From contig NZ_CP032683.1 in NCBI RefSeq assembly GCF_001304615.2, forward strand, positions 1,860,001 to 1,924,000: a stretch of 64,000 bases of DNA. The letters are read 5' to 3'. A program made the position numbers and the translations under genes. The notes under the pieces were generated by a model. That model was not told the DNA's origin and made no database searches. It worked only from the letters and a program-made list of their open reading frames with translations. Numbering within the stretch: position 1 is the first letter of the stretch; the number at the start of each line of letters is the position of its first letter. This document shows positions 1 to 64,000 of the stretch, piece after piece. The stretch is from Methanosarcina flavescens (GTDB lineage: Archaea; Halobacteriota; Methanosarcinia; Methanosarcinales; Methanosarcinaceae).

Positions 1-89
1 TCTGCCTGGACGGCTTCTTCAGGATCGAGCTCGATTTCAACAATCTGCATATCGTCGCCCATAATCTGGTAGTCGATTTCATCTGCCAT
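1..89 (-). CDS. AIM24/TIGR00266-family protein, N-terminal fragment
   Basis: Only the first 29 codons lie in the window; the gene continues past base 1. The readable N-terminus (MADEIDYQIMGDDMQIVEIE, then LDPEEAVQA) resembles the start of the TIGR00266/AIM24 family, small beta-rich proteins of unknown biochemical role found in bacteria and archaea. A GGAG ribosome-binding site sits about 8 nt before the ATG at 89, which supports this start. The gene is divergent from the RNA ligase gene, with about 220 bp between them. The family call rests on a short stretch and memory of the family's opening motif, so it is moderate. Confidence 0.6.
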   Translation of the reverse strand, partial: MADEIDYQIMGDDMQIVEIELDPEEAVQA

Positions 90-311
90 TTTACAATCTC
101 CAATTTTTTTGCAAGCTCAAATAAAACAGGATTAGAAACAGATTAGAACCGAATACTTAAAAAGATTTTTTATGTACGGTCATTTCCTAGTATTTTTCAA
201 TTTATTTCCTGAAAAATAGCCTATTATAGAATATACCTGATTTGAAGACATGTTCCGAATATATGCCTGAGAATGATAATTTATTTCAGGGCTGAGAACA
301 GATAAATAAAC

Positions 312-1484
312 ATGAAAAGAGATGGGAATGAAGAAATAGATCCTGAATTTGTAGCTCGGATTACCAGTTACCTGGGGTTTAATAAGGAAAGGGTTCAGCG
401 TCTTTTTGAGAAGAGTTATCTCGCCCGAAACTGGGGAAAATATGAAAATTTGCTCCGTTTCGATAAGGAAATTTCCCATATCGAGAGAGGAACAGTACTT
501 TATGAGAAGGACAGTTCTTTCGAAACCATTATGGGCTTTCCGAAAATCCGACGAGCTATGGTGCTGGATCCTACGATTAAAAAACACTTCAGTGGCCTTG
601 AAAAAGTAGCCGTGGAAGAAAAAATGAATGGATATAATGTCCGTATAGCGATTGCAAAAGATGAGATCCTTGCAATTACACGAAGCGGATATATCTGCCC
701 TTATACGACTCAAAAAGCAAAGGAAAAATTGAACCTGAAATTCTTTGAAGATTTCCCAGAGTTTGTACTTTACGGAGAAATGGTAGGACCTGATAACCCA
801 TATGTTCCAAAAGAAGTCTATGATGTCGAATCTGTAGAATTTTATATCTTTGATATTCGGAAGAAAAACAGCGGTGAACCTCTTCCAATAAAAAGGAAGC
901 AGGAAATCCTGAAGAAATATGGTTTTTCCCAGGTAAGGTTTTTCAATGAGTTCCCGCTGGAAACTGCTGCTGAAGAAATTGAAAAAATTATCCGGAAACT
1001 TGGGGAAATAGAGCATGAGGGTGTTGTAATAAAGGACCCAGACATGATTCTTTCCCCGTTAAAATATACTTCTTCACAGAGTAATTGTTCGGATCTCAGA
1101 CACGCCTTTAAGTTTTACAATGAAACAGGCAGAGATTACATGCTTTCCCGGATTGTCAGAGAAGGCTTCCAGACAGTTGAATGGGACGAAGGCGAGACCG
1201 AATTTGAAAAACGCTGCATGAAACTTGGAAAAAGCATATTGGGTCCTCTCAGAGAATCCATAAGAAGTGTGAAAAACGGTCAAAGGCTATATGAGGAGGT
1301 AAGGATAAGGGTGAGTGACTTAAAAACCGCAGCCGATTTCGAGGACTACCTTAAAAGACTAGGGATCGATGCAGTTTTTGAAGAGCCTCAACCGATTGGA
1401 GAAGAGTATCGGATAGTTATAAGGAAAATTAATAAGAGCACCAATGATAAAACTCATGCAATCTTGCAGGGTGAGACGTGGTAA
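312..1484 (+). CDS. ATP-dependent RNA ligase, archaeal Rnl3 / Pab1020 type
   Basis: A 390-residue protein of the archaeal RNA ligase family (Pab1020-like), homodimeric enzymes that join or circularise RNA ends through a covalent lysyl-AMP. Nucleotidyltransferase motif I is visible as EKMNGYN, with the probable adenylated lysine at residue 104. Further motifs follow: LYGEMVG near 200, FYIFDIR (motif IIIa-like) near 180-190 and HEGVVIKDP (motif IV) near 240. The final roughly 120 residues match the family's C-terminal dimerisation region in position. The length is usual for the family. It starts with ATG and has no strong Shine-Dalgarno. It stands alone, divergent from the AIM24-like gene. A DNA ligase is unlikely because the OB-fold and length do not fit. 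Confidence 0.85.
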   Translation: MKRDGNEEIDPEFVARITSYLGFNKERVQRLFEKSYLARNWGKYENLLRFDKEISHIERGTVLYEKDSSFETIMGFPKIRRAMVLDPTIKKHFSGLEKVAVEEKMNGYNVRIAIAKDEILAITRSGYICPYTTQKAKEKLNLKFFEDFPEFVLYGEMVGPDNPYVPKEVYDVESVEFYIFDIRKKNSGEPLPIKRKQEILKKYGFSQVRFFNEFPLETAAEEIEKIIRKLGEIEHEGVVIKDPDMILSPLKYTSSQSNCSDLRHAFKFYNETGRDYMLSRIVREGFQTVEWDEGETEFEKRCMKLGKSILGPLRESIRSVKNGQRLYEEVRIRVSDLKTAADFEDYLKRLGIDAVFEEPQPIGEEYRIVIRKINKSTNDKTHAILQGETW

Positions 1485-1744
1485 TTCTTTCCTCAGAATG
1501 TTATTCTCGAGCTTTGAAGTCTTGAGACCCTTTTTCAAAATGCTTCGAAAAGAAATATATTACAGTATAATTATACCAGATGCAAATTTCAAAGTTGTAA
1601 TATCACTAAGGTCTCAGAGTTGCATAAAACAATTCTCACTTATAAAACAATTCGCACTTACAAAATAACTCATAATAATAAAATAACTTACATTTAAACA
1701 GTTTTTAAATATAGCAATTTAAAGAACTAAAAAAGGGATCCAGT

Positions 1745-2821
1745 ATGACAAATCTTGCAATTATCGGGGCAGAAAAAAGTGGAAGAACTTCCCTTGCCGC
1801 AAACCTGGGGAAAAAAGGGACATCCTCCGACATAACTATGTACAATAACGATAAGGAAAGTCGGAAAATGGTTTTTGTGGATCCTCACGGCTATCCTAAA
1901 GCCATAAAGCCGTTGATTACGGCACTGAATATTTCGGACATGGCGATTCTCTGCATCCCTCCTGACGGCCTGGACAGGGACAATCCTGCAAGTGTTCATA
2001 CAGGAGAATGTATTGTTGCCCTGGATCTGCTCGGTTTCAAGCATGGAATAATTGCCCTGACAAAGTCCGACAGTACCCATATGCATGCGATCGATGAGCT
2101 GAAAAAGAAAATAAAACTAATGACTGCGGGCATTTCTCTCCAGGACTGGGAATGCATTTCCCTGAATACCAATAAAGGTGCAAAAAATCCTTTTGAAGGT
2201 ATGGAAGATCTTAAAGCCAGAATTAACGGGATTTCGGAAAAGATCGAAGCTGAACAGGCTGAGTTGAATAACCTGCCTGCCAGGGTGTTTATAGACCATG
2301 CCTTCAATGTTACTGGAAAAGGCTGTGTTGTTCTTGGTGTTGTCAAACAGGGAATCTCAAAAGATAAGGACAAGACCAAAATTTTCCCTCTGGACAGGGA
2401 TATTGAAATCAGGTCGATTCAGAGCCATGATGTTGATATTGACAGCGCACCCACAGGCACCAGAGTTGGGATGCGCCTTAAAAACGTGCAGGCCAAAGAT
2501 ATCGAAAGGGGATTTATTATCTCTGATAAGGAAATTGTAAGTACTGACTATATCCTTGAATGCACCATCTCAAAATTTACGCGCGCAATTGAGACCTCAG
2601 GTGTGCTTCATCTCTTTGTTGGTCTGCAGTCCGAACCCGTGCGTGTGGAAAAGATTCTGGTTGATGGTCAGGAAGTTAAAGAAGTAAAGCCTGGCAGTAC
2701 CTGTGTGATGGAACTTTCAGGCAATAAAAAAGTAGCTTATAGCAGAGAGGACCGTTTCCTGCTGGCAAACCTCGATCTACCCCAGCGGTTTGCAGGCTAC
2801 GGCTTCCCCAAGCTTCCTTAA
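1745..2821 (+). CDS. SelB-like (aSelB2-type) EF-Tu family GTPase with altered P-loop
   Basis: A 358-residue EF-Tu/SelB-like translation factor relative. The order is a G domain (1 to about 175), then two beta-barrel domains (about 180-355). G1 reads GAEKSGRTS at residues 8-16, so the canonical P-loop lysine is arginine. The DxxG motif is present as DPHG and the NKxD motif as TKSD. Archaea are reported to carry such SelB-like proteins that are not selenocysteine factors (the aSelB2 family), and this fits that family in size and divergence. The RBS AAGGGATCC precedes the ATG. The next gene, for a GGCT-fold protein, begins 31 bp downstream and is probably co-transcribed. Whether it binds or hydrolyses GTP cannot be told from sequence. 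Confidence 0.8.
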   Translation: MTNLAIIGAEKSGRTSLAANLGKKGTSSDITMYNNDKESRKMVFVDPHGYPKAIKPLITALNISDMAILCIPPDGLDRDNPASVHTGECIVALDLLGFKHGIIALTKSDSTHMHAIDELKKKIKLMTAGISLQDWECISLNTNKGAKNPFEGMEDLKARINGISEKIEAEQAELNNLPARVFIDHAFNVTGKGCVVLGVVKQGISKDKDKTKIFPLDRDIEIRSIQSHDVDIDSAPTGTRVGMRLKNVQAKDIERGFIISDKEIVSTDYILECTISKFTRAIETSGVLHLFVGLQSEPVRVEKILVDGQEVKEVKPGSTCVMELSGNKKVAYSREDRFLLANLDLPQRFAGYGFPKLP

Positions 2822-2852
2822 ATTATTTTTTAAGGGAATAAAAGGTAATAAT

Positions 2853-3389
2853 ATGGAAAACGACTTAGGAAAAAAGGGAACCATACATGAAAACGGAGAA
2901 AATAAGGTAAGGGACAGAACCTTTTATGGGCACGTTTTTCACAGAAATGTCTGCTGGCAGCGTTCTTATGAGAGGCTGGAAGGTGAGGAGCTTATTATGG
3001 CACTATACGGCAGCCTCAGAAATGGTCTTTACAACAGCAGGCGTTTCGACCTACCGAACAGGTCAGAATTCCTGGGCACAACAAAAGTGAGAGGATACTC
3101 TCTTTACTCTCTGGGTCCCTATCCTGGCGTCTACCCTTCAGAAGAGGATTCCTATGTCATAGCTGAGGTGCGCAGGTTTTCAGGAAAACAGCAACTTGAG
3201 GTCGCCAGAACAATTGATTATATTGAACTCTTCGGAGGATACCACAGAGAATATGTGGATCTTGAGGTTGGTGAACAGAAGCTCAAAGGTTTTATTTATG
3301 TTTATGATGAGAAGCCCGAGTCAGAAAAGATCGAGCATGGCGACTGGGTCAGATACCTGAAAGAAAGAGGGCTGGAGGAAAGAGAGTAA
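2853..3389 (+). CDS. gamma-glutamylcyclotransferase-like (AIG2/GGCT fold) protein
   Basis: A 178-residue protein with the GGCT/AIG2 signature YGSLRNGLYNS near residue 50, which forms the substrate-binding loop of this fold. An acidic residue in the following YIELFGGYHRE segment is a candidate for the catalytic glutamate. Members cyclise gamma-glutamyl compounds or act as gamma-glutamylamine cyclotransferases; the substrate here is unknown. There is a roughly 45-residue N-terminal extension before the core. I chose ATG 2853 rather than a longer frame that would overlap the upstream GTPase; AAAGGTAA lies just before it. It forms a likely two-gene unit with the SelB-like gene. Confidence 0.75.
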   Translation: MENDLGKKGTIHENGENKVRDRTFYGHVFHRNVCWQRSYERLEGEELIMALYGSLRNGLYNSRRFDLPNRSEFLGTTKVRGYSLYSLGPYPGVYPSEEDSYVIAEVRRFSGKQQLEVARTIDYIELFGGYHREYVDLEVGEQKLKGFIYVYDEKPESEKIEHGDWVRYLKERGLEERE

Positions 3390-3451
3390 TCTGAATGAAG
3401 GAAACAAATAAAAAAGTAGGATTATATTCCTTAAGAAATGAGGCCTGAAAA

Positions 3452-4225
3452 TCACAGGTTCCTTAAAAACTCAAGACTTTCGATTCCTTCTTCTACCGAA
3501 CTCACTTCGGTAACAAAAATTCCTTTATAATCAGAAAGCTTTTCCATAACTCGTTTCCAGTCTATTGTTCCTTTACCCAGTGGAAGGTGTTCATCTTTTT
3601 TGCCCATATTGTCATGGATATGTACATGGGAGATTTTTTCTGTAAGAAGGTCAAGGAAGTCGTCAATAAGCCCAACTGTATTCGCATGACCGACATCAAA
3701 AGTAAAGCCAACGTTATGGCTTCCAATAGAGTCTAGCATTTCTAGTATTTCTTCAGGATACTTCCCGAAAATTTTCGGCAGATCAGGCATATTTTCAACG
3801 GCAACTAGGATTCCAAAATCTGCTGCAAAATCACAAATCTCCTGGAGAGAGGCAAGATTGGTAAAATAAGCTTCCTGCGGAACCTGCACACCATAAGGGG
3901 AAAGATAACCTGGGTGAATTACAGCCAGATTAACATAGTTAGAGGCAAGAGTCAGAAAATGTTTCATTTGCCTGATCACCTCTGCCCTGATTGAGTTATT
4001 CAGACCTGCCAGATTCATATCTGAGAAAGGCAGATGCAGAGTTAACTCAAGGCCAGTGGTTTCGCTTATGTTTTTTAAATTCTGGATGTTCTTGCTATTC
4101 AGGCATTGAGACCCTTCCTGTACGATCTCCCAACCGGTATACCCGTGATCCTCAAGCGTGTAAGCCCACTTGAAAGGGTCTTCAACGACTGCGCGCGACG
4201 AATAGCTTATTCTCTGCAATTGCAT
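3452..4225 (-). CDS. sugar phosphate isomerase/epimerase family (TIM barrel)
   Basis: A 257-residue xylose-isomerase-like TIM-barrel protein (AP endonuclease family 2 superfamily). Metal-site signatures are visible: LTLHLPFSDMNLAGL near 60-75, AVIHPGYLSPYG near 103, VAVENMPDLPKIFGKYPEE near 145, FTFDVGHANTVG near 175 and HVHIHDNMGKKDEHLPLGKG near 200-220. These supply the His, Glu and Asp ligands for divalent metals. Such proteins isomerise sugars or act as AP endonucleases; the HIHDN...HLPLGKG pattern is typical of the sugar isomerase/epimerase branch. The substrate is unknown. It is convergent with the GGCT-like gene and stands alone. Confidence 0.8.
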   Translation of the reverse strand: MQLQRISYSSRAVVEDPFKWAYTLEDHGYTGWEIVQEGSQCLNSKNIQNLKNISETTGLELTLHLPFSDMNLAGLNNSIRAEVIRQMKHFLTLASNYVNLAVIHPGYLSPYGVQVPQEAYFTNLASLQEICDFAADFGILVAVENMPDLPKIFGKYPEEILEMLDSIGSHNVGFTFDVGHANTVGLIDDFLDLLTEKISHVHIHDNMGKKDEHLPLGKGTIDWKRVMEKLSDYKGIFVTEVSSVEEGIESLEFLRNL

Positions 4226-4322
4226 AACAAAACTTCATTCCTTTTCATTTATCAATACGTCTGTGGGCGCGAATTGAGATATATTTAACTGAATGTGAAT
4301 GAACCGCTAAAACTTAAACTCC

Positions 4323-4802
4323 TCAATCTCTTTGCACATAGTCCATCTCTACTTCAACAACAGGTTTTCCTTCTTCAGTAAGAGGTAAAAGCCATTCAAA
4401 AAGTCTTTCCATTTCTTCCTGGGAGTCAGTTCTGATAATAACTTCGATAGATCCGAGAGGTTCTTCCTGTGCAGGAATACTGGGAACTCCGACAATAGCA
4501 GCCTGTTTGTTGAGTAAAAACCGGATCGAAAGCCCATCACTGGATAAGCCTTTAATGAAAGCTTTGTTGCGAACACTATCTATGATTTCTTCTCTGCGAA
4601 TTAGCCCATGCAGAGTATGTAAGATCTCAATTCCTCCCTCAGCTGAAAAGAAAAAAGAAGGAGAAGCCTCTGTTTCAGGTCCTGTGGTTTTAATAACTTC
4701 TTTTCTGAGTTTGATGTCATTAAAAAGGGATGAAATAGCTTTAATAACCTTTTCCGGATCTTCCGTAGGGTATACAGCTGTTGAAACTTTAACTCGTATC
4801 AT
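4323..4802 (-). CDS. UPF0201 (COG1325) RNA-binding / predicted exosome-associated protein
   Basis: A 159-residue protein of the archaeal UPF0201 family (PF01877), opening MIRVKVSTAVYPTEDPEKV. The family has been proposed from gene neighbourhoods to be an exosome-associated RNA-binding protein, and its function is not proven. I chose the internal ATG at 4802 because GGAG lies about 9 nt upstream and the homologous N-terminus begins here; a longer frame to 4850 adds 16 unlikely residues. It lies downstream of, and on the same strand as, the UPF0200 kinase-like gene (gap about 140 bp). This pairing is frequently conserved in euryarchaea, which suggests a shared pathway. Confidence 0.85.
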   Translation of the reverse strand: MIRVKVSTAVYPTEDPEKVIKAISSLFNDIKLRKEVIKTTGPETEASPSFFFSAEGGIEILHTLHGLIRREEIIDSVRNKAFIKGLSSDGLSIRFLLNKQAAIVGVPSIPAQEEPLGSIEVIIRTDSQEEMERLFEWLLPLTEEGKPVVEVEMDYVQRD

Positions 4803-4941
4803 AAGTCCGCTCCAATGAATTAAAAAATGGATTGTCTCCGTACCTACCATCTATTTCGTTCAGAAGATCATACCTATAGTATATTTCGTTCAGGAAATTA
4901 ATTTCGTAGTCTGTTCAGAAAAATTATTTTTCTATCCCATT

Positions 4942-5508
4942 TTAAGATTTATTCTGTGGGCTCTTTCCTAAGTAGTTGCTCAAAACTTCAATAACATCCT
5001 TTCTGAAAGTCTCCAGAGTGAAATTATTTTCAATTTCGACATTGGATGCTTCTATAGCTTCCCCCATACCCCAGCCGAGTTCTCGCTCGTCCCGACGGCG
5101 GAGCCCTTCTATACTGTCCATATCATCACTTCGGCCTCGTTTCTTGATTCTGGAGAAACGAACTTCGATAGGAGCGTAAATGGAAATCAAGATGAAACCT
5201 TCTCCGAATTCTCGCCTGAAACATTCCACTTCAGCAATCCCGCGTACCCCATCCACAACAATGAGGTCAGAACCTGTTTCATAGATTTGAGAAATGCAGC
5301 GTATGGCAACTGCATCCATGCCCTCACACTTACGAAGCTGTGTTGCAACCATCCCGGTATTGGAATCGTTGGGCTCAAGCCCGCGCCTTAGAACTTCCTT
5401 CCGGATTACGTCACCCATATTAACAACGGGAATACCCATCTCAGAGGCAATTTTAGCAGCTTCGGATTTTCCAGACGCTGGCATGCCTACGAATGCTATT
5501 ATTTTCAT
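4942..5508 (-). CDS. UPF0200 dephospho-CoA kinase-like P-loop NTPase
   Basis: A 188-residue P-loop protein. Walker A is GMPASGKS at residues 8-15, and the segment VVNMGDVIRKEVLRRG follows as in nucleoside/dephospho-CoA kinase folds. LIVVDGVRG (about residue 82) is the Walker B-like strand, and the lid contains FSRIKKRGRSDD. The family (UPF0200, COG0237-related) is archaeal and its substrate is undetermined; archaeal dephospho-CoA kinase itself belongs to a different family, so a CoaE role should not be assumed. It starts at ATG 5508 with GGTAA upstream. It is transcribed toward the UPF0201 gene and is probably co-transcribed with it. Confidence 0.8.
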   Translation of the reverse strand: MKIIAFVGMPASGKSEAAKIASEMGIPVVNMGDVIRKEVLRRGLEPNDSNTGMVATQLRKCEGMDAVAIRCISQIYETGSDLIVVDGVRGIAEVECFRREFGEGFILISIYAPIEVRFSRIKKRGRSDDMDSIEGLRRRDERELGWGMGEAIEASNVEIENNFTLETFRKDVIEVLSNYLGKSPQNKS

Positions 5509-5580
5509 AAAAAATTACCTTTTAAACTTGAATAATTAGACTTAAGTTATTAAATTGACTGTTAGTCCTGAATCATTGAC

Positions 5581-5742
5581 TGAACTGTTATCAATGATTG
5601 AACTGTTATCAATGATTGAACTGTTATCAATGATTGAACTGTTATCAATGATTGAACTGTTATCAGTAACTGAACTGTTATCATTGGATGAACTGTTATC
5701 ATTGACTGAGCTGCTTTCATTGACTGAGCTGCTTTCATTGAC
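5581..5742. repeat. nine-unit 18-bp tandem repeat
   Basis: Nine head-to-tail copies of an 18-bp unit run without gaps. The first four are identical (TGAACTGTTATCAATGAT) and the last five diverge progressively, ending as TGAGCTGCTTTCATTGAC. A degenerate half unit precedes the array. Because 18 is divisible by three, one frame stays open on the + strand, encoding a six-residue ELLSMI-like repeat, but it has no ribosome-binding site and starts at TTG. The array lies in the upstream region of the UPF0200 gene. Confidence 0.95.
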
Positions 5743-6233
5743 TTATTAAATTTACATTAATAAGTTAAACTACCGAATCATTATATTTGTGTTAATAAGT
5801 TAAACACCAGGCATTAGATTTGAATTATTGAGCCATTGGATTTAAATAAGAATCTGGCTGTCATCAAATTTTAATTACAAAGTGAGCAGGATTTGAACCA
5901 TAACTGAGTAGTAGCTTGAATAATGAAGCCTATATATTAGATGCATAAGTCCATACGTTAACTGCATAGTTGATACGACTCTAGTTACGATTCTAGTCAA
6001 ACCACAGGATCATATATATTATTTCCTGAAAACTTGCGCTTGATTAATTGGAAAATAAGCCAGAACAGGGAAAACTAAAAATATTGAGAGTTAAAGAATA
6101 TTGGGAGTTGAAAGTTTAGAAAGGACAAAGCCTGAAGTAAGAGCAATTAAGAGTGGCTGAGGGAAAACTTGAAAAGTAAGGAATCAACGCTGTGTCAGGA
6201 AAAAATCAGGATAGAGATAAGAGGGGAAGACCC
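5743..6233. other. gene-free AT-rich spacer
   Basis: About 490 bp between the 18-bp array and the 3' end of the orc1/cdc6 gene. I see no open frame with a plausible start, no tRNA and no convincing hairpin. A GTTAATAAGTTAAAC-like phrase recurs twice near 5755-5805, in keeping with decayed repeat material. Confidence 0.6.
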
Positions 6234-7478
6234 TCATGAAAACATCTTGCTAAAAACGGATGTTTTAAAATCCACCAGGGGTTTGAGCCTGTAATCCTCA
6301 AGGAGTACTTTTCGAGTGTTTTCTACCGGAACACTCAGGGAAATTTCTTTAGTCCTGCCGTAACGACCTTTGCTTACAACCACTGCATTGACTATGCCCA
6401 GCATATCAAGCTCGGACATGAGATCGGTAACCCTGCGTTGTGTAAGGATATCTACGTCAATGTGATGGCAGAGCTGGCGGTAGACATTGTACATCTCGCC
6501 TGTCGTAACATTCTTACCTTCTCTGCCCCGGCTCCGCAGCAGAATAATGCTGTAGAGTACGAGTTTGGACTGGGTAGGAAGGGTCCTTACTACTTCGACC
6601 ACGCGATCGATTTCGATTTTTTCCTGAGCACGTCTGACATGCTCTTCAAGAACCTGGGGCTGGTTTTCCCGTTCTGCAATTTCTCCTGATACCCGAAGGA
6701 GGTCAAGCGCACGCCTTGCATCACCGTGCTCCTGGGCTGCAAAAGCAGCGCATAAGGGAATTACCATTTCACCTAGAACGCCGTCAGTGTAAGCCATCTT
6801 TGCCCTTTGTTTCAGGATATCACTGATCTGTTCAGCATCATATGGAGGGAAAATGAGTTCCTCTTCACCCAGGGAACTTTTAACCCTGGGATCCAGAAAC
6901 TCAGTGAACTTCAGATCGTTTGAGACGCCAATCATACTGACTTTGGCTTTCCGCAAATCTGTATTGATTCTCGATAGATTATAAAGGACATCGTCACCTT
7001 TTTTGATAAGCTTATCGATTTCGTCCAGAATTATGATAATTACCTGCTCTTTTGAGTCAATTGCCTCCTTAAATTTCATGAAGACCTGATCTGTAGGCCA
7101 CCCGGTCATAGGAACTTCTTCTTCAAAATGTCTGGCAAGATTTGCAAGGAGCCGGTATTGTGTGTCGATTACTTCACAATTGATATAAACAACCGAGCAA
7201 AAAAGTGATTTGTCTTCACTTACTCTTTCAAGTTCCTTTCCAACGTAACGAGTGACAGCCGTTTTTCCTGTTCCTGTTTTTCCATAAATCAGCACATTGG
7301 AAGGAGTTTCTCCTCGAAGTGCAGAAACCAAGATTGTTGCAAGACCATTAATTTGCTCGTTCCTATGCAGCAAAAGATCAGGCGTATAAGAAGGCCGAAG
7401 TACCTCTTTATTTTTGAAAATTGATTTTCCGTCAAGTAATTTTTCGAATAAGCCGTCTAATGATTGAGCTTTTATCAT
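6234..7478 (-). CDS. cdc6: Orc1/Cdc6 replication initiator
   Basis: A 414-residue archaeal Orc1/Cdc6 protein, the initiator that binds origin recognition boxes and loads MCM. AAA+ elements in order: Walker A YGKTGTGKTA near residue 65-74, Walker B IIIILDEIDKL near 150, sensor 1 MIGVSND near 183, a sensor 2 region with HGDARRALDLLR near 255, then a C-terminal winged helix (about 300-414). I chose ATG 7478 because GAGGATC lies just upstream and the homologous N-terminus begins MIKAQSLDGLF; the longer frame adds 21 poor residues. The upstream DNA holds ORB-like sites, so this is likely an origin-adjacent, possibly autoregulated initiator gene. Confidence 0.93.
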   Translation of the reverse strand: MIKAQSLDGLFEKLLDGKSIFKNKEVLRPSYTPDLLLHRNEQINGLATILVSALRGETPSNVLIYGKTGTGKTAVTRYVGKELERVSEDKSLFCSVVYINCEVIDTQYRLLANLARHFEEEVPMTGWPTDQVFMKFKEAIDSKEQVIIIILDEIDKLIKKGDDVLYNLSRINTDLRKAKVSMIGVSNDLKFTEFLDPRVKSSLGEEELIFPPYDAEQISDILKQRAKMAYTDGVLGEMVIPLCAAFAAQEHGDARRALDLLRVSGEIAERENQPQVLEEHVRRAQEKIEIDRVVEVVRTLPTQSKLVLYSIILLRSRGREGKNVTTGEMYNVYRQLCHHIDVDILTQRRVTDLMSELDMLGIVNAVVVSKGRYGRTKEISLSVPVENTRKVLLEDYRLKPLVDFKTSVFSKMFS

Positions 7479-7665
7479 AGATGATCCTCTATAAAAATTT
7501 ATGATGTCAAATATATTTGGGTTAAGACAGTTGATATACATTTTTTATACAGATAATTTATACAGATAATTGGCACATTTATTTACTTTTAACACGGATA
7601 ATTGACATATTCAGCGTATAATTAATTTGAATAATACTAATATATGTGGTTAATTAATAAAGTAA

Positions 7666-7733
7666 TATAATATACATAGTTATATAATATACATAGTTAT
7701 ATAATATACATAGTTATATAATATACATGGTTA
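7666..7733. repeat. four-unit 17-bp AT-rich tandem repeat
   Basis: Four consecutive copies of TATAATATACATAGTTA, the last with one change (ATGG). It lies in the upstream DNA of orc1/cdc6 inside the candidate origin. It could be an iteron-like or easily melted element, or simply slippage. Confidence 0.9.
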
Positions 7734-8328
7734 ATTAGATTATAAAGTAATCATGATATACACAGTTAATTGACACAGTATATAACTCGTATACTACCTT
7801 TACACACTACTTTCATTTTTGCTTTTACAGCAACTATTTTTAATGTTTTACTGTTTTAAAGTGTTTTACAGCTACCTGAGATAAGAGGATTTTTCACAGG
7901 CGGCTCCGTTTTTAATTTTCTAAACCCACAGCATTGAATATTCATGTTTTATTAATATTACAATAACTGTCAAACTATTCTCAGGTAATATTTTTTAAGT
8001 GAAGTTATTTTTAGGTAATATTTTTAGACAATGTTATGCTTTTGATCAAAGGGGGGCCTCAGAGCCGTTATGAATAAGATTTTTAATGAGATTTCTGAAA
8101 GGGGATTTGGAAAAGAATGTTTTTTTAATTCCAGAATTTCACTTTGAACTTCTAATTTTAAACCTCTAATTTTAGGCTTTTAATATAAACTTTAATTTTA
8201 GTTTTTAATTTCGAGTGTTTAATTTTAATTTTGAATTTGAGCGTCTAACTGCAAATTCTTAATTTAGAATTCTTAAACCTATATTATTATTTCGAGACTT
8301 CGAAAACTAAACTCTACTTTATGATTGT

Positions 8329-8376
8329 TGGATTTTTACTACATTGGATTTTTACTACATTGGATTTTTACTACAT
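8329..8376. repeat. three-unit 16-bp tandem repeat
   Basis: Three exact head-to-tail copies of TGGATTTTTACTACAT inside the candidate origin region. No function is evident. Confidence 0.9.
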
Positions 8377-8670
8377 GATTTTTTTTCTGCTTTCTATGAG
8401 AAAGCATATAAATCCCGATCATGAGGAGGAAGAGAAAGAAGATACATATTTCTTATAGTTAATGCCTGAAATTCTTACCTTCTATCAATTGCTCCTAAGA
8501 CGGCGGGCAAAATTTTACTTATTGAAGCGCATCTCAAGCCTGAAGAAAACCTTTATTCCGGGTCTTCTTTAGCCAAAATTTTAGGTGAAATTAGTATATA
8601 AACAAGTAATTTTAAGTTATATTTGCAGTAGATGCAATGGAAGTACACGTTATTAATTGTTATGGTATAG

Positions 8671-8691
8671 ACCCGTTTATTTCCACTGGAG
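8671..8691 (-). other. ORB-like initiator binding site 1
   Basis: Read on the - strand the core is CCAGTGGAAATAAACGGGT preceded by CT. This matches the archaeal ORB layout of a CTCCAGTGGAAA core followed by a G-string. Confidence 0.75.
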
Positions 8692-8760
8692 ATTGATTTT
8701 ATTTTAAATATATATCAAAAAACGATAACAAGAAACACAGTTAATTTGAAACAAAATATT

Positions 8761-8785
8761 CTTGATTCCATAACCACTGGAGGTT
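8761..8785 (-). other. partial ORB-like site 2
   Basis: The - strand reads AACCTCCAGTGGTTATGG. The CTCCAGTGG core is intact but the A-tract and G-string are poor, so this may be a mini-ORB or a decayed site. Confidence 0.45.
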
Positions 8786-8915
8786 AAATTTTTATCCTTC
8801 TTTTCGCATGGAAGAAGTTATGAAAAGTTTTTACTCTTTTTCTTAAGTTAAAAGAATAAAAATTTTAAGATAAAATAAGAATTATATGTGAATTTAGTAT
8901 GCGTGAATTTATTGC

Positions 8916-9077
8916 TTATGATAAATTGAAAAATTAAGATAGAGAAAATTAGAAAAAATAAAAAATGAAAGAAATGAGTAAAGTGAAAGAAAAATAAGGG
9001 AAATAGGAAAATAAGGGAAATAGGAAAATAAAGAAAAATAAAGAAAATAGAAAAAAGTGAAAGAAAATAAGAAAAGA
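8916..9077. other. 162-nt C-free purine/AT tract, candidate unwinding element
   Basis: From 8916 to 9077 the + strand contains no C at all and is very A-rich, with repeated ATAAGGGAAATAGGAAA phrases. It lies between ORB-like sites 1/2 and 3/4. Extreme strand asymmetry and low melting energy suit a duplex unwinding element. Short open frames on the complementary strand are phenylalanine-rich artefacts of this composition. Confidence 0.65.
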
Positions 9078-9098
9078 CCCCTTTGTTTCTACTGGAAA
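9077..9098 (-). other. ORB-like initiator binding site 3
   Basis: The - strand core is CCAGTAGAAACAAAGGGGT, a close match to archaeal ORBs including the GAAACAAAGGGG block. Confidence 0.8.
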
Positions 9099-9115
9099 GC
9101 TTATATAACTCCCGG

Positions 9116-9136
9116 ACCCCATGATTTCCACTAAAG
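9116..9136 (-). other. ORB-like initiator binding site 4
   Basis: The - strand reads TAGTGGAAATCATGGGGT after CTT. Core and G-string are kept, with one altered flank. It is 39 bp from site 3 in the same orientation. Confidence 0.65.
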
Positions 9137-9329
9137 GACATTAGGGCTTGAAGCAACAAAATAAAGCTTCGTTTTATTTAGTTGGTGACAAAATAATGTT
9201 GTTTGGTTATAAAACTTTTAGTATATATAGTTAACTATTTTAGTTTTTTTATAACAGATTCTTTTTAGATCTTAAAATAGGATTTTTCTTATTCTTCAAA
9301 ATTCGTTTTACTTATTCATGAAAAAAAAT

Positions 9330-9350
9330 CTCCAATCGAAATAAAGGGGT
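9330..9350 (+). other. ORB-like initiator binding site 5 (opposite orientation)
   Basis: The + strand reads CCAATCGAAATAAAGGGGT after CT. It is inverted relative to sites 1-4, giving the flanking inverted arrangement common in archaeal origins. Confidence 0.7.
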
Positions 9351-9781
9351 CCCTCTCTAAAGAAGACATCTCCATGATTAAGATAATCTGCCACTCTTTC
9401 TTCTCGTTAAATCTGTTTTAAGTAAACATGATACCTTTTCTTTCGCATACGTTTCTTTATACATTATACTTATTTTATTTTCTTTATCTTCTTATTTCCT
9501 TAAATCCTTTAATTCTTTCTTTAATTGGTTTTCATCAATTTAATTCTCTTTTTATGCTTGATTCTCCTCCTTTTATTGCTACTTTAGTGCCTTACATTAT
9601 ATCTCTGTGTTAATCTTCCTACCTTATCCTATCAATAATTACATATTTTTTGTGGGACTTTTTCTCTACTGTTTAATCTTTAAGGCACGACTTGGCTCTC
9701 TTAAGTGCATTTAAGTTATCCGGTAATTTTAGCAGGTATATTCCATAAATCTTTTAAATAAAATTGGTTTACTCTATGCAT

Positions 9782-10984
9782 ATGAATGAGAAGGGTCTTT
9801 CTGAGAAGGAGATATTTTCCTATCTGGAAAATGTAAAGTCAGAAGATACAGATTACTATAAGGTTTTAAGTTCAATGTGTACACGCCCACATAAAATTGC
9901 GGTTGAGGCTCACAGGCTGTTTATTGAGGCTAACCTCGGTGACTTGGGACTTTTTGCAGGCGCTCACAGGCTGGAAAGGGAAGTGATTATGATGCTTGGA
10001 GAACTTCTCCATGCTCAATCTGTTGATGCTCAGTCTGCTAAAATTCCTTCTGGGAAATCCGGTAAGGGTTCGATTTATGGCTATCTCACAACAGGAGGTA
10101 CGGAATCCAATATCCAGGCTGTTAGAGGCATGAAAAATCTGGTTACTGCGGGTGAGAAGAAGATAGTGGGGACGCCCAACATAGTTATTCCCGAATCAGC
10201 TCATTTCTCGTTTGACAAAGTTGCCAATATGATGGGCATTGAGGTTAAAAGAGCTCTTCTGGACTCTGAATTCAAGGTGGATATTTCATCTGTAGAAAGC
10301 CTGATAGATGCAAACACTATAGGACTTGTAGGAATAGCAGGAACTACAGAATTTGGCCAGATAGACCCTATCGAGAAACTTGCAAAACTTGCTCTTGATA
10401 ATGAGCTATTCCTTCACATTGATGCAGCTTTCGGCGGGTTTGTGATCCCATTCCTTGAAAACCCACAGCCATTCGATTTCAAAGTTTCAGGTGTCACTTC
10501 CATTGCGATAGACCCACACAAAATGGGGCTTTCTACAATCCCATCGGGTGCCCTGCTATTTAGATCTCCTTCTTTCCTTGACTCCCTCAGGGTAAACACT
10601 CCGTATCTTACAACCAAGGCACAGTTTACTCTTACAGGCACCCGCAGCGGGGCTTCAACTGCTGCCACATATGCAGTCATGAAACATCTGGGCCGTGAAG
10701 GGTATAGAAAAAATGTACAGTATTGTATGCAACTTACTGAAAAACTGGTTAAAGAAGCCAGGAAACTAGGTTTCGAACCTCTGATCGAACCCATAATGAA
10801 TGTAGTTGCTCTGAGAGTTCCAAACCCTGATCTTGTTCGAGAACAACTCCTTAAAAGATTCGGATGGAATGTCTCAATCACCCGTACTCCCAGATCTCTC
10901 CGTCTAGTTCTCATGCCCCATAACACAGCCTGGGACATAGAAGAATTTCTGCAGGATTTGAAAAAAATAACAACAGAAATTTAA
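9782..10984 (+). CDS. mfnA: L-tyrosine decarboxylase (methanofuran pathway)
   Basis: A PLP-dependent group II decarboxylase of 400 residues that makes tyramine from tyrosine for methanofuran biosynthesis. Visible features: the GYLTTGGTESNIQA block (PLP phosphate and stacking region), HIDAAFGGFVIPF with the cofactor aspartate near residue 210, and DPHKMGLSTIPSGA with the Schiff-base lysine near 238. I chose ATG 9782 (MNEKGLSEKEIF) as the family N-terminus; ATG 9776 and TTG 9764 are in-frame alternatives. The gene stands alone beside the candidate origin. Some archaeal homologues decarboxylate aspartate instead, to beta-alanine for CoA, so specificity is inferred. Confidence 0.92.
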   Translation: MNEKGLSEKEIFSYLENVKSEDTDYYKVLSSMCTRPHKIAVEAHRLFIEANLGDLGLFAGAHRLEREVIMMLGELLHAQSVDAQSAKIPSGKSGKGSIYGYLTTGGTESNIQAVRGMKNLVTAGEKKIVGTPNIVIPESAHFSFDKVANMMGIEVKRALLDSEFKVDISSVESLIDANTIGLVGIAGTTEFGQIDPIEKLAKLALDNELFLHIDAAFGGFVIPFLENPQPFDFKVSGVTSIAIDPHKMGLSTIPSGALLFRSPSFLDSLRVNTPYLTTKAQFTLTGTRSGASTAATYAVMKHLGREGYRKNVQYCMQLTEKLVKEARKLGFEPLIEPIMNVVALRVPNPDLVREQLLKRFGWNVSITRTPRSLRLVLMPHNTAWDIEEFLQDLKKITTEI

Positions 10985-11527
10985 AACTTTACCCTTTTGT
11001 CCGATTCTCCCTGCATTCATTTTTCCTTTGCATCTACATTTCTTCTTAGTATCCTATAATTTACTAATTACTAATCGCCCATAAAGATATGTATAGTATT
11101 ATCGCCAAATAATAAATGGGATCAACTATCCTTATTAGAGAAAATATTAAAAACTACTTTACGAGGAAAAATTTGCAAGGTAGCCCGCTCAAGAAAATTT
11201 ATCAAACAACTCTATAATGGAAAATTATCATGGAGACTCATGAGGAAAATAAGGGAAACTGGAAAACCAGGAAAACTTGTGAGCAGAATCAGGATAATCT
11301 GTGGCAGAACGAATGGGTAAATCCAATTTCCTGAGAACAATACTGTTTGTGACATTCTGGACTTAATATTTAAGTTCAAATTTGATGTCAAGATTTATAA
11401 TATAGAAATTCATAACTTAATAAAGATATAATAAGCAGAAACTTCTAATAAGCAGAAACTTTTTGATATCGTTTAGCATTAATCCATACTCAGCGCTAAC
11501 TATCTGTTCAGTGTTATAACAATTAAA
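10985..11527. other. gene-free AT-rich spacer
   Basis: About 540 bp between mfnA and the S2P protease. I see no plausible frame, RNA gene or strong hairpin. A near-duplicate ATAAGCAGAAACTT phrase occurs at about 11430-11465. Confidence 0.6.
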
Positions 11528-12640
11528 ATGGGGGGTGTTTATCTCGTGAAATCATCATTGAAAATTGGAAGTGTGATGGGTATACCTATCATGCTGCACA
11601 TAACTTTTCTTCTCATACTACCCATATTTACTTATGTGTTTGCAATCAACCCGCAACCTTTCGGTTTTAAGGGAGTTGAGCCGGCTGTCACAAGATATTC
11701 TCTTTCAGTCCTGACCGCTATACTGCTTTTTGCTTCAATCGTTTTACATGAACTCGCACACTCATACATGGCAATGCGTTATGGGGTTAAAATTGAGAGT
11801 ATTACTCTCTTCCTGTTTGGGGGCGTATCGGCTATGGAAGAGATACCTAGGAAACCCGGGGAGGAGGCAAAGATGGCTTCTGCTGGACCCCTTACAAGTC
11901 TTGTAATAGGCTTTGTCTGCCTATTTATTTATGGAAACCTGATCTCCCCTAACCCTGCACTTTCTCAAAACCCGGTATACCTAGTTATCTGGATTCTTGG
12001 AGTTATGAATCTTGTACTGGGGATCTTCAATCTGCTACCTGCTTTTCCAATGGATGGGGGCAGAGTGCTTCGTTCATTTTACGCAAGAAGAATGTCTTAT
12101 GTGAAGGCTACCCGGAGTGCAGCGACCGTAGGGAAATTTTTTGCTATTCTTATGGCAATTTTCGGAGTTCTCATAAACAATCTCTGGTTCCCTTTGATTG
12201 CACTCTTTATCTATGTCGGTGCATCTGAAGAAGAGCGCTCTACCCGTGCCGAGGTGACGCTAGAAAATATTCTGGTGAGTGATATTATGACCAGAGATGT
12301 GGTTTCAGTCAGTCCTTCCATGAGCGTTGAAGATCTGGTCAAATTCATGTTTGAAAAGAAACACATGGGCTACCCTGTAATGGAGGGAGACAACCTCAAA
12401 GGAATCGTAACATTTACCGATATCCATCGAATTCCATATATTGACCGCCCCGTATCCCAGGTCTCGGATATCATGAGTAGAAATGTTATCTCGGTACCTC
12501 CGGATGCACAGGCCAGTGATGTACTGAAACTGATCACATCTAAAAACATAGGAAGGGTTATTGTTATTGACAATGGGTCAGTAATAGGGATACTCTCAAG
12601 AACAGACCTTGTACGGGTACTAAAGCTCCGTTCAGAGTAA
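11528..12640 (+). CDS. site-2 protease family (M50) intramembrane metalloprotease with two CBS domains
   Basis: A 370-residue membrane zinc protease. The order is membrane segments from about residue 20, the catalytic HELAH at 74-78 within LHELAHSYMAMRYGV, more segments, then NLLPAFPMDGGRVLR near 170-185 supplying the third zinc ligand (Asp). Two CBS domains follow: the first from about 245 (DIMTRDVVSVSPSMS), the second from about 312 (DIMSRNVISVPPDA). CBS domains usually bind adenine nucleotides, so activity may be energy-regulated. ATG 11528 has no upstream SD, whereas GTG 11546 has GGGGGGTG about 8 nt before it, so the true start may be 11546. It stands alone; the substrate is unknown. Confidence 0.9.
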   Translation: MGGVYLVKSSLKIGSVMGIPIMLHITFLLILPIFTYVFAINPQPFGFKGVEPAVTRYSLSVLTAILLFASIVLHELAHSYMAMRYGVKIESITLFLFGGVSAMEEIPRKPGEEAKMASAGPLTSLVIGFVCLFIYGNLISPNPALSQNPVYLVIWILGVMNLVLGIFNLLPAFPMDGGRVLRSFYARRMSYVKATRSAATVGKFFAILMAIFGVLINNLWFPLIALFIYVGASEEERSTRAEVTLENILVSDIMTRDVVSVSPSMSVEDLVKFMFEKKHMGYPVMEGDNLKGIVTFTDIHRIPYIDRPVSQVSDIMSRNVISVPPDAQASDVLKLITSKNIGRVIVIDNGSVIGILSRTDLVRVLKLRSE

Positions 12641-12654
12641 TATCATATTATAAA

Positions 12655-12725
12655 TGCTCATTAAAGGTTATAAGGCATTAAAGGCTATAGGGCATTAAAG
12701 GCTATAGGGCATTAAAGGTTAATAA
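12655..12725. repeat. imperfect 17-bp tandem repeat
   Basis: Four units of CATTAAAGGCTATAGGG or close variants (GGTTATAAGG, GGTTAATAAGG) follow the protease gene directly. The rest of the spacer to 13134 shows only short reiterations, such as two copies of TTGGTTATTTTATGTGAAGA near 13000-13047, and no gene. Confidence 0.85.
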
Positions 12726-13134
12726 GGAGATTTTCATCAAAAGATATTTTTATCAAAAGATCTTACTTCCTTAAGATATTAATAAACAAAATCTTCCGAA
12801 AATATATTAAATATATTGTATAGTTTATAAAGAATTATATAAAATGAGAACTATAGAAAATAGGGATAAAACCTGAAGAAAGACTTGAAGGAAAACCTGA
12901 AGGAAAATCTGAAGCGGTAAAATATTAATTTACAGATTATTACCACCGGTTAATTATCTGCTTATAGCTAACATCTGCTTATGGCTAAGTTGTTTATAAC
13001 TTGGTTATTTTATGTGAAGATTATATCTTGGTTATTTTATGTGAAGAGCTTAATTATTCATGCGATAAAATACAATCTTTCAGTGATGTATTCTCATGCA
13101 TCACTTTTAACTCGTCACAACAGAGAGATTAACA

Positions 13135-14664
13135 ATGAACAAACCTGGAATTACAAATTCTCAGGGCAGGGACCCTGAGTACAGTTTTCATAGTTCATCT
13201 CAGGAGTTAATATATTCTATGGACAAACTTATGACCGAATCCGCAGAAAACTTTATTTCTGCCGGAAAATCTAGACTTTCTGATTCTTCAATTAACGTGC
13301 CACAGGAAGACAAAATTTCTGCACCGGCACCCGAAGTAGAAGCCGACGAGCTTGAAACACGGCTTGACATAAGCTCTGAACTTATTGCAGAATCCATTCC
13401 TAATTCTGCCTCTAAAGTTTCAGTTTCCTCGCCTTCCCAGTTATCAGATGGTTTTCAGGCTGAATACCAGCCATCAAAAATTGTGCTTATAGGGACAGCC
13501 CATGTCTCGGAAAAGAGTGTTGCTGAAGTTAAGGATGCTATAAGGAATCTGAAGCCGGATATCGTAGCTGTTGAACTTTGCAGGGGACGGTATGACGCCC
13601 TCAAGGGTAATGTGCAGGAAAAGCAAGTTCCGATAAAAGAAATTCTCACCGAAGGCAAGGTTTACTATTACATTATTCACTGGCTGCTTGCCTATGTGCA
13701 GAAAAAGATCGGTGATGACATGGGGGTAAAACCCGGAGCCGAGATGCTTTCTGCAATCGAAGAAGCTGAAGCTATCGGGGCTAAAGTTGCTTTAATTGAC
13801 CGAGATATCCAGGTGACACTCCAGCGTTTCTGGGGGAAGATGAGATTCCTGGAGAAAATCAAGATGATCGGCTCTCTGCTGGGCGGTCTGATAGGGATAG
13901 GAAAAGGGACTGAGATCGATATCGATAAAATCACGGATAAGGACATTGTGACTGCCCTTGTAGATGAACTCAGAGGTTTTGCCCCGACTGCAGCTGAGGT
14001 TCTTATTGATGAAAGGGACGCATACCTTGCAGGGAGCATTCTCAGGGTTGCGGCAGGTGGAAACAAAACTGTAGTTGTGGTAATCGGAGCCGGACACAAA
14101 CCCGGAGTGTTCAAGTATCTCAAGAATCCGAAAACTGTCCCTTCTCTGAATGCCCTTATGGAAATTCCGAAAAAACGCATAGGAATAGGAAAAGTTGTAG
14201 GTTTTGCTTTTGTAGGCCTTATAGTCGGATTTTTCTTACTGCTGCTGCTCTCCGGCGTTGATCTGAGTGTTCTTTTGACGGCTTTTGGGTGGTGGTTCAT
14301 TATTACTGGAACTTTGAGTGCAGCTGGCACTCTGCTTGCAGGAGGGCATCCTTACTCAGTCTTAACTGCCTTTTCAGTTGCCTGGCTAACCACTCTGCAC
14401 CCGCTAATTGCTGCAGGCTGGTTTGCTGGCGTTGTAGAAGCAAAACAGCGAAATCCTACCACTGAAGATATAAAAGCCCTGGCAGGAATAGAAACTTTTA
14501 GTGAAATGTTTAAAAACAGGTTCATGCGCGTTCTCCTTGTTGCAAGTTTTGCAAATATAGGAAGCATGACAGGGACTTTCCTTGGAGCTTATGTTATGAT
14601 GCATGTTACTGGTCTTGACCCTAGAGAGATTCTCCTTGCAGGTCTCAACGGAATTGGACTTTGA
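13135..14664 (+). CDS. TraB/PrgY-family membrane protein
   Basis: A 509-residue TraB-domain protein. Residues 1-110 are acidic, serine-rich and probably disordered. The TraB/PrgY/GumN domain begins at about 118 with LIGTAHVSEKSVAEVK and contains PDIVAVELCRGRYDAL and VVVIGAGHKPG, the family's GTAH and G-H motifs. The family has a possible metallopeptidase-like or pheromone-inhibitor fold. From about 355 to 509 several hydrophobic segments predict a membrane domain. The archaeal length fits. The start ATG follows AGAGAGATTAAC. No partner is evident nearby and the biochemical role is unknown; bacterial PrgY/TraB limit peptide pheromone activity, which need not apply here. Confidence 0.85.
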   Translation: MNKPGITNSQGRDPEYSFHSSSQELIYSMDKLMTESAENFISAGKSRLSDSSINVPQEDKISAPAPEVEADELETRLDISSELIAESIPNSASKVSVSSPSQLSDGFQAEYQPSKIVLIGTAHVSEKSVAEVKDAIRNLKPDIVAVELCRGRYDALKGNVQEKQVPIKEILTEGKVYYYIIHWLLAYVQKKIGDDMGVKPGAEMLSAIEEAEAIGAKVALIDRDIQVTLQRFWGKMRFLEKIKMIGSLLGGLIGIGKGTEIDIDKITDKDIVTALVDELRGFAPTAAEVLIDERDAYLAGSILRVAAGGNKTVVVVIGAGHKPGVFKYLKNPKTVPSLNALMEIPKKRIGIGKVVGFAFVGLIVGFFLLLLLSGVDLSVLLTAFGWWFIITGTLSAAGTLLAGGHPYSVLTAFSVAWLTTLHPLIAAGWFAGVVEAKQRNPTTEDIKALAGIETFSEMFKNRFMRVLLVASFANIGSMTGTFLGAYVMMHVTGLDPREILLAGLNGIGL

Positions 14665-15163
14665 AGGTCTTATAAGGCTCTAAAATTCAGTAAAAGATGA
14701 GCAATAGATGAGCAATCACAAAAATCATTATCAAGATTCCAGATTTACTATGTAGTCAGACCCTGGTAGCTTTCGTTAATCCTATATACGGCATATCTCC
14801 CTCATGGAATTCCCAAAGGTATAAAATAATACATGAATAGTCCCATGTTTGCGATTGTAAAAAAGAATTGTTATAATAAGGTCTACTAAATTATTGTTTT
14901 TTATTTGTTCAGATTCTCATTCCCATTTCTATTTCTGTATTATCTGAAGAATGAACTCCTGTAAGTATAAAGTTAGATGAATCCGCTTTCTATCACTTAC
15001 TTTCTAAGATGCACATTACTTATTTCCTAAAATAGAGTTTTTCTTGAAGACATTTATTTCTTAAATAATTTGCTATGTGAAATAAAAATTCATGTGAAAA
15101 AAGTCTATTGAAAGTAATAGTTGTAAAAATCACGGACATTAAACAAAAAATAAATTTTTGAGC
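14665..15163. other. spacer between convergent genes
   Basis: About 500 bp between the TraB-family gene and the 3' end of ftr. It is AT-rich with no supported gene or RNA. T-rich runs on both strands could act as archaeal terminators. Confidence 0.6.
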
Positions 15164-16057
15164 TCAGAAGAGCTCGTGCAATTTAAACTGATATTTCCCA
15201 AGCTTTCCGCCGTAGTTTCCTGCAGAGATTTTCTTAATGCCAGGAACAGTTACAGCGGCTTTAATTCCTGCTTTCATGGCAGCTTTTATGCTTTCTTCAT
15301 CAAGCCCGTTAATAACAATTTCATAAATAGCATTGACGTCTGCCGGGACTTCAGTGTTCTCAACTTTATCCTTTATGGAAGGGCAGAATTTTTCGTTAGC
15401 AGTAGCTTTCAGGAATTTGTATTTGTTAGCACCGGATTTGGATCCGCTGGCTACAATGCCTCCAGGGAAGGGAGTAATTGTACCTTCAAGCTCTGAGATT
15501 GCATCGACAGCGGCTTCAGCTGCGGTCAAAGCACTCATCTGGGAGTCCCCGAAGATGAAGAAGTTCCCGCCTGCAATTCCAGCTACAGCGCCTATATTGT
15601 CTTCGGTCAGGAAATCCCCCTCCATGATTGGAATTTTATACACCTTGCGACCTGCAATCTGGGTTTCGGATTCCATACCATCTGCGAAGAACTTGAGTTT
15701 AAAGCCGATATTAAATTGTTTTTCAGCCTCAGGAAGCGCGTTGAAAACTGCAGTTGTAGGTGCTGTAAGCACACATTGTCCAATCCTCTCAAGCAACTGT
15801 TCTTCCAGAGCTTCATATTTGAAAGTGCATATCTGGATATAAACTCCAGGCCTTCCGTCAGGGGTTTCGCTGGGACTTGCTAACCTCTCGATTCCTGCTT
15901 CTGCGGGACACATTATAACAGATGTTGCAAAACCTGTAGCTTCAGTAGCTGCCACAAGAGCCCAGCGCTTTGTAGCTGCTGTTATTAGTATCCTTGCAAT
16001 CTTGATCGGAAACGCTTCTGCATATGTATCTTCGATTTCTACTCCATTAATTTCCAT
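15164..16057 (-). CDS. ftr: formylmethanofuran:tetrahydromethanopterin formyltransferase
   Basis: A 297-residue Ftr, the second step of CO2 reduction to methane (and its reversal during methyl oxidation): it moves the formyl group from formylmethanofuran to tetrahydrosarcinapterin in the cytoplasm. The N-terminus MEINGVEIEDTYAEAFPIK and the segments ATGFATSVIMCPAEAGIE, FPGGIVASGSKSGANKYKF and GKLGKYQFKLHELF at the C-terminus are characteristic of Ftr. I chose ATG 16057 because AAGGAATC lies 5-10 nt upstream and 297 residues is the family length; a longer frame to 16081 is less likely. It is monocistronic, with a repeat array upstream. Confidence 0.97.
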   Translation of the reverse strand: MEINGVEIEDTYAEAFPIKIARILITAATKRWALVAATEATGFATSVIMCPAEAGIERLASPSETPDGRPGVYIQICTFKYEALEEQLLERIGQCVLTAPTTAVFNALPEAEKQFNIGFKLKFFADGMESETQIAGRKVYKIPIMEGDFLTEDNIGAVAGIAGGNFFIFGDSQMSALTAAEAAVDAISELEGTITPFPGGIVASGSKSGANKYKFLKATANEKFCPSIKDKVENTEVPADVNAIYEIVINGLDEESIKAAMKAGIKAAVTVPGIKKISAGNYGGKLGKYQFKLHELF

Positions 16058-16195
16058 AAAGATTCCTTCTTTGTCTATCACTGTTATTTGGAATTGGTTT
16101 GTTAATAGTCAGGTTTAGATTTTCCCTGTTTCTCAGTCTTCTATAAGCTTTCAGAGCTTTCCAGATACCTTACAGAATAACATAATATATCGTTT

Positions 16196-16375
16196 ACTCA
16201 AAGTGTCACTGAAAGCTTCAAAGTGCTACTGAGAGCATTGAGTTTCACTGAAAGCTTTTGGAGTGTCACTGAAAGCTTTGGAGTGTTACTTAAAGCCTTA
16301 GGGTTTTACTGAAAGCTTCAAAGTGCTACTGGGAGTATTGAGTTTCACTGAAAGCTTTGGAGTGTTACTAAAACA
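16196..16375. repeat. imperfect 20-21 bp repeat array upstream of ftr
   Basis: About nine degenerate head-to-tail units of the type GTGTCACTGAAAGCTTTGGA, many containing AAAGCTTT. They fall into alternating subtypes (…CTTCAAA, …CATTGAG, …TTTGGAG) that recur in the same order, suggesting a higher-order duplication of about 60-120 bp. It lies in the 16058-16626 spacer, where it could be part of the ftr upstream region. No gene is seen there. Confidence 0.85.
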
Positions 16376-16626
16376 CTACTTAACCTCAGACTTAGCCTTA
16401 GGCATACATTTAAAGTTCTATGCTAATTTTATTTACTTTGGTTTATTAGTGCGGCTAACAATGTCAATCATAATATTTATATCAAATATATAATTTTTCA
16501 AAGAAAAGATAGAAAAATAAAGTGGCTTTACTTAATTATATACAATATAACTCTCAATCTCTCAATATAACTTCAGCGATAATCAAACAAGTAAAATTAT
16601 ATACAAGTAAAAATTATATTAATTTC

Positions 16627-17163
16627 TCAAATTATCCAGTTCCCTCTCAAAATTGTTCTTACGAGGAGATCACCAGTGGAGGTATCAAGGGTTACTGAGC
16701 GCCCGTAATTTTTCCCTGTATCCTCAGCTACAACTGGTATCTCAAATCTTTCCAGGATAGTTCTAGCACATTCTATATTCCTTTAGCCTATGTTCATGTT
16801 CCGATTCTCAAACATATGCGCTCCTCCAACAAGTTTTGCTTCGAGCCTTTTTTTGGAAGAGCCCTTTTTTACTATCTCAGTTACGAGATATTCTATCCCG
16901 GAATCCGTATATTTAAGGGGGTTATCCTTTATCCGTGTTTGATTTATACTAGGAAGCATCGCATGGATAAGCCCACCTCTTCTCTCCTGCTTATCATATA
17001 GTGTTATACCTACACACGAACCCAGTCCGAAGGTCTTAATTTTCACCGGACTTCTAGCTAATGCACAGGCTCCTATTCCCACTGTAATTATGCCCGAGTC
17101 AGCCAACCTTAGAAAGCCTCTTGATCTCGAAATCTCCCTAGCTAAAATCTCCCTAGTTAACAT
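16627..17163 (-). pseudogene. cheD: cheD (chemoreceptor deamidase) interrupted by an in-frame TAA
   Basis: The frame from 17163 encodes a CheD-like protein: [32 protein letters not shown] with the catalytic cysteine region, GLIHAMLPS with the histidine, and [20 protein letters not shown] at 16783-16785 then stops translation. The same frame continues past it without frameshift as RNIECARTILERFEIPVVAE and GRSVTLDTSTGDLLVRTI, which is the expected CheD C-terminus, to a TGA at 16627. A single GAA-to-TAA change explains this. It is not TAG, so pyrrolysine readthrough is not the explanation. About 45 of roughly 175 residues would be lost. Pseudogene, or sequencing error, is the simplest reading. 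Confidence 0.85.
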
Positions 17164-17454
17164 CTTCTGGTTAGAAGTGGTCTTATAGCTAGAAGCGATT
17201 TCCTGATTATCTCCTGATTAGAAATGGTTTTCTGGTTAGAAAAAGTCTCCCTGGTTAGAGATATCTTGAGTCTATCCCTAGCCTGCCTGATTTTATTAGG
17301 ATAGGGCATAAAAGTCAGATTTCTCAAGAAATTAAATAAGAATTCCTTAATCATTAATATTAAGCAAGTTAGATCTTCGGTTAATCAAATTTCTAATGAG
17401 GTATCTAGTTGATTCGTTTTAACAGGTATTCCTGGGAAGCAGAATCAAAAAGAG

Positions 17455-17833
17455 TTAAAACATAACCGTAAAAATTTTCTTTTCTTTTATCAGAAACTCT
17501 GTATCGAGCAGGAGGGTAAAGTCCGTCTTGTAACTCATCTCCGTAAGCACAGAATTGAGGATAGAGCCGGACATATCATACACTGTATAAGGTGCTGAAA
17601 TCAGAATTGTGAGATCAAGAAACTTTGAGTGTGCAGTTACATAAGTTCCTGCTAGGATATGGCTAACTTCTTCTATTAAAGACCTGCTCATAGTATCAAT
17701 CAAATCTGTTTCTTTTTCTATTAAAGGTCTACTCATAGCATTAATCAGATTTGTTTCTTTTTATTTGTTAGCTTATAAAGAGAAATTGCTGAATTTCCGA
17801 TTCTGATGTCTCCAAGCTCTTTCAAAGCCCCAT
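17455..17833 (-). pseudogene. cheC: cheC remnant (internally deleted chemotaxis phosphatase)
   Basis: A 93-codon frame (17736 to 17455) matches only the C-terminal half of CheC (MSRSLIEEVSHILAG, then LDLTILISAPYTVYDMSGS and so on). Just upstream, in another frame, ALKELGDIRIGNSAISLYK is recognisable as the CheC N-terminal helix, with no usable start codon and a stop following. About 75-80 central residues are missing. Next to the junction a 45-bp segment is tandemly duplicated (MSRPLIEKETDLIDT then MSRSLIEE). CheC dephosphorylates CheY-P and works with CheD; here both partners are damaged. The gene sits between cheR and cheD in the usual order. Confidence 0.85.
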
Positions 17834-17841
17834 ACTAGTAT

Positions 17842-18783
17842 TCACTTAAATTCCTTAGATTCTCGATCTCTTCTATAAATATCCCTTGAGATTTCTTTTA
17901 CATACAGGCGCTCTCTTGTATTATAAGGTTTAAATAGACTGGATGCAGTCCCAATCAGTGTTTCCGACTTCCCTATTACAAAAAATCCTCCTTTTTCAAG
18001 AGCTTGATAGAAATTAAGTTGCAATTTTTCCTGAATCTCCTTTTTAAAATATATCATTACATTTCGGCAGACAATAATATCAAAACGATCAATTCTTGTA
18101 CCTGAAATCAGATCATGATGTTTAAAACGTGTTATGTTTCTCAGCTCGTCTATTACCTGATATGCATCTCCCTGCTTCAAAAAATAGCGTTCTTTTGTGC
18201 TGAGATCAAGATTTTTAAGTGAATTCTCGCTGTAAACGCCTTTCCTGGCTTTCTCCAGACTTTTGGCATCAATATCTGTACCTATAATTCTTATTTTATA
18301 TTTATTGAAATCAGTTTTCATTACTCTGTGCAGCAGAATAGCAAGGGAATAGGTTTCTTCTCCTCCCGCACAGCCAGCACTCCAGATGCGGATTGATCGG
18401 ATCAATGACTCAGATCTGTATTTAACAATAGAAGGAATGATCTCTTTTTCAATTATACTGAAGGTCTCGGGGTTTCGGAAAAATTCACTGACATTTACAG
18501 TAAGGGTGTCAACAAGAAATTTATATTCCTGAGGGTCTTTTTTTAAAAGTTTAAGGTAAGCTCCATAACTCCCGGAATTGGTGGCTCGAACGCGTACGTT
18601 AATCCTGCGTCTGAAATGAGCTTCTTTATAATGCTCACAGTTAAAGCCGGTCTTTCCAGTAATAATTCTCTTTAACAGCTCAAAGCCCGGATCTATCTCC
18701 TGGTTTCGACTGGACTTTGTTTCTCTGTTTATCTCTTTATTTGTTTCATTCTCATTTGCTTTCCTAACTGGATCATTACCCAT
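17842..18783 (-). CDS. cheR: chemotaxis protein methyltransferase CheR
   Basis: A 313-residue SAM-dependent glutamate methyltransferase acting on MCPs. After a 30-residue polar N-terminus comes the alpha-helical CheR_N domain (HFRRRINVRVRATNSGSYG near 58-76), then the catalytic domain with TVNVSEFFRNPETF, the SAM-binding IWSAGCAGGEETYSLAI near 140, and FDIIVCRNVMIYFKKEIQ near 235. The end, FVIGKSETL, is typical. Length and motifs are intact, unlike the downstream cheC and cheD. It is transcribed in the order cheY-cheB-cheA-cheR-cheC-cheD on the - strand, about 120 bp after cheA. Confidence 0.95.
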   Translation of the reverse strand: MGNDPVRKANENETNKEINRETKSSRNQEIDPGFELLKRIITGKTGFNCEHYKEAHFRRRINVRVRATNSGSYGAYLKLLKKDPQEYKFLVDTLTVNVSEFFRNPETFSIIEKEIIPSIVKYRSESLIRSIRIWSAGCAGGEETYSLAILLHRVMKTDFNKYKIRIIGTDIDAKSLEKARKGVYSENSLKNLDLSTKERYFLKQGDAYQVIDELRNITRFKHHDLISGTRIDRFDIIVCRNVMIYFKKEIQEKLQLNFYQALEKGGFFVIGKSETLIGTASSLFKPYNTRERLYVKEISRDIYRRDRESKEFK

Positions 18784-18912
18784 CTCTTCACCGGCGATTC
18801 GTTTATCCAGACACTTTAACTTAATCTTAGTCTATGTACTATATTTTGTCCATTATGCAAACTTAATCCTTTTCGAAAACTTAATCAGTCTCGGTTATTC
18901 CAAATGAGGGAG

Positions 18913-20904
18913 TTAGCACCAATTATCAAAATTTGATATTAAGGCATTAACATCAATTATCAAAATAACGTTTCCGTCGCCCAGAATTGTCGCCCCTGCA
19001 AATCCCCTGGTGTTCTCAAGGAACTTGCTTTTGAAACTCTTAACTATTACTTCCTGTTTTCCAAGCAGTTCATCAACAATTAACCCAATATGTTGCCCAT
19101 GCCTCTCAACCAGAATTACAAAATTATTATTCTTATTCTTATCCTCATCAGGCAACCGAAATATATTTCTTAACCTCAGAAGCGGAAGAACTTTATCATC
19201 TATTAAAATGACTTCCTGCCCCCTGATATGCTTGATTTCCTGCGAGCTGATTTCTATATTTTTTACTATATTTGTAAAAGGAATTGCATATCTTTCCTCT
19301 CCCACTCTTATCAGCATAGCCTGATAAACTGCAATAGTTAAAGGCAGCTTCAATTCGAATCTGGAGCCAATACCGGGCTTTGACTCTACTTTTACTGATC
19401 CTCCAAGATACTCAACTCTGTTTTTTACAACATCCATCCCAATTCCCCGTCCAGAGATATCGGTAATGATGTCAGAGGTACTGAATCCCGGAGCAAAGAT
19501 AAGCTGCATTACCTCTTTTTCCTGAAGCTGTTCTGCACTTTCTCTTGATATGATTCCTTTTTTCAATGCAACTCTCAGGATTTCGCTGGTATCTATTCCG
19601 CGTCCATCATCCTCGATTTTTATAAGGGCAAAATTTTCCTGTCTTGAAGCTGTAATAATTATAGTGCCGGTCTCTCTTTTCCCAAGTTCAGCACGTCTTT
19701 CAGGAGTCTCGATGCCGTGATCAACTGCGTTTCTTAGCAGGTGCACCAGAGAATCTCCGATTTCTTCAAGAATAGTCCTATCAAGCTTGATTTCCTTCCC
19801 TTTGATTATAAAATCAATTTTTTTATTCTGGGTTCGTGCAAGATCCCTTACCATCCTGGGATAGATATAGGTAATGTGGTCCAGAGGCACCATTCTTGCC
19901 TTGATAACCTCATCTTGCAACTCTCTCGTCAGTTTATAAAATTCTGAAAGTGCAATCTCAAGATCCTTCGATCTCAAGTTGATTGTAAGCTCATTTATCC
20001 TGCTACGATTAATTATGAGCTCGCCCACAAGATTCATCAATTTATCAAGCTGCCCGGTGCTAATTCTTGAGCTCTGGATAGTTTTTACTTTAAGATCAGA
20101 TTTTGGAGAAATAGAATTTTTTTCCTTTTTTTCTACCTGATGAGTTCTTTTTTCAATTTCGTAACTTTTTTCAGTTTCGTAAATTTTTCCTTTAATCCTG
20201 TAAGATTTCTTTTCAGTTTCCTCAGTACTTCTTTCAATTTGATGAATAGCCTTTGAAATTCTTTCAGTCAATGCCGCTTCTTCAATACTTGATACGTTCT
20301 GATTTTTATTGCTCTCCTCTTCCACAAATAAGGATCCGTCTTCTTTTAAGGATCGTTCATCTAAAGACTTATCTTCATTTAAGGACCGGTTGTCTTCATC
20401 TAAAGATCTATTTTCATTTAAGGACCGTTCATCTTCATCTAAAGATTTATCTTTATCTTCTTGAAATGGAATTTTTTTGAGAGGCTGATTAATATTTCTT
20501 AAAGTTCTCAGCAACTCGTCAATATCAGAATAAGGTTCGTATTCATTGCCTGTATCTTTTTCTATCTTTCCAGAGTTATTTTTATTCTCATCAAGGAAAT
20601 TTTCAACAAGCTTCTCAAGAGTGTCCATACATATCAGAAGAACATCAATCAGAGAAGAATCAAGTATAAGTTGTCGTGTGCGCAGCTTATCTATCAGGCT
20701 TTCCATTTCATGTGTTAACTTGACAATCTGATTGAAACCCATTGTTGCAGCCATACCTTTGAATGTATGAGCTGCACGAAATAGTGTATTCATCTGTTCT
20801 GAGTTATCAGAATCTTTCTCAAGTGCAAGCAGGGAATCGCTCATTTCTTTAATGTATTTTTCAGATTCTGCCCTGAAAATATCCATATATATTGACATGT
20901 CCAT
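18913..20904 (-). CDS. cheA: chemotaxis histidine kinase CheA
   Basis: A 663-residue CheA. P1 (HPt) carries the phosphorylated histidine at residue 46 in FRAAHTFKGMAATMGF. A P2-like domain is not obvious; residues about 130-270 form a low-complexity linker with repeated SLDED/SLNED units and charged segments. P3 dimerisation follows (STGQLDKLMNLVGELIINR). P4 kinase has the N box LLRNAVDHGIETPERR, the G1 box IEDDGRGID and the G2 box GRGIGMDVV. P5 (CheW-like) forms the end. I chose ATG 20904 because AGGG lies 6-10 nt upstream; an in-frame GTG at 20928 is the alternative. It receives signals from MCP/CheW and phosphorylates CheY and CheB. Confidence 0.95.
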   Translation of the reverse strand: MDMSIYMDIFRAESEKYIKEMSDSLLALEKDSDNSEQMNTLFRAAHTFKGMAATMGFNQIVKLTHEMESLIDKLRTRQLILDSSLIDVLLICMDTLEKLVENFLDENKNNSGKIEKDTGNEYEPYSDIDELLRTLRNINQPLKKIPFQEDKDKSLDEDERSLNENRSLDEDNRSLNEDKSLDERSLKEDGSLFVEEESNKNQNVSSIEEAALTERISKAIHQIERSTEETEKKSYRIKGKIYETEKSYEIEKRTHQVEKKEKNSISPKSDLKVKTIQSSRISTGQLDKLMNLVGELIINRSRINELTINLRSKDLEIALSEFYKLTRELQDEVIKARMVPLDHITYIYPRMVRDLARTQNKKIDFIIKGKEIKLDRTILEEIGDSLVHLLRNAVDHGIETPERRAELGKRETGTIIITASRQENFALIKIEDDGRGIDTSEILRVALKKGIISRESAEQLQEKEVMQLIFAPGFSTSDIITDISGRGIGMDVVKNRVEYLGGSVKVESKPGIGSRFELKLPLTIAVYQAMLIRVGEERYAIPFTNIVKNIEISSQEIKHIRGQEVILIDDKVLPLLRLRNIFRLPDEDKNKNNNFVILVERHGQHIGLIVDELLGKQEVIVKSFKSKFLENTRGFAGATILGDGNVILIIDVNALISNFDNWC

Positions 20905-20976
20905 AATTTTTCCCTGCTCTGGTTCCACAAGTTACTTTATTTTTTTATAAAAGTTACTTATTGTTCTTATAAAAAG

Positions 20977-22062
20977 TTAGCTTATTATTTTTATAATCTC
21001 TTCAGCCATTTTGTCCAGAGGAAGCACAAGGTCTGCAAGATTTCGCTTAACAATTTCTTTTGGCATTCCGTAAATTACACATGAACTCTCTGCCTCAGCA
21101 ATTATTTTTCCTCCCATTTTTTTAACTTCCTCAGCTCCATCCGCTCCATCGCAGCTCATTCCTGTCAGAACGAGGGAAACCACTCTGGAGCCATAAATCG
21201 GGGCAATAGACCTGAAAAGGGCATTTACTGACGGTTTTGAGCCCAGTTCTTTCGGGCCACATGAAAGATGCACGATTTCTTTTTTTCGACCGTTTACAGT
21301 TCTCTGTATGATTTCCATATGATAATTTCCAGGAGCTACAAGAACAGTCCCTTCTTCTACCCTGTCTCCCTCCTGTGCTTCTTTTACCCTGAGGGCTGTT
21401 TTTAAATTAAGTCTTTTACAAAGAGATGTCGTAAAACCTGGAGGCATATGCTGTACTACTAGGACTGCGGCAGGAATGTCGGCAGGAAATGCACTTATGA
21501 GTTTCTCCAGGGCTCTTGGACCTCCGGTGGATGCGCCTATTGCAAGCACATTTCTCACGGAAACATTTTCTTTCTGGAGTCTATTCTTTTCTGTTTTTTC
21601 TCTCATTCCATTTATTTCCGGCTCTATCAGTTCTTGATTTCGCATGCATTCCAGATTCTCAAGATTGGCTTTTGCAGCTGCCCGGACTTTTTTACAAATT
21701 TCTTCTGCTATTTCTGGCATGCTCTGACTGAGAATCCCTTCAGGTTTCTGGATTACATCCACTGCGCCGTATTCAAAAGCTGTAAGCGTAATTTCTTTAG
21801 CTCTCTCCCCAAGGGCTGAAACTATCACAACAGGAGTCGGACATTCTTTCATAATTCGAGCAAGAGTCTTGAGACCATCAAGGACAGGCATAACATTGTC
21901 TAGAAGAACAACATCGGGCCTCAATTTATCAATCTTTTCAAGTCCGTCCTTTCCGTTAACTGCCGTTCCTATGACCCTAAGATTTGGGTCTTTACTGAGA
22001 ATATCGGAAAGAAGCTTGCGAATTAAAGCAGAATCATCTATTATGAGTGCGCGGATAGTCAT
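20977..22062 (-). CDS. cheB: chemotaxis response regulator/methylesterase CheB
   Basis: A CheB of 361 residues. The receiver domain (1-120) has the DD pair in LIIDDSALIRKL and the phosphorylated aspartate in VVLLDNVMPVLDG; a linker follows; then the methylesterase domain (about 165-360). Catalytic serine lies in AIGASTGGPRALE, histidine in VVQHMPPGFTTSLC, aspartate in LTGMSCDGADGAEE. It demethylates or deamidates MCP glutamates. ATG 22062 is preferred, and GTG 22071 is in frame; neither has a strong SD. It lies between cheY and cheA and all key residues are present. Confidence 0.94.
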   Translation of the reverse strand: MTIRALIIDDSALIRKLLSDILSKDPNLRVIGTAVNGKDGLEKIDKLRPDVVLLDNVMPVLDGLKTLARIMKECPTPVVIVSALGERAKEITLTAFEYGAVDVIQKPEGILSQSMPEIAEEICKKVRAAAKANLENLECMRNQELIEPEINGMREKTEKNRLQKENVSVRNVLAIGASTGGPRALEKLISAFPADIPAAVLVVQHMPPGFTTSLCKRLNLKTALRVKEAQEGDRVEEGTVLVAPGNYHMEIIQRTVNGRKKEIVHLSCGPKELGSKPSVNALFRSIAPIYGSRVVSLVLTGMSCDGADGAEEVKKMGGKIIAEAESSCVIYGMPKEIVKRNLADLVLPLDKMAEEIIKIIS

Positions 22063-22214
22063 CTCAAGCACTTTTTGTTAAATGTGGAGCTATGTAGAGT
22101 TCAATTTTTAATACTTTGACCAGCAATAGTTGAGTTAAAATAATAATAGTTTAATCAAAAGCAACTGGATTTGATAAGTTAATTTTCTATTTGATAATTC
22201 AGATTTATATTGAT

Positions 22215-22234
22215 AAGCTAGATTTATCTAGCTT
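22215..22234. terminator. inverted repeat downstream of cheY
   Basis: A perfect 9-bp inverted repeat (AAGCTAGAT, 2-nt centre, ATCTAGCTT) lies between the cheY stop and cheB. It could be a weak transcription or mRNA processing signal. There is no T-run directly after it on the - strand, so termination is uncertain. Confidence 0.35.
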
Positions 22235-22290
22235 CACTTAACGAAGTTTGATTTAACAGCAACCTGATTTAATGGTGGTTTCAAACCTAT

Positions 22291-22656
22291 CTAATTTGGT
22301 TCAGCGATTTTTCGAATTACATCCAGCATTCCATTAGGCTCAAAAGGCTTTACAATAAAACCCATAGCACCTATCTTCATTGATTCGGTTATGAGCGCCT
22401 GTTGTCCAAGGGAGGAGCACATTACTATCTTTGCTTCCGGGTCCACAGTAAGAAGCTTTTGCAGTGCCTCTTTTCCATCCATATCTGGCATAATTATATC
22501 CATTAACACAATATCGGGCTTTACTTCGAGATACGTCTGAATTGCTTCTTCCCCATCACCGACCTCAGCAACCACTTCATGTCCATGCATAAGAAGGATA
22601 TCTCTAATTATCATTCGCATAAATTCGGCATCATCCACGATCATAACTCTGGCCAT
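22291..22656 (-). CDS. cheY: chemotaxis response regulator CheY
   Basis: A 121-residue single-domain receiver. The acidic pair is in MIVDDAEFMRM, the phospho-acceptor aspartate near residue 53 in IVLMDIIMPDMDG, the conserved Ser/Thr in IVMCSSLGQQ and the lysine in GFIVKPFEP. FMRMIIRDIL is close to archaeal and Bacillus CheY sequences. It would carry the signal from CheA to the archaellum switch, through CheF in archaea, though no archaellum gene is in the window. It heads the - strand che genes and is divergent from the second response regulator across a 940-bp gap. Confidence 0.92.
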   Translation of the reverse strand: MARVMIVDDAEFMRMIIRDILLMHGHEVVAEVGDGEEAIQTYLEVKPDIVLMDIIMPDMDGKEALQKLLTVDPEAKIVMCSSLGQQALITESMKIGAMGFIVKPFEPNGMLDVIRKIAEPN

Positions 22657-23600
22657 GCATTTCCCTTCTTTCGTTCTTGAACAAGCAACAATATCGGAAA
22701 TTTTTACACTCTTATTTTTGAGTGCTCCGACACCTTATTACTATGTGTGCCGAATTTCGTTTCTTGCCTGCGTATTCTTCATAAACCAATCTATGAATCA
22801 AAACACCTCAGTTGAAAGCTACTCATGGTTAACAAACGTAACCAGCGCAAGTTCTCCTATTAAGGCAAATCTATCCCAATTATGTAGAAAAATATATGCT
22901 AGACCTGCTATATTAAACTTTTTTAATTATCTTTTTCAAATTATTAAGTTAAAAATTTATTAAGAAGATTCAAAAAATAGCATGTTAACATTGTCTTCAT
23001 AAAATTGGTAGACTGTATTATAGACTGTATTTGATTCTTCAGCTTAATCTTGATTTGATCTGTAAATTTAAATAAAAACATTAATAACGTTCACTTTAAA
23101 AAGTAAGAATACTACCGCACTTGTTTTTAACCTGGTTTTGCCTTAATTTTAAATCTTTTTTCTAAAATAATAACGCCAAAAATGATACCATAGTTTAAAT
23201 AAGTTATTTTTATCGCTGTTTATATATTGAAAATATGACTCTATAGTTAGCAAATAAATTTATATTCTCTCAAACTTCATATATGACTAAGTAAATTGAG
23301 AAATTCATTCTGATATAATTTGCAGGTCTAAATATGCTTGCTGAGAATATAAATGAGAAATTTCATTTCATATTTTCCTGTATCAGATCTTTCAGAGAAG
23401 GTTCGTTATTCAATGCTCCTTTAGAAATCCCATTATATGGAAGCTTGTTTACAAAATTTCTCTTGTAAAAAATCTTGCTTATAAAACTTCCTTCACAAAA
23501 ACTTTATTTATAGAAATCTTAACGAAGACTACATTTATAAGAAATTCTCTTGTAGAGATCCCTTTACAAAATCTTCAAGTCCCCCCAGGAGTAGATTCTA
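22657..23600. other. divergent intergenic region of the chemotaxis cluster
   Basis: About 940 bp between cheY (-) and the response regulator gene (+). It is AT-rich with no credible gene. From about 23430 to 23580 short variants of CTTGTAAAAAATCTT and TTTATAGAAATCTT recur, resembling degenerate repeats. Promoters for both arms should lie here but I cannot place them firmly. Confidence 0.6.
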
Positions 23601-23975
23601 GTGTTTGAAATCCTGATTGTTGAAGATAATTTACTCAATCTGACGGTTGAAGCTAACTTACTTAAGTCCTTTGGGTATGAACCGAAAAAGGCTAAAAATG
23701 GCTTTGAAGCCCTCGAGATTCTCAATAAAGTGAAAATTGATCTAATATTGCTTGATATGGAACTCCCTAAAATGAACGGTCTTGAGTTGCTTCAAAAAAT
23801 CAAACTTAATCCTGAAACCCGGAGCGTTAAGGTAGTTGCAGTTACAGGTCATTCAGACTCCGATAGTAGAGAGAAGTTTCTTAAGGCTGGATGTCATGCC
23901 GTTGTCGCCAAGCCCATAAATTTTGGCAATTTTGGTTCGCAGATCGAAAAGTTTCTTGCAAGTTCAGAATCCTGA
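23601..23975 (+). CDS. single-domain response regulator
   Basis: A 124-residue receiver domain protein. IVEDNLLN carries the acidic pocket, LILLDMELPKMNG the phospho-acceptor aspartate, VVAVTGHS the Thr and VVAKPIN the lysine. It resembles the DivK/CheY-like stand-alone receivers found beside histidine kinases more than the cluster's CheY. It starts at GTG 23601, with CCAGGAG about 10 nt upstream; no ATG is available. It is followed 150 bp later by the MCP on the same strand and may be co-transcribed. Its phosphodonor could be CheA or an unlinked kinase. Confidence 0.88.
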   Translation: MFEILIVEDNLLNLTVEANLLKSFGYEPKKAKNGFEALEILNKVKIDLILLDMELPKMNGLELLQKIKLNPETRSVKVVAVTGHSDSDSREKFLKAGCHAVVAKPINFGNFGSQIEKFLASSES

Positions 23976-24142
23976 TAACTAAAGATTAAACATAAACATG
24001 GAGTTGCAATCTCAAAAACAAAATATTAATAATTAAGGCAAAGACCTTCTTCAGCAGGTGGTGCTGACAACTTAATAGCTCAATTGCAGGTAGAAAGGGT
24101 ATAGAGGCAGAGAAGCTGGAGGTACGGGTGAGGGTGAAAAAG

Positions 24143-26212
24143 ATGTATAAAACCACAAAAATAGGGCATGTAGTTGTAGGTTTTGCTCTTCTTCTGATTT
24201 TGATTTTTTTTGTTGGGTATACAGGCTATCAGGGTATGAGCGACGTTGAAAAAAAGAGCCGAGCCATTCAAAACATGACCTTTATAATGAATAACATGCA
24301 GGGAGCCCTGGGAGCTCAGGAATATTATGTTATTCATGGTGACCCTGATTATAAGAACGAGACTTATAGACGTCTTGATCTTGTACCCACACAGGCAGCT
24401 ATATCCAGGGAAATATATCTGGACTATCTTGACCCTGCTAATCAGGGTCGAATGGATTCCATTCTGGAGACGTCGGAGAAATTTAGAGAAAATTTTGACA
24501 GTTACGTTGAAGCAGAGAGTGAAGAGACTGCCCTGAGGATCGATATTGTCTCAAATGGCGAGCTTATTCTGCAGAAAGCGGATGAGATCTATCAGGACCA
24601 GATGCTTCAATATGAGCAGTATCAGGAGAACGGTTCATCGGGTGAGATTCTACATCAAAAATTGTCCAATGCTCAGGAAGCACAGAAAGTCAGCATACTT
24701 GCAATGAAAGCTCAAAATGAATATCAGAACTATATAATTACCTCCGAAAATGAACATGCGGAAAACTTCGATCGGCTTATGGAAGATATAATTGAAGTCA
24801 CCGGGAACCTGGAAGAGCAGATGGTGAGACCTGAAAATGTTGAACGTGGAAATACAATAATTGCCAGTGCCAGAGAAACCCGGACTGCATTTGATCGCCT
24901 GAAAGTTCTTAAAGAAAGAAAGGCTGCTGAGATGCAGAATATGGCAATCATAGCCGCGGAGGTTGAAGGGATCGCTCAGGAGGCCAGCGCTGACCAGAAA
25001 GAGAGACTTGATACTCTGATAACAGATTCTATGAATAAAATCCTCCTAGTTACTTTTCTTTCAATACTTATCGGTGCCTTACTTGTTTTTGTAATTCTGA
25101 ATGTCTACAGGAAACCTATTTACGAATTACTTGAAGCAGCCGAAAGTATCTCTGATGGAGACCTCAATGTTCAGATAAAAGGAAATTCCAGGAGTGAAAT
25201 CTCTCAACTATCAGAGGCTTTTAAATCAATGGTTGAGAACCTTCAAAGTCTGATCAAAGAAATTCAGGAGAGTTCAATTCACCTCTCCACACTTTCGGAG
25301 GAGATGTCTGCCTCTTCCGAGGAGGTAGCGTCGGCGTCAAGAAAAATTTCTGATACCGCAGCTGAGATCTCAAACGGGACAGAAATACAGAGTGTAAAAA
25401 TAGTGGATATAACTCATGCAATGCGGGACATGACCCATAATATCCAGGAAATTGCAGACAACACTCAGAAAGTCTCTAAAAATACAAATCTTGTTAATAA
25501 TACTGTAAGTAATATTGGAAACGCTTCAAGAGAAATCCTGTCAAAAATGAACCTTATTCGCTCCTCCGTTGATGAGACCGAGGATGTGATAATGGAGCTG
25601 GACTCTAAATCTCAGCAGATCTATGAGATTGTAACTCTTATTACCCGAATTGCGGAACAGACAAACATGCTTGCACTGAATGCTGCAATTGAGGCTGCCC
25701 GAGCTGGCGAACACGGCCGAGGTTTCTCTGTTGTGGCCGATGAGGTCCGGAAACTTGCTGATGAATCCGGCCGCGCAGCGAATAGTATTTCCAAACTGAT
25801 CGACGAAATAAGAAGCAACATCAGCGAAACCGTTGAAAGCATAGAAGCCAGCAAGAAAGAGGTGCAGGTCGGCTCACAATCCGTTAACAGCGCGGTTGAA
25901 ATGGTTGCGGGGATTGTTTCTACAATTAATGAAATCACAAATATGATAGAGGACATTGCAGCCGCTACAGAAGAGCAATCCGCATCCATTGAAGAGATCA
26001 CTTCCACCCTGGAGGATATTTCCTCAATCTCGGAGCAGTCAGCCGCAGGAACCCAGGAAACTGCTGCAGCTCTCGAGGAACAGAGTGCTTCAATGTCAGA
26101 GCTTGCCAATATGGCAAGCGACCTTTCTTTGCTCGGAGAAAAGATGAGAAAAGCTACGGAGAAATTCAAGCTTGGTAACTCAAAAGAAGGTTTGGAAAGT
26201 ATAGTAGATTAA
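24143..26212 (+). CDS. methyl-accepting chemotaxis protein
   Basis: A transducer of about 689 residues. TM1 lies near residues 8-28 ([20 protein letters not shown]); an extracellular, largely helical sensor of about 260 residues follows; TM2 is near 297-318; then HAMP ([19 protein letters not shown]) and the cytoplasmic signalling coiled coil. The hairpin tip is well kept ([20 protein letters not shown], then [18 protein letters not shown]). Glu/Gln pairs in the helices are candidate methylation sites for CheR and CheB. I chose ATG 24143 because GAGGGTG lies 6-12 nt upstream; GTG 24128 is in frame. It precedes cheW and is the only MCP here. Its ligand is unknown. Confidence 0.94.
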
Positions 26213-26305
26213 AATTCGGAATCAGAAGGTTCGGGAAGTACAGTAGATTAAAATTCGGAATCAGAAGGTTCGGGAAGTACAGTAGATTAAAATTCGGAAT
26301 CAATT
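26190..26305. repeat. 39-bp tandem repeat at the mcp/cheW junction
   Basis: Nearly three copies of a 39-bp unit (containing GGTTCGGGAAGTACAGTAG and TTAAAATTCGGAATCAGAA) run from the last codons and stop of the MCP gene to just before the cheW ribosome-binding site. The first copy overlaps coding sequence, so the stop codon region has been duplicated into the spacer. Confidence 0.92.
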
Positions 26306-26317
26306 TGAGGAATGCAA

Positions 26318-26830
26318 ATGTTTGAAGAAACATTAGAAGAGGATTCAAAGTTCCAGGAAGAGAATCTCCATTTAGTAACCTTTGAGCTTTCAGGCGAAGA
26401 GTTCGGGGTAGATATCATGCAGGTCTCTGAAGTTATTCCTGTCCCGAAAATCACCCGCATTCCTCAGGCTCCTGAATGCGTAAAAGGACTCATTAACCTG
26501 CGGGGAAAAATTCTCGTGGTAATAGATCTTAATAAGCGGCTTGGCTTTCAGTCAAAAGATACTGACAGTTTGTCCAGAATTCTCATAGTGGAAGTCAAAG
26601 ATACCGTCACTGGAATGCTTGTAAATTCTGTAAAGGAAGTCATGCACCTGCCTCTCTCCTCAATTGAACCGACCCCTGAGATAATCAAATCGAAAATCAA
26701 TTCAGAATATCTAACAGGTGTCGGAAAAGTGGGGAACAGGCTTCTTATTCTTCTGAATCTTTCAAAAGTACTTGGAGAAGAAGAAATTGAAGAACTCAAT
26801 GAACTGTCCTCTGCTAAAGAAAATATTTAA
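26318..26830 (+). CDS. cheW: chemotaxis coupling protein CheW
   Basis: A 170-residue CheW that links MCPs to CheA. The SH3-like double-barrel signature is clear: LVTFELSGEEFGVDIMQVSE, then IPQAPECVKGLINLRGKILV and VIDLNKRLG. The C-terminal half continues with LIVEVKD, VKEVMHLPL and LLILLNLSKVLGEEE. I chose ATG 26318 because GAGGA sits 6 nt upstream; ATG 26312 is too close to the same SD. It follows the MCP by about 100 bp filled by a 39-bp repeat and is probably co-transcribed with it. Confidence 0.94.
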   Translation: MFEETLEEDSKFQEENLHLVTFELSGEEFGVDIMQVSEVIPVPKITRIPQAPECVKGLINLRGKILVVIDLNKRLGFQSKDTDSLSRILIVEVKDTVTGMLVNSVKEVMHLPLSSIEPTPEIIKSKINSEYLTGVGKVGNRLLILLNLSKVLGEEEIEELNELSSAKENI

Positions 26831-26854
26831 AAACTCATGAGCAAATTTTAAAAC

Positions 26855-28171
26855 ATGCATCCTGTGATTATATTTTTTTTCGCCCTTTTCTTAATTTTGC
26901 TTCTTACAGCTAGACTCAGGTTGCACCCTTTTCTTAGCCTTATTCTTGTATCCGTGTTTACGGGCATTCTTGCAGGAGAACCCCTGGGTACGGTTGAAGC
27001 GATAACCAAAGGGTTAGGCAGTGTTTTTTCCCGTTTTGCTATCATTATTACATGTGGAAGTGTCATCGGACTTCTGCTACAGAGCACGGGAGGAATGTCC
27101 TTAATAGCCTCTGATATTATACGTTTTTCCAGAAATCCTCTACTTGCCCTGAATCTCCTTGGTTTTCTTCTTTCTGTGCCCCTGATGTGTTACATTCTTG
27201 CCTATGTTATCTTTATTCCAATAGCTAAAGAGTTGGCTGCCAGACTTGATAACCCCTCTATTTCCACTGCAACTGCACTTGCACTTGGGGCTGTTGCTTC
27301 GTTTAACCTGGTCTATCCATCACCTGTAGTAATTTCGGCAGCAGGGGAACTCTCAGCTAGAATTGACAGGCTTTTTATTCTGGGGTTTCTTGTCGCAGTT
27401 CCGGTTTCCATTACAGGTTACCTTTATGCCAGATGGCTGGGAGAAACTGAACTCAGAAGCATTTCTAATAAAGTAAATGAAAAAAGAGCTGAAATTCGGA
27501 GGAAAAATATAGAAGTTTATAAGAGTACTGCCGAAAAACCCCGAAGGCTTGAGGCTTACTCTCCTATCTTTTTCCCTTTAATCTTTATTTTCTTTAAGAC
27601 AGGTTTTGAACATTCGTACCCTATGCTTGCGTTTCTAGGAGATCCGAATATTGCGTTTCTTACAGGAGTTATCCTCTCCATCTTTTCCGGTAGGAGGCTC
27701 GGATCTTCCGTGCTCAGAGAACTGATAGAGAAGGCTGTGAGGAGAAGTGGAGTTGTCCTCCTCGATCTCTGCGGAGGGGGAGCACTCGGAGCAACTCTTG
27801 CTATAACAGGGGCAGGGGAAGCCTTGGGCCAGCTTTTTCTGCAATTTAGCCTTCCTCATATCCTTATACCTTTCCTTGTTGCCGCAGCCCTTCAAACTGT
27901 ACAGGGATCGAGGGTTGTGACCATGCTTATTGCTCCTTCCCTTATACTACCTTTGGCTCCTCAACTTGGACTTCCTCCGGAAATCCTTATTCTCTCAATG
28001 GCTTCCGGCACTTTTGTGGTTTCCCATGTCAATGACCCCTTCTTCTGGATTTTCGGAGAACTTGCAGATCTGGAACCCTCAGAAGTTTTCAGGTCAAACA
28101 CTTTTGGGAATGCTCTTATGGGTATTGCGAGCTTCCTACTGGTATCTGCTACTTATTTCCTATTTTATTAA
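26855..28171 (+). CDS. GntP-type permease
   Basis: A 438-residue, very hydrophobic transporter with about 12 predicted membrane segments, resembling the GntP gluconate/organic acid permease family (PLGTVEAITKGLGSVFSRFA, then IIITCGSVIGLLLQSTGG near 45-80, and SGTFVVSHVNDPFFWIF near 390). GntP members are proton symporters for gluconate, glycerate and similar acids. Methanogens rarely use sugar acids, so the substrate here is open. It begins 24 bp after cheW and may be read through from it, though no functional link to chemotaxis is evident. Confidence 0.85.
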   Translation: MHPVIIFFFALFLILLLTARLRLHPFLSLILVSVFTGILAGEPLGTVEAITKGLGSVFSRFAIIITCGSVIGLLLQSTGGMSLIASDIIRFSRNPLLALNLLGFLLSVPLMCYILAYVIFIPIAKELAARLDNPSISTATALALGAVASFNLVYPSPVVISAAGELSARIDRLFILGFLVAVPVSITGYLYARWLGETELRSISNKVNEKRAEIRRKNIEVYKSTAEKPRRLEAYSPIFFPLIFIFFKTGFEHSYPMLAFLGDPNIAFLTGVILSIFSGRRLGSSVLRELIEKAVRRSGVVLLDLCGGGALGATLAITGAGEALGQLFLQFSLPHILIPFLVAAALQTVQGSRVVTMLIAPSLILPLAPQLGLPPEILILSMASGTFVVSHVNDPFFWIFGELADLEPSEVFRSNTFGNALMGIASFLLVSATYFLFY

Positions 28172-28386
28172 AAATTCTATCCTAAGAATTTTTCCACCAG
28201 GACTTCCTTCACTAAGAGTTCTTTCAGTAAGAAAAAAAATTTTACTGAACATTTCCTTTTACTCCAGGTTTGAAGCTCGACTCTTTCTGTATTTTCATAT
28301 CCTTTCTACTTTTGCTAAAGCACAACTATAAGTTCATAATTTGGCGTGTGGCAAACAATAAATACCGGTTTTTTGTATTTCTTTAT

Positions 28387-28848
28387 ATGAATGAGCAAAG
28401 CTACCCTGAATTTACAGGTCTTGAACTCTCCCCGAGAAAGGTAGATTATCTTAAGTTCATTCTTGAAAAAGGAGGCACTGTAAAAACTACAGAAATATCC
28501 TCTGGTCTGCAGGTTGACCCTTCAACTACAAGCAAAACCTTAAACGAACTTGCAAGTGCAGGCTACCTGAATCACGTCCCCTACAGGGGTGTAGACCTGA
28601 CTGAACTAGGAAAGGCATATACTCGATTTCTTATCCGAAGACACAGGATTCTCAGTCTTCTTTTAACCCACTACGGGCTTTCTTCGGAGGAAGCATGTGA
28701 TGAAGTCTCACGCTTTGAAGCTTTTGTCTCCAGGGATGCTGTAAATAAAATCTGTAACTCGATGGGTCATCCGATGTTTGGAGTATGCGGAGAAATAAGT
28801 CATGAAAAGTGCCTGCATGAAGAAAATCATCATTCGGTGCCGAAATAA
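28387..28848 (+). CDS. DtxR/MarR-like metal-responsive winged-helix regulator
   Basis: A 153-residue regulator. The N-terminal winged helix (about 15-75) contains GGTVKTTEISSGLQVDPSTT followed by SKTLNELASAGYLNHVPYRG, as in DtxR/MntR repressors. Next come RRHRILSLLLTHYGLSSEEA and a His/Glu/Cys-rich tail (GHPMFGVCGEISHEKCLHEE), suggesting metal ligands. I chose ATG 28387 (MNEQSYPEF); upstream in-frame sequence from 28270 does not look coding. It lies directly before the metal ABC transporter on the same strand, so it likely represses those genes in response to zinc or manganese. This is inference from context. Confidence 0.82.
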   Translation: MNEQSYPEFTGLELSPRKVDYLKFILEKGGTVKTTEISSGLQVDPSTTSKTLNELASAGYLNHVPYRGVDLTELGKAYTRFLIRRHRILSLLLTHYGLSSEEACDEVSRFEAFVSRDAVNKICNSMGHPMFGVCGEISHEKCLHEENHHSVPK

Positions 28849-29104
28849 ATGAAGTGATAGATGAAATACTAATACGAAATAAAACCCTATTAATAAATTT
28901 TGAGATAAATTTGGGCTTGTACCAAAAAAGTTTCCTGATAACTCAAAAGTTTGGGGTATATCCAAATTTGAATATTACAGACTCTGGGTGTAATAATAAA
29001 TTCTGGATATTCTAGGTTTATTCTTCCTGATGTAGGTCTTATTTTATCCAGAAGTAAGTTAATTAGCCAAAAAAAGTGAAAATGAAGAAAGCGTGATCTC
29101 AAGC

Positions 29105-30091
29105 ATGAATCTGAAAATTCTACCTTTATTGATGCTATTGACTGTAGGTTTGAGCATTTTTGCCAGCGGTTGCATGAGTCCAGGCGATTCCCAGATAAAT
29201 GGAAGTACAGGACAGACAGTAGAAAAAGCAGAGCCGGGTGAGCCTATAATTGTAGCTGTAAGTGTACTTCCTCAGGTCGAATTTGTAGAAAAAGTGGGCG
29301 GAGGTAAAGTAAAAACCATTGTCATTATTCCTCCGGGAGCAGATCCTCACACTTATGAGCCTTCTCCAAGAGAACTGAGGGAAGTGAGCGAAGCTCGCAT
29401 GTATGTAACGGTCGGAACTGGAATGCCCTTTGAGGAAGTCTGGATTGAGAGGTTTGAAAGCACCAACAGTGAGACTCTTATCGTAAACTCTTCTAGTGGA
29501 ATTGAGCTGAAGGAGCTTGCTGCCCATGGTGAAGAAGAGGCAAAAGGAAGATCTCCAGGCGAGCCTGAAGAGCACGCGAACGAATCTGTGGCTGATGCTC
29601 ACAAAGAGCTTGATCCCCATATCTGGACGTCTCCTGCAAATGCAAAAATAATGGTTGAAAATATTTATGAGGGGCTTGTGATAATCGACCCTGAGAACAA
29701 AGAATACTATGCCCAGAACAGGGATGCTTACCTTAAGGAACTTGATGCCTTGGATACAAGAATCCGGGAAAAACTCGAGGGAAAAAAGGAAAGGAATTTC
29801 ATGGTTTTTCATCCATCCTGGGGATATTTTGCAGCAGAGTACGGGCTTACAATGATTACTATCGAAACTGAGGGTAAAGAACCGAGTGCTCAGAATCTGG
29901 CGAAAATTATTGATTTTGCAAAAGAAAAACGGGTTAGGGTGATCTTTGTCCAGCCTCAATTCAGCACACGGAGTGCGCAGGCTGTAGCCGAAGAGATAGG
30001 TGGTGAGGTTATAGCTGTAGACCCGCTTGCAAAGGATTACATTACAAACATGGACAGTGTATCCGATGTTTTTGCCAGAAACCTTGTGTGA
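29105..30091 (+). CDS. metal ABC transporter substrate-binding lipoprotein (ZnuA-like)
   Basis: A 328-residue cluster A-I solute-binding protein. The lipobox FASGC gives a probable lipid-anchored cysteine near residue 23. Metal-binding histidines are in PPGADPHTYEPSPRE (first His), DPHIWTSPANAK (second) and MVFHPSWGYFAAEYG (third), and the acidic ligand is likely in the C-terminal VIAVDPLAKDY. An intervening His/Glu-rich loop (residues about 140-175, with HGEEE, EEHANE and DAHKE) is typical of zinc-specific members. I chose ATG 29105; an in-frame GTG lies at 29093. It is followed by the ATPase (90 bp) and permease genes. Confidence 0.92.
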   Translation: MNLKILPLLMLLTVGLSIFASGCMSPGDSQINGSTGQTVEKAEPGEPIIVAVSVLPQVEFVEKVGGGKVKTIVIIPPGADPHTYEPSPRELREVSEARMYVTVGTGMPFEEVWIERFESTNSETLIVNSSSGIELKELAAHGEEEAKGRSPGEPEEHANESVADAHKELDPHIWTSPANAKIMVENIYEGLVIIDPENKEYYAQNRDAYLKELDALDTRIREKLEGKKERNFMVFHPSWGYFAAEYGLTMITIETEGKEPSAQNLAKIIDFAKEKRVRVIFVQPQFSTRSAQAVAEEIGGEVIAVDPLAKDYITNMDSVSDVFARNLV

Positions 30092-30179
30092 AGGCGATGA
30101 AGTCTGCATTCGAGTTTCACAGCTAAATACCAGAAGAACATAATCCAATTATATAAAAACGACACCGGAAGGGAAGGCG

Positions 30180-30944
30180 ATGGAGAAGGTCATAGAACTG
30201 AAGGATGTCTGGGTTCGCTACGGAAATCAGACAATTCTTGAGGGAATAAATCTGGAGCTTAAAGAGCCCAACGGATTGCTTGGAATAATCGGACCCAATG
30301 GGGGAGGAAAGACCACATTTCTCAAAGTGCTCCTGGGGCTCTTGAAGCCTTACAAGGGCAGTGTGAAGCTCTTTGGGAAACCTCCCGAGAAAAGCAGGGA
30401 GCTTGTAGGCTATGTCCCTCAATACAAAGGGTTTGACTTTGATTTTCCAATTAGCGTCTGGGAAGTTGTGCTTACGGGCAGGATGAGCCATACGGGTTTT
30501 CTGAAAAAGTATAGGGAAGAGGACAGAAAAGCTGCTGAAGATGCCCTGAAGACGGTAGAGATGTTCCAGTACAGAGACAGGCAGATCGGGCAACTCTCTG
30601 GCGGGCAGCGGCAAAGGGTCTTCATTGCACGGGCTCTTGCTACAAACCCTAAACTCCTGCTTCTGGACGAACCCAATTCTGGGCTTGACCCTCATATGCA
30701 GGATGAACTTTACCGCCTGCTGGATAGGCTCAAGCATAAGATGGCTATTATCATGGTTACTCACGATCTGAGTGCTGTTTCGATTTATGTTGATAAAATA
30801 GCTTGCTTAAACCGCAAACTCCATTACCATAACTCCAGGGAAATCCCGGTTGAAGACCTGGAAGCCACCTACCAGTGCCCCGTCGAACTAATTGCTCATG
30901 GTATGCCTCACAGGGTGCTGAGTAACCATGAGGGAAATCCCTGA
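30180..30944 (+). CDS. metal ABC transporter ATP-binding protein (ZnuC-like)
   Basis: A 254-residue ABC ATPase. Walker A is GPNGGGKTT near residues 39-47, the Q-loop lies at VPQYKGFD, the signature is LSGGQRQRV near 140, Walker B is LLLLDEPNSGLDP near 160, and the switch histidine is in VTHDLSA. ABC subfamilies for Zn/Mn have this length. The ATG is preceded by GGAAGGCG. The permease gene starts 36 bp downstream, so the unit is one operon with the upstream binding protein. Confidence 0.93.
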   Translation: MEKVIELKDVWVRYGNQTILEGINLELKEPNGLLGIIGPNGGGKTTFLKVLLGLLKPYKGSVKLFGKPPEKSRELVGYVPQYKGFDFDFPISVWEVVLTGRMSHTGFLKKYREEDRKAAEDALKTVEMFQYRDRQIGQLSGGQRQRVFIARALATNPKLLLLDEPNSGLDPHMQDELYRLLDRLKHKMAIIMVTHDLSAVSIYVDKIACLNRKLHYHNSREIPVEDLEATYQCPVELIAHGMPHRVLSNHEGNP

Positions 30945-30980
30945 AGACCAAGTTGGTTGAAAAACGAGGGAGAAACAAAG

Positions 30981-31817
30981 ATGTTTGAGCTTCTGCAATA
31001 CAGTTTTATCCAGAATGCCCTTGCAGCTGCAGTTCTTGCAAGCATAGCCTGTGGGATTATTGGGGTCTACGTTGTCGTCAAAAAAATAGTCTTCATTAGT
31101 GGTGGAATAGCCCATGCTTCCTTTGGGGGCATCGGGCTGGGTTATTATCTTGGAGTCAACCCCATGTACGGGGTTCTTCCCTTCAGTCTGATTTCGGCTC
31201 TTATAATGGGAACCGTAAGCAAGAGGTCTAAAATTCCGGAAGACAGCGCTATAGGCATACTCTGGTCGCTTGGAATGGCGCTTGGGATAATTTTTGTCTA
31301 CCTGACCCCAGGCTATGCCCCTGATCTTATGACCTACCTTTTTGGAAACATTTTGACAGTACCTCGCTTTGACCTTTACTTTATGCTGGCTCTTGATATC
31401 CTGATAGCATGTGCAGTTTACCTGTTTTATAAGGAGTTCCTTGCCCTCTCTTTTGATGAAGAATTCACAACTGTGCAGGGCCTTCCTACAGAAAAGCTTT
31501 ACCTTTTCCTGCTCTGTATTATTGCCTTGACAATCGTAGTTCTTATTAAAGTCGTAGGAATTATTCTTGTGATCGCCCTTCTTACCATTCCTGCTACCCT
31601 TAGTCGGAAATTCACTCATAACTTGAAGCAAATGATGCTGATTTCCATAGTCTTCGGAACTGTGATCAGCGTCACTGGAATAGGCCTTTCGTATGCTCTG
31701 GATGTCCCATCTGGTGCAACGATTATTCTTGTACTGAGTCTTGTATACGGACTTACAGCTTTCGGGATGGAGTTACTTGAGAATAGAAGAAGCTCCGGGG
31801 ATTTAGAGAAATCCTGA
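30981..31817 (+). CDS. metal ABC transporter permease (ZnuB-like)
   Basis: A 278-residue ABC-3 family permease with about 8-9 membrane segments. Family motifs are visible: GGIAHASFGGIGLGYYLG near 43-60 and VVGIILVIALLTIPATLSRK near 195-215. I chose ATG 30981 because GAGGGAGAAA lies just upstream; an in-frame start at 30957 is less likely. It is the last gene of the transporter unit and, with the lipoprotein and ATPase, imports zinc or manganese. Confidence 0.93.
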   Translation: MFELLQYSFIQNALAAAVLASIACGIIGVYVVVKKIVFISGGIAHASFGGIGLGYYLGVNPMYGVLPFSLISALIMGTVSKRSKIPEDSAIGILWSLGMALGIIFVYLTPGYAPDLMTYLFGNILTVPRFDLYFMLALDILIACAVYLFYKEFLALSFDEEFTTVQGLPTEKLYLFLLCIIALTIVVLIKVVGIILVIALLTIPATLSRKFTHNLKQMMLISIVFGTVISVTGIGLSYALDVPSGATIILVLSLVYGLTAFGMELLENRRSSGDLEKS

Positions 31818-31908
31818 GCCTATGTTCGATATATGATGTGGAAATTTTAGCGAAATCGAGAACTAATTCTCTCGTAATTATATTTATGGCGTCTTATTAA
31901 GACAAAAT

Positions 31909-31918
31909 TTTATATATA
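31909..31918 (+). promoter_or_regulatory. candidate TATA box for the structured leader
   Basis: TTTATATATA is preceded by GACAAAAT and is the strongest TATA-like element in this gap. Transcription from about 25 bp downstream would give a leader of about 280 nt before the gene at 32221, covering the hairpin-rich segment. Confidence 0.45.
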
Positions 31919-31989
31919 GTGAGATATAAGAGCCTAATCGTTTAATAGATTTTATTTTATAGAATCCCAGGACTAAATCTCTCAGCTGG

Positions 31990-32190
31990 ATTCGAAAAGA
32001 AAAACGGAATCTGAAGCATCTAACCCATGTGCGTAAAACCGCTTCGAGTGGGGGAGCGACGGATACGCTGGCAAGTTAACATACTGGATTTATCTGGAGC
32101 CACCCTATGCAGATCCAGTAAATGTATCTAAAAGCCACCCCAAACAAGTGACTGAACCCGTTATTAAGACGGAACCACCAGACTATTTAT
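31990..32190 (+). ncRNA. candidate structured leader RNA
   Basis: This is a locally GC-richer island in an AT-rich gap and contains stable helices. One is TACTGGAT (32082-32089) paired perfectly with ATCCAGTA (32113-32120), with an inner CTG/CAG helix over the loop. Another is CGCTTC paired with GGAGCG near 32040-32058. A GCCACCC motif appears in the hairpin loop and again (GCCACCCC) about 35 nt later. It has no coding frame and no match to a riboswitch I know. It could be a cis-regulatory leader of the next gene or an independent small RNA. Confidence 0.5.
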
Positions 32191-32220
32191 TGAAACAGAA
32201 TGCCACATCAGGGTGATAAA

Positions 32221-32676
32221 ATGGATCGTGATACAACCCGGGATCAAGATATAGAAGAAAAAGAATCTTTTGACGGAAAATACCTCGGCCTTCCGGATAT
32301 CCCCCTTCCGGAAACTGATAATGTGCTATATTCAATCCTTAACTCCTTAAACCAGAATATTGCAGATTTTCACACTTTTGTGAAATTTAACCCCTATCTG
32401 TCTGAGGATCACCTGAACGTTGAACTGCTTAAAAGAAGCATGGGTATCCACAGGGACTTTACAGCCCTGTTCCTGCACACCAAAGAGGAAATGGTATTAA
32501 CTTACCCTGAATTTATAGAAAAAATAGAAAAACAGTTGTTTAAGGGGAATGTAGGTACCAACTGCATAAAATATACTCAGAAATTATGTGTATCAATAAG
32601 CGACTATAAAATTGCCCTACACAGAGAAGGCTATCTGCCTGATCTGAGAAGACAGTTACCGTTAGTTGATCTGTAA
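32221..32676 (+). CDS. hypothetical acidic helical protein
   Basis: A 151-residue soluble protein that I do not recognise. The first 25 residues are polar and acidic, followed by a probably helical body (NVLYSILNSLNQNIADFHTF near 40-60, and FIEKIEKQLFKGNVG near 105). Two cysteines (near 120 and 130) are the only ones. No membrane segment or signal peptide is seen. I chose ATG 32221 because GGGTGATAAA immediately precedes it; an in-frame ATG at 32200 lacks an SD. It follows a long, possibly structured leader and is followed by inverted-repeat units. It may be lineage-specific to Methanosarcina. Confidence 0.7.
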   Translation: MDRDTTRDQDIEEKESFDGKYLGLPDIPLPETDNVLYSILNSLNQNIADFHTFVKFNPYLSEDHLNVELLKRSMGIHRDFTALFLHTKEEMVLTYPEFIEKIEKQLFKGNVGTNCIKYTQKLCVSISDYKIALHREGYLPDLRRQLPLVDL

Positions 32677-32684
32677 TTATCCGA

Positions 32685-32830
32685 TAAAAGCCGGATATCG
32701 CCAGCTGATATGATTATCCGGTAAAAGCTGGATATCGTCAGCTGATATATGATCATACAGTAAAAGCCAGATCAGCTGATTATGATCATCCGATAAAAGC
32801 CGGATATCGTCAGCTGATATATGATCATCC
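32685..32830. repeat. four-unit repeat with internal inverted symmetry
   Basis: Four related units of about 35-40 bp follow the hypothetical gene. Each carries TCCGATAAAAGCCGGA (a small hairpin with 4-bp arms), then ATATCGTCAGCTGATATATGATC, itself partly palindromic around CAGCTG. Units 1, 2 and 4 are closest; unit 3 is degenerate. Compensating changes (CCGG versus CTGG arms) are partial. It could be a mobile repeat or a transcript 3'-end structure. Confidence 0.8.
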
Positions 32831-33119
32831 AGCAACTTCCTTTTTTCTATAAGTTACTCTTTTATGATTTAGGAAGGTTTAAACTTACATATTTTAAAAA
32901 TGTTGTAGAAGCTGTAAAAAGACCTGGGAATTTATTAGTCTTAACAACTAAAGGTGTTTTCAGGCCTGGTTTTTCTTACGTGGAAGGAAATTTTCTTTAT
33001 TGTTTATTCCTAAACTTTTAATATATTTTACGGTACTTCCAAAACCTTATATTTAATTTTCAGTACATCCGTAAGTTTATATTACTCAAAGATATCTGGA
33101 TTGCAAGGCATCTGTGAAA

Positions 33120-33230
33120 AAAACGGTGTCTTTGAAAAACGGTCTTTTTAAAAAACGGCATGCGAAAAACGGATTTATTAAAAAACGGTCTACGAAAAAC
33201 GGTACAAAAAACGGCATTTAAAACAGATGC
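33120..33230. repeat. irregular AAAAACGG repeat cluster
   Basis: At least seven occurrences of AAAAACGG or AAAAAACGG are spaced by 8-17 bp of varied sequence. There is no gene here. It may be a protein-binding cluster or a decayed repeat array. Confidence 0.75.
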
Positions 33231-33255
33231 CTATTTATATTTGATACGAATCTAT

Positions 33256-33405
33256 TCTTATTTATCCTAATCTTTACCATTTTTTTCTTATTTATCCTAA
33301 TCTTTACCATTTTTTTCTTATTTGTCTTAATTTTTACCATTTTTTTCTTATTTGTCTTAATTTTTACCATTTTTTTCTTATTTGTCTTAATTTTTACCGT
33401 TCCTT
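33256..33405. repeat. five-unit 30-bp tandem repeat
   Basis: Five consecutive 30-bp units of the type TCTTATTTGTCTTAATTTTT plus ACCATTTTTT run with exact 30-bp spacing. The first two carry ATCCTAATC variants. The + strand is pyrimidine-rich. The remaining bases of the 32677-33684 gap show no gene. Confidence 0.92.
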
Positions 33406-33684
33406 TTCTAATTTATCTCAAAAATTTTTCTCATTCTCTGTTCTATATTTCTCACTTTGACGTTTAATGTACTTAAGTTTTAAATTTAGGTTTACCTTTA
33501 ATCTGTATCTAGAGCGTCTCTATACAATATCTTATTGGCAATAAAATTACACAGGTTAATGTTTTTTGGCTTGAGATCTCACAGGACCATTTATTCAAGA
33601 AGTTCGGGTTTAAAAACATAATTTAAATATATAGACAGTCTACTTTTAGAGTATTCTCTACAGATACTTAACGGTGGAATTTAA

Positions 33685-34763
33685 ATCGTTCAAGTCTTCG
33701 GGTATTCGGGCGCTGAGAAAAGTTTAATCGAAATTGCCAGAGAACTAGGTTTTCAGTTTAGATGCTTTGATGATATATCCAAAGAGGAAAAACATCTTAA
33801 AAACCAGTACAGGTTGAGATATTCGGCTGAATATGATAAAATTGAAACTGAAATAAGAGAACTAGAAGCCGAAATAGGTAATCTTGAAAGAGAGATAGAA
33901 TCAAGGTCGTTCGAAATTAAGAACAATATTAGTCAGAGGATAGAAGATCTCGAGAGTGAGATATATGAGCTCGAGAATATCAGATTTAGCCTGAGTTCAT
34001 TATTTTCGTACTTAAGAGCTAAATTAGCCTTATATAATAAGACAATCCTCATTCAGGATTTGAGGCTCAATCCTCAAAAAGAAATCAATAAATTGCTTCG
34101 AGAAGAATACTCTGAGTTCCAAAACTTGAATAACAGATATGCCTATTTAAAAAGTAACAAAAATGAAGAGATAAAAAGGCGGCTACAGCCTCTTTCTGAG
34201 AACCTTGAGAAGATAAACAAATCAAAAGTACCAATGAATATAAAGGTGCAATTGGAGAGCTTGAGGTAATCAAAAACCTTGAAAATTTATCTGAGAGTTA
34301 TTTCTTACTTAACGATTTATTTCTGGAGCTTGATGAGTACATAACTTTTCAGGGCTCGAAACTAAAATCAGCCCAGATTGATCATCTGGTTGTGGGTCCA
34401 ACTGGAGTCTATGTCATTGAGGTAAAGAACTGGAGTTATGAATATATCCAGAAAGTATTCAGAGAGAACTCCTATACACCTTACGATCAAATTCAAAGAA
34501 GCAGTTACCTTACTTACAGATATCTGAATAATCTTAAATACGGGAATATGCTTCAAAAAATTTACTTCCGATTTGCAAAAGGCGAGATAAAGGTAAGGTC
34601 AATAATAGCTGTCACTGGTGCAGACATTCCCTATATAAAAGAAAAACATACGGCTGTAGTGCGTTCAAACGAGTTAAGTGACTACATAAAAACAGGCTAT
34701 CAAATTCTTTCTCCTGATGAAGCCCGCGAGATTGCCGAAAAACTAAGCTATCGAGTTCTATAA
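33685..34763 (+). pseudogene. NERD-domain protein gene, lost start codon and frameshifted
   Basis: The first frame runs from 33685 and encodes VQVFGYSGAEKSLIEIARE, then a long coiled coil (EIRELEAEIGNLEREIESR) to 34269. The NERD nuclease-related domain follows in another frame: YKGAIGELEVIKNLENLSE, DHLVVGPTGVYVIEVKNW, and on to 34763. One base missing from the A-run at 34224-34227 would restore one frame. At the expected start, behind a GGTGGA ribosome-binding site, the codon is ATC and an in-frame TAA precedes it; the first usable in-frame start is a TTG at 33814. The NERD core keeps Asp, Glu and Lys of the DHLVV...EVKNW motif. The gene is probably dead. Confidence 0.8.
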
Positions 34764-34838
34764 TTCCTTAACTGAAAACGAAGAAAACGATGCCGATTTC
34801 AGAGTAAAAACAAAATTAAAAAAGCAGAACTTCAGTTT

Positions 34839-35729
34839 TCACTGAAGCCCGAAGTATTTTATGTTCCAGTCTGCCATCGCCTGAATTTTCTTTATTTCTT
34901 CGTCTCCGCCTTCCATGGTGAAGAGATGCTTGAACCTTTTCTGGGTCTTGAGGTACTCTTCAACCGGTCTTGGGTTCTTGACTTTTCTGACCTGTGTAAT
35001 TTCCCCGTTTTCCATTTCGTACATAGGCCAGAGGCAGGTTTCGACTGCTAGTTTGGCGATTTCAAGGGTCTTTGAGGTGTCAAAGCCCCAGCCTGTTGTA
35101 CAGGGGGCGTGCGCGTGGATGTAGGTCGGGCCAACGATTTCGGTAGCTTTCTTGACTTTACGCATCATGTCTCTCGGGAAACCTATCGAGGTTGTGGCTA
35201 CATACGGGGAGCCGTGGGCTGCCATAATGGCAGCCATATCTTTTTTGGGGCGTGGGTTACCAAAGGAAACTTTTCCTGCCGGACTTGTTGTTGTGCTGGC
35301 ATCATAGGGAGTCCCACTGCTGCGCTGAATCCCGGTGTTCATGTAGGCTTCGTTGTCCATACAGACATAGGTGAAGTCATGCCCTCGCTCAAAAGCGCCT
35401 GATAAGGCACCAATTCCGATGTCCATAGTCGAACCGTCGCCTCCAATTGCTACAATCTTGGTATTGTTCTTTCTTCCCAGGGCTTTTAACGCAGCTTCAA
35501 TCCCAGAGGCAACTGCGCCTGCGTTTTCAAAGAGGGAGTGGATCCAGGGAACCTGCCAGGAAGAATTCGGGAAAGGTGTGGACATTACTTCAAGGCAGCC
35601 TGTAGGGTTAACTACAATGGTGTCAGGACCTGAGCCCATAAGTGTGAATTTCGCAGCAAAGGCATCACAGCAACCTGCGCAGCCGCTATGCCCTGAGCTG
35701 ATGTATGTTTTTGGTGCGGTTTTGCTCAT
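34839..35729 (-). CDS. porB: pyruvate:ferredoxin oxidoreductase (pyruvate synthase) beta subunit
   Basis: A 296-residue thiamine-pyrophosphate subunit. The cysteines of [13 protein letters not shown] plus a downstream cysteine coordinate the proximal 4Fe-4S cluster, and the TPP-binding motif is [19 protein letters not shown] near residue 93. [18 protein letters not shown] is also characteristic. With PorA, PorC and PorD it reversibly makes pyruvate from acetyl-CoA, CO2 and reduced ferredoxin, the main route from acetyl-CoA to biosynthesis. Its ATG overlaps the porA stop by 4 bp. It is the last gene of the operon. Confidence 0.96.
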
Positions 35730-36934
35730 AGCAACTCCTCCTTAAGATCCAGGAACTGGCTTTCAACTGTAATCCCGGTCTTTGCAACTTTCTTGGTTTC
35801 TTCAATAATCTTTGCAATGCTTTCTGCGCGTATGTCCCGACCTCCGTGGCCGACTGTGTAACCAGTTAAGGGTACACGGACCTTGCTGTTATAGAGGCAG
35901 GACTTGGTTTCGGTAAAGAGGGCACCTTCATTTGTGCCTATGGAGATATTTTTATCAAGTACGACAACAGCATGTGCGTTCTTAACGGCTTCTCTAATCT
36001 GCTCCTTGGGGAAAGGTCTGAAGGATCTTACCTTTAAGACGCCGATCTTTTCTCCTCTTGCCCTGTATTCATCAACAACGTCCTTAACAGTCCCGAGAAT
36101 AGAACCCATAGACATGACGATAATCTCAGCATCATCAAGCATGTATTCGTCAATAAGTCCTCCGTGGAATCTGCCAAAGACTTCCTCGAACTCCTTGGCC
36201 ACAGCCTCGATTTTCGGAAGAGCTTTCTGCATTGCCTGTTCCTGAAGATACCTGAACTCTTCATAAGTATCCGGGGTTGCAAAGGCTCCGAAGGTCTTGG
36301 GGTCTTCAGGGTCAAGAATATTTTCAGGCTGGAAAGCAGGAAGGAAATCATCGGTCAATTCCTGTTCGAGCAGGACAACAGGTTCGTAAACATGAGACAG
36401 GATAAAGCCGTCCATGCAGACCATGCCTGGAAGCATGATATCATTGTCTTCTGCGATCTTGTAAAGCTGGGGCAGGGTGTCAGACGCTTCCTGAACATCT
36501 TCTACATAGAGTTGCATCCAGCCTGTGTCCCTCTGGGCAATCGCATCCTGGTGGTCGTTCCAGATATTGATCGGTGCGCCTACTGCCCTGTTAGCCACAG
36601 TCATTACAATGGGTAGCCTCATTCCCGAGGCATTAAAAAGCACTTCGTGCATAAGCAGAAGTCCCTGGGAAGTTGTGGCTGAATATGTTCTTGCGCCGAC
36701 TGCCGATGCACCTATAAGGGCAGAGATTGCCGAGAACTCAGATTCCACATTAATGTACTCACAGTTGGGAATTTCCCCATCTGCTATGAACTGAGCCAGG
36801 TTTTCAACAATATGAGTCTGGGGAGTAATCGGATAAGCTGAGATTACGTTTGGACGGCAGATTTTTGCAGAATGAGCCACAGCATAGGAACCTTCCACAA
36901 CCACCATTTTTTTCTTGTAAGCTGGGTCAATCAT
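35726..36934 (-). CDS. porA: pyruvate synthase alpha subunit
   Basis: A 402-residue PorA. The N-terminal pyrimidine-binding domain has [18 protein letters not shown], then [17 protein letters not shown], followed by [20 protein letters not shown] with the glutamate that activates TPP. Domain II follows with [20 protein letters not shown] and [15 protein letters not shown]. The end matches the family. It sits between porD (1 bp overlap of start and stop) and porB (4 bp overlap), typical of tight translational coupling. Confidence 0.96.
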
Positions 36935-37269
36935 TATTTCTCCTCCAGTATCATTTCAATTGCATCCGCAGGACACTCATTTGCACAGATGCCGCAACCC
37001 TTGCAATAATCATAATCGTATTCAAAAAAGCCGTCTTCCCTGGGTTTGACAGACATATCAGGGCAGACAATCTCACAGATTCCGCACTTGGTGCATTTTT
37101 CATAAATATAAACAGGACGGAAATTTCTCCAGCCACCGGTTTTGTTTTTAAGGGTTGAACCAGGCTTACAGACTCTGCAGCGTGTAATGTTTAAACCCGT
37201 TTCTTCTTTTTCCTCGGTTTTCAGAACTTCAGGACGTATTTTACGATCTTGCTCAGATCCGTTACTCAT
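36934..37269 (-). CDS. porD: pyruvate synthase delta subunit (2x[4Fe-4S] ferredoxin)
   Basis: A 111-residue ferredoxin-like subunit. Two CxxCxxCxxxCP motifs are visible: [12 protein letters not shown] near residue 56 and [12 protein letters not shown] near 88. A 50-residue N-terminal extension carries a CRVC pair. It relays electrons between the PorB cluster and external ferredoxin. It overlaps porC by 4 bp upstream and abuts porA downstream. Confidence 0.95.
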
Positions 37270-37814
37270 GCTTCTTCCCCCCTGATAAGCTTATAGGCCT
37301 TCTGAATGGCGTTTGCATTCTTTTCTCCAACTCTTCCAGGAAAACGAGCCTTTATTGCATGCTGGATAGATTCAACATTGATCTCACCTGTTGCACCCGC
37401 AAAAGCACCGAGGAGGACGGTGTTCACAATGGGGACACCTATAATGTCCATTGCCACCTTTGTGGCATCCACGGTCATGACCCTGGCTTTTGTATTGAGT
37501 TTCAGGCTTTCCGGCGCTTCGGTTGTGTTAATAATAATTATCCCATCATCTTTTATCCCGCTTGCAACGTCAACAGTCTCAAGCAGAGTTGCATCCTGGA
37601 CAATAACATAATCAGGAGTATAAATCTGGCTTCGAAGCCTGATAGGGTTATCGCTAATCCTCGTGAATGCCTGCACCGGGGCACCTCTACGCTCTACCCC
37701 AAAAGCGGGGAAGGCCTGGCTGAACTTTCCATCTTCAAAAGCTGCAACGGAAAGCAGTTCAGCCGCGGTAACAGAACCCTGGCCTCCTCGACCGTGTATT
37801 CTGATTTCCTTCAT
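37266..37814 (-). CDS. porC: pyruvate synthase gamma subunit
   Basis: A 182-residue PorC and the first gene of porCDAB. The family start [20 protein letters not shown] is followed by [20 protein letters not shown] and [13 protein letters not shown] chose ATG 37814 because AAAGGAGAATCC immediately precedes it; the open frame extends 29 codons further but the extension (basic, low quality) is not conserved in kind. A likely TATA element, AAATATATATAAAG on the - strand at 38244-38257, would imply a leader of roughly 400 nt. That is uncertain. Confidence 0.95.
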
Positions 37815-38382
37815 CTGGATTCTCCTTTTTAATGCGGTTTTATCTATCGTTTTTCTAATGTTTTTCTGTATTTTTGCTGTTCTCGGCAGTCTGTTTGGCA
37901 AGTCTTAATTAGCTGTATAGCACACTGCTAGTAATTGAATATTAATCGAGTTAACCTAATATTATTCAATTTATTAACCTGTCAGACACTACAGATAGTA
38001 TATGCATCTGTTTCTTTCCTCAGGCACTCGCACTAATACTGTAATATACTGTTATAATAATGCACATGCAGGTTCAGGTATCAAAATCCTGGGTGGCAAA
38101 TTGTTAACCTGCGTCTCCTTCATTAAGTTATAGTTAATATTGAAAGCATTTATTTTCAATTTTGAGTTCACGCCGTTTTGTGCCTGATAGTTCATGGATA
38201 ATAATGTAGAATATTATTAGGTTTTCGGTGAAATGAAAGAAATTCTTTATATATATTTCTAATCTATAATTATTTTTTTAGCGTAGTATATTATTATTTT
38301 TCAGGTTAACCTGCTTCCTGTATTTGTTTTGTCGCATTATAACTGTAAACAAATATCCCTTTAAAAAATATGAGATATTTTA
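37815..38382. other. upstream region of porCDAB
   Basis: About 570 bp between porC and the dus pseudogene. It is AT-rich and I see no gene or RNA gene. It contains TATA-like elements on the - strand near 38245-38260, suitable for the por operon. Confidence 0.55.
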
Positions 38383-39033
38383 TTATTTCGGCTGAGAGAG
38401 ATCTTTTATTAGCCCAATTAACGCCTTTCCATCCTTCAGATTATTAACCTTTTCCCTGATCTGCCGCGAGCCGCGCAGCCCTTTTGTAAACAAGTGGGTA
38501 TGCATTCTTACATTTGTGGATGAACAGAGATTATATTCTTCAAGTAAGGCAACATAGATCTTGAAATCCTCCAGTTTGTCGTACCTGCCTATCAACTTCC
38601 AGCTTTTCCCCGGTCTCCAGATAGTGCCTTATTCTTTTAAAAATAAAGAGATTTCCCATTGCTGCACGCCCGATCATAAGCCCGTCACAACCTGTAAAAT
38701 CAAGTGCCGCTTCGGCAGATTCTTCATCCCTTATGTCACCGTTTGTAATAACTGGAATAGAAAGCTCATGTTTGACCGCTCTGATCAATGTAAGGTCCGA
38801 ACTTCCGGAGTACATCTGCTCTGCCCTCCTGCCGTGCACTGTAAGAGCTGAAGCTCCAGCTTTTTCGATAAGGCGTGCAATTTCAAGGTTTTTCTCTTCC
38901 CAGTGTAGGTAAGGTCAGCTCCATTCTGCCTGCAGAGTAGCCTGAAAGCCAGATTTGTCACATCCGCCATAGGCGCAAGAAGAAGGTTCCCAGGAGTTTC
39001 GGTATTGCCGATTTTTAATTTATTGAGTTTCAT
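38383..39033 (-). pseudogene. tRNA-dihydrouridine synthase remnant
   Basis: Three pieces of one Dus enzyme lie in different frames. The N-terminus (LLLAPMADVTNLAFRLLCRQ, then NGADLTYT) is followed by a jump. The second piece, EEKNLEIARLIEKAGASALT then VHGRRAEQMYSG, ITNGDIRDEESAEAALDF and DGLMIGRAAMGNLF, matches the middle of the TIM barrel. The third piece is DKLEDFKIYVALLEEYN to the end. About 100 residues are missing near 38905, including the NxGCP segment with the catalytic cysteine. A further frameshift lies near 38590. The gene cannot make an active enzyme. Confidence 0.88.
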
Positions 39034-39482
39034 TTTTCCGAAAGCTTTTAACTGTTTTTTGATCGTATTTCATTTGTTTTTCTAATTGTTACTTTCTAAT
39101 TATTAGGTAGCTGTTTTTCAAGCTATTACTCTGACTGCTTTCTCATTCCCTTCCTTTATTTATCTGTTTTGGAATTGCTTCCTTCCCAGGGATTGAAATC
39201 CATATTTTTTCTGTAATTTATGAAATTTTATTGAAATTTATCAGAGTTCTTCGGCTTTTTCAGCTTTTCTTGATTTTGAGGCTTTGTTCTGACCTTTTGA
39301 TACTCCATATAATTCATCAAAAGTTCTACTCTGATCTGGTAAAGCCCAAAAATCTGCATAAATTCTGACAAAATTCCTGCAACTGGTTAGCTTCAGAAAA
39401 CAAAAACAGGATGCTGAACGGGCTGGTTAAGAAAATAGGCTAAGAAAGCTAAAAATAAGAGGTTGAGCAGCCATAAACCTGC
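39034..39482. other. spacer without a recognisable gene
   Basis: About 450 bp between the dus remnant and the signal peptidase gene. I see nothing that supports a gene or RNA. T-rich stretches near 39040-39120 are unremarkable. Confidence 0.55.
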
Positions 39483-40040
39483 TCATGAGAAGAAAAGCCT
39501 GACATATCCCACATAAGGGATCCTGTACTGTGCAGTACCTATAATCCACTCATCTTTTACAGGCATTTCGTAGCTTATCTGTCCTTCCTGGTCAAAGTGA
39601 GTATTGGTTATAACATTATCTCCTTTGGTAATATAGCCGGAATACGGAGCAATGGGACCGTTCTCCCACATAGGCTCTCCGGCATCCACTCTGTACATAG
39701 CTCTATGAATTATCGGGGTTACCCCTTCCTCTCCATATGGACGGTAAAGGATCACATCTCCATAATCCTCAAAAGACATATAGCCTGTATTTTTGCCTTC
39801 CTCATTCGTGATAATATCCACTCTATCGGCGCTTTTGATAAAAATAATGTCTCCTACCTGCATATGCGGTTCCATACTCCCCGACTCCACCGCAACCATA
39901 GGAGTCCAGAGTCCGAATGCCAGCTTGGAAAAGACCATGAAAATGATCAGGACAGCTACAACAGACAGCAAGTCCTTTCCAAGGGAAACCCAGGGGTTTT
40001 CCTGTTCCTGGACACTGTTTTCCTTATTAATCTCTCTCAT
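39483..40040 (-). CDS. signal peptidase I (archaeal/ER type, S26B)
   Basis: A 185-residue membrane peptidase that removes signal peptides from secreted proteins. A single N-terminal membrane segment (LLSVVAVLIIFMVFSKLAFG, residues about 24-43) is followed by the catalytic serine at residue 55 in VAVESGSMEPHMQVGDIIF, the histidine in PIIHRAMY (archaeal and ER enzymes use His in place of Lys) and the aspartate in YITKGDNVITN. The length is normal. It starts at ATG 40040. It stands alone, and the S-layer precursor in this window is a likely client. Confidence 0.92.
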   Translation of the reverse strand: MREINKENSVQEQENPWVSLGKDLLSVVAVLIIFMVFSKLAFGLWTPMVAVESGSMEPHMQVGDIIFIKSADRVDIITNEEGKNTGYMSFEDYGDVILYRPYGEEGVTPIIHRAMYRVDAGEPMWENGPIAPYSGYITKGDNVITNTHFDQEGQISYEMPVKDEWIIGTAQYRIPYVGYVRLFFS

Positions 40041-40364
40041 AATCAGCCTTTATTCTTTTGATTTCATTCTTAGGGCGCTGCATTATAGTTCATTCGACTT
40101 TATGTTTAATCCGAATATTCGGTTGAAATTTATTTGATTGAACCTTGTAACCTCAGGGTCATAATAAGATCTTCAGGTATCTAATGCAGCTGCAGAACCA
40201 TTTACAGTTCTACACTCTACTGTTCTGACTTATATAAAGTTAGTCAAAAATTAGTTACTGGATCTTCTCAGTAGATTTACTCAAGATTTGTTTTTATTGT
40301 ATATTAATTTTCAATTAACTTTTCCATTATTCAATATTTACCGTTTATAATATTTTGTATTTCT

Positions 40365-40484
40365 GGCTCTGTAGAAAACCTACTTAATCGTCATTAATAG
40401 ACTTAAAGTTCTCAGCAAAATTGAATCAGGCAATTCAGTTTTAATTTGTTAAGATTGGTTATTTCAGAGGATTTCTACAGAGCC
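40365..40484. mobile_element. 120-bp MITE with 16-bp inverted termini and 8-bp target duplications
   Basis: The left end GGCTCTGTAGAAAACC (40365-40380) and the right end, whose complement is GGCTCTGTAGAAATCC (40469-40484), match at 15 of 16 positions. Both ends are flanked by the same 8 bp, GTATTTCT (40357-40364 and 40485-40492). It has no coding capacity. This is the structure of a non-autonomous element moved by a transposase supplied elsewhere. The 8-bp duplication and GG-CTCTGTAGAAA termini suggest IS6-, IS1- or IS1595-type mobilisation, which I cannot resolve. The rest of the 40041-40892 gap shows no gene. Confidence 0.88.
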
Positions 40485-40892
40485 GTATTTCTATATAAAT
40501 AATAAACAGATTTATTCAATACACAGGAATCAGCATTCATTACATAACAGATAAGAATTGAGATCCATCTGCGACAAGTAAGAATTGAGATTCTTTCTAC
40601 AGCAAGTAAGTATTGGAACCAGTTTTACATAAATCAGAACTGACATCTGTTCTGGAATAGACAGGGATTAATAAGTATAAGTATTCTACCGGAACATATA
40701 AAAGTTTCATAAGGTTCTTCTTTATAGTAATGAATTAAATTTATCATATTATTCTGCATCTTATTAGTTTTTATATGTTAAGCAGGCTTTTGCTTTAATC
40801 TCTTCAGTTCAAAAGTGAGACTGGCTCTCATGCCAGACCAGGAATGAGAGATCCGGAAAAATTCTAATAGTCAGAAAGGGCAGGTCGAAATT

Positions 40893-42818
40893 ATGGAAAG
40901 AAGTAATATTATAAGGGCTGTTATGGAAAAAGCATATCAGATCAGCCCTGAAGCTGTAGAACTTATCTATTCCAGCGACACTCCCGAAGACCTGCTCGAA
41001 TATGTCCTCTCAACTGTAAATGATTCTGTTATTGTCATAGGGATCGAAGATATAGATCTTCAAGGCTTTGCTGTTTCCAGAAAGGCTTCAAAACTGATTT
41101 ACACAGGAAATAAAGAATGCCCTGATTTCGAAACTTCTTCAGAATTAGAACTTATTTCTCCTTCCGAGCCTGTTACCTTCCCAGATCCTGATTCTATTAT
41201 TGTAAATCCTGATCCGGCTGTAGAATCATCTCAAAACCCTGTCTCTGATGCTATTTCAGTCCCAGATGTTATTCCAGGCTCGGTTCGGAATATGGATTAT
41301 GAACCGGTTCCAGGTACTCCACCAGATACTTTTAAATCTGAGGAAGTACCGCCTTCTTATCTCGTTTCAAACTCCCCTTCTGCAGCAAAGACAGCACCTC
41401 CTATTTTTTCTTCTAGTTCATCCCAGGCTATAAACAGTTTAGCTTCTTCTTTTTTTGGGCAGGAGAACTCTCTTCCCTCTCCTTCAAATCGAATTTTCAG
41501 GGAAGAGCTATCTTCCTCCACTCCTGGCAGCGGGCTATTCTCCGACTCCAGAAATGAATACAAAAGTTACCCGGGCAGAAATCCCGTAACCGTAATTTCC
41601 GATATAACAGGGCACTCCACCTGCGTTGGAGAGTACATGCAGTTTGTGCAGTATTTCAGGGACAGATATAGCAGGCTTTCGGAGATTATCCGCGGAAGAA
41701 TCAATGCACGTCCAATCGAAAGTTTAAAAAGACGAAATTTCCGCAGAGGAGGAGACAGAAATTCTGAAGAAATCTCGATCATAGGTATGGTTTCGGATAT
41801 CAGTAATACAACCAATGGCCACAAAATTCTGTCTCTGGAGGACCCAACAGGTTCTTTTTCAGTTCTTATTCGAAATTCCGATAAGGAGCTATTTGAGCAG
41901 GCCTCAAGAGTTCTTCTTGATGAGGTCATAGGGGTAACGGGTTCGGTAACAAATGATGGAAGCCTTATGCTCGCTACAAAGCTAATACAACCCGATGTCC
42001 CGAATAATATTCAGCGCAGAACCGGAAGTCATGGAAAAGCTGTCCTGATTTCGGATGTGCATGTGGGCAGTTCCCAATTTCTGGAAGACGCCTGGCTGGA
42101 TTTCCTGGACTTTCTGAAAGGAGAATCGGATTTAGAAAGTATGCGGGAGCTTGCAGCCAGTATCCGTTATGTTGTTGTTGCAGGAGACCTTGTTGATGGA
42201 ATAGGGATCTATCCTGACCAGGAAATGGAACTGGACATCCTGAATGTCTATGAGCAGTATAGGAAAGCTGCCGATTATATCAGGGAAATTCCAGAACATA
42301 TTCGCGTAATAATAAGTCCGGGCAACCACGATGCTGTTCGTCAGGCAGAACCTCAGCCCGCCCTGCCGGAAAGTATTCAGGCAGATTTCCCTGAGAATGT
42401 TATTTTTGTTGGCAATCCTGCGCTTGTGGAGCTTGACGGCGTTCAGATTCTTATTTATCACGGCAGGTCAATTGACGATCTTGTTGCGAGTATACCCGGA
42501 GTCTCGTATCAGGAACCTGCAGGTGCAGTTCTTGAGATGCTGAAGCGCAGGCACCTTGCTCCTACCTACGGAAGCCGGGTCTCCATATCCCCCGAGAAAA
42601 AGGATTATTTTATAATCGATCCTGTGCCTGATATCATCCATACAGGCCACGTTCACACCCTCGGAGTCCAGCGCTATAAAAATGTCCTTCTTGTCAATTC
42701 CGGAACTTGGCAGGACCAGACCGAATTCCAAAAGCGTGTAAATCTAGCGCCTGTGCCTGCAAGAGTCCCGATTGTGGATCTAGAAAATTTTGACGTAAAG
42801 ATTCTTGCTTTTGACTGA
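40893..42818 (+). CDS. polB: DNA polymerase D small subunit DP1 (3'-5' exonuclease)
   Basis: A 641-residue PolD small subunit. Residues about 1-70 form the N-terminal helical domain, 75-220 a Ser/Pro-rich linker and about 230-370 an OB-fold (EISIIGMVSDISNTTNGHK). The phosphoesterase domain carries the metal motifs LISDVHVGSSQF, VVAGDLVDGIG, ISPGNHDAVRQ, LIYHGRSIDDL and HTGHVHTLGVQ. These give the Mre11-like exonuclease that proofreads for the DP2 polymerase subunit, encoded elsewhere. All metal ligands appear present. It stands alone, with a long upstream gap containing the MITE; the SD GGGCAGG precedes the ATG. Confidence 0.95.
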   Translation: MERSNIIRAVMEKAYQISPEAVELIYSSDTPEDLLEYVLSTVNDSVIVIGIEDIDLQGFAVSRKASKLIYTGNKECPDFETSSELELISPSEPVTFPDPDSIIVNPDPAVESSQNPVSDAISVPDVIPGSVRNMDYEPVPGTPPDTFKSEEVPPSYLVSNSPSAAKTAPPIFSSSSSQAINSLASSFFGQENSLPSPSNRIFREELSSSTPGSGLFSDSRNEYKSYPGRNPVTVISDITGHSTCVGEYMQFVQYFRDRYSRLSEIIRGRINARPIESLKRRNFRRGGDRNSEEISIIGMVSDISNTTNGHKILSLEDPTGSFSVLIRNSDKELFEQASRVLLDEVIGVTGSVTNDGSLMLATKLIQPDVPNNIQRRTGSHGKAVLISDVHVGSSQFLEDAWLDFLDFLKGESDLESMRELAASIRYVVVAGDLVDGIGIYPDQEMELDILNVYEQYRKAADYIREIPEHIRVIISPGNHDAVRQAEPQPALPESIQADFPENVIFVGNPALVELDGVQILIYHGRSIDDLVASIPGVSYQEPAGAVLEMLKRRHLAPTYGSRVSISPEKKDYFIIDPVPDIIHTGHVHTLGVQRYKNVLLVNSGTWQDQTEFQKRVNLAPVPARVPIVDLENFDVKILAFD

Positions 42819-42961
42819 GTTTAACTGAATTTAAACCAGACCGAATTCTTTGAACTGCTGGAAAGATACAAACAACCAAAGGTTATTGTTGGTTTATATG
42901 GGTTATTGAAGCTATCTGCAAAATTATTTTCCGATCCTTATATATACCACAAAGATTTAAT

Positions 42962-43999
42962 ATGCGGAAAGTGCCTATGGAAGAAAAAGAGAGAAATACT
43001 GGGGAAGATTTCCCGGAAGTTCAGGAGGAAAATGGTGGTGGAGAGTCTACTTCTCTTCCTTTTGATATCCCTGATTTTAAAACCCTCCTGAAAAAGCAGG
43101 GTTACGCTCTAGCAGGCCACCATTCGGCTGTAAAGACCTGCCTCTGGCTCAGACACGCTATGAACGGACAGGGTTCCTGTTATAAATCGAAGTTCTACGG
43201 AGTTCAGTCCCACCGCTGCCTTCAGATGACTCCAACGCTTATGTGCAACCAGCGTTGTCTTTTCTGCTGGCGACCAACTGAGGTTCCCGTTCCTGCACCT
43301 GAGGAGTGGGATTTACCTGAGAAGATAGTGGAAGAAAGCATTGCCAGCCAGCGTAAGTTGATCACTGGTTATGGTGGTTCTCCGAATGCACTTAAAGAAC
43401 GCTGGCTTGAGGGCAATGAGCCGAACAATGTTGCGATTTCGCTGTCTGGAGAGCCTACCTTTTATCCTTATCTTCCGGAGCTTATTGAGGAGTACGAAAA
43501 AAGAGGCTTTACGACTTTTCTTGTAACAAACGGCACAGTTCCGAGTATGCTTGCAAAAATTTCCCCTTCCCAGCTCTATATGAGTCTCGATGCGCCGGAT
43601 CTTGAGACCTACCTGAAGGTCTGCCAGCCCAGATCACCTGCGCTCTGGGAAGAGATCAATGAGTCTCTGTCCATAATGAAGCAGAAGAAATTAAGGACAG
43701 TCATCCGGACCACACTGGTTAAAGGTGAAAATATGTTCAAGCCTGAGGCTTATGCCAGGCTTATAGAAAAAGCCTCTCCTGACTTTGTGGAGATAAAAGC
43801 ATACATGCATCTGGGTTTTTCAAGACTCAGGCTTGATCGCTCAGCAATGCCGACTCATGAGGAGGTTCTTGAATTTTCGAAGGAACTTGCAAAACATCTG
43901 AGATATGAGATCGCAGACGAATCCGAAATCAGCAGAGTAGTCCTGCTCTCAAAGGATGGGAAAAAGTCTCCTGTTAGAAAGCTTTCCTGCCCTGATTAA
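42962..43999 (+). CDS. taw1: 4-demethylwyosine synthase Taw1 (TYW1), radical SAM
   Basis: A 345-residue radical SAM enzyme that condenses N1-methylguanosine-37 of tRNA-Phe with pyruvate carbons to form 4-demethylwyosine. The SAM-cluster motif CNQRCLFCW is near residue 93, with additional N-terminal cysteines (KTCLWLRHAMNGQGSCYKSK, near 60, and SHRCLQMTP) for the second 4Fe-4S cluster. ISLSGEPTFYP and VTNGTVPSML are also typical. The first 30 residues are acidic and less conserved. ATG 42977 is an alternative start. The gene lies 140 bp after polB and is probably separately transcribed. Confidence 0.93.
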   Translation: MRKVPMEEKERNTGEDFPEVQEENGGGESTSLPFDIPDFKTLLKKQGYALAGHHSAVKTCLWLRHAMNGQGSCYKSKFYGVQSHRCLQMTPTLMCNQRCLFCWRPTEVPVPAPEEWDLPEKIVEESIASQRKLITGYGGSPNALKERWLEGNEPNNVAISLSGEPTFYPYLPELIEEYEKRGFTTFLVTNGTVPSMLAKISPSQLYMSLDAPDLETYLKVCQPRSPALWEEINESLSIMKQKKLRTVIRTTLVKGENMFKPEAYARLIEKASPDFVEIKAYMHLGFSRLRLDRSAMPTHEEVLEFSKELAKHLRYEIADESEISRVVLLSKDGKKSPVRKLSCPD

Positions 44000-44690
44000 T
44001 TCGTTCTTTAACTTACCTGAATCTCTTAATTGATAACCAGCAATTTATGAGGTCGGATACAGGAAGACTTTTATATGATCATGAATATATAAAATGAGTT
44101 AGGAGATAGAAACAAATATAAACTCTGGTTTCAATTAGCATATAATTCCGCCAGGGATTAATCCAATTTTATACTAATTAGATACAGTTTGAGTAAAATT
44201 ATGTCTCACATCTAGTGATATCACAGAGCACGAAGCAGAACAGGCTTACGCAATCAGGAGCTGTTTTTTACCGGAACTTTGGAGTCTGGCTTTTCCGGAA
44301 TGCGTACTGTTACTTTTCAGTTTTTCGTGTTCGAAGCGGTTTTTATATTTGGCTTTCGGTTGAGACGGGAACTCGCTGTGTGATTATCATTACAAGTTCT
44401 ATGAAAACCTTGTTAAGCTAACCGAAAAGCTAAACGAATGACAAACTGAAAAATAAAATTTATCAAGATTCCTTATTAAAAGTTATAATTGATTCAACTT
44501 CAAGAAAACTGGAGTTTAAGCAGTTTAAGGCAATCCAATATTCAAGTTTAATCTGCCTTAAATTTATCAAGCTCAATCAAAAAGATATCTCAAATTAATA
44601 GTAAAATTAGATAGTAAATTCGATAATGGATTCAATCTCAAATTACCAGAATATCAGATTTTGTTACTATCTTCACGGGGAACTTTTAAA
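44000..44690. other. long upstream region of prf1
   Basis: About 690 bp between taw1 and prf1. A somewhat GC-richer island at about 44210-44400 has a 68-codon open frame without a credible ribosome-binding site or known similarity; it may be a gene remnant. The rest is AT-rich with short TCAAATTA-type reiterations. I do not call a gene. Confidence 0.5.
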
Positions 44691-45938
44691 ATGACTGAAC
44701 AATCGGCACATGAGAAATATGAATTTAAAAAGAAGCTTGAAAGCCTGAGGAATAAGAAAGGAAGAAGCACAGAGTTAATTTCGCTTTATATCCCTCCTGA
44801 CAAGCAGATTTTTGACGTTACAAACCAGTTGAAAGACGAACACGGGCAGGCTGCAAACATCAAATCCAAACTCACCAGAACGAACGTACAGGGAGCTATT
44901 GAATCTCTTCTCTCAAGGCTCAGATACCTGGACAAGGTGCCTGAAAACGGAATAGTGTATTTCACAGGAGCTGTGGATATAGGAGCCAACAAAACGAGCA
45001 TGGAAAGTGAAGTAATCGTCCCTCCGGAGCCCATCACTGTTTATAAATATCACTGTGACTCAAGTTTCTATCTCGAGCCCCTAGAGGATATGCTCAAAGA
45101 TAAGGGCACTTTCGGGCTACTGGTACTTGACCGCAGGGAAGCTACAGTAGGGCTTCTAGTAGGAAAACGAATCCAGGCTTTACGCAACCTAACTTCTACA
45201 GTTCCGGGCAAGCAAAGGAAAGGTGGTCAGAGTGCTCACCGTTTCCAGCAGCTCAGGCTCATTGCTATCCACGATTTCTACAAGAGGATAGGAGATGCTG
45301 CAAGTGAGATTTTCCTTGCGGTTGAGCCTAAAGATTTTAAAGGTATCCTGATAGGAGGGCCCTCCCCTACGAAAGAAGAATTCTACGCCGGAGAGTTCCT
45401 GCACCATGAACTTATGAAGAAGATCCTTGGACTCTTTGATACGGCTTATACGGATGAATCCGGGCTTTCGGAACTGGTCAATGCTGCCGGAGATAGACTT
45501 CAAGATCTTGAGCTCATTGGACAGAAGAATGCTGTCAGGGCTTTCTTCAAAGAACTTATTGCCGATTCAGGCAAAGTAGCTTATGGGGAAACTCAGGTCC
45601 GGGCAAACCTTGAGATTAATGCTGTGGATGTGCTTCTGCTTTCCGAGGATTTGCGGGCTGAAAGGGTAACCACCACCTGCAGTGTTTGTGGATATGAAAA
45701 TAAGTGGACACGGCGCTGGAAGCCCGGAGAACCTGCTCCTACAGCAGGAAACTGTCCGAATTGTGGAGCTTCACTTGAAGTCATAGACGTTACTGATGTT
45801 GTGGATGAACTCTCAGCACTTGCTGACAAAAGCAATGCAAAAGTCGTTTTCGTATCTACGGACTTCGACGAAGGCTCACAGCTTATGAACGCTTTCGGTG
45901 GCATTGCTGCAATTCTCAGGTACAGTACTGGGGTATGA
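44691..45938 (+). CDS. prf1: archaeal peptide chain release factor 1
   Basis: A 415-residue aRF1. Domain 1 carries the stop-codon-reading NIKS motif (GQAANIKSKLTRTNV near residue 55), domain 2 the GGQ motif (RKGGQSAHRF near 180) that triggers peptide release, and domain 3 includes a zinc-ribbon-like insert with CSVCGYE...CPNCGAS near 325-365. I chose ATG 44691 (MTEQSAHEKYEF) with CGGGGAAC upstream; the longer frame adds ten unlikely residues. In Methanosarcina UAG can also be read as pyrrolysine, so RF1 competition is relevant, but nothing here shows altered specificity. Confidence 0.96.
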   Translation: MTEQSAHEKYEFKKKLESLRNKKGRSTELISLYIPPDKQIFDVTNQLKDEHGQAANIKSKLTRTNVQGAIESLLSRLRYLDKVPENGIVYFTGAVDIGANKTSMESEVIVPPEPITVYKYHCDSSFYLEPLEDMLKDKGTFGLLVLDRREATVGLLVGKRIQALRNLTSTVPGKQRKGGQSAHRFQQLRLIAIHDFYKRIGDAASEIFLAVEPKDFKGILIGGPSPTKEEFYAGEFLHHELMKKILGLFDTAYTDESGLSELVNAAGDRLQDLELIGQKNAVRAFFKELIADSGKVAYGETQVRANLEINAVDVLLLSEDLRAERVTTTCSVCGYENKWTRRWKPGEPAPTAGNCPNCGASLEVIDVTDVVDELSALADKSNAKVVFVSTDFDEGSQLMNAFGGIAAILRYSTGV

Positions 45939-46162
45939 TCTCCCCAGCCTCCTCCCAATACTTTTTATCCAATACTTTTTTAATTAAACCGTCCTTAGGT
46001 TATTGATCAAATTAGCAGGTTAAAATTAGCGAATTAAAATTGAAGCTAAAACTAGCAATTGAATTTTAAATTAATTTAATTAAATTATGAGTCAAAACTG
46101 TAAACGGAATCTATAAATCAGAATTATCACATAGTTCTCGCACTTTTTACAGGTGATTTGTC

Positions 46163-47872
46163 TTGTTTCTGGAATTTAAAGCTCAGGCTACATCAATCTT
46201 AAAAGACGCTATCCGAAAGGTCGGACTTGAAATCGAAGATTCCGAACTTTATTTCGAGACTTCTTCTCACGCTGACCTTGCAAGCAGAGCCGCTTTCAGG
46301 CTGGCAAGCCTGTACAAACAAAACCCGAAAGAGCTTGCGGCCCGTATCGTTTCTGCAATCGAAATTCCAGATGGTTCATATATAGGAGAGATAAATGCTT
46401 CTGGCCCTTACATTAACTTTCATGCAGGCAGGCACTATCTGGATAGTACAGTTACCGCAGTTCTGGAAGAGAAAGAGAAATTTGGCTGCGGAATCTCAAA
46501 AGGCAAAATCTTACTTGAACATACTTCAGCAAATCCAAATGGGCCGCTGCATGTGGGGCATATTCGAAATTCTATTATTGGAGATACCCTTGCCCGCATT
46601 CTCAGGCGAGCAGGATATGACGTTGAGGTACAGTACTATGTCAATGACATGGGCCGCCAGATTGCAGTAGTTTCCTGGGCGTGCGAACGCTTCAAGCTTG
46701 ATCTTTCCAGAAAACCCGATGCTGCTATTGCCGATGTTTATATAAAAGCCAATACCGAGCTGGACAAAAATCCAGACTATGTAAAGGAAATTGATGCCCT
46801 TATGGAAAAGGTAGAAGCCGGGGATGTCAGGACAATAGATAGTTTTGATAAGGCAGTTTCCCTGGCGGTTTCCGGAATTAAAGAGACCCTACTTCGCCTG
46901 AACGTTGTCCACGACAGGTTTGTCAGTGAATCAACTTTCCTTAAATCCGGAGCTGTATATGACATCGTAGAGAGGATCAAAGCTACAGGAAGGACAAAAA
47001 CTGATAAAGGAGCCCTTGTGGTAGACCTTTCAGACTATGGGTTTGAAAAAACCCTTGTTATCCAGCGTTCAAACGGCACTTCCCTTTATACGACCAGGGA
47101 CCTTGCCTACCACGAATGGAAAGCCAGACAGGCTGACCGCATAATCGATGTTCTCGGAGCTGACCACAAGTTAATCTCAGGCCAGCTCAGGGCTACTCTG
47201 AACGCAATTGGGGTCAAGGAGCCTGAAATTGTAATTTTCGAGTTTGTTTCTCTTCCTGAAGGCTCGATGAGCACCCGTCGCGGGCAGTTCATAAGTGCAG
47301 ATGAGCTCTTTGACAGGGTTACGGAAGCTGCCCTTGAACAAGTGGAAGCTCGCCGCCCTGAAACTTCCTACGAGTTTAAGAAACGAGTTGCGGAAGTAGT
47401 AGGAATGGGTGCAGTAAGATACGATATAGTACGGGTTTCACCTGAGAAGTCCACGGTTTTCAACTGGAAGGAAGCTCTTGACTTCGAAAAGCAGGGCGCT
47501 CCCTATATCCAGTATTCCCACGCCCGTGCCTGCAGTATTCTCGAGAAAGCAAAAGAAGAGGCAGCCTGGGACCCCTTCATAAAAATTGAGCCTGCTCTGC
47601 TTGTCGAGGATACTGAAATCGATCTTATAAAGAAGATGGCAATGTTTGACAGCATAATCGACCTTGGAGCCCGCGAATTGAAACCTCATGTGCTTGCAAT
47701 TTATGCCCGTGAACTCGCCGATGCCTTTAACCAGTTCTACCGCTTCGTCCCTGTAATTGCTGCTGAGGACGAGAAAATCAGGGCTGCAAGACTGGCCCTT
47801 GTGGATTGTGCAAGAATCGTGCTTGCAAACTCGCTTGATACGCTTGGAATCGCAGCTCCTGAATCAATGTAA
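46163..47872 (+). CDS. argS: arginyl-tRNA synthetase
   Basis: A 569-residue class I synthetase. The N-terminal additional domain (1-115) is followed by the HIGH-type motif in HTSANPNGPLHVGHIRNSII (HVGH near residue 133), then the Rossmann core with FVSLPEGSMSTRRGQFIS, where MSTRRG stands in the KMSKS position. The C-terminal anticodon-binding helical domain (about 450-569) contains YIQYSHARACSILEKA. The start is TTG 46163, with AGGTGA 8-13 nt upstream and no nearby ATG. It charges tRNA-Arg. It ends at a strong hairpin terminator. Confidence 0.96.
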   Translation: MFLEFKAQATSILKDAIRKVGLEIEDSELYFETSSHADLASRAAFRLASLYKQNPKELAARIVSAIEIPDGSYIGEINASGPYINFHAGRHYLDSTVTAVLEEKEKFGCGISKGKILLEHTSANPNGPLHVGHIRNSIIGDTLARILRRAGYDVEVQYYVNDMGRQIAVVSWACERFKLDLSRKPDAAIADVYIKANTELDKNPDYVKEIDALMEKVEAGDVRTIDSFDKAVSLAVSGIKETLLRLNVVHDRFVSESTFLKSGAVYDIVERIKATGRTKTDKGALVVDLSDYGFEKTLVIQRSNGTSLYTTRDLAYHEWKARQADRIIDVLGADHKLISGQLRATLNAIGVKEPEIVIFEFVSLPEGSMSTRRGQFISADELFDRVTEAALEQVEARRPETSYEFKKRVAEVVGMGAVRYDIVRVSPEKSTVFNWKEALDFEKQGAPYIQYSHARACSILEKAKEEAAWDPFIKIEPALLVEDTEIDLIKKMAMFDSIIDLGARELKPHVLAIYARELADAFNQFYRFVPVIAAEDEKIRAARLALVDCARIVLANSLDTLGIAAPESM

Positions 47873-47926
47873 AGGATAGAATCCAAAAAAAGAAAAATCG
47901 AGCTGAAGATTTCTCTATCCTTTTTT
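47871..47926 (+). terminator. hairpin terminator of argS
   Basis: AAAGGATAGA (47871-47880), overlapping the stop codon, pairs with TCTATCCTTT (47914-47923), with a further imperfect inner helix. A six-T run overlaps the 3' arm (47921-47926). It resembles an intrinsic terminator; in archaea the T-run is the main signal. Confidence 0.75.
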
Positions 47927-48116
47927 CTTTTCTTCTTATTGTTTCCTTAGTTTACTTTCTTACTCTACTATTTGAGTATGATTCAGATACTTCTTGATGT
48001 CGTCTGGACTACTAGCTGGTGAAAAACTCATATCTGCTCCCATATAGAGGAATTTGAGAAAAATATAAAATCTTTGCAGCAAAAATAACAGTTTATAACT
48101 ACTGCTGCTTGATATT

Positions 48117-48527
48117 ATGACCACGATAAACGAAGCTTTTCGGATGTTCTTGGATGAACAGGAAGCCAGCTTGAAGCCTGACGTCTTCCTGGATCTTGAG
48201 GACGTGATCCTTCTCTATGAGGAATTTCTGGAATTCAGTGCCGAAGATTCCTTTTCCGAGGAAGACAGAGAGCTTTACGATGTCCGACACGAACACGAGA
48301 ATAAGAGTTACTGCGATATTTTCGGCCCTGAGCATCTTACCCCCTACGGAATTAAGAGTTTTCTCGATGATTACGTAGTTGAGGTTGGAGGAGGCAAGAA
48401 GTTAGTTGGAACAGCTGCCAGAGTCCTGGAAAAATTCTTTGAGTGGGCTCTGGAAAAAGATTTAATCGACGAGAAAGCTTTTGAAGTAAACAGCGAGCTT
48501 CTCAGGAAATATAAGAAAAAGTATTGA
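48117..48527 (+). CDS. conserved hypothetical, integrase-SAM-like helical protein
   Basis: A 136-residue acidic helical protein. The opening INEAFRMFLDEQEASLKPDV is followed by FLDLEDVILLYEEFLEFSAE, and the end KLVGTAARVLEKFFEWALEK resembles the core-binding (SAM-like) domain of tyrosine recombinases. No catalytic domain follows. Similar short proteins occur in several prokaryotes without known function; I recall the family only by pattern. It starts at ATG 48117, six bases after CTTGATATT, with no good SD. It is followed by a TTGAGTAGC-type triplicated repeat (48520-48580) and the MetE-like pair. Confidence 0.7.
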   Translation: MTTINEAFRMFLDEQEASLKPDVFLDLEDVILLYEEFLEFSAEDSFSEEDRELYDVRHEHENKSYCDIFGPEHLTPYGIKSFLDDYVVEVGGGKKLVGTAARVLEKFFEWALEKDLIDEKAFEVNSELLRKYKKKY

Positions 48528-48703
48528 GTAGCATAAGAAAAGGTATTGAGTAGCATAAGAAAGGGTATTGAGTAGCTTGAGAAAGATGGATATTTACAAA
48601 TAGAGCTGTTTATAATAAAAATCTGCTTTTCTCCTTTACTTTGAATTTTTACTCAAGTTAATTCCAATACTTATAATACTTGATACTGTCTTACATAGCA
48701 GGT

Positions 48704-49741
48704 ATGCAGGACATTATTTTTATTGATGGAGGCAGCCTTCCCACGCCAGAGGGCACTACAAGGGAATGGGTAAAGACTGCGGCTGAGAATAGGGATGAGG
48801 ATGAGAAACTTTTTTCCGTGATAAGGGAAGCTTTCCGGAGGAAAATCGATGTGGGAGTGCATGTGCCCACTTATCCTCAGTTCAGGGATATGATAGGGCA
48901 GTTCCTTGATATCATCAAAGACGAAAAGAACTGTTATGAGCCATATGTACTCAAAGAGGAAAATGCAAAAATCCTCGAACTGGAGATAATCGACGAAGTT
49001 GCGAAGCAGTACAGGGAAGAAACAGGAGAAACGCTTGAAGTCAGGGTTTGTGTCGCAGGTCCTACAGACCTCTACCTTCAGGCTTTCGGGGAAACGGATT
49101 ATGCCGATGCGTATCACGTTCTTGCGCTGGATATTGAAGATTTCATAAAGCAGGCATTCGTGGCTGCGAAGAATTTCAAAATAAAGGTTATAGCCCTGGA
49201 TGAGCCAAGTCTAGGGATAAATGACAGAATCCAGTTTTCTGATGCTGATATTGTATCTGCTCTCACCGTTGCTTCGGCTTATGCAAGAAAGCAGGGGGCA
49301 GATATGGAAATTCACTTGCATTCCCCGCTAAAATATAAGCTTGTTTGCGAGACGCCTATCAATGTTATAGGTTTTGAATATGCGGCAAGTCCTTCCTATC
49401 TGAGCCTTCTGGATAAGCAAGTGCTTGAGGACTCAAATACTTACATCAGGCTTGGTGTCTCAAGAACCGATATCTCCAGCCTTATAGGCATTGTTAATGA
49501 AACATACGGGGTCAATGCCTGGAAAGACAGGGAATATATGCAAAAAATCGTTACAGATCTTGAAACCCCTAAGGTTGTAAAAAAGAGGCTTGAAACAGGT
49601 TACTCCGTGCTTGGAGACCGGATAAAGTATGCAAGTCCGGACTGTGGGCTGGCTTTCTGGCCGGATCAGGAGCTTGCTTTTAAGCTGCTTGAGAATACCG
49701 CAAAAGGTGTCAATGAATTTAATGCAGAAAATATAAGGTAG
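48704..49741 (+). CDS. MetE-like cobalamin-independent methyltransferase domain protein (copy 1)
   Basis: A 345-residue protein of the MetE C-terminal domain/UROD-like barrel family (COG0620). Zinc-site positions: EIHLHSPLKYKLVCE near 205, where E. coli MetE has His-x-Cys but here the pair is His-x-His; the glutamate in INVIGFEYAASPS; and the cysteine in ASPDCGLAFWP near 317. Archaeal single-domain relatives include folate-independent methionine synthases that take methyl groups from methylcorrinoids, and related methyltransferases act on CoM. The true acceptor here is unknown. I chose ATG 48704 after CAGGT; the frame is open from 48680. A paralogue lies 254 bp downstream. Confidence 0.82.
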   Translation: MQDIIFIDGGSLPTPEGTTREWVKTAAENRDEDEKLFSVIREAFRRKIDVGVHVPTYPQFRDMIGQFLDIIKDEKNCYEPYVLKEENAKILELEIIDEVAKQYREETGETLEVRVCVAGPTDLYLQAFGETDYADAYHVLALDIEDFIKQAFVAAKNFKIKVIALDEPSLGINDRIQFSDADIVSALTVASAYARKQGADMEIHLHSPLKYKLVCETPINVIGFEYAASPSYLSLLDKQVLEDSNTYIRLGVSRTDISSLIGIVNETYGVNAWKDREYMQKIVTDLETPKVVKKRLETGYSVLGDRIKYASPDCGLAFWPDQELAFKLLENTAKGVNEFNAENIR

Positions 49742-49995
49742 GAAGAATAACCTTTTCCTGAATAATTTAATAGCCGGACGAAAACTGGTTTCTTAAATTT
49801 TTCATTTTATTTATTTGATTTTTTCTTTTTCTAGCATTGTTTCCTTTTTTATTTATTCAATTTTTCTTTTTTTACAGCATTGTTATCTTTTTATCTATTC
49901 GGTTTTTTCCTTTTCTATCAGTATTTTTTTCTATATTTTTACTTTTTTTCTGTCTTTCCAATAACGCTAAATCCTTACAGGTCTACTAAGAGGAC

Positions 49996-51030
49996 ATGGA
50001 AGAAATCATCTTTGACGATATTGGAAGTTATCCCCTTCCTGAAGGAGTTAGTAAGGAATGGATCCAAGATGCCTTTAAAACAAGAGAAGAAGATGAGAAA
50101 CTCTTTACGGTTATCAATGATGCCTTTCAGCAGAAAATAGATGCAGGTGTGGATGTTCCTACCTATCCACAGTATCAAGATATGAACGAGCAATTCCTGA
50201 AGGTTATCAGGGATTCTAACTGCTGTGATAGCCCTTTTGAGGTGAAACTTGAATGCGCCAGGATTGAGGAACTTGAGGCCATAGAGAAGGTTGCAAAAGC
50301 CTATAAAGGGCAGTTTGGAGAGAAACTTAAGGCCCGGATCTGTGTAACCGGTCCGACCGAACTTTATCTGAAAGAATTTGGAGGCACACAGTACACGGAT
50401 ATTTATTCTCTTTTTGCAAAAAGCGTGAACAATTTCGTTAGAAATTCCATGAGATCTGCAAAAAATTTCAAGATAACAACGGTTTCTATTGATGAGCCAA
50501 GTATCGGGTTGAATCCCGAGATAACTTTTGATGAAAATGATATTATCTTGGCTCTTACCAATGCCTCAAAGGCGGCAAGTAAATGGGGAGCCGATGTAGA
50601 GATTCACCTTCACTCTCCTCTCTACTATAATCTTGCCTGCGAAGCTCCCACAATAAACGTTATAGGAGTAGAATCTGCAGGCACGCCTTCCTATCTGGAA
50701 CTGATAGACAGGCAAATACTGGAAGACACGGATTCTTTCCTGAGACTCGGGATTGCAAGAACTGATATCTTCACTCTGGCAGGAATCCTTAATGAAATGT
50801 ACTGTACCAATGTCTGGAAAAACCAGAAATATCTTTCGGAGATTGTTAGCCAGCTTGAGACCCCGGCTACTATAACCAAGAGGCTCAGGGTCTATTACAG
50901 GCGCTTTGGCAATCTAATAAAATATGTGGGTCCTGACTGCGGGTTGGGCTCCTGGCCTAACCAGAGGATGGCTTTTATCCTGCTTTCCAATGTAGCTCAG
51001 GGTATAAAAGATTTCAGGGACTCCCTCTAA
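49996..51030 (+). CDS. MetE-like methyltransferase domain protein (copy 2)
   Basis: A 344-residue paralogue of the preceding gene, aligned over its whole length: DIGSYPLPEGVSKEWIQDAF matches the copy 1 opening, VPTYPQYQDMNEQFL matches VPTYPQFRDMIGQFL, and VSIDEPSIGLNPEITF matches the copy 1 segment. The zinc-site region reads EIHLHSPLYYNLACEAP (again His-x-His), then VIGVESAGTPS and GPDCGLGSWP. Divergence is large enough for separate substrates or partner corrinoid proteins. The ATG follows ACTAAGAGGAC, a good SD. The 254-bp gap to copy 1 is T-rich and likely terminates the first transcript. Confidence 0.82.
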   Translation: MEEIIFDDIGSYPLPEGVSKEWIQDAFKTREEDEKLFTVINDAFQQKIDAGVDVPTYPQYQDMNEQFLKVIRDSNCCDSPFEVKLECARIEELEAIEKVAKAYKGQFGEKLKARICVTGPTELYLKEFGGTQYTDIYSLFAKSVNNFVRNSMRSAKNFKITTVSIDEPSIGLNPEITFDENDIILALTNASKAASKWGADVEIHLHSPLYYNLACEAPTINVIGVESAGTPSYLELIDRQILEDTDSFLRLGIARTDIFTLAGILNEMYCTNVWKNQKYLSEIVSQLETPATITKRLRVYYRRFGNLIKYVGPDCGLGSWPNQRMAFILLSNVAQGIKDFRDSL

Positions 51031-51124
51031 TCCTGAACTCTTTAATTAGCTTTTATATGAAATAAATTTCAAAAATTCCTGTATTGAAATGTTTGCAGCC
51101 TGAGATATCAGGCTCCATTTTTCT

Positions 51125-51204
51125 TTCCAGTGGAAGTTACACTAAGTACAGGATTTCTTAAAAAATAGCCGACAGATGTCGAAGCACAATGGAAACAAAG
51201 GGGT
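51125..51204 (+). other. isolated ORB-like sequence away from the origin
   Basis: ACAATGGAAACAAAGGGGT (51186-51204) shares the 13-nt block GAAACAAAGGGGT exactly with ORB-like site 3 of the candidate origin. The palindromic ORB core TTCCAGTGGAA occurs 60 bp upstream (51125-51135). Both lie in the non-coding gap after the MetE-like pair. It could be a secondary Orc1/Cdc6 binding site; whether it is functional is unknown. Confidence 0.6.
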
Positions 51205-51272
51205 AATTTTTATTATTTATTTTTATAATTATTTTTCCCCGGGTTTTATTCGTCTCTACTTATCTCTTTTAA

Positions 51273-51443
51273 TCATTTATCGAGTCTCCCATGCCTTCTA
51301 TCGATATCGTCCATTATATCCAGCATCTTTCTAATAGCAGTTCGGATGGCGTCAGACTGGCTGACAAACTTCTTGTTATCTCCTACATGCCTGTTAAGGT
51401 CATCCAGAAGCTCCTGAGGAATTTCAACGCTTACTTTTGGCAT
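51273..51443 (-). CDS. ribbon-helix-helix (CopG/Arc-type) regulator
   Basis: A 56-residue DNA-binding protein with the RHH pattern: the strand MPKVSVEIPQELLDDL, then helices with SQSDAIRTAIRKMLDIMDDI. RHH proteins dimerise and insert the beta ribbon into the major groove. I chose ATG 51443 because GGGTGCAA lies upstream; the longer frame adds five residues. There is no adjacent toxin gene, so this is probably a stand-alone regulator. Its targets are unknown. It lies next to the isolated ORB-like site and tRNA-Lys. Confidence 0.82.
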   Translation of the reverse strand: MPKVSVEIPQELLDDLNRHVGDNKKFVSQSDAIRTAIRKMLDIMDDIDRRHGRLDK

Positions 51444-51735
51444 TAGAGTTGCACCCATTCAGATTTTTATGCATTGAAGTTGATTGAGCAATTAATTTAT
51501 TTCTAAATATATTGCTCTTTTAATGAGATAAGATCGAATAAACCTGCTTAATGAGTTGTTGAGTTGAAAATTCGACTATTGGAATGAACAGATTTACTAT
51601 TCATGATCATATGCCCTTTAATATTTTACCTGCACCAGACGATATGATATCTGGACACTGTATTATCTCACTGAGAAAAAACCTAATAAAATGCAGGCTT
51701 TTAAAGCGGAATTTCAATAAAAAAGATGATAGTAG

Positions 51736-51809
51736 CGGGCCCGAAGGGATTTGAACCCCCGGCCTATGGATTAAGAGTCCATCGCTCTGCCTGACTAAGC
51801 TACGGGCCC
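51736..51809 (-). tRNA. tRNA-Lys (CTT)
   Basis: The - strand folds into a full cloverleaf of 74 nt. The acceptor GGGCCCG pairs with CGGGCCC, the D-arm is TAGCTTAGTCAGGCAGAGC, the anticodon stem ATGGA/TCCAT encloses the loop CTCTTAA giving anticodon CTT, and the T-arm has GGGTTCAAATCCC. The discriminator base is G and no CCA is encoded. There is no intron. It reads AAG codons. A T-run follows the 3' end near 51718-51724. Confidence 0.96.
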
Positions 51810-51850
51810 ACGCATTGTTATTCTCACTGAATGAGCGACTCTCAAAATGT

Positions 51851-51870
51851 ATCTTTAAATATTTATAAGT
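51851..51870 (-). promoter_or_regulatory. candidate TATA element for tRNA-Lys
   Basis: The - strand reads ACTTATAAATATTTAAAGAT, about 45-60 bp upstream of the tRNA 5' end. That is consistent with an archaeal TATA box and a short 5' leader. It is the only such element in the gap. Confidence 0.4.
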
Positions 51871-52132
51871 TTCGGCACAGGCTTTTATCTCTCAAATCTT
51901 TCCGAAATTGAATCCGAATCTATAGAACTTGTTTAGATTTCTCAGGAAAAGTTGCTTTACAGAAATTTTTACCTTTAACAGATAAATATCTTTTATTGTA
52001 ATCAATTTTATTTTTTATAGGAATTGACCTTACTAAGTATCTTTGAGATTGAAAATCAGAAGTCTGAAAACCATGCACATTATATTTTCCTAACTTTATT
52101 ATTTTTCTTTTTTTAGAGATATTAATGCAAAA

Positions 52133-52142
52133 CGTTATATAC
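52133..52142 (+). promoter_or_regulatory. candidate BRE/TATA for the TRAM array
   Basis: AAAACGTTATATACAAGC contains a good TATA box with a purine-rich BRE-like flank. Start of transcription about 25 bp downstream would give a leader of about 170 nt before the first TRAM gene. Long leaders are common for cold-responsive archaeal mRNAs, but that link is inference. Confidence 0.5.
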
Positions 52143-52335
52143 AAGCGAATATGAGTATGACCAATTAATTGACTTATCCGAAGCTCTGTTGGGGATTAGT
52201 TAATCAAATAGATTAAGTAGAATTTGTACTTCCTGAATTTGGGTTCTCAAGTTTGGCTTGTTAAGTACTTTTTTACTCTTTTCTGTCGATAGAGCTTTCT
52301 TAAGCTGATTAATAGAAGTTAAAGGAATGAATGTA

Positions 52336-52542
52336 ATGTTTAAAGATGAACATACTTCTGTGCCCGTTGAAGAGGGCGAAACCTACGATGTAACTATTCA
52401 GGATATTGCTCGCCTGGGAGACGGCATTGCCCGTATCGAAGGTTTTGTAGTTTTTGTCCCGAACACCAGTGTTGGCGATGAAGTCCGGATTAAAGTCGAA
52501 AGAGTGCTTCCCAAGTTCGCATTTGCAAGCGTTGTCGAGTAA
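52336..52542 (+). CDS. TRAM-domain protein, copy 1 of 4
   Basis: A 68-residue protein consisting of one TRAM domain (VEEGETYDVTIQDIARLGDG, then IARIEGFVVFVPNTSVGDEV and RIKVERVLPKFAFASVVE), a small beta-barrel that binds RNA. Single TRAM-domain proteins of methanogenic archaea act as RNA chaperones with cold-shock-like roles. I chose ATG 52336, with AAGGAATG about 6-9 nt upstream; ATG 52327 would overlap the SD. Copy 1 is the most diverged of the first three (LGDG, NTS). All four copies lie on one strand with short gaps and are probably one transcript. Confidence 0.9.
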   Translation: MFKDEHTSVPVEEGETYDVTIQDIARLGDGIARIEGFVVFVPNTSVGDEVRIKVERVLPKFAFASVVE

Positions 52543-52598
52543 ATGCAGGGAAATAAAATAATCATATTAAATTAAGGTAAATTAAAGGAATGGTTTTC

Positions 52599-52805
52599 AT
52601 GTTTAGAGAAGAAATTCGCTCAATCCCTGTCGAAGAGGGCGAAGTTTACGATGTAACAATTCAGGACATTGCTCGTCAGGGAGATGGCATTGCTCGCATT
52701 GAAGGTTTTGTAGTCTTTGTCCCGGGCACTAAAGTTGGTGACGAGGTTCGGATTAAAGTCGAAAGAGTACTTCCCAAGTTCGCATTTTCAAGCATTGTCG
52801 AGTAA
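52599..52805 (+). CDS. TRAM-domain protein, copy 2 of 4
   Basis: A 68-residue TRAM protein nearly identical to copy 3: they differ at only a few residues (EVY/GVY, EVR/EIR, FSSIVE/FASVVE). Even the spacers and leader phrase AAATTAAAGGAATGGTTTTC are shared, so the gene and its ribosome-binding region were duplicated together, with a 264-bp period. ATG 52599 is chosen with AAAGGAATGG upstream. It should bind RNA like its neighbours. Confidence 0.9.
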   Translation: MFREEIRSIPVEEGEVYDVTIQDIARQGDGIARIEGFVVFVPGTKVGDEVRIKVERVLPKFAFSSIVE

Positions 52806-52862
52806 ATGCAGGGAAATAAAATAATCACATTAAATTTAAGGTAAATTAAAGGAATGGTTTTC

Positions 52863-53069
52863 ATGTTTAGAGAAGAAATTCGCTCAATCCCTGTCGAAGA
52901 GGGCGGAGTTTACGATGTAACAATTCAGGATATCGCTCGTCAGGGAGATGGCATTGCTCGCATTGAAGGTTTTGTAGTCTTTGTCCCGGGCACTAAAGTT
53001 GGCGATGAAATCCGGATTAAAGTCGAAAGAGTACTTCCCAAGTTCGCATTTGCAAGCGTTGTCGAGTAA
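52863..53069 (+). CDS. TRAM-domain protein, copy 3 of 4
   Basis: A 68-residue TRAM protein, the recent duplicate of copy 2 (see its spacing and shared leader). It has a Gly for Glu in the GGVYDVTIQD segment and Ile in GDEIRIKVE. Very low nucleotide divergence from copy 2 implies a recent event or gene conversion. The start is ATG 52863. Confidence 0.9.
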   Translation: MFREEIRSIPVEEGGVYDVTIQDIARQGDGIARIEGFVVFVPGTKVGDEIRIKVERVLPKFAFASVVE

Positions 53070-53117
53070 GTGCAGGGAAATAAATTAACTTTAGTTAAGT
53101 TATTGGGAATGATTTTT

Positions 53118-53324
53118 ATGTTCAGAGACGAAAGCAGCTCTGTTCCTGTTGAAGAAGGCGAAGTCTACGATGTAACAATTCAGGATATCGCTCGTCAGGG
53201 AGACGGTATTGCCCGCATTGAAGGTTTTGTTATCTTTGTCCCGGGTACCAAAGTTGGCGATGAAGTCCGGATTAAAATCGAAAGGGTTCTCCCCAAATAT
53301 GGTTTTGCAAGCATCGTTGAATAA
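53118..53324 (+). CDS. TRAM-domain protein, copy 4 of 4
   Basis: A 68-residue TRAM protein opening MFRDESSSVPVEEGEVYDV, more diverged at the ends (RVLPKYGFASIVE) than copies 2 and 3. The start ATG 53118 is chosen by alignment with the other copies, with TTGGGAATG upstream; the open frame extends 16 codons further. A strong hairpin terminator follows 26 bp after the stop and probably ends the whole four-gene transcript. Confidence 0.9.
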   Translation: MFRDESSSVPVEEGEVYDVTIQDIARQGDGIARIEGFVIFVPGTKVGDEVRIKIERVLPKYGFASIVE

Positions 53325-53349
53325 ACAGGATGCTCCAAATGAAAAAAGC

Positions 53350-53383
53350 AAGACTGAAGAATCAATAGTTCTTCAGTCTTTTT
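53350..53383 (+). terminator. strong hairpin terminator of the TRAM array
   Basis: A perfect 12-bp stem: AAGACTGAAGAA (53350-53361) pairs with TTCTTCAGTCTT (53369-53380) around a 7-nt loop, and the 3' arm runs into TTTTT. It is the cleanest terminator-like structure in the window. The remaining gap to 53743 shows no gene. Confidence 0.88.
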
Positions 53384-53743
53384 ATCATTCATCTTATTAT
53401 TCCAGTCTCTTTACCATTCATCTTATTAATTAATCTCTGGAACTTTAAGGCTTGGAATTACTTTTCTTTAATCTGTTCCTTGTTTTGATATAATTAGATA
53501 TTCTCAGTATATTTGATCTATTGTATTGTTTTCAATTCTTTTTGACCGGACCGTTTTTTGCTCATTTTTCAGTACAATGTATGTTCTATTATCCATGGCT
53601 TCTGATAGTGAACATTCGATGCTATTATATAATAGATATTCAATCTATTTTGGGAACTCAATTGACAAAGTTTTGTAAATGCTTTACAGAACAAGTATTT
53701 GCTTTACTCTGTAGCCGGGAAAAACAGCCCGGAGTGATTTCTA

Positions 53744-54193
53744 ATGATTCGTTTTATCAAGTACCACCCCAGGTCCAATACTTACGTGATTGAAAAACGA
53801 GCTTTTCTTGAAGAGGACCTTACTCTGGACGGCAATGTAATTGTCGGGCAGGAAGTAAAATTCTGGAAGAACCTCACAGTGACCGGCAGGCTTGAACTCG
53901 GAAAAGATTCGATTGTTAAGGGTAATGTAAAAGCCAGAAGTGCTCTTGTTTGCGCCGGGGCAAAAATTCTGGGCAATATCGAAACAGTTTCTGAGCTTGT
54001 CCTTCTTGATGGAGCTAAAATAAATACCGCGGCCTGTCAAGGAGATATCCGCGCCAGACCCGGATGCGCTCTCAACTCAGTTAAAGCAGACGGTACGCTT
54101 GAACTCATTGGAAAAGTTAATGTCAAGAAAGTAGAGCCATTAACCAAAGTAATTATTCGGGCTGAAGAATCGGGATTCTCCAGCAGTACTTAA
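53744..54193 (+). CDS. bactofilin-like (polymer-forming) beta-helix protein
   Basis: A 149-residue protein whose body is made of short repeating beta turns (LTLDGNVIVGQEVKF, LTVTGRLELGKDSIVKGNVK, ALVCAGAKILGNIETVSELV, LLDGAKINTAACQGDI), as in bactofilins and related polymer-forming proteins that build right-handed beta helices. Bactofilins are cytoskeletal scaffolds; in archaea the function is unknown. No membrane segment is seen. GGAGTGATTT precedes ATG 53744. It stands alone, convergent with the ABC transporter ATPase gene. Confidence 0.78.
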   Translation: MIRFIKYHPRSNTYVIEKRAFLEEDLTLDGNVIVGQEVKFWKNLTVTGRLELGKDSIVKGNVKARSALVCAGAKILGNIETVSELVLLDGAKINTAACQGDIRARPGCALNSVKADGTLELIGKVNVKKVEPLTKVIIRAEESGFSSST

Positions 54194-54286
54194 TGTTTTT
54201 TCCCTCTTTTCATTCTTTTTGTATCTTTTTATTCCGTTTTCATTTTTGTACAGCGGTTTTATCCCTTTCCGTCAAGCCGTAAAAGT

Positions 54287-55051
54287 TTACCTTTTGAACC
54301 TCTCTTCTTTGAGAAGTTTCAGGACACGGTCCCTTAAACGGTTAGCTTCAGGACTTGTCCTACACCGCGGGCGAGGCAGGTCAACGGGCACAATCTCTCT
54401 TATTCTTCCAGGTCTTGCGGTCATGACCAATATCCTGTCTGAGAGAACAACCGCCTCATCCACACTATGGGTCACGAAAATGAAGGTAACGTGTTTCTGT
54501 TCCCATATTTTCAGGAGTTCGTCCTGAAGACTATTTCGAGTCTGGGCATCCAGTGCCCCAAAAGGCTCGTCCATAAGAAGCACTTCGGGTTCATTAGCAA
54601 GAGCTCTTGCAATTGCAGCCCTCTGCTGCATGCCTCCGGACAGCTCATAAGGATAGCTATTTTTAAACTGTCCCAGACCTACAAGATCTATATACTTCTC
54701 CGCATGCTGCCGGGCTTCAGCTTTACTAATTCCCTGCATATCTAGCCCGAAAGTGACGTTATCAATAACTGTTCTCCAGGGAAACAGGGAATACTGCTGG
54801 AAAACCATGCCCCTCTTGGGATCAGGACCAGTTATAGGGACTCCATTGAGTGTAATTTCTCCTGAAGTCTGGGTTTCAAGCCCTGCAATAATACGGAGCA
54901 GGGTTGTTTTTCCGCAGCCAGACGGTCCAAGAAGGCAGACAAACTCGCCGTCTTCAACATCAAAGCTCACATCATGTAGAGCTTCCGTAACACCATTTTC
55001 TTCTTTTTTAGTAAATATACGTGAGACATTTTTTATACTTACTCTGCCCAT
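54287..55051 (-). CDS. nitrate/sulfonate/taurine-type ABC importer ATP-binding protein
   Basis: A 254-residue ABC ATPase of the SsuB/TauB/NrtD class. Walker A is GPSGCGKTT, the Q-loop QQYSLFPWRTV, the signature LSGGMQQRAAIARAL, Walker B VLLMDEPFGALD and the switch FVTHSVDEAV. I chose ATG 55051, one base after the permease stop, rather than a longer overlapping frame. It is the last gene of a three-gene - strand unit (binding protein, permease, ATPase). The substrate is not set by this subunit. Confidence 0.9.
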   Translation of the reverse strand: MGRVSIKNVSRIFTKKEENGVTEALHDVSFDVEDGEFVCLLGPSGCGKTTLLRIIAGLETQTSGEITLNGVPITGPDPKRGMVFQQYSLFPWRTVIDNVTFGLDMQGISKAEARQHAEKYIDLVGLGQFKNSYPYELSGGMQQRAAIARALANEPEVLLMDEPFGALDAQTRNSLQDELLKIWEQKHVTFIFVTHSVDEAVVLSDRILVMTARPGRIREIVPVDLPRPRCRTSPEANRLRDRVLKLLKEERFKR

Positions 55052-55052
55052 C

Positions 55053-55841
55053 TTATACCACAGTTCCTGCTGTCCATCTAAGTAATTTTGCATCTACATA
55101 ATATCTGAAGAAGCGGTCAATTAAAAGACCCACGAACCCAAGCAGAAGCATGTAAACGAGCACGAAATCCATCCTGTGCAGGTAGTAATTGTGCCAGATC
55201 TGATACCCAAGTCCATTATCGCTAACTCCGAACATTTCCGCAGCTACAAGGCACATCCAGCCTACTCCCATGGCAATCCTGATTCCTGCAGCAATTGAAG
55301 GCATAGCTGAAGGAATTGCAATATAACGTATAAGATCCAGATCCCGAGTACACCCAAGAACCTTTGCTGCCTCAACATAAACTTTCGGGACGTTTTTAAA
55401 ACCTGTGTAGGTATTGATAATAATAGGAAAGACCATTCCCACAAACACAACGAAACCTGCAGCCTGGCGAGTAAGCCCAAACCATACGATTGCAAAGGGA
55501 ATCCAAGCAAGGGGAGGAATTGGGCGCAGGATTTCGATTATAGGATCGATTGCCCTATTTGCTTTTCTGAACCATCCCATAGCTATCCCGAGTGGAATTC
55601 CTATTGTAAACGCAGCTATAATACCAATTGAGAAATGAACCAGACTTGTTAACGCATCTGTGTAAATTAGCCCGCTTTCGACAATAGTAGTGAAAGATTT
55701 TACTACATCATAAAAACTGGGCAGAAGAAACTTATTCTGTACTATTCTATCCGCTACAAGCTGCCATATTGTAACTGCGATTATGAGAGACAATGCTTCA
55801 ATGCTATTCTCTTTTATTGTTTTTATGAAACGGTTCTTCAT
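55053..55841 (-). CDS. nitrate/sulfonate/taurine-type ABC importer permease
   Basis: A 262-residue BPD-type permease with about six membrane segments. The EAA-loop signature lies at VEAAKVLGCTRDLDLIRYIA, then IPSAMPSIAAGIRIAMGVGW near 165-205. PIPPLAWIPFAIVWFGLT is typical of the SsuC/TauC branch. It starts at ATG 55841. The gene lies 120 bp after the binding protein and immediately before the ATPase. Confidence 0.9.
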   Translation of the reverse strand: MKNRFIKTIKENSIEALSLIIAVTIWQLVADRIVQNKFLLPSFYDVVKSFTTIVESGLIYTDALTSLVHFSIGIIAAFTIGIPLGIAMGWFRKANRAIDPIIEILRPIPPLAWIPFAIVWFGLTRQAAGFVVFVGMVFPIIINTYTGFKNVPKVYVEAAKVLGCTRDLDLIRYIAIPSAMPSIAAGIRIAMGVGWMCLVAAEMFGVSDNGLGYQIWHNYYLHRMDFVLVYMLLLGFVGLLIDRFFRYYVDAKLLRWTAGTVV

Positions 55842-55964
55842 GTCTAATTAAAAGAGTTCTTACTTTTTTACCTTTCCGGCAGACTTCATTTCTCAGAAAA
55901 AAGAAAAGTTAAGGTTGCCATCATATATAACAAAGGCAACCGAATTTATTTTAACTTATTCTTA

Positions 55965-56966
55965 TCATTCCTGAGTCTGTTCTTCACTCATGACTTTCTC
56001 ATAGAAGCTTGTATCAAAGATATCTTCCCGTGTCAGGGATTTTGGAATAATACCAAGTTCATACTGAGTGTTTGAGTAATTGACAGCCGAACTTTCAATC
56101 AATGCAGGATCTGTAATCCACTCTCCATCCCATTCTTCAAGGGATGTCCTTACAGTCTCAAGATCCTCTGTGGTTTTATTTGAATAAATCTGGGCGGCTT
56201 CGTCTACATTTGCCTGGTTGTACTCTGTTGCTTTAATATGGGTCCTTACAATCTGTTCCACAATATCCGGGTGCTCTCTGATAAGTTCTCCACTTACGAC
56301 AAGTACACAGCAGGAGTGATTTGCTTCCATCTCTCCAGATTGCACTATAGTACGCCCGTTACCTTCCCTTTCTACAACCGTTGGGGATGGATGAGGCAAG
56401 AAGACAGCATCAACCCGTTTGGCCGAAATAGCGGTGACGGCGTCTCCTGGGGTCATTCCGAGAACTCTCACATCTGTCTCAACATCAAGCCCGTTTTCAC
56501 TGAGCCAGTTCTTGAGCAGGGTATCCTGAATCGTTCCTGGCGGGAAAGTAGCTATCGTAAGTCCTTTTAAGTCTTCAGGGCTTTCATATTCATGTTCGGG
56601 CCGAAGAACAAGACTTGAGCCGTTTATCTGTACAGGCGTAACAATCTTTGCGTCAAGGCCCGGTTCCTGGCTGAGAGCTGCAACTACAGGGGCTGCCCCG
56701 ACATAAGCGACATCCAGGTCTCCGGACATCATAGCCTGCATTTCAGGGGCTCCTGTCGGGAATTGATATTCTTTAATTTTTTCAATTCCATATGGTGCAA
56801 GGTCTTCTTGCCACCATCCTTTTTCAGCCGCAGTCATGTATGCGATCTGGTGGGTACTCGGCTGATAGCCAATGTTCAATTCAGTAAGATCATCGGATGC
56901 GCAGCCGGATACGAAGATTGATGCGAGCAACAATAGAGTAAGTGTGAGTATACCTATTTTTTTCAA
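55965..56966 (-). CDS. NMT1/TauA-like substrate-binding lipoprotein
   Basis: A 333-residue periplasmic-type binding protein. The signal peptide LTLTLLLLASIFVSGC ends in a lipobox with a cysteine near 21. The mature protein has LNIGYQPSTHQIAYMTAAEK, QAMMSGDLDVAYVGAAPVVA and FPPGTIQDTLLKNWLSENGL, typical of the NitT/TauT family. Such proteins bind sulfonates, nitrate/cyanate or thiamine precursors. With no enzyme for these nearby, the substrate is open. It is the first gene of the transporter unit. Confidence 0.88.
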   Translation of the reverse strand: MKKIGILTLTLLLLASIFVSGCASDDLTELNIGYQPSTHQIAYMTAAEKGWWQEDLAPYGIEKIKEYQFPTGAPEMQAMMSGDLDVAYVGAAPVVAALSQEPGLDAKIVTPVQINGSSLVLRPEHEYESPEDLKGLTIATFPPGTIQDTLLKNWLSENGLDVETDVRVLGMTPGDAVTAISAKRVDAVFLPHPSPTVVEREGNGRTIVQSGEMEANHSCCVLVVSGELIREHPDIVEQIVRTHIKATEYNQANVDEAAQIYSNKTTEDLETVRTSLEEWDGEWITDPALIESSAVNYSNTQYELGIIPKSLTREDIFDTSFYEKVMSEEQTQE

Positions 56967-56980
56967 AATCTCACCTCGTT

Positions 56981-57045
56981 AATCCCTATAAATGATAATA
57001 GTCCCTATAAATGATAATCCCTATAAATGATAATAATCCCTAAAT
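56981..57045. repeat. short repeat upstream of the ABC importer
   Basis: Three copies of TCCCTATAAATGATAAT (and a fourth, shortened) are spaced 16-21 bp apart directly upstream of the binding-protein gene. They overlap the region where its promoter would lie and could bind a regulator. The rest of the gap to 57390 shows no gene. Confidence 0.8.
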
Positions 57046-57390
57046 GACAGACCTCTTTCTCTAAATAATATTTTTTGAGTTCGGGTCTTCTTAAGGAAAA
57101 ATTAATAACTTCTCCAGCTTTCCCTTTATCAGCTTTCCATAAACTTCTTTGCGAAGAATTTCTTTTTCTTCAAATAAAAAATCCTGGTAAAAAATAAAAA
57201 GTAAATGTGTGCATTGATTGTTAATATTTTTTAACATTTCCTATATATAGCTTCTCAATGCCGTCATGATTATACCCCAAATGTATTAATACAACGGGAT
57301 ATATTTCTCATTAAGGACTAAATCTTCTATGAAATGTAGATTATTTCCCAAAAACAAAAATTTTCTACAGGGTTTAAAAGGTTGAATTTT

Positions 57391-57912
57391 ATGAATGTTG
57401 CAGACAAGGTTATCAAATCCGCATTCGAATCTGATGAGGTTTTTCAAAAAACGCTTTCCACTGTAATTAAAGAGGATCTTAACCTCACTGCTGTGGATTT
57501 TGCCAAAAAAGCAAATATCCCCCCAAGCACCCTTTACAAGATCTTGTCAGGGAATCGGGATCCCAACATTAAAACCCTCCGCCAGATCGTGAAAACTATC
57601 CGTGATATTAAAGTATCAGATAGTGGAGAATTTATTGCTGTCATTGCAGCTCGCTCTGTGCTTGACAATATCGTGGAGACAAAGAGAAAGATAGCTGGCA
57701 GGCTGGTTACAATCAGGGAATACTCGGCAACTTCAATGGAAGAAGCTATAATAGCAGCCGTTACCGCCGAGAGAGACGGAGCAAAAGCCCTGGTCTGCGC
57801 TCCCATAGTGAGCCCGACTGTAGAAAAGATCCTAAATATTCCGGTCACGACAATTATCCCGAGGAACAGTCTTATAGATGCGATTGAACTTGCGCTCAAA
57901 AAGATGGAGTGA
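57391..57912 (+). CDS. XRE-type transcriptional regulator with PrpR_N-like C-terminal domain
   Basis: A 173-residue protein. The helix-turn-helix (about 30-75) reads LTAVDFAKKANIPPSTLYKI, then LSGNRDPNIKTLRQIVKTI, clearly XRE/Cro-like. The C-terminal 90 residues (REYSATSMEEAIIAAVTAER, then LVCAPIVSPTVEKILNIPVT and SLIDAIELAL) resemble the alternating strand/helix pattern of the PrpR_N ligand-sensing fold, without proof. I chose ATG 57391 because AAGGTTGA precedes it; a TTG at 57382 is in frame. It is divergent from the ABC importer and may control it. Confidence 0.8.
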   Translation: MNVADKVIKSAFESDEVFQKTLSTVIKEDLNLTAVDFAKKANIPPSTLYKILSGNRDPNIKTLRQIVKTIRDIKVSDSGEFIAVIAARSVLDNIVETKRKIAGRLVTIREYSATSMEEAIIAAVTAERDGAKALVCAPIVSPTVEKILNIPVTTIIPRNSLIDAIELALKKME

Positions 57913-57989
57913 TCGTTAGGAAAAAAGCAGTATGACATTTGAAGAGAGATAAAATCTGGGAAACTGAGCCAAATCTAAATTCTATTAAA

Positions 57990-58022
57990 AATAAAAAGAC
58001 CCGCGTTAATTCGAAACGCGGG
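57990..58022 (-). terminator. hairpin terminator of the S-layer-type gene
   Basis: An 8-bp GC-rich stem, CCCGCGTT (58000-58007) with AACGCGGG (58015-58022), has a 7-nt loop. On the - strand it is followed by TCTTTTTATTTTTAATAG. It lies about 85 bp after the stop of the large gene at 58106 and also past the end of the XRE gene. Confidence 0.8.
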
Positions 58023-58105
58023 AATCCTGAATCTAATTAACTTTTGTTTCTTTGGCTTTCTTTATCTCTGAATTTTATTTTACTACCGCTTTTATCTCCA
58101 CTAAT

Positions 58106-61100
58106 TTACTTCTTAAGCTCCCTTATTTTTTCCTGAATCATTGAGATATCCCCGCCACCTTTTGTAAAGAAATAGGCAGCTCCACCTACTATTAGCAGGA
58201 TAATGGCTACTAGGGCATAGAGCAGTAAGGAAGACTTCTCTTTTACAGTGTAGGTTGCGGTTTCTCCTCCAACTTCTACCCTGTAGGTTCCAGGCACCTC
58301 TTCTACGTGCTCAAAGGTTACAGTGGTATTATTCCCTACATCCAGGGGAATCTCTTTTGATTTGGTTGCGTTTCCGTTAATAAACAATTCCACACTCTGA
58401 TTTCCTGCAGCGTTGCCAATGTTTCTGACGGTAATTGAGATTGTTGCAGCCTTTCCTGCACTTACTTCTAAGGGCTCAACTAACAGGTTTGAGAATTCGA
58501 AAATGGCTTCAGGGTCTCTTACTCTTATATTTTCTTCCTGATCCAGGAATCCTTCCTTTGTTACGCTCAGTTTAAGAGTGCCGCTTTTATCTGTCGTATA
58601 GGAAACTTTTCCATCAGGTCCTGTTTTGTTAACAAGGTTCCCGTTAATCGAAACATTTGCACCCTCAATTGGGTCGCCACCGATTGCTCTGACAATCTCA
58701 ATATCCAGGGTATCGCCTACATAAACCGTTTCAGGTGATACACTAACTGACATCTTCTCTTTCGGAGGAATTACATTGACGTTCTTGTTTGCAGTTGTGT
58801 ATCCATCTTTTTGTGCGGTCAATTTAAGGGGTCCGATATTCTCTGCAGTGTATTCAACAGTCCCATTAGCGTCGGTCTTACCTACATTAGTCGTATTAAC
58901 ATTTACGCTGGCACCTTCGACCGGGCTCTCACCTGCAGTCACTCCAATATCAAACGTATCACCTACAACGATCTCATCAGGCACACTGATCTTGAGCTCT
59001 CTGCTGGCTCCACCTTCGTTCTGGATTTCTACAGCGGGATAGAACCTGAGAACACTGTCATCAGCTACTTTGAAGCTGATATTGCCCATGATCTCGATTG
59101 TTTCTCCTCGATCAAGCCCGATATCGTCATCATTCTTCATTTTAATGCCGCTTTCGGAAACACTGCTAACTTCCATCTCGCCAAAGCTTTCCCCGTTTTC
59201 GATCTCAATGTACTCATCCGAAATCTGGAAAATGCCCTGTGTGAAAACAGCCGAGGTCTCACTTCCTGCGAAGACTGTGCCGAAGTGGACTATGATCAGG
59301 GGTATATCCTCAGCTTCTCCAATGTCGGTCTCGTAGATATAATCCTGATTGGAGGCAACGAAAGCATCATCTACCACTTCTCCATCCTTCTCGAGCTGCA
59401 CCCAGACAGTATCCCCATTAATATCGACTTCCATGATATTCAGGGAATAGCCGTTCTCAAGCACAAGAGCAGAACCTGAGTACATGGACTTCCTGTCATC
59501 GCTATCTGTAAGGATTTTAGCAAGAATATTATCCGAGAGAAGGCTTACGTCATCTACTGCTCCGTTAACGGCTCCATCTTCATATCCTGCAAAATACTTG
59601 TCTGCCATAAACCCTACGACCATGAAATTGCCCCAGTTACTGTATTCGAACTGAACTTTCTGAGGCTTGGATTCATAGACCAGTTTATCGGATGGGATAG
59701 TTCTGCCTTTCAGTTCTTCGACTTTAAGCTCTTCGGTTCCGATTCCCTCATCTATATTATAATAGAAACCTTCAAAGTTGAAAGGATTCCAGGCAGGAGT
59801 AGAGTTTCCATCTTTATCTTCATCATAAACAGTTCCGCGGAGCTCGTAAGTTCCGGATTCTGAGGTATCGAGAATGGGAGCAAAACGCAGTTTACTGTCA
59901 TCGGCAACCTTGAGCTTTACCTTACCCATGAGGTCGATAGTTTCGCCTTTATCAAGTCCGATATTATCTTCATTTTCCATTCTTATTTCATTACTGCTGA
60001 TGGACTTTACTTCCATTTCTCCGAAGGTGTCTCCATTCTGGAGTTCCACATAATTGTCCGAGATCTGGAAAACTCCTTCAATAAATGCAGCCGAGGTTTC
60101 AGTGCCTGAAAAAACTGTGCCGAAATGGGCAAGGATTATAGGTACATCTTCAGCCTCGCCAAGGTCAGTCTCATAGACATAGTCCTGTCCAGAGGAAATA
60201 AAAGCGTCATCCACAACATTTCCATCTTTCTCAAGCTGTATCCAGACAGTTTTCCCATTAACGTCAACTTCCACGACATTCAGGGAATAACCGTCTTCGA
60301 GGATAAGAGAATCTCCTGCATACGCCGACTTTTTATCATCGCTATCTATGAGGATCTTGGAGAGAATGCCGTCAGAGATCAGGCTAACATCGTCACCTAT
60401 AACTGAGGAATTTTCACTGTAGCCTGCAAAGTATTTCTCTGCCATGAACCCTATAACCTGGTAGGAACCCCATTTATTATATTCAAAATCAGTTTCAGTA
60501 GGTCTTGTTATATACTTGATGTTTCCTGAATCTATACTTCTTTCTATATTCTCAATCTTCATTTCTTCTGAGGATACACCGGAATCAAGGTCATAGTAGA
60601 AGCCTGAGTAACTCTGTGCGTTCCATGTATAGGTAGTGGGCATCCCCTCTTCCCATATTCTGTTCCCACTTGATGGGGCTTCAACCGTTATATTCCAGGT
60701 TTGTGTCGATTGGCCGTATACGCCGTTGGGATCACTGGCTACTGCTTTGAGTGTATAATTAGCCGAATTGTCCCCTCTAAATTCGTATGAAGAAGAAGTC
60801 ACGTCTGTATCAGTTTTTTGATTTATATCATTGACAAACCACTCAACGTTAATATTCTGGTTGTTTGTAGAACTTACACTGAAGGTCTGCGACTTTCCCT
60901 GCTCTACTTTAACCGTTTCCTCAGAGGGGGCAAAATTAACAGGCATTCCTCCTGCTGATACTGTCCAGTCCCATCTATAGCTCGCAATTTCTGCACCGCT
61001 CTGAGCTACAACAGTAACATTATATACGGCTGCTGAAGATGTAACATTTTGAAACGTATCTGACATTACTCCAGTGGCGAATTTAACTTGTTCTCCATCT

Positions 61101-61543
61101 ATATACCAGGTGACGTCTGCTACCTTGTTTGTCTCAATGCTAAATTCCTGGGGTTCTCCTATTCCTGTACTTGGATTACTCTGAGGATTTTGGTTTGTAA
61201 TCGCCAGTGCACCTTCAGTACCTTCTACATTCCAGATTATTGGATCTAATCCATCTATACTGGCTGTCACCTGGTACGATCCCAACTGAAGAGTATGATT
61301 GAGGGTTGCAACATTATTGCTATCGGTTTGTGTTGTTGTTGTCTCTTCTCCTATATTCCATGTGACAGTGGCACTTTCATTTAAAGGAATAGCAAATGTT
61401 TGAGGTGTACCTGCTGTCCCTGTAACAGTCGAATTCGTCGAGGGTGTAGGGTCTGCTACCAGACCCGGGGCTGCTGTTACAGCTCCGCAAAATAGCCCCA
61501 GCACCAGAATTGCTGTAAATATCTGTAAACTAGCTTTTTTCAT
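58106..61543 (-). CDS. S-layer-type cell surface protein with duplicated S-layer domains
   Basis: A 1145-residue exported protein. Domains in order: signal peptide (1 to about 24); three Ig/PKD-like beta domains (about 25-290); two copies of the Methanosarcinales S-layer duplication domain (DUF1608/TIGR01567 type) at about 300-580 and 585-860, each with the WNAQSYSGFYYDLDSGVSSE or WNPFNFEGFYYNIDEGIGTE start and a KWGSYQVIGFMAEKYFAGY-like core; two carboxypeptidase-regulatory-like repeats (about 865-1015); a CARDB-like domain (about 1020-1105); and a C-terminal membrane anchor (LLLYALVAIILLIVGGAAYF). The main S-layer proteins are about 670 residues with only the two core domains, so this is an extended variant. 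Many Asn-x-Ser/Thr sites suggest glycosylation. Confidence 0.88.
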   Translation of the reverse strand: MKKASLQIFTAILVLGLFCGAVTAAPGLVADPTPSTNSTVTGTAGTPQTFAIPLNESATVTWNIGEETTTTQTDSNNVATLNHTLQLGSYQVTASIDGLDPIIWNVEGTEGALAITNQNPQSNPSTGIGEPQEFSIETNKVADVTWYIDGEQVKFATGVMSDTFQNVTSSAAVYNVTVVAQSGAEIASYRWDWTVSAGGMPVNFAPSEETVKVEQGKSQTFSVSSTNNQNINVEWFVNDINQKTDTDVTSSSYEFRGDNSANYTLKAVASDPNGVYGQSTQTWNITVEAPSSGNRIWEEGMPTTYTWNAQSYSGFYYDLDSGVSSEEMKIENIERSIDSGNIKYITRPTETDFEYNKWGSYQVIGFMAEKYFAGYSENSSVIGDDVSLISDGILSKILIDSDDKKSAYAGDSLILEDGYSLNVVEVDVNGKTVWIQLEKDGNVVDDAFISSGQDYVYETDLGEAEDVPIILAHFGTVFSGTETSAAFIEGVFQISDNYVELQNGDTFGEMEVKSISSNEIRMENEDNIGLDKGETIDLMGKVKLKVADDSKLRFAPILDTSESGTYELRGTVYDEDKDGNSTPAWNPFNFEGFYYNIDEGIGTEELKVEELKGRTIPSDKLVYESKPQKVQFEYSNWGNFMVVGFMADKYFAGYEDGAVNGAVDDVSLLSDNILAKILTDSDDRKSMYSGSALVLENGYSLNIMEVDINGDTVWVQLEKDGEVVDDAFVASNQDYIYETDIGEAEDIPLIIVHFGTVFAGSETSAVFTQGIFQISDEYIEIENGESFGEMEVSSVSESGIKMKNDDDIGLDRGETIEIMGNISFKVADDSVLRFYPAVEIQNEGGASRELKISVPDEIVVGDTFDIGVTAGESPVEGASVNVNTTNVGKTDANGTVEYTAENIGPLKLTAQKDGYTTANKNVNVIPPKEKMSVSVSPETVYVGDTLDIEIVRAIGGDPIEGANVSINGNLVNKTGPDGKVSYTTDKSGTLKLSVTKEGFLDQEENIRVRDPEAIFEFSNLLVEPLEVSAGKAATISITVRNIGNAAGNQSVELFINGNATKSKEIPLDVGNNTTVTFEHVEEVPGTYRVEVGGETATYTVKEKSSLLLYALVAIILLIVGGAAYFFTKGGGDISMIQEKIRELKK

Positions 61544-61708
61544 AGTCGATCCTTCTGAACCTTGTGCATAAATTATATTATGAATTTAGTCAGTTTAACC
61601 CGAGTTTACTCAATTTTTGTGATCTAAGGGGATTAATCAATCAAGAATTTTTAATTTTCTTCTTTCTCACCCCGGGCTTCTATTTTGTGGGGGTAACTTA
61701 ATTTTTAA

Positions 61709-62731
61709 TCAGGAGGATCCATCAATTGTCTCGGCTTTTAGCTGCTGGTATCCTCGCTGTGCTATAGTTGTAAGCTTGCATTCGGGGGATTCGAGTACAA
61801 TGCCCGCTTCATACATTGTGCATTCTCCTATAACAGTTAAGTTACATATATTTTGTACTTTTTTCATCTTTTGCGGGTCAATTGTAAGAAGAAGTTCAAA
61901 ATCTCCGCCTGTATAGAGTGCAAGTTCCCTCAGCTTGTCGGGGTTTGAGGCGAATTCCCTGACTTCTCTGAGGATAGGAAGGGAATCTTCCCGGATCCTG
62001 AAGCCTACATGGCTCTGTCTGGCAAGGTCGTAAAGAGACATTGCAAGACCGTCACTTGTATCAATCATGGATGTGACTGCCCCGGACTCGGCCATTTGTC
62101 TGGCTTCCTTAATGCGCGGAATTGGCTCAAAAAGTGCCTTCAGGACAGTTTCAGTTACTGATTTTTTCAATTGTAGGGCTTCCAGAGCTGCCCCCGCTGA
62201 GCCTGTATATCCGGTGACGCAGACAAGATCACCTGGTCTTGCTCCGCGCCGAAGAAGGAGCTGGCTTTTCTTTACCTTGCCCAGCGCCGTCCCTGTAATC
62301 GTCAGTTCTGCATGGGTGTCAAGATCGCCTCCGATAATCGCAGTTCCACAGAATTCAGCACACGCCTGCATACCTTTTGCAAGTGCTTCAACAAAAGTAA
62401 TTTCGGTATCTAACGGCATCCCGATTGCCATAATAAGCCCTGTGGGTTCTGCGCCCATGGCTGCAATATCACTGAAGTTTACCGCTGCTGACATCCAGCC
62501 CATTTGCCAGGGTGTCATCTCCTTCGGAAAATCCGTGGTTCTATGCAACATATCGGTAGTAACAACCAGGCAGTCTTCGCCTTTCAGGTCAAGGACGGCG
62601 CAGTCATCCGAACCTGCACCAATAAGGATTCCTTCCTGCCCTTTTTCCTTGCCATCAGGGGCTTTAAAAATCTCGGATAAGATGGAGATTAGAGCGCGTT
62701 CTCCAATTGAAGATACTCTTGTGTCTTTCAT
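61709..62731 (-). CDS. thiL: thiamine-monophosphate kinase
   Basis: A 340-residue ThiL, which phosphorylates thiamine monophosphate to thiamine diphosphate, the cofactor of pyruvate synthase. PurM-like fold motifs: IGAGSDDCAVLDL near residue 38, LVVTTDMLHRTTDFPKEMTP, GWMSAAVNFSDIAAMGAEPT, IIGGDLDTHAELTITGTALG, TSMIDTSDGLAMSLYDLARQ and YTGGDFELLLTI. Aspartates for magnesium and ATP are present. It starts at ATG 62731. An 8-7-8 inverted repeat lies about 100 bp upstream. The gene stands alone. Confidence 0.94.
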   Translation of the reverse strand: MKDTRVSSIGERALISILSEIFKAPDGKEKGQEGILIGAGSDDCAVLDLKGEDCLVVTTDMLHRTTDFPKEMTPWQMGWMSAAVNFSDIAAMGAEPTGLIMAIGMPLDTEITFVEALAKGMQACAEFCGTAIIGGDLDTHAELTITGTALGKVKKSQLLLRRGARPGDLVCVTGYTGSAGAALEALQLKKSVTETVLKALFEPIPRIKEARQMAESGAVTSMIDTSDGLAMSLYDLARQSHVGFRIREDSLPILREVREFASNPDKLRELALYTGGDFELLLTIDPQKMKKVQNICNLTVIGECTMYEAGIVLESPECKLTTIAQRGYQQLKAETIDGSS

Positions 62732-62826
62732 GGTCTTTTTTGAAAAAGGTAACCTTTGCTTTTACTTTTATAAACACATGCCCTCTGTGAGCCAAAATGC
62801 ACTGAGTTTCTCTCCTTTATTTAATT

Positions 62827-62849
62827 TGTGTAACGCGCAAAGTTACACA
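62827..62849. promoter_or_regulatory. inverted repeat upstream of thiL
   Basis: TGTGTAAC and GTTACACA form a perfect 8-bp inverted repeat around GCGCAAA, about 100 bp before the thiL start. It has the geometry of a homodimer operator (or a short hairpin). No cognate regulator is evident. Confidence 0.45.
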
Positions 62850-63332
62850 AAAAGTTAGTAATATTAACATAGAGATTTTTCCATATTCAGAGAGATTTTT
62901 CTATATCTAATGAGATTCTTTATTACATGAGACGTTATGCCCGAGTTCTCATATATCCTACAAGCATCGAGACGATAACTTTCTCAAATTGGGTCAATTT
63001 CATGGGTTTAGGGTTACAATCTTTTGAATAATTATTTCGAATAAAATTCTTAAGTGCTCAATTTGCCTTTTATCTTTTGAAATCCATAAAACTTTTGTAA
63101 ACTTCAAATTCACTCGAACCTAAATTATGGTTTTTATAAGGAATCTGAAAAAAGCTTAAAAAAGATGTTTCAGAACTGGAAAAAATAACTGATGAAAAAG
63201 TCAAAAAAATTAAGAAAAAGAAGCTAAGAAAAAACTAAGAAAAAAACTGAAGATAAAGACTAAAAAGCAATAATTAAAGATAAAAACAGAGTCAAAATTA
63301 AAGATAAGAAATGAAGAACAAGAAAAACTGGA
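62850..63332. other. AT-rich spacer without genes
   Basis: About 480 bp between the thiL upstream region and the radical SAM gene. It contains GAGATTTTTC(C/T)ATAT repeated at 62873-62905 and, from 63170, an A-rich + strand whose complement is T-rich and may end the radical SAM transcript. No gene is supported. Confidence 0.55.
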
Positions 63333-64000
63333 TTACATTGAATCAAATATAATTTCTTCTCCGTTTTCTTTTGTTCTTATTCTCACATCATTCAGGTAGT
63401 TTTTTGCTACTCTCCCCAGTTCGTACAGTTCTTCTCTTTCAAGCACCTGTGTCTCCCTCAGACTTTCACGCAAGCTGTACTCCGGGATGCCCTGCTGCAA
63501 CACGTACGTAACTTCCTTGTTCTTAATATTTTCCGAGATCCAGGCAGCTATGCTGGCAATTTCTTCCCTACTTCCGATAAAGTCCCTGATTAGTGTCGTC
63601 CTGAGTTCCAGTTCCATGCCGCAGGAATCTACAATTTCGAGAGTATCTATTAAAGACGCAGTGATCTGTTCAGGTGTTTTTTTTACAGCTTCATATTCTC
63701 CATAGCCCGTAACTTTCCCGTAAAGCTTAGGATTATCTGGTGGAGCTTTTATATCGATAAAAAATTTATCAACCAGCTTTCGTTTAACCAGTTCATTTGC
63801 CATCCCAGGGTAGCAGCCGTTTGTGTGAATTCCTATTGCAAGCCCCACTTCTCTTACAAACTCTGCAAGAGGCACAATTGCGTCCTGCATCAGAGGCTCT
63901 CCTCCTGAAAATACAACTGCACTCACAAAGGGCTTTGATTTTTTAATTTGATCTTTTACAAAGTCCAGATCTACAGGGTTCAACCCGTGGAGATAGGGAT
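63333..64000 (-). CDS. radical SAM activating-enzyme-like protein, C-terminal part
   Basis: An open frame runs off the right edge, so the N-terminal cluster motif CxxxCxxC is outside the window. The visible part reads PYLHGLNPVDLDFVKDQIK, then AVVFSGGEPLMQD (the SAM-binding GGE motif), GLAIGIHTNGCYPGM, FFIDIKAPPDNPKLYGKVTG and ELRTTLIRDFIGSREEI. This matches anaerobic ribonucleotide reductase or pyruvate formate-lyase activating enzymes and their methanogen homologues. The Met codon at 63983 is a TTG and the frame is open upstream, so the true start is not here. Whether it is NrdG cannot be settled without the N-terminus. Confidence 0.8.
   Translation of the reverse strand, partial: PYLHGLNPVDLDFVKDQIKKSKPFVSAVVFSGGEPLMQDAIVPLAEFVREVGLAIGIHTNGCYPGMANELVKRKLVDKFFIDIKAPPDNPKLYGKVTGYGEYEAVKKTPEQITASLIDTLEIVDSCGMELELRTTLIRDFIGSREEIASIAAWISENIKNKEVTYVLQQGIPEYSLRESLRETQVLEREELYELGRVAKNYLNDVRIRTKENGEEIIFDSM

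Follow-up and report, generated by a model that had tools for sequence, protein, structure and literature searches.

The gene-free gap beside orc1 in this Methanosarcina chromosome is, judging by its conserved sequence anatomy, very probably where chromosome replication begins, an origin of the ordinary, predicted kind. We consider it highly likely that the gap is oriC, with a core made up of the ORB-B/ORB-C pair, an AT-rich element and the inverted ORB-D, that Orc1 would fire it as homology suggests, and that the other ORB loci of the genome more likely do not fire. The window, the whole stretch of 64,000 nucleotides that was analysed, corresponds to bases 1,860,001-1,924,000 of a 3.28-Mb single-contig genome, and also holds the methanogenesis gene ftr, in keeping with Methanosarcina, a large genus whose genomes measure 2.3-5.8 Mb. 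Positions at oriC are given in window coordinates, those of distant loci in chromosome coordinates. As the ORB reference we used the published Methanomicrobia motif TCCA[GC]T[GT]GAAA[CT][AG]A[AT]GGGGT (PMC4164010). The features of the locus are as follows.

6234-7478, minus strand: orc1/cdc6 initiator gene (Pfam Cdc6_C 5e-32, Cdc6_lid 4e-29)
7479-9775: gene-free gap between orc1 and a pyridoxal-dependent decarboxylase gene, about 2.3 kb with short ORFs only, containing oriC
8600-8670: highly conserved block abutting ORB-A, TTTGCAGTAGATGCAATGGAAGTACAC..., identity about 0.85-0.9 in 13 Methanosarcina gaps
8671-8690, minus strand: ORB-A, TCCAGTGGAAATAAACGGGT, 1 mismatch to the Methanomicrobia motif
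8774-8782, minus strand: half-site CTCCAGTGG without the G-run, by sequence a member of repeat family D10, with no ORB at this place in the genus alignment
8793-8812, minus strand: ORB-A', a degenerate remnant by the genus alignment, decayed here and more intact in other species
8920-9076, plus strand: polypurine tract beside ORB-B, 87% purine across the 150 bp left of ORB-B
9077-9096, minus strand: ORB-B, TCCAGTAGAAACAAAGGGGT, 1 mismatch to the Methanomicrobia motif
9101-9108: conserved spacer TTATATAA between ORB-B and ORB-C, which reads TTTATATAA or close to it in the species aligned
9116-9135, minus strand: ORB-C, TTTAGTGGAAATCATGGGGT, 3 mismatches to the Methanomicrobia motif, exactly 39 bp from ORB-B
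9155-9183: inverted repeat AACAAAATAAA-N6-TTTTATTTAGTT at the core's ORB-C end, a single locus in the genome
9187-9210, plus strand: conserved element ACAAAATAATGTTGTTNNGTTAT, single copy in the genome, at oriC also in genera g2 and g11
9207-9286: probable DNA-unwinding element by nearest-neighbour energies, with TATATATA at 9222-9229
9331-9350, plus strand: ORB-D, inverted, TCCAATCGAAATAAAGGGGT, 2 mismatches to the Methanomicrobia motif
9776-10984, plus strand: pyridoxal-dependent decarboxylase gene, beyond oriC as seen from orc1 (Pfam PF00282 5e-31), which we take to be mfnA-like

The initial annotation had described five ORB-like sites in a gene-free region of about 2.3 kb. The region is as described, with only short ORFs and no Rfam match between 7479 and 9775. 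Four of the sites are genuine ORBs (8671, 9077 and 9116 on the minus strand, 9331 on the plus strand), while the fifth, placed at 8761, reduces to the half-site at 8774-8782. Better versions of the decayed ORB-A' lie 124-165 bp from ORB-A in relatives, and conserved CYCYCTC-like bases directly follow ORB-D. The core of oriC spans about 9077-9358 (~280 bp), with ORB-A at 8671 as an outlying box. The arrangement is that of an oriC1-type origin: adjacent to orc1, with four ORBs that carry the G-run and with ORB-C (minus) and ORB-D (plus) inverted around an AT-rich element.

Between ORB-C and ORB-D the sequence is 23% GC here and 19-26% GC in 23 species. Within it, the conserved AT-rich core (9155-9230) presents, in the direction from ORB-C to ORB-D, the inverted repeat, then ACAAAATAATGTTGTTNNGTTAT and then TATATATA. 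The repeat has its sole locus in this genome at oriC even when 3 mismatches are allowed; across the genus most of its occurrences are at oriC, and some of the genomes share one additional conserved locus; it is also present in g2 and g11. Matches to the AT core in G033, G065, G049, G034 and G064 (2-3 mismatches) lie away from ORBs and are probably due to chance. By nearest-neighbour energies, the probable unwinding element ranks at the 99.8th percentile of instability within the window. The weakest 80-bp stretch of all lies elsewhere in the gap, at 7649-7728, in its orc1-proximal part, where short tandem repeats occur at 7661-7733 (17 bp x 4.3) and 8328-8376 (16 bp x 3.1).

On the orc1-facing side of the core, the tract left of ORB-B is at least 75% purine in 11 of 23 species and falls below this in the remaining ones. 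Upstream of ORB-A, two blocks (8440-8470 and 8600-8670) reach about 0.8-0.9 identity across the genus and contain TATA-like sequences; they could be a promoter or a small RNA. A small protein encoded at 8600-8670 was considered and rejected because, in an alignment read by eye, the differences between species change codons and this genome carries a stop.

The initiator gene next to the gap is of the expected type. Its product retains the P-loop (GKTGTGKT), the acidic ILDEID motif, the AAA+ domain, the lid and the C-terminal winged helix, and its closest solved structures are 2qby_A (Sulfolobus Cdc6 homolog 1; E 2e-113) and 2v1u_A (Aeropyrum; E 7e-106); by domains, motifs and closest structures it belongs to the Orc1-1 class. 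The open frame reaches 7541, but the likely start is the ATG at 7478: homology begins around residue 15-22 in most relatives, the stretch 7478-7541 adds 21 codons past the ATG that conservation supports, and the annotated start may be too early. The orc1-decarboxylase neighbourhood is common to the Methanosarcina relatives and to genomes of genera g2, g5 and g11. A second Orc1/Cdc6 paralogue (C1:1945581-1946681), 32% identical to the first, lies 79 kb away and is kept in the genus, with no near-consensus ORB alongside.

What sets the boxes apart is their rarity and the constancy of their arrangement. Sites within 1 mismatch of TCCANTNGAAAYNANGGGGT number 10 in the 3.28-Mb genome, and 3 of these fall in the 2.3-kb gap; the reversed pattern, used as a control, has no match in this genome and in others mostly 0-1. 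An alignment of the gap among Methanosarcina genomes, which the initial annotation had proposed as a check, supports the origin: ORB-B, ORB-C and ORB-D keep the same order and orientation, with the 39-bp B-C spacing, in 23 of the 23 genomes whose retrieved sequence covers these boxes. An unconstrained scan recovers the 39-bp pair in 20 of these 23, and in the other three it appears only when the spacing is assumed; ORB-C has 5 mismatches in G008, G012 and G025, where it was found only by the scan requiring 39 bp. At the place equivalent to ORB-A, an ORB is present in nearly every Methanosarcina relative. The equivalent gaps range from 2.2 to more than 5 kb and the interval between ORB-A and ORB-B varies by kilobases, yet the B/C/D core stays intact at 1.4-5 kb from orc1 while the intervening DNA changes. 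The 39-bp pair also recurs in other Methanosarcinaceae genera, where a spacer resembling TTTATATAA separates the two boxes and the ORB set lies either between the decarboxylase gene and orc1 or close upstream of orc1; in G034, from another genus, the order is decarboxylase, ORBs, AT region, ORBs, orc1.

Is the origin also visible in the strand composition of the chromosome? Raw GC skew, the measure to which the initial annotation had pointed, shows no inversion or other signal at the gap, either in the window or over the whole chromosome, and GC3 and coding-strand bias likewise show none there. Third-position skew was calculated from 901 predicted genes in 79 stretches, covering 1.55 Mb or 47% of the chromosome, with the gene-strand effect removed. 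The cumulative disparity curves for AT3 and RY3 both stand at their overall highest at the first gene on the right of the gap. For AT3, the range has a P of 0.0045 by gene shuffle and a borderline 0.054 by block shuffle, and is the one positive among four skew curves tried; the RY3 maximum coincides in place, but its range does not reach significance (P 0.23). To the right of the gap there is a strong A/T shift; to the left it is weak, and AT3 is flat across the first 0.8 Mb. Near-equal secondary AT3 maxima occur at about 1.08 and 1.62 Mb, so the skew is no proof of a single origin; no near-consensus ORBs lie at these positions (~1.08 and 1.616 Mb), and the maxima may be rearrangement scars or further origins. 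In a half-chromosome sample of a second genome, AT3 has the expected sign and is not significant (P 0.10). Overall, the skew agrees with an origin at the gap and leaves room for others. Conservation of the layout and the place of the AT3 and RY3 maxima, right at the gap, speak for a replication origin beside orc1/cdc6, one that would presumably be active, as had been proposed; GC skew shows no counterpart.

By homology to characterized origins, the working of oriC would be as follows. Orc1 from the adjacent gene would bind each ORB with a fixed polarity, and the inverted ORBs flanking the AT-rich region would position Orc1-ATP to recruit MCM. The AT-rich stretch would then melt and two forks would leave. 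Now that the Methanosarcina origin is narrowed to about 280 bp of core sequence with its elements named, footprinting, deletions and assays of plasmid replication can be aimed at it directly.

But what about the ORBs outside the gap? Apart from the three at oriC, two of the ten near-consensus sites, at 1847322 (in the gene for RNA 3'-phosphate cyclase) and 1813306, fall within long open frames and were treated as coding coincidences. The other five are found at two loci.

1852570 and 1852747 (to 1852766): the RPA-locus ORBs, two boxes at a spacing of 177 bp, immediately 3' of the gene for an RPA-like OB-fold protein (1851035-1852489)
1153625, 1153913 and 1154480: DeoC-locus ORBs in one orientation, in the gap that separates a radical-SAM gene from the gene for a DeoC-family aldolase

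The RPA-locus pair, 16 kb from oriC, is present 3' of the RPA-like gene in most of the genus genomes examined, usually with the boxes 177-180 bp apart, and with other spacings in g11 and g2 as well. Two more conserved 20-bp blocks, AAAGCATTACAAATATAATT and AATGCCGTTATCGTTATGTA, lie between and beyond these ORBs. The DeoC-locus ORBs, downstream of the aldolase gene and 0.7 Mb from oriC, recur in 21 of the 21 genus genomes examined, one of which has a contig that ends before DeoC: the number of full or near-full ORBs in the gap ranges from one to three or four, and their orientation relative to the neighbouring genes is the same throughout. They are also found in g11, and a single ORB lies just 3' of DeoC in g5 and g14. 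No other 20-bp stretch in this genome's DeoC gap is as well conserved as its three ORBs, whose identities are 0.94, 0.83 and 0.78 against an average of 0.43. A purine-rich stretch in this gap (1153495-1154640, or L086:5495-6640), at about L086:6130-6390, resembles the tract beside ORB-B. Each of the two loci has 2-3 full ORBs in this genome and only 1 in several relatives. The DeoC gene with its one-directional ORB cluster has moved around the chromosome, and its distance from oriC ranges from about 0.2 to 1.8 Mb across genomes. A rule tying the cluster to fork direction was rejected because, compared by hand, its orientation relative to the fork is not constant between complete genomes.

Bacteria restrain DnaA with distant binding sites, as exemplified by datA of E. 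coli. The DeoC- and RPA-linked clusters might likewise be off-origin loci that bind Orc1 so as to titrate or regulate it, on the model of datA and oriC2D, a reading to which we give somewhat less than even chances. It would account for conserved ORBs that come without an origin core and that closely follow the 3' end of a gene, on the strand of that gene and not in its promoter. It also has an archaeal precedent in the ORB-rich, non-origin oriC2D, which restrains oriC2, probably by titrating Cdc6E (PMC3936714). However, each locus has 1-3 ORBs compared with 11 in oriC2D; the distance between DeoC and oriC varies so widely that it could not provide constant gene-dosage timing; and control of transcript 3' ends or nucleoid organisation would fit equally well. 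The wider proposal that these ORBs serve as dedicated initiator-titration or regulatory loci throughout Methanosarcina and in part of the family, which would bring datA-like replication control to a methanogen, is one that we put forward tentatively, with slightly less confidence still.

Alternatively, the chromosome could have more than one active origin, with the DeoC locus, the RPA locus or both fired as secondary origins by the same Orc1. The near-perfect DeoC-locus ORBs in every Methanosarcina genome examined and in g11, with the single ORB in g5 and g14, could be taken in this sense, as could their standing as the best-conserved stretches of their gap and the further AT3 maxima, one of which lies about 75 kb from the DeoC locus. 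Yet the ORBs at these loci all face one way: among the genus loci examined there is no full inverted partner, only a weak, overlapping match with 3 mismatches in two genomes. This genome has a single AT core and a single copy of the inverted repeat, both at oriC, and AT3 has no extremum at 1.154 Mb itself. We therefore regard secondary origins at these loci as unlikely. Because the DeoC and RPA ORBs are one-directional and lack an AT core, we favour, with moderate confidence, titration or another non-origin form of initiator binding over second origins at these two loci.

At the main locus, the ORBs lie 5' of the initiator gene, which could mean that their main role is to regulate orc1 transcription and that replication starts at another place. 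Other genera have an ORB only about 0.1-0.25 kb upstream of orc1, and autoregulation would be plausible there. In Methanosarcina, however, the ORB nearest to orc1 is about 0.5 to 1.4 kb away depending on the species, and the B/C/D core is retained at still greater distances. Here the nearest ORB lies about 1.2 kb upstream of the likely start at 7478, so the autoregulation suggested in the initial annotation is unsupported in this genus. Inverted ORBs around an AT core, together with the AT3 maximum, are traits of an origin, and we consider a mainly regulatory role, with the origin elsewhere, very improbable.

The general form given for the five sites in the initial annotation, CCAGTGGAAA-N-GGGG, has no match in the gap even at 3 mismatches because the G-run begins 4 nt after GAAA and not 1; across the window it has 5 matches against 4.07 expected, which is the chance level. 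The idea that the ORB matches are themselves chance occurrences in AT-rich DNA, which the count for this literal pattern would seem to favour, has a negligible probability in view of the almost empty reversed-pattern control for the correct motif and of a place, order and spacing that are conserved across species though the surrounding gap is poorly conserved.

Finally, we would like to place the origin and the off-origin loci in the context of known systems. The oriC itself is of a known kind: a single origin in Methanosarcina mazei was predicted by Z-curve (Zhang and Zhang 2002, as cited in PMC5333045 and PMC4164010), PMC5333045 lists the Methanosarcina origin as predicted and not experimentally validated, and Ori-Finder 2 lists the Methanomicrobia ORB motif (PMC4164010). 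The M. mazei prediction concerns the same genus and derives a single origin from strand composition, and the Ori-Finder 2 motif fits the sites described here; the prediction, as cited, is compositional. The off-origin ORB loci at the RPA-like and DeoC genes are apparently new: the accessible literature yielded no prior description of them, of the 39-bp B-C pair or of the core inverted repeat. We advance the novelty of the off-origin loci with caution, since most subscription papers lay outside the literature search.

Sulfolobus oriC1, with its ORB3-DUE-ORB2 arrangement and ucm (PMC12141716), is similar in being adjacent to orc1 and in combining inverted ORBs, an AT-rich unwinding region and an inner conserved motif. 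One Orc1 binds per ORB with a defined polarity in this system, and ATP-Orc1 recruits MCM (PMC12141716). The ucm is essential at oriC1 and common to three origins, and its protein UBP binds more than 300 sites (PMC12141716); in contrast, the inverted repeat described here occurs once in the genome, and the sequences differ. ORB3-DUE-ORB2 measures 130 bp, whereas ORB-B to ORB-D spans about 275 bp and has two tandem ORBs on one flank. Haloarcula hispanica oriC1 (PMC3936714, PMC4010727) also lies beside cdc6 and shares the inverted ORBs, the terminal G-run and an internal inverted repeat, but its repeat is a G-rich enhancer, while that of Methanosarcina is A/T-rich and of different sequence.

For the DeoC and RPA loci, the closest parallels are Haloarcula oriC2D (PMC3936714) and E. 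coli datA, where initiator boxes are clustered away from the origin without the hallmarks of one. The 11 ORBs of oriC2D lie right downstream of cdc6E, whereas at the DeoC and RPA loci 1-3 ORBs lie next to genes that are unrelated. Unlike oriC2D, these loci are distant from their initiator gene, lying 16 kb (RPA) and 0.7 Mb (DeoC) from orc1. They raise the question of whether archaea with a single main initiator restrain it by distant sites, in the way that bacteria restrain DnaA and that has been reported near oriC2 in Haloarcula.
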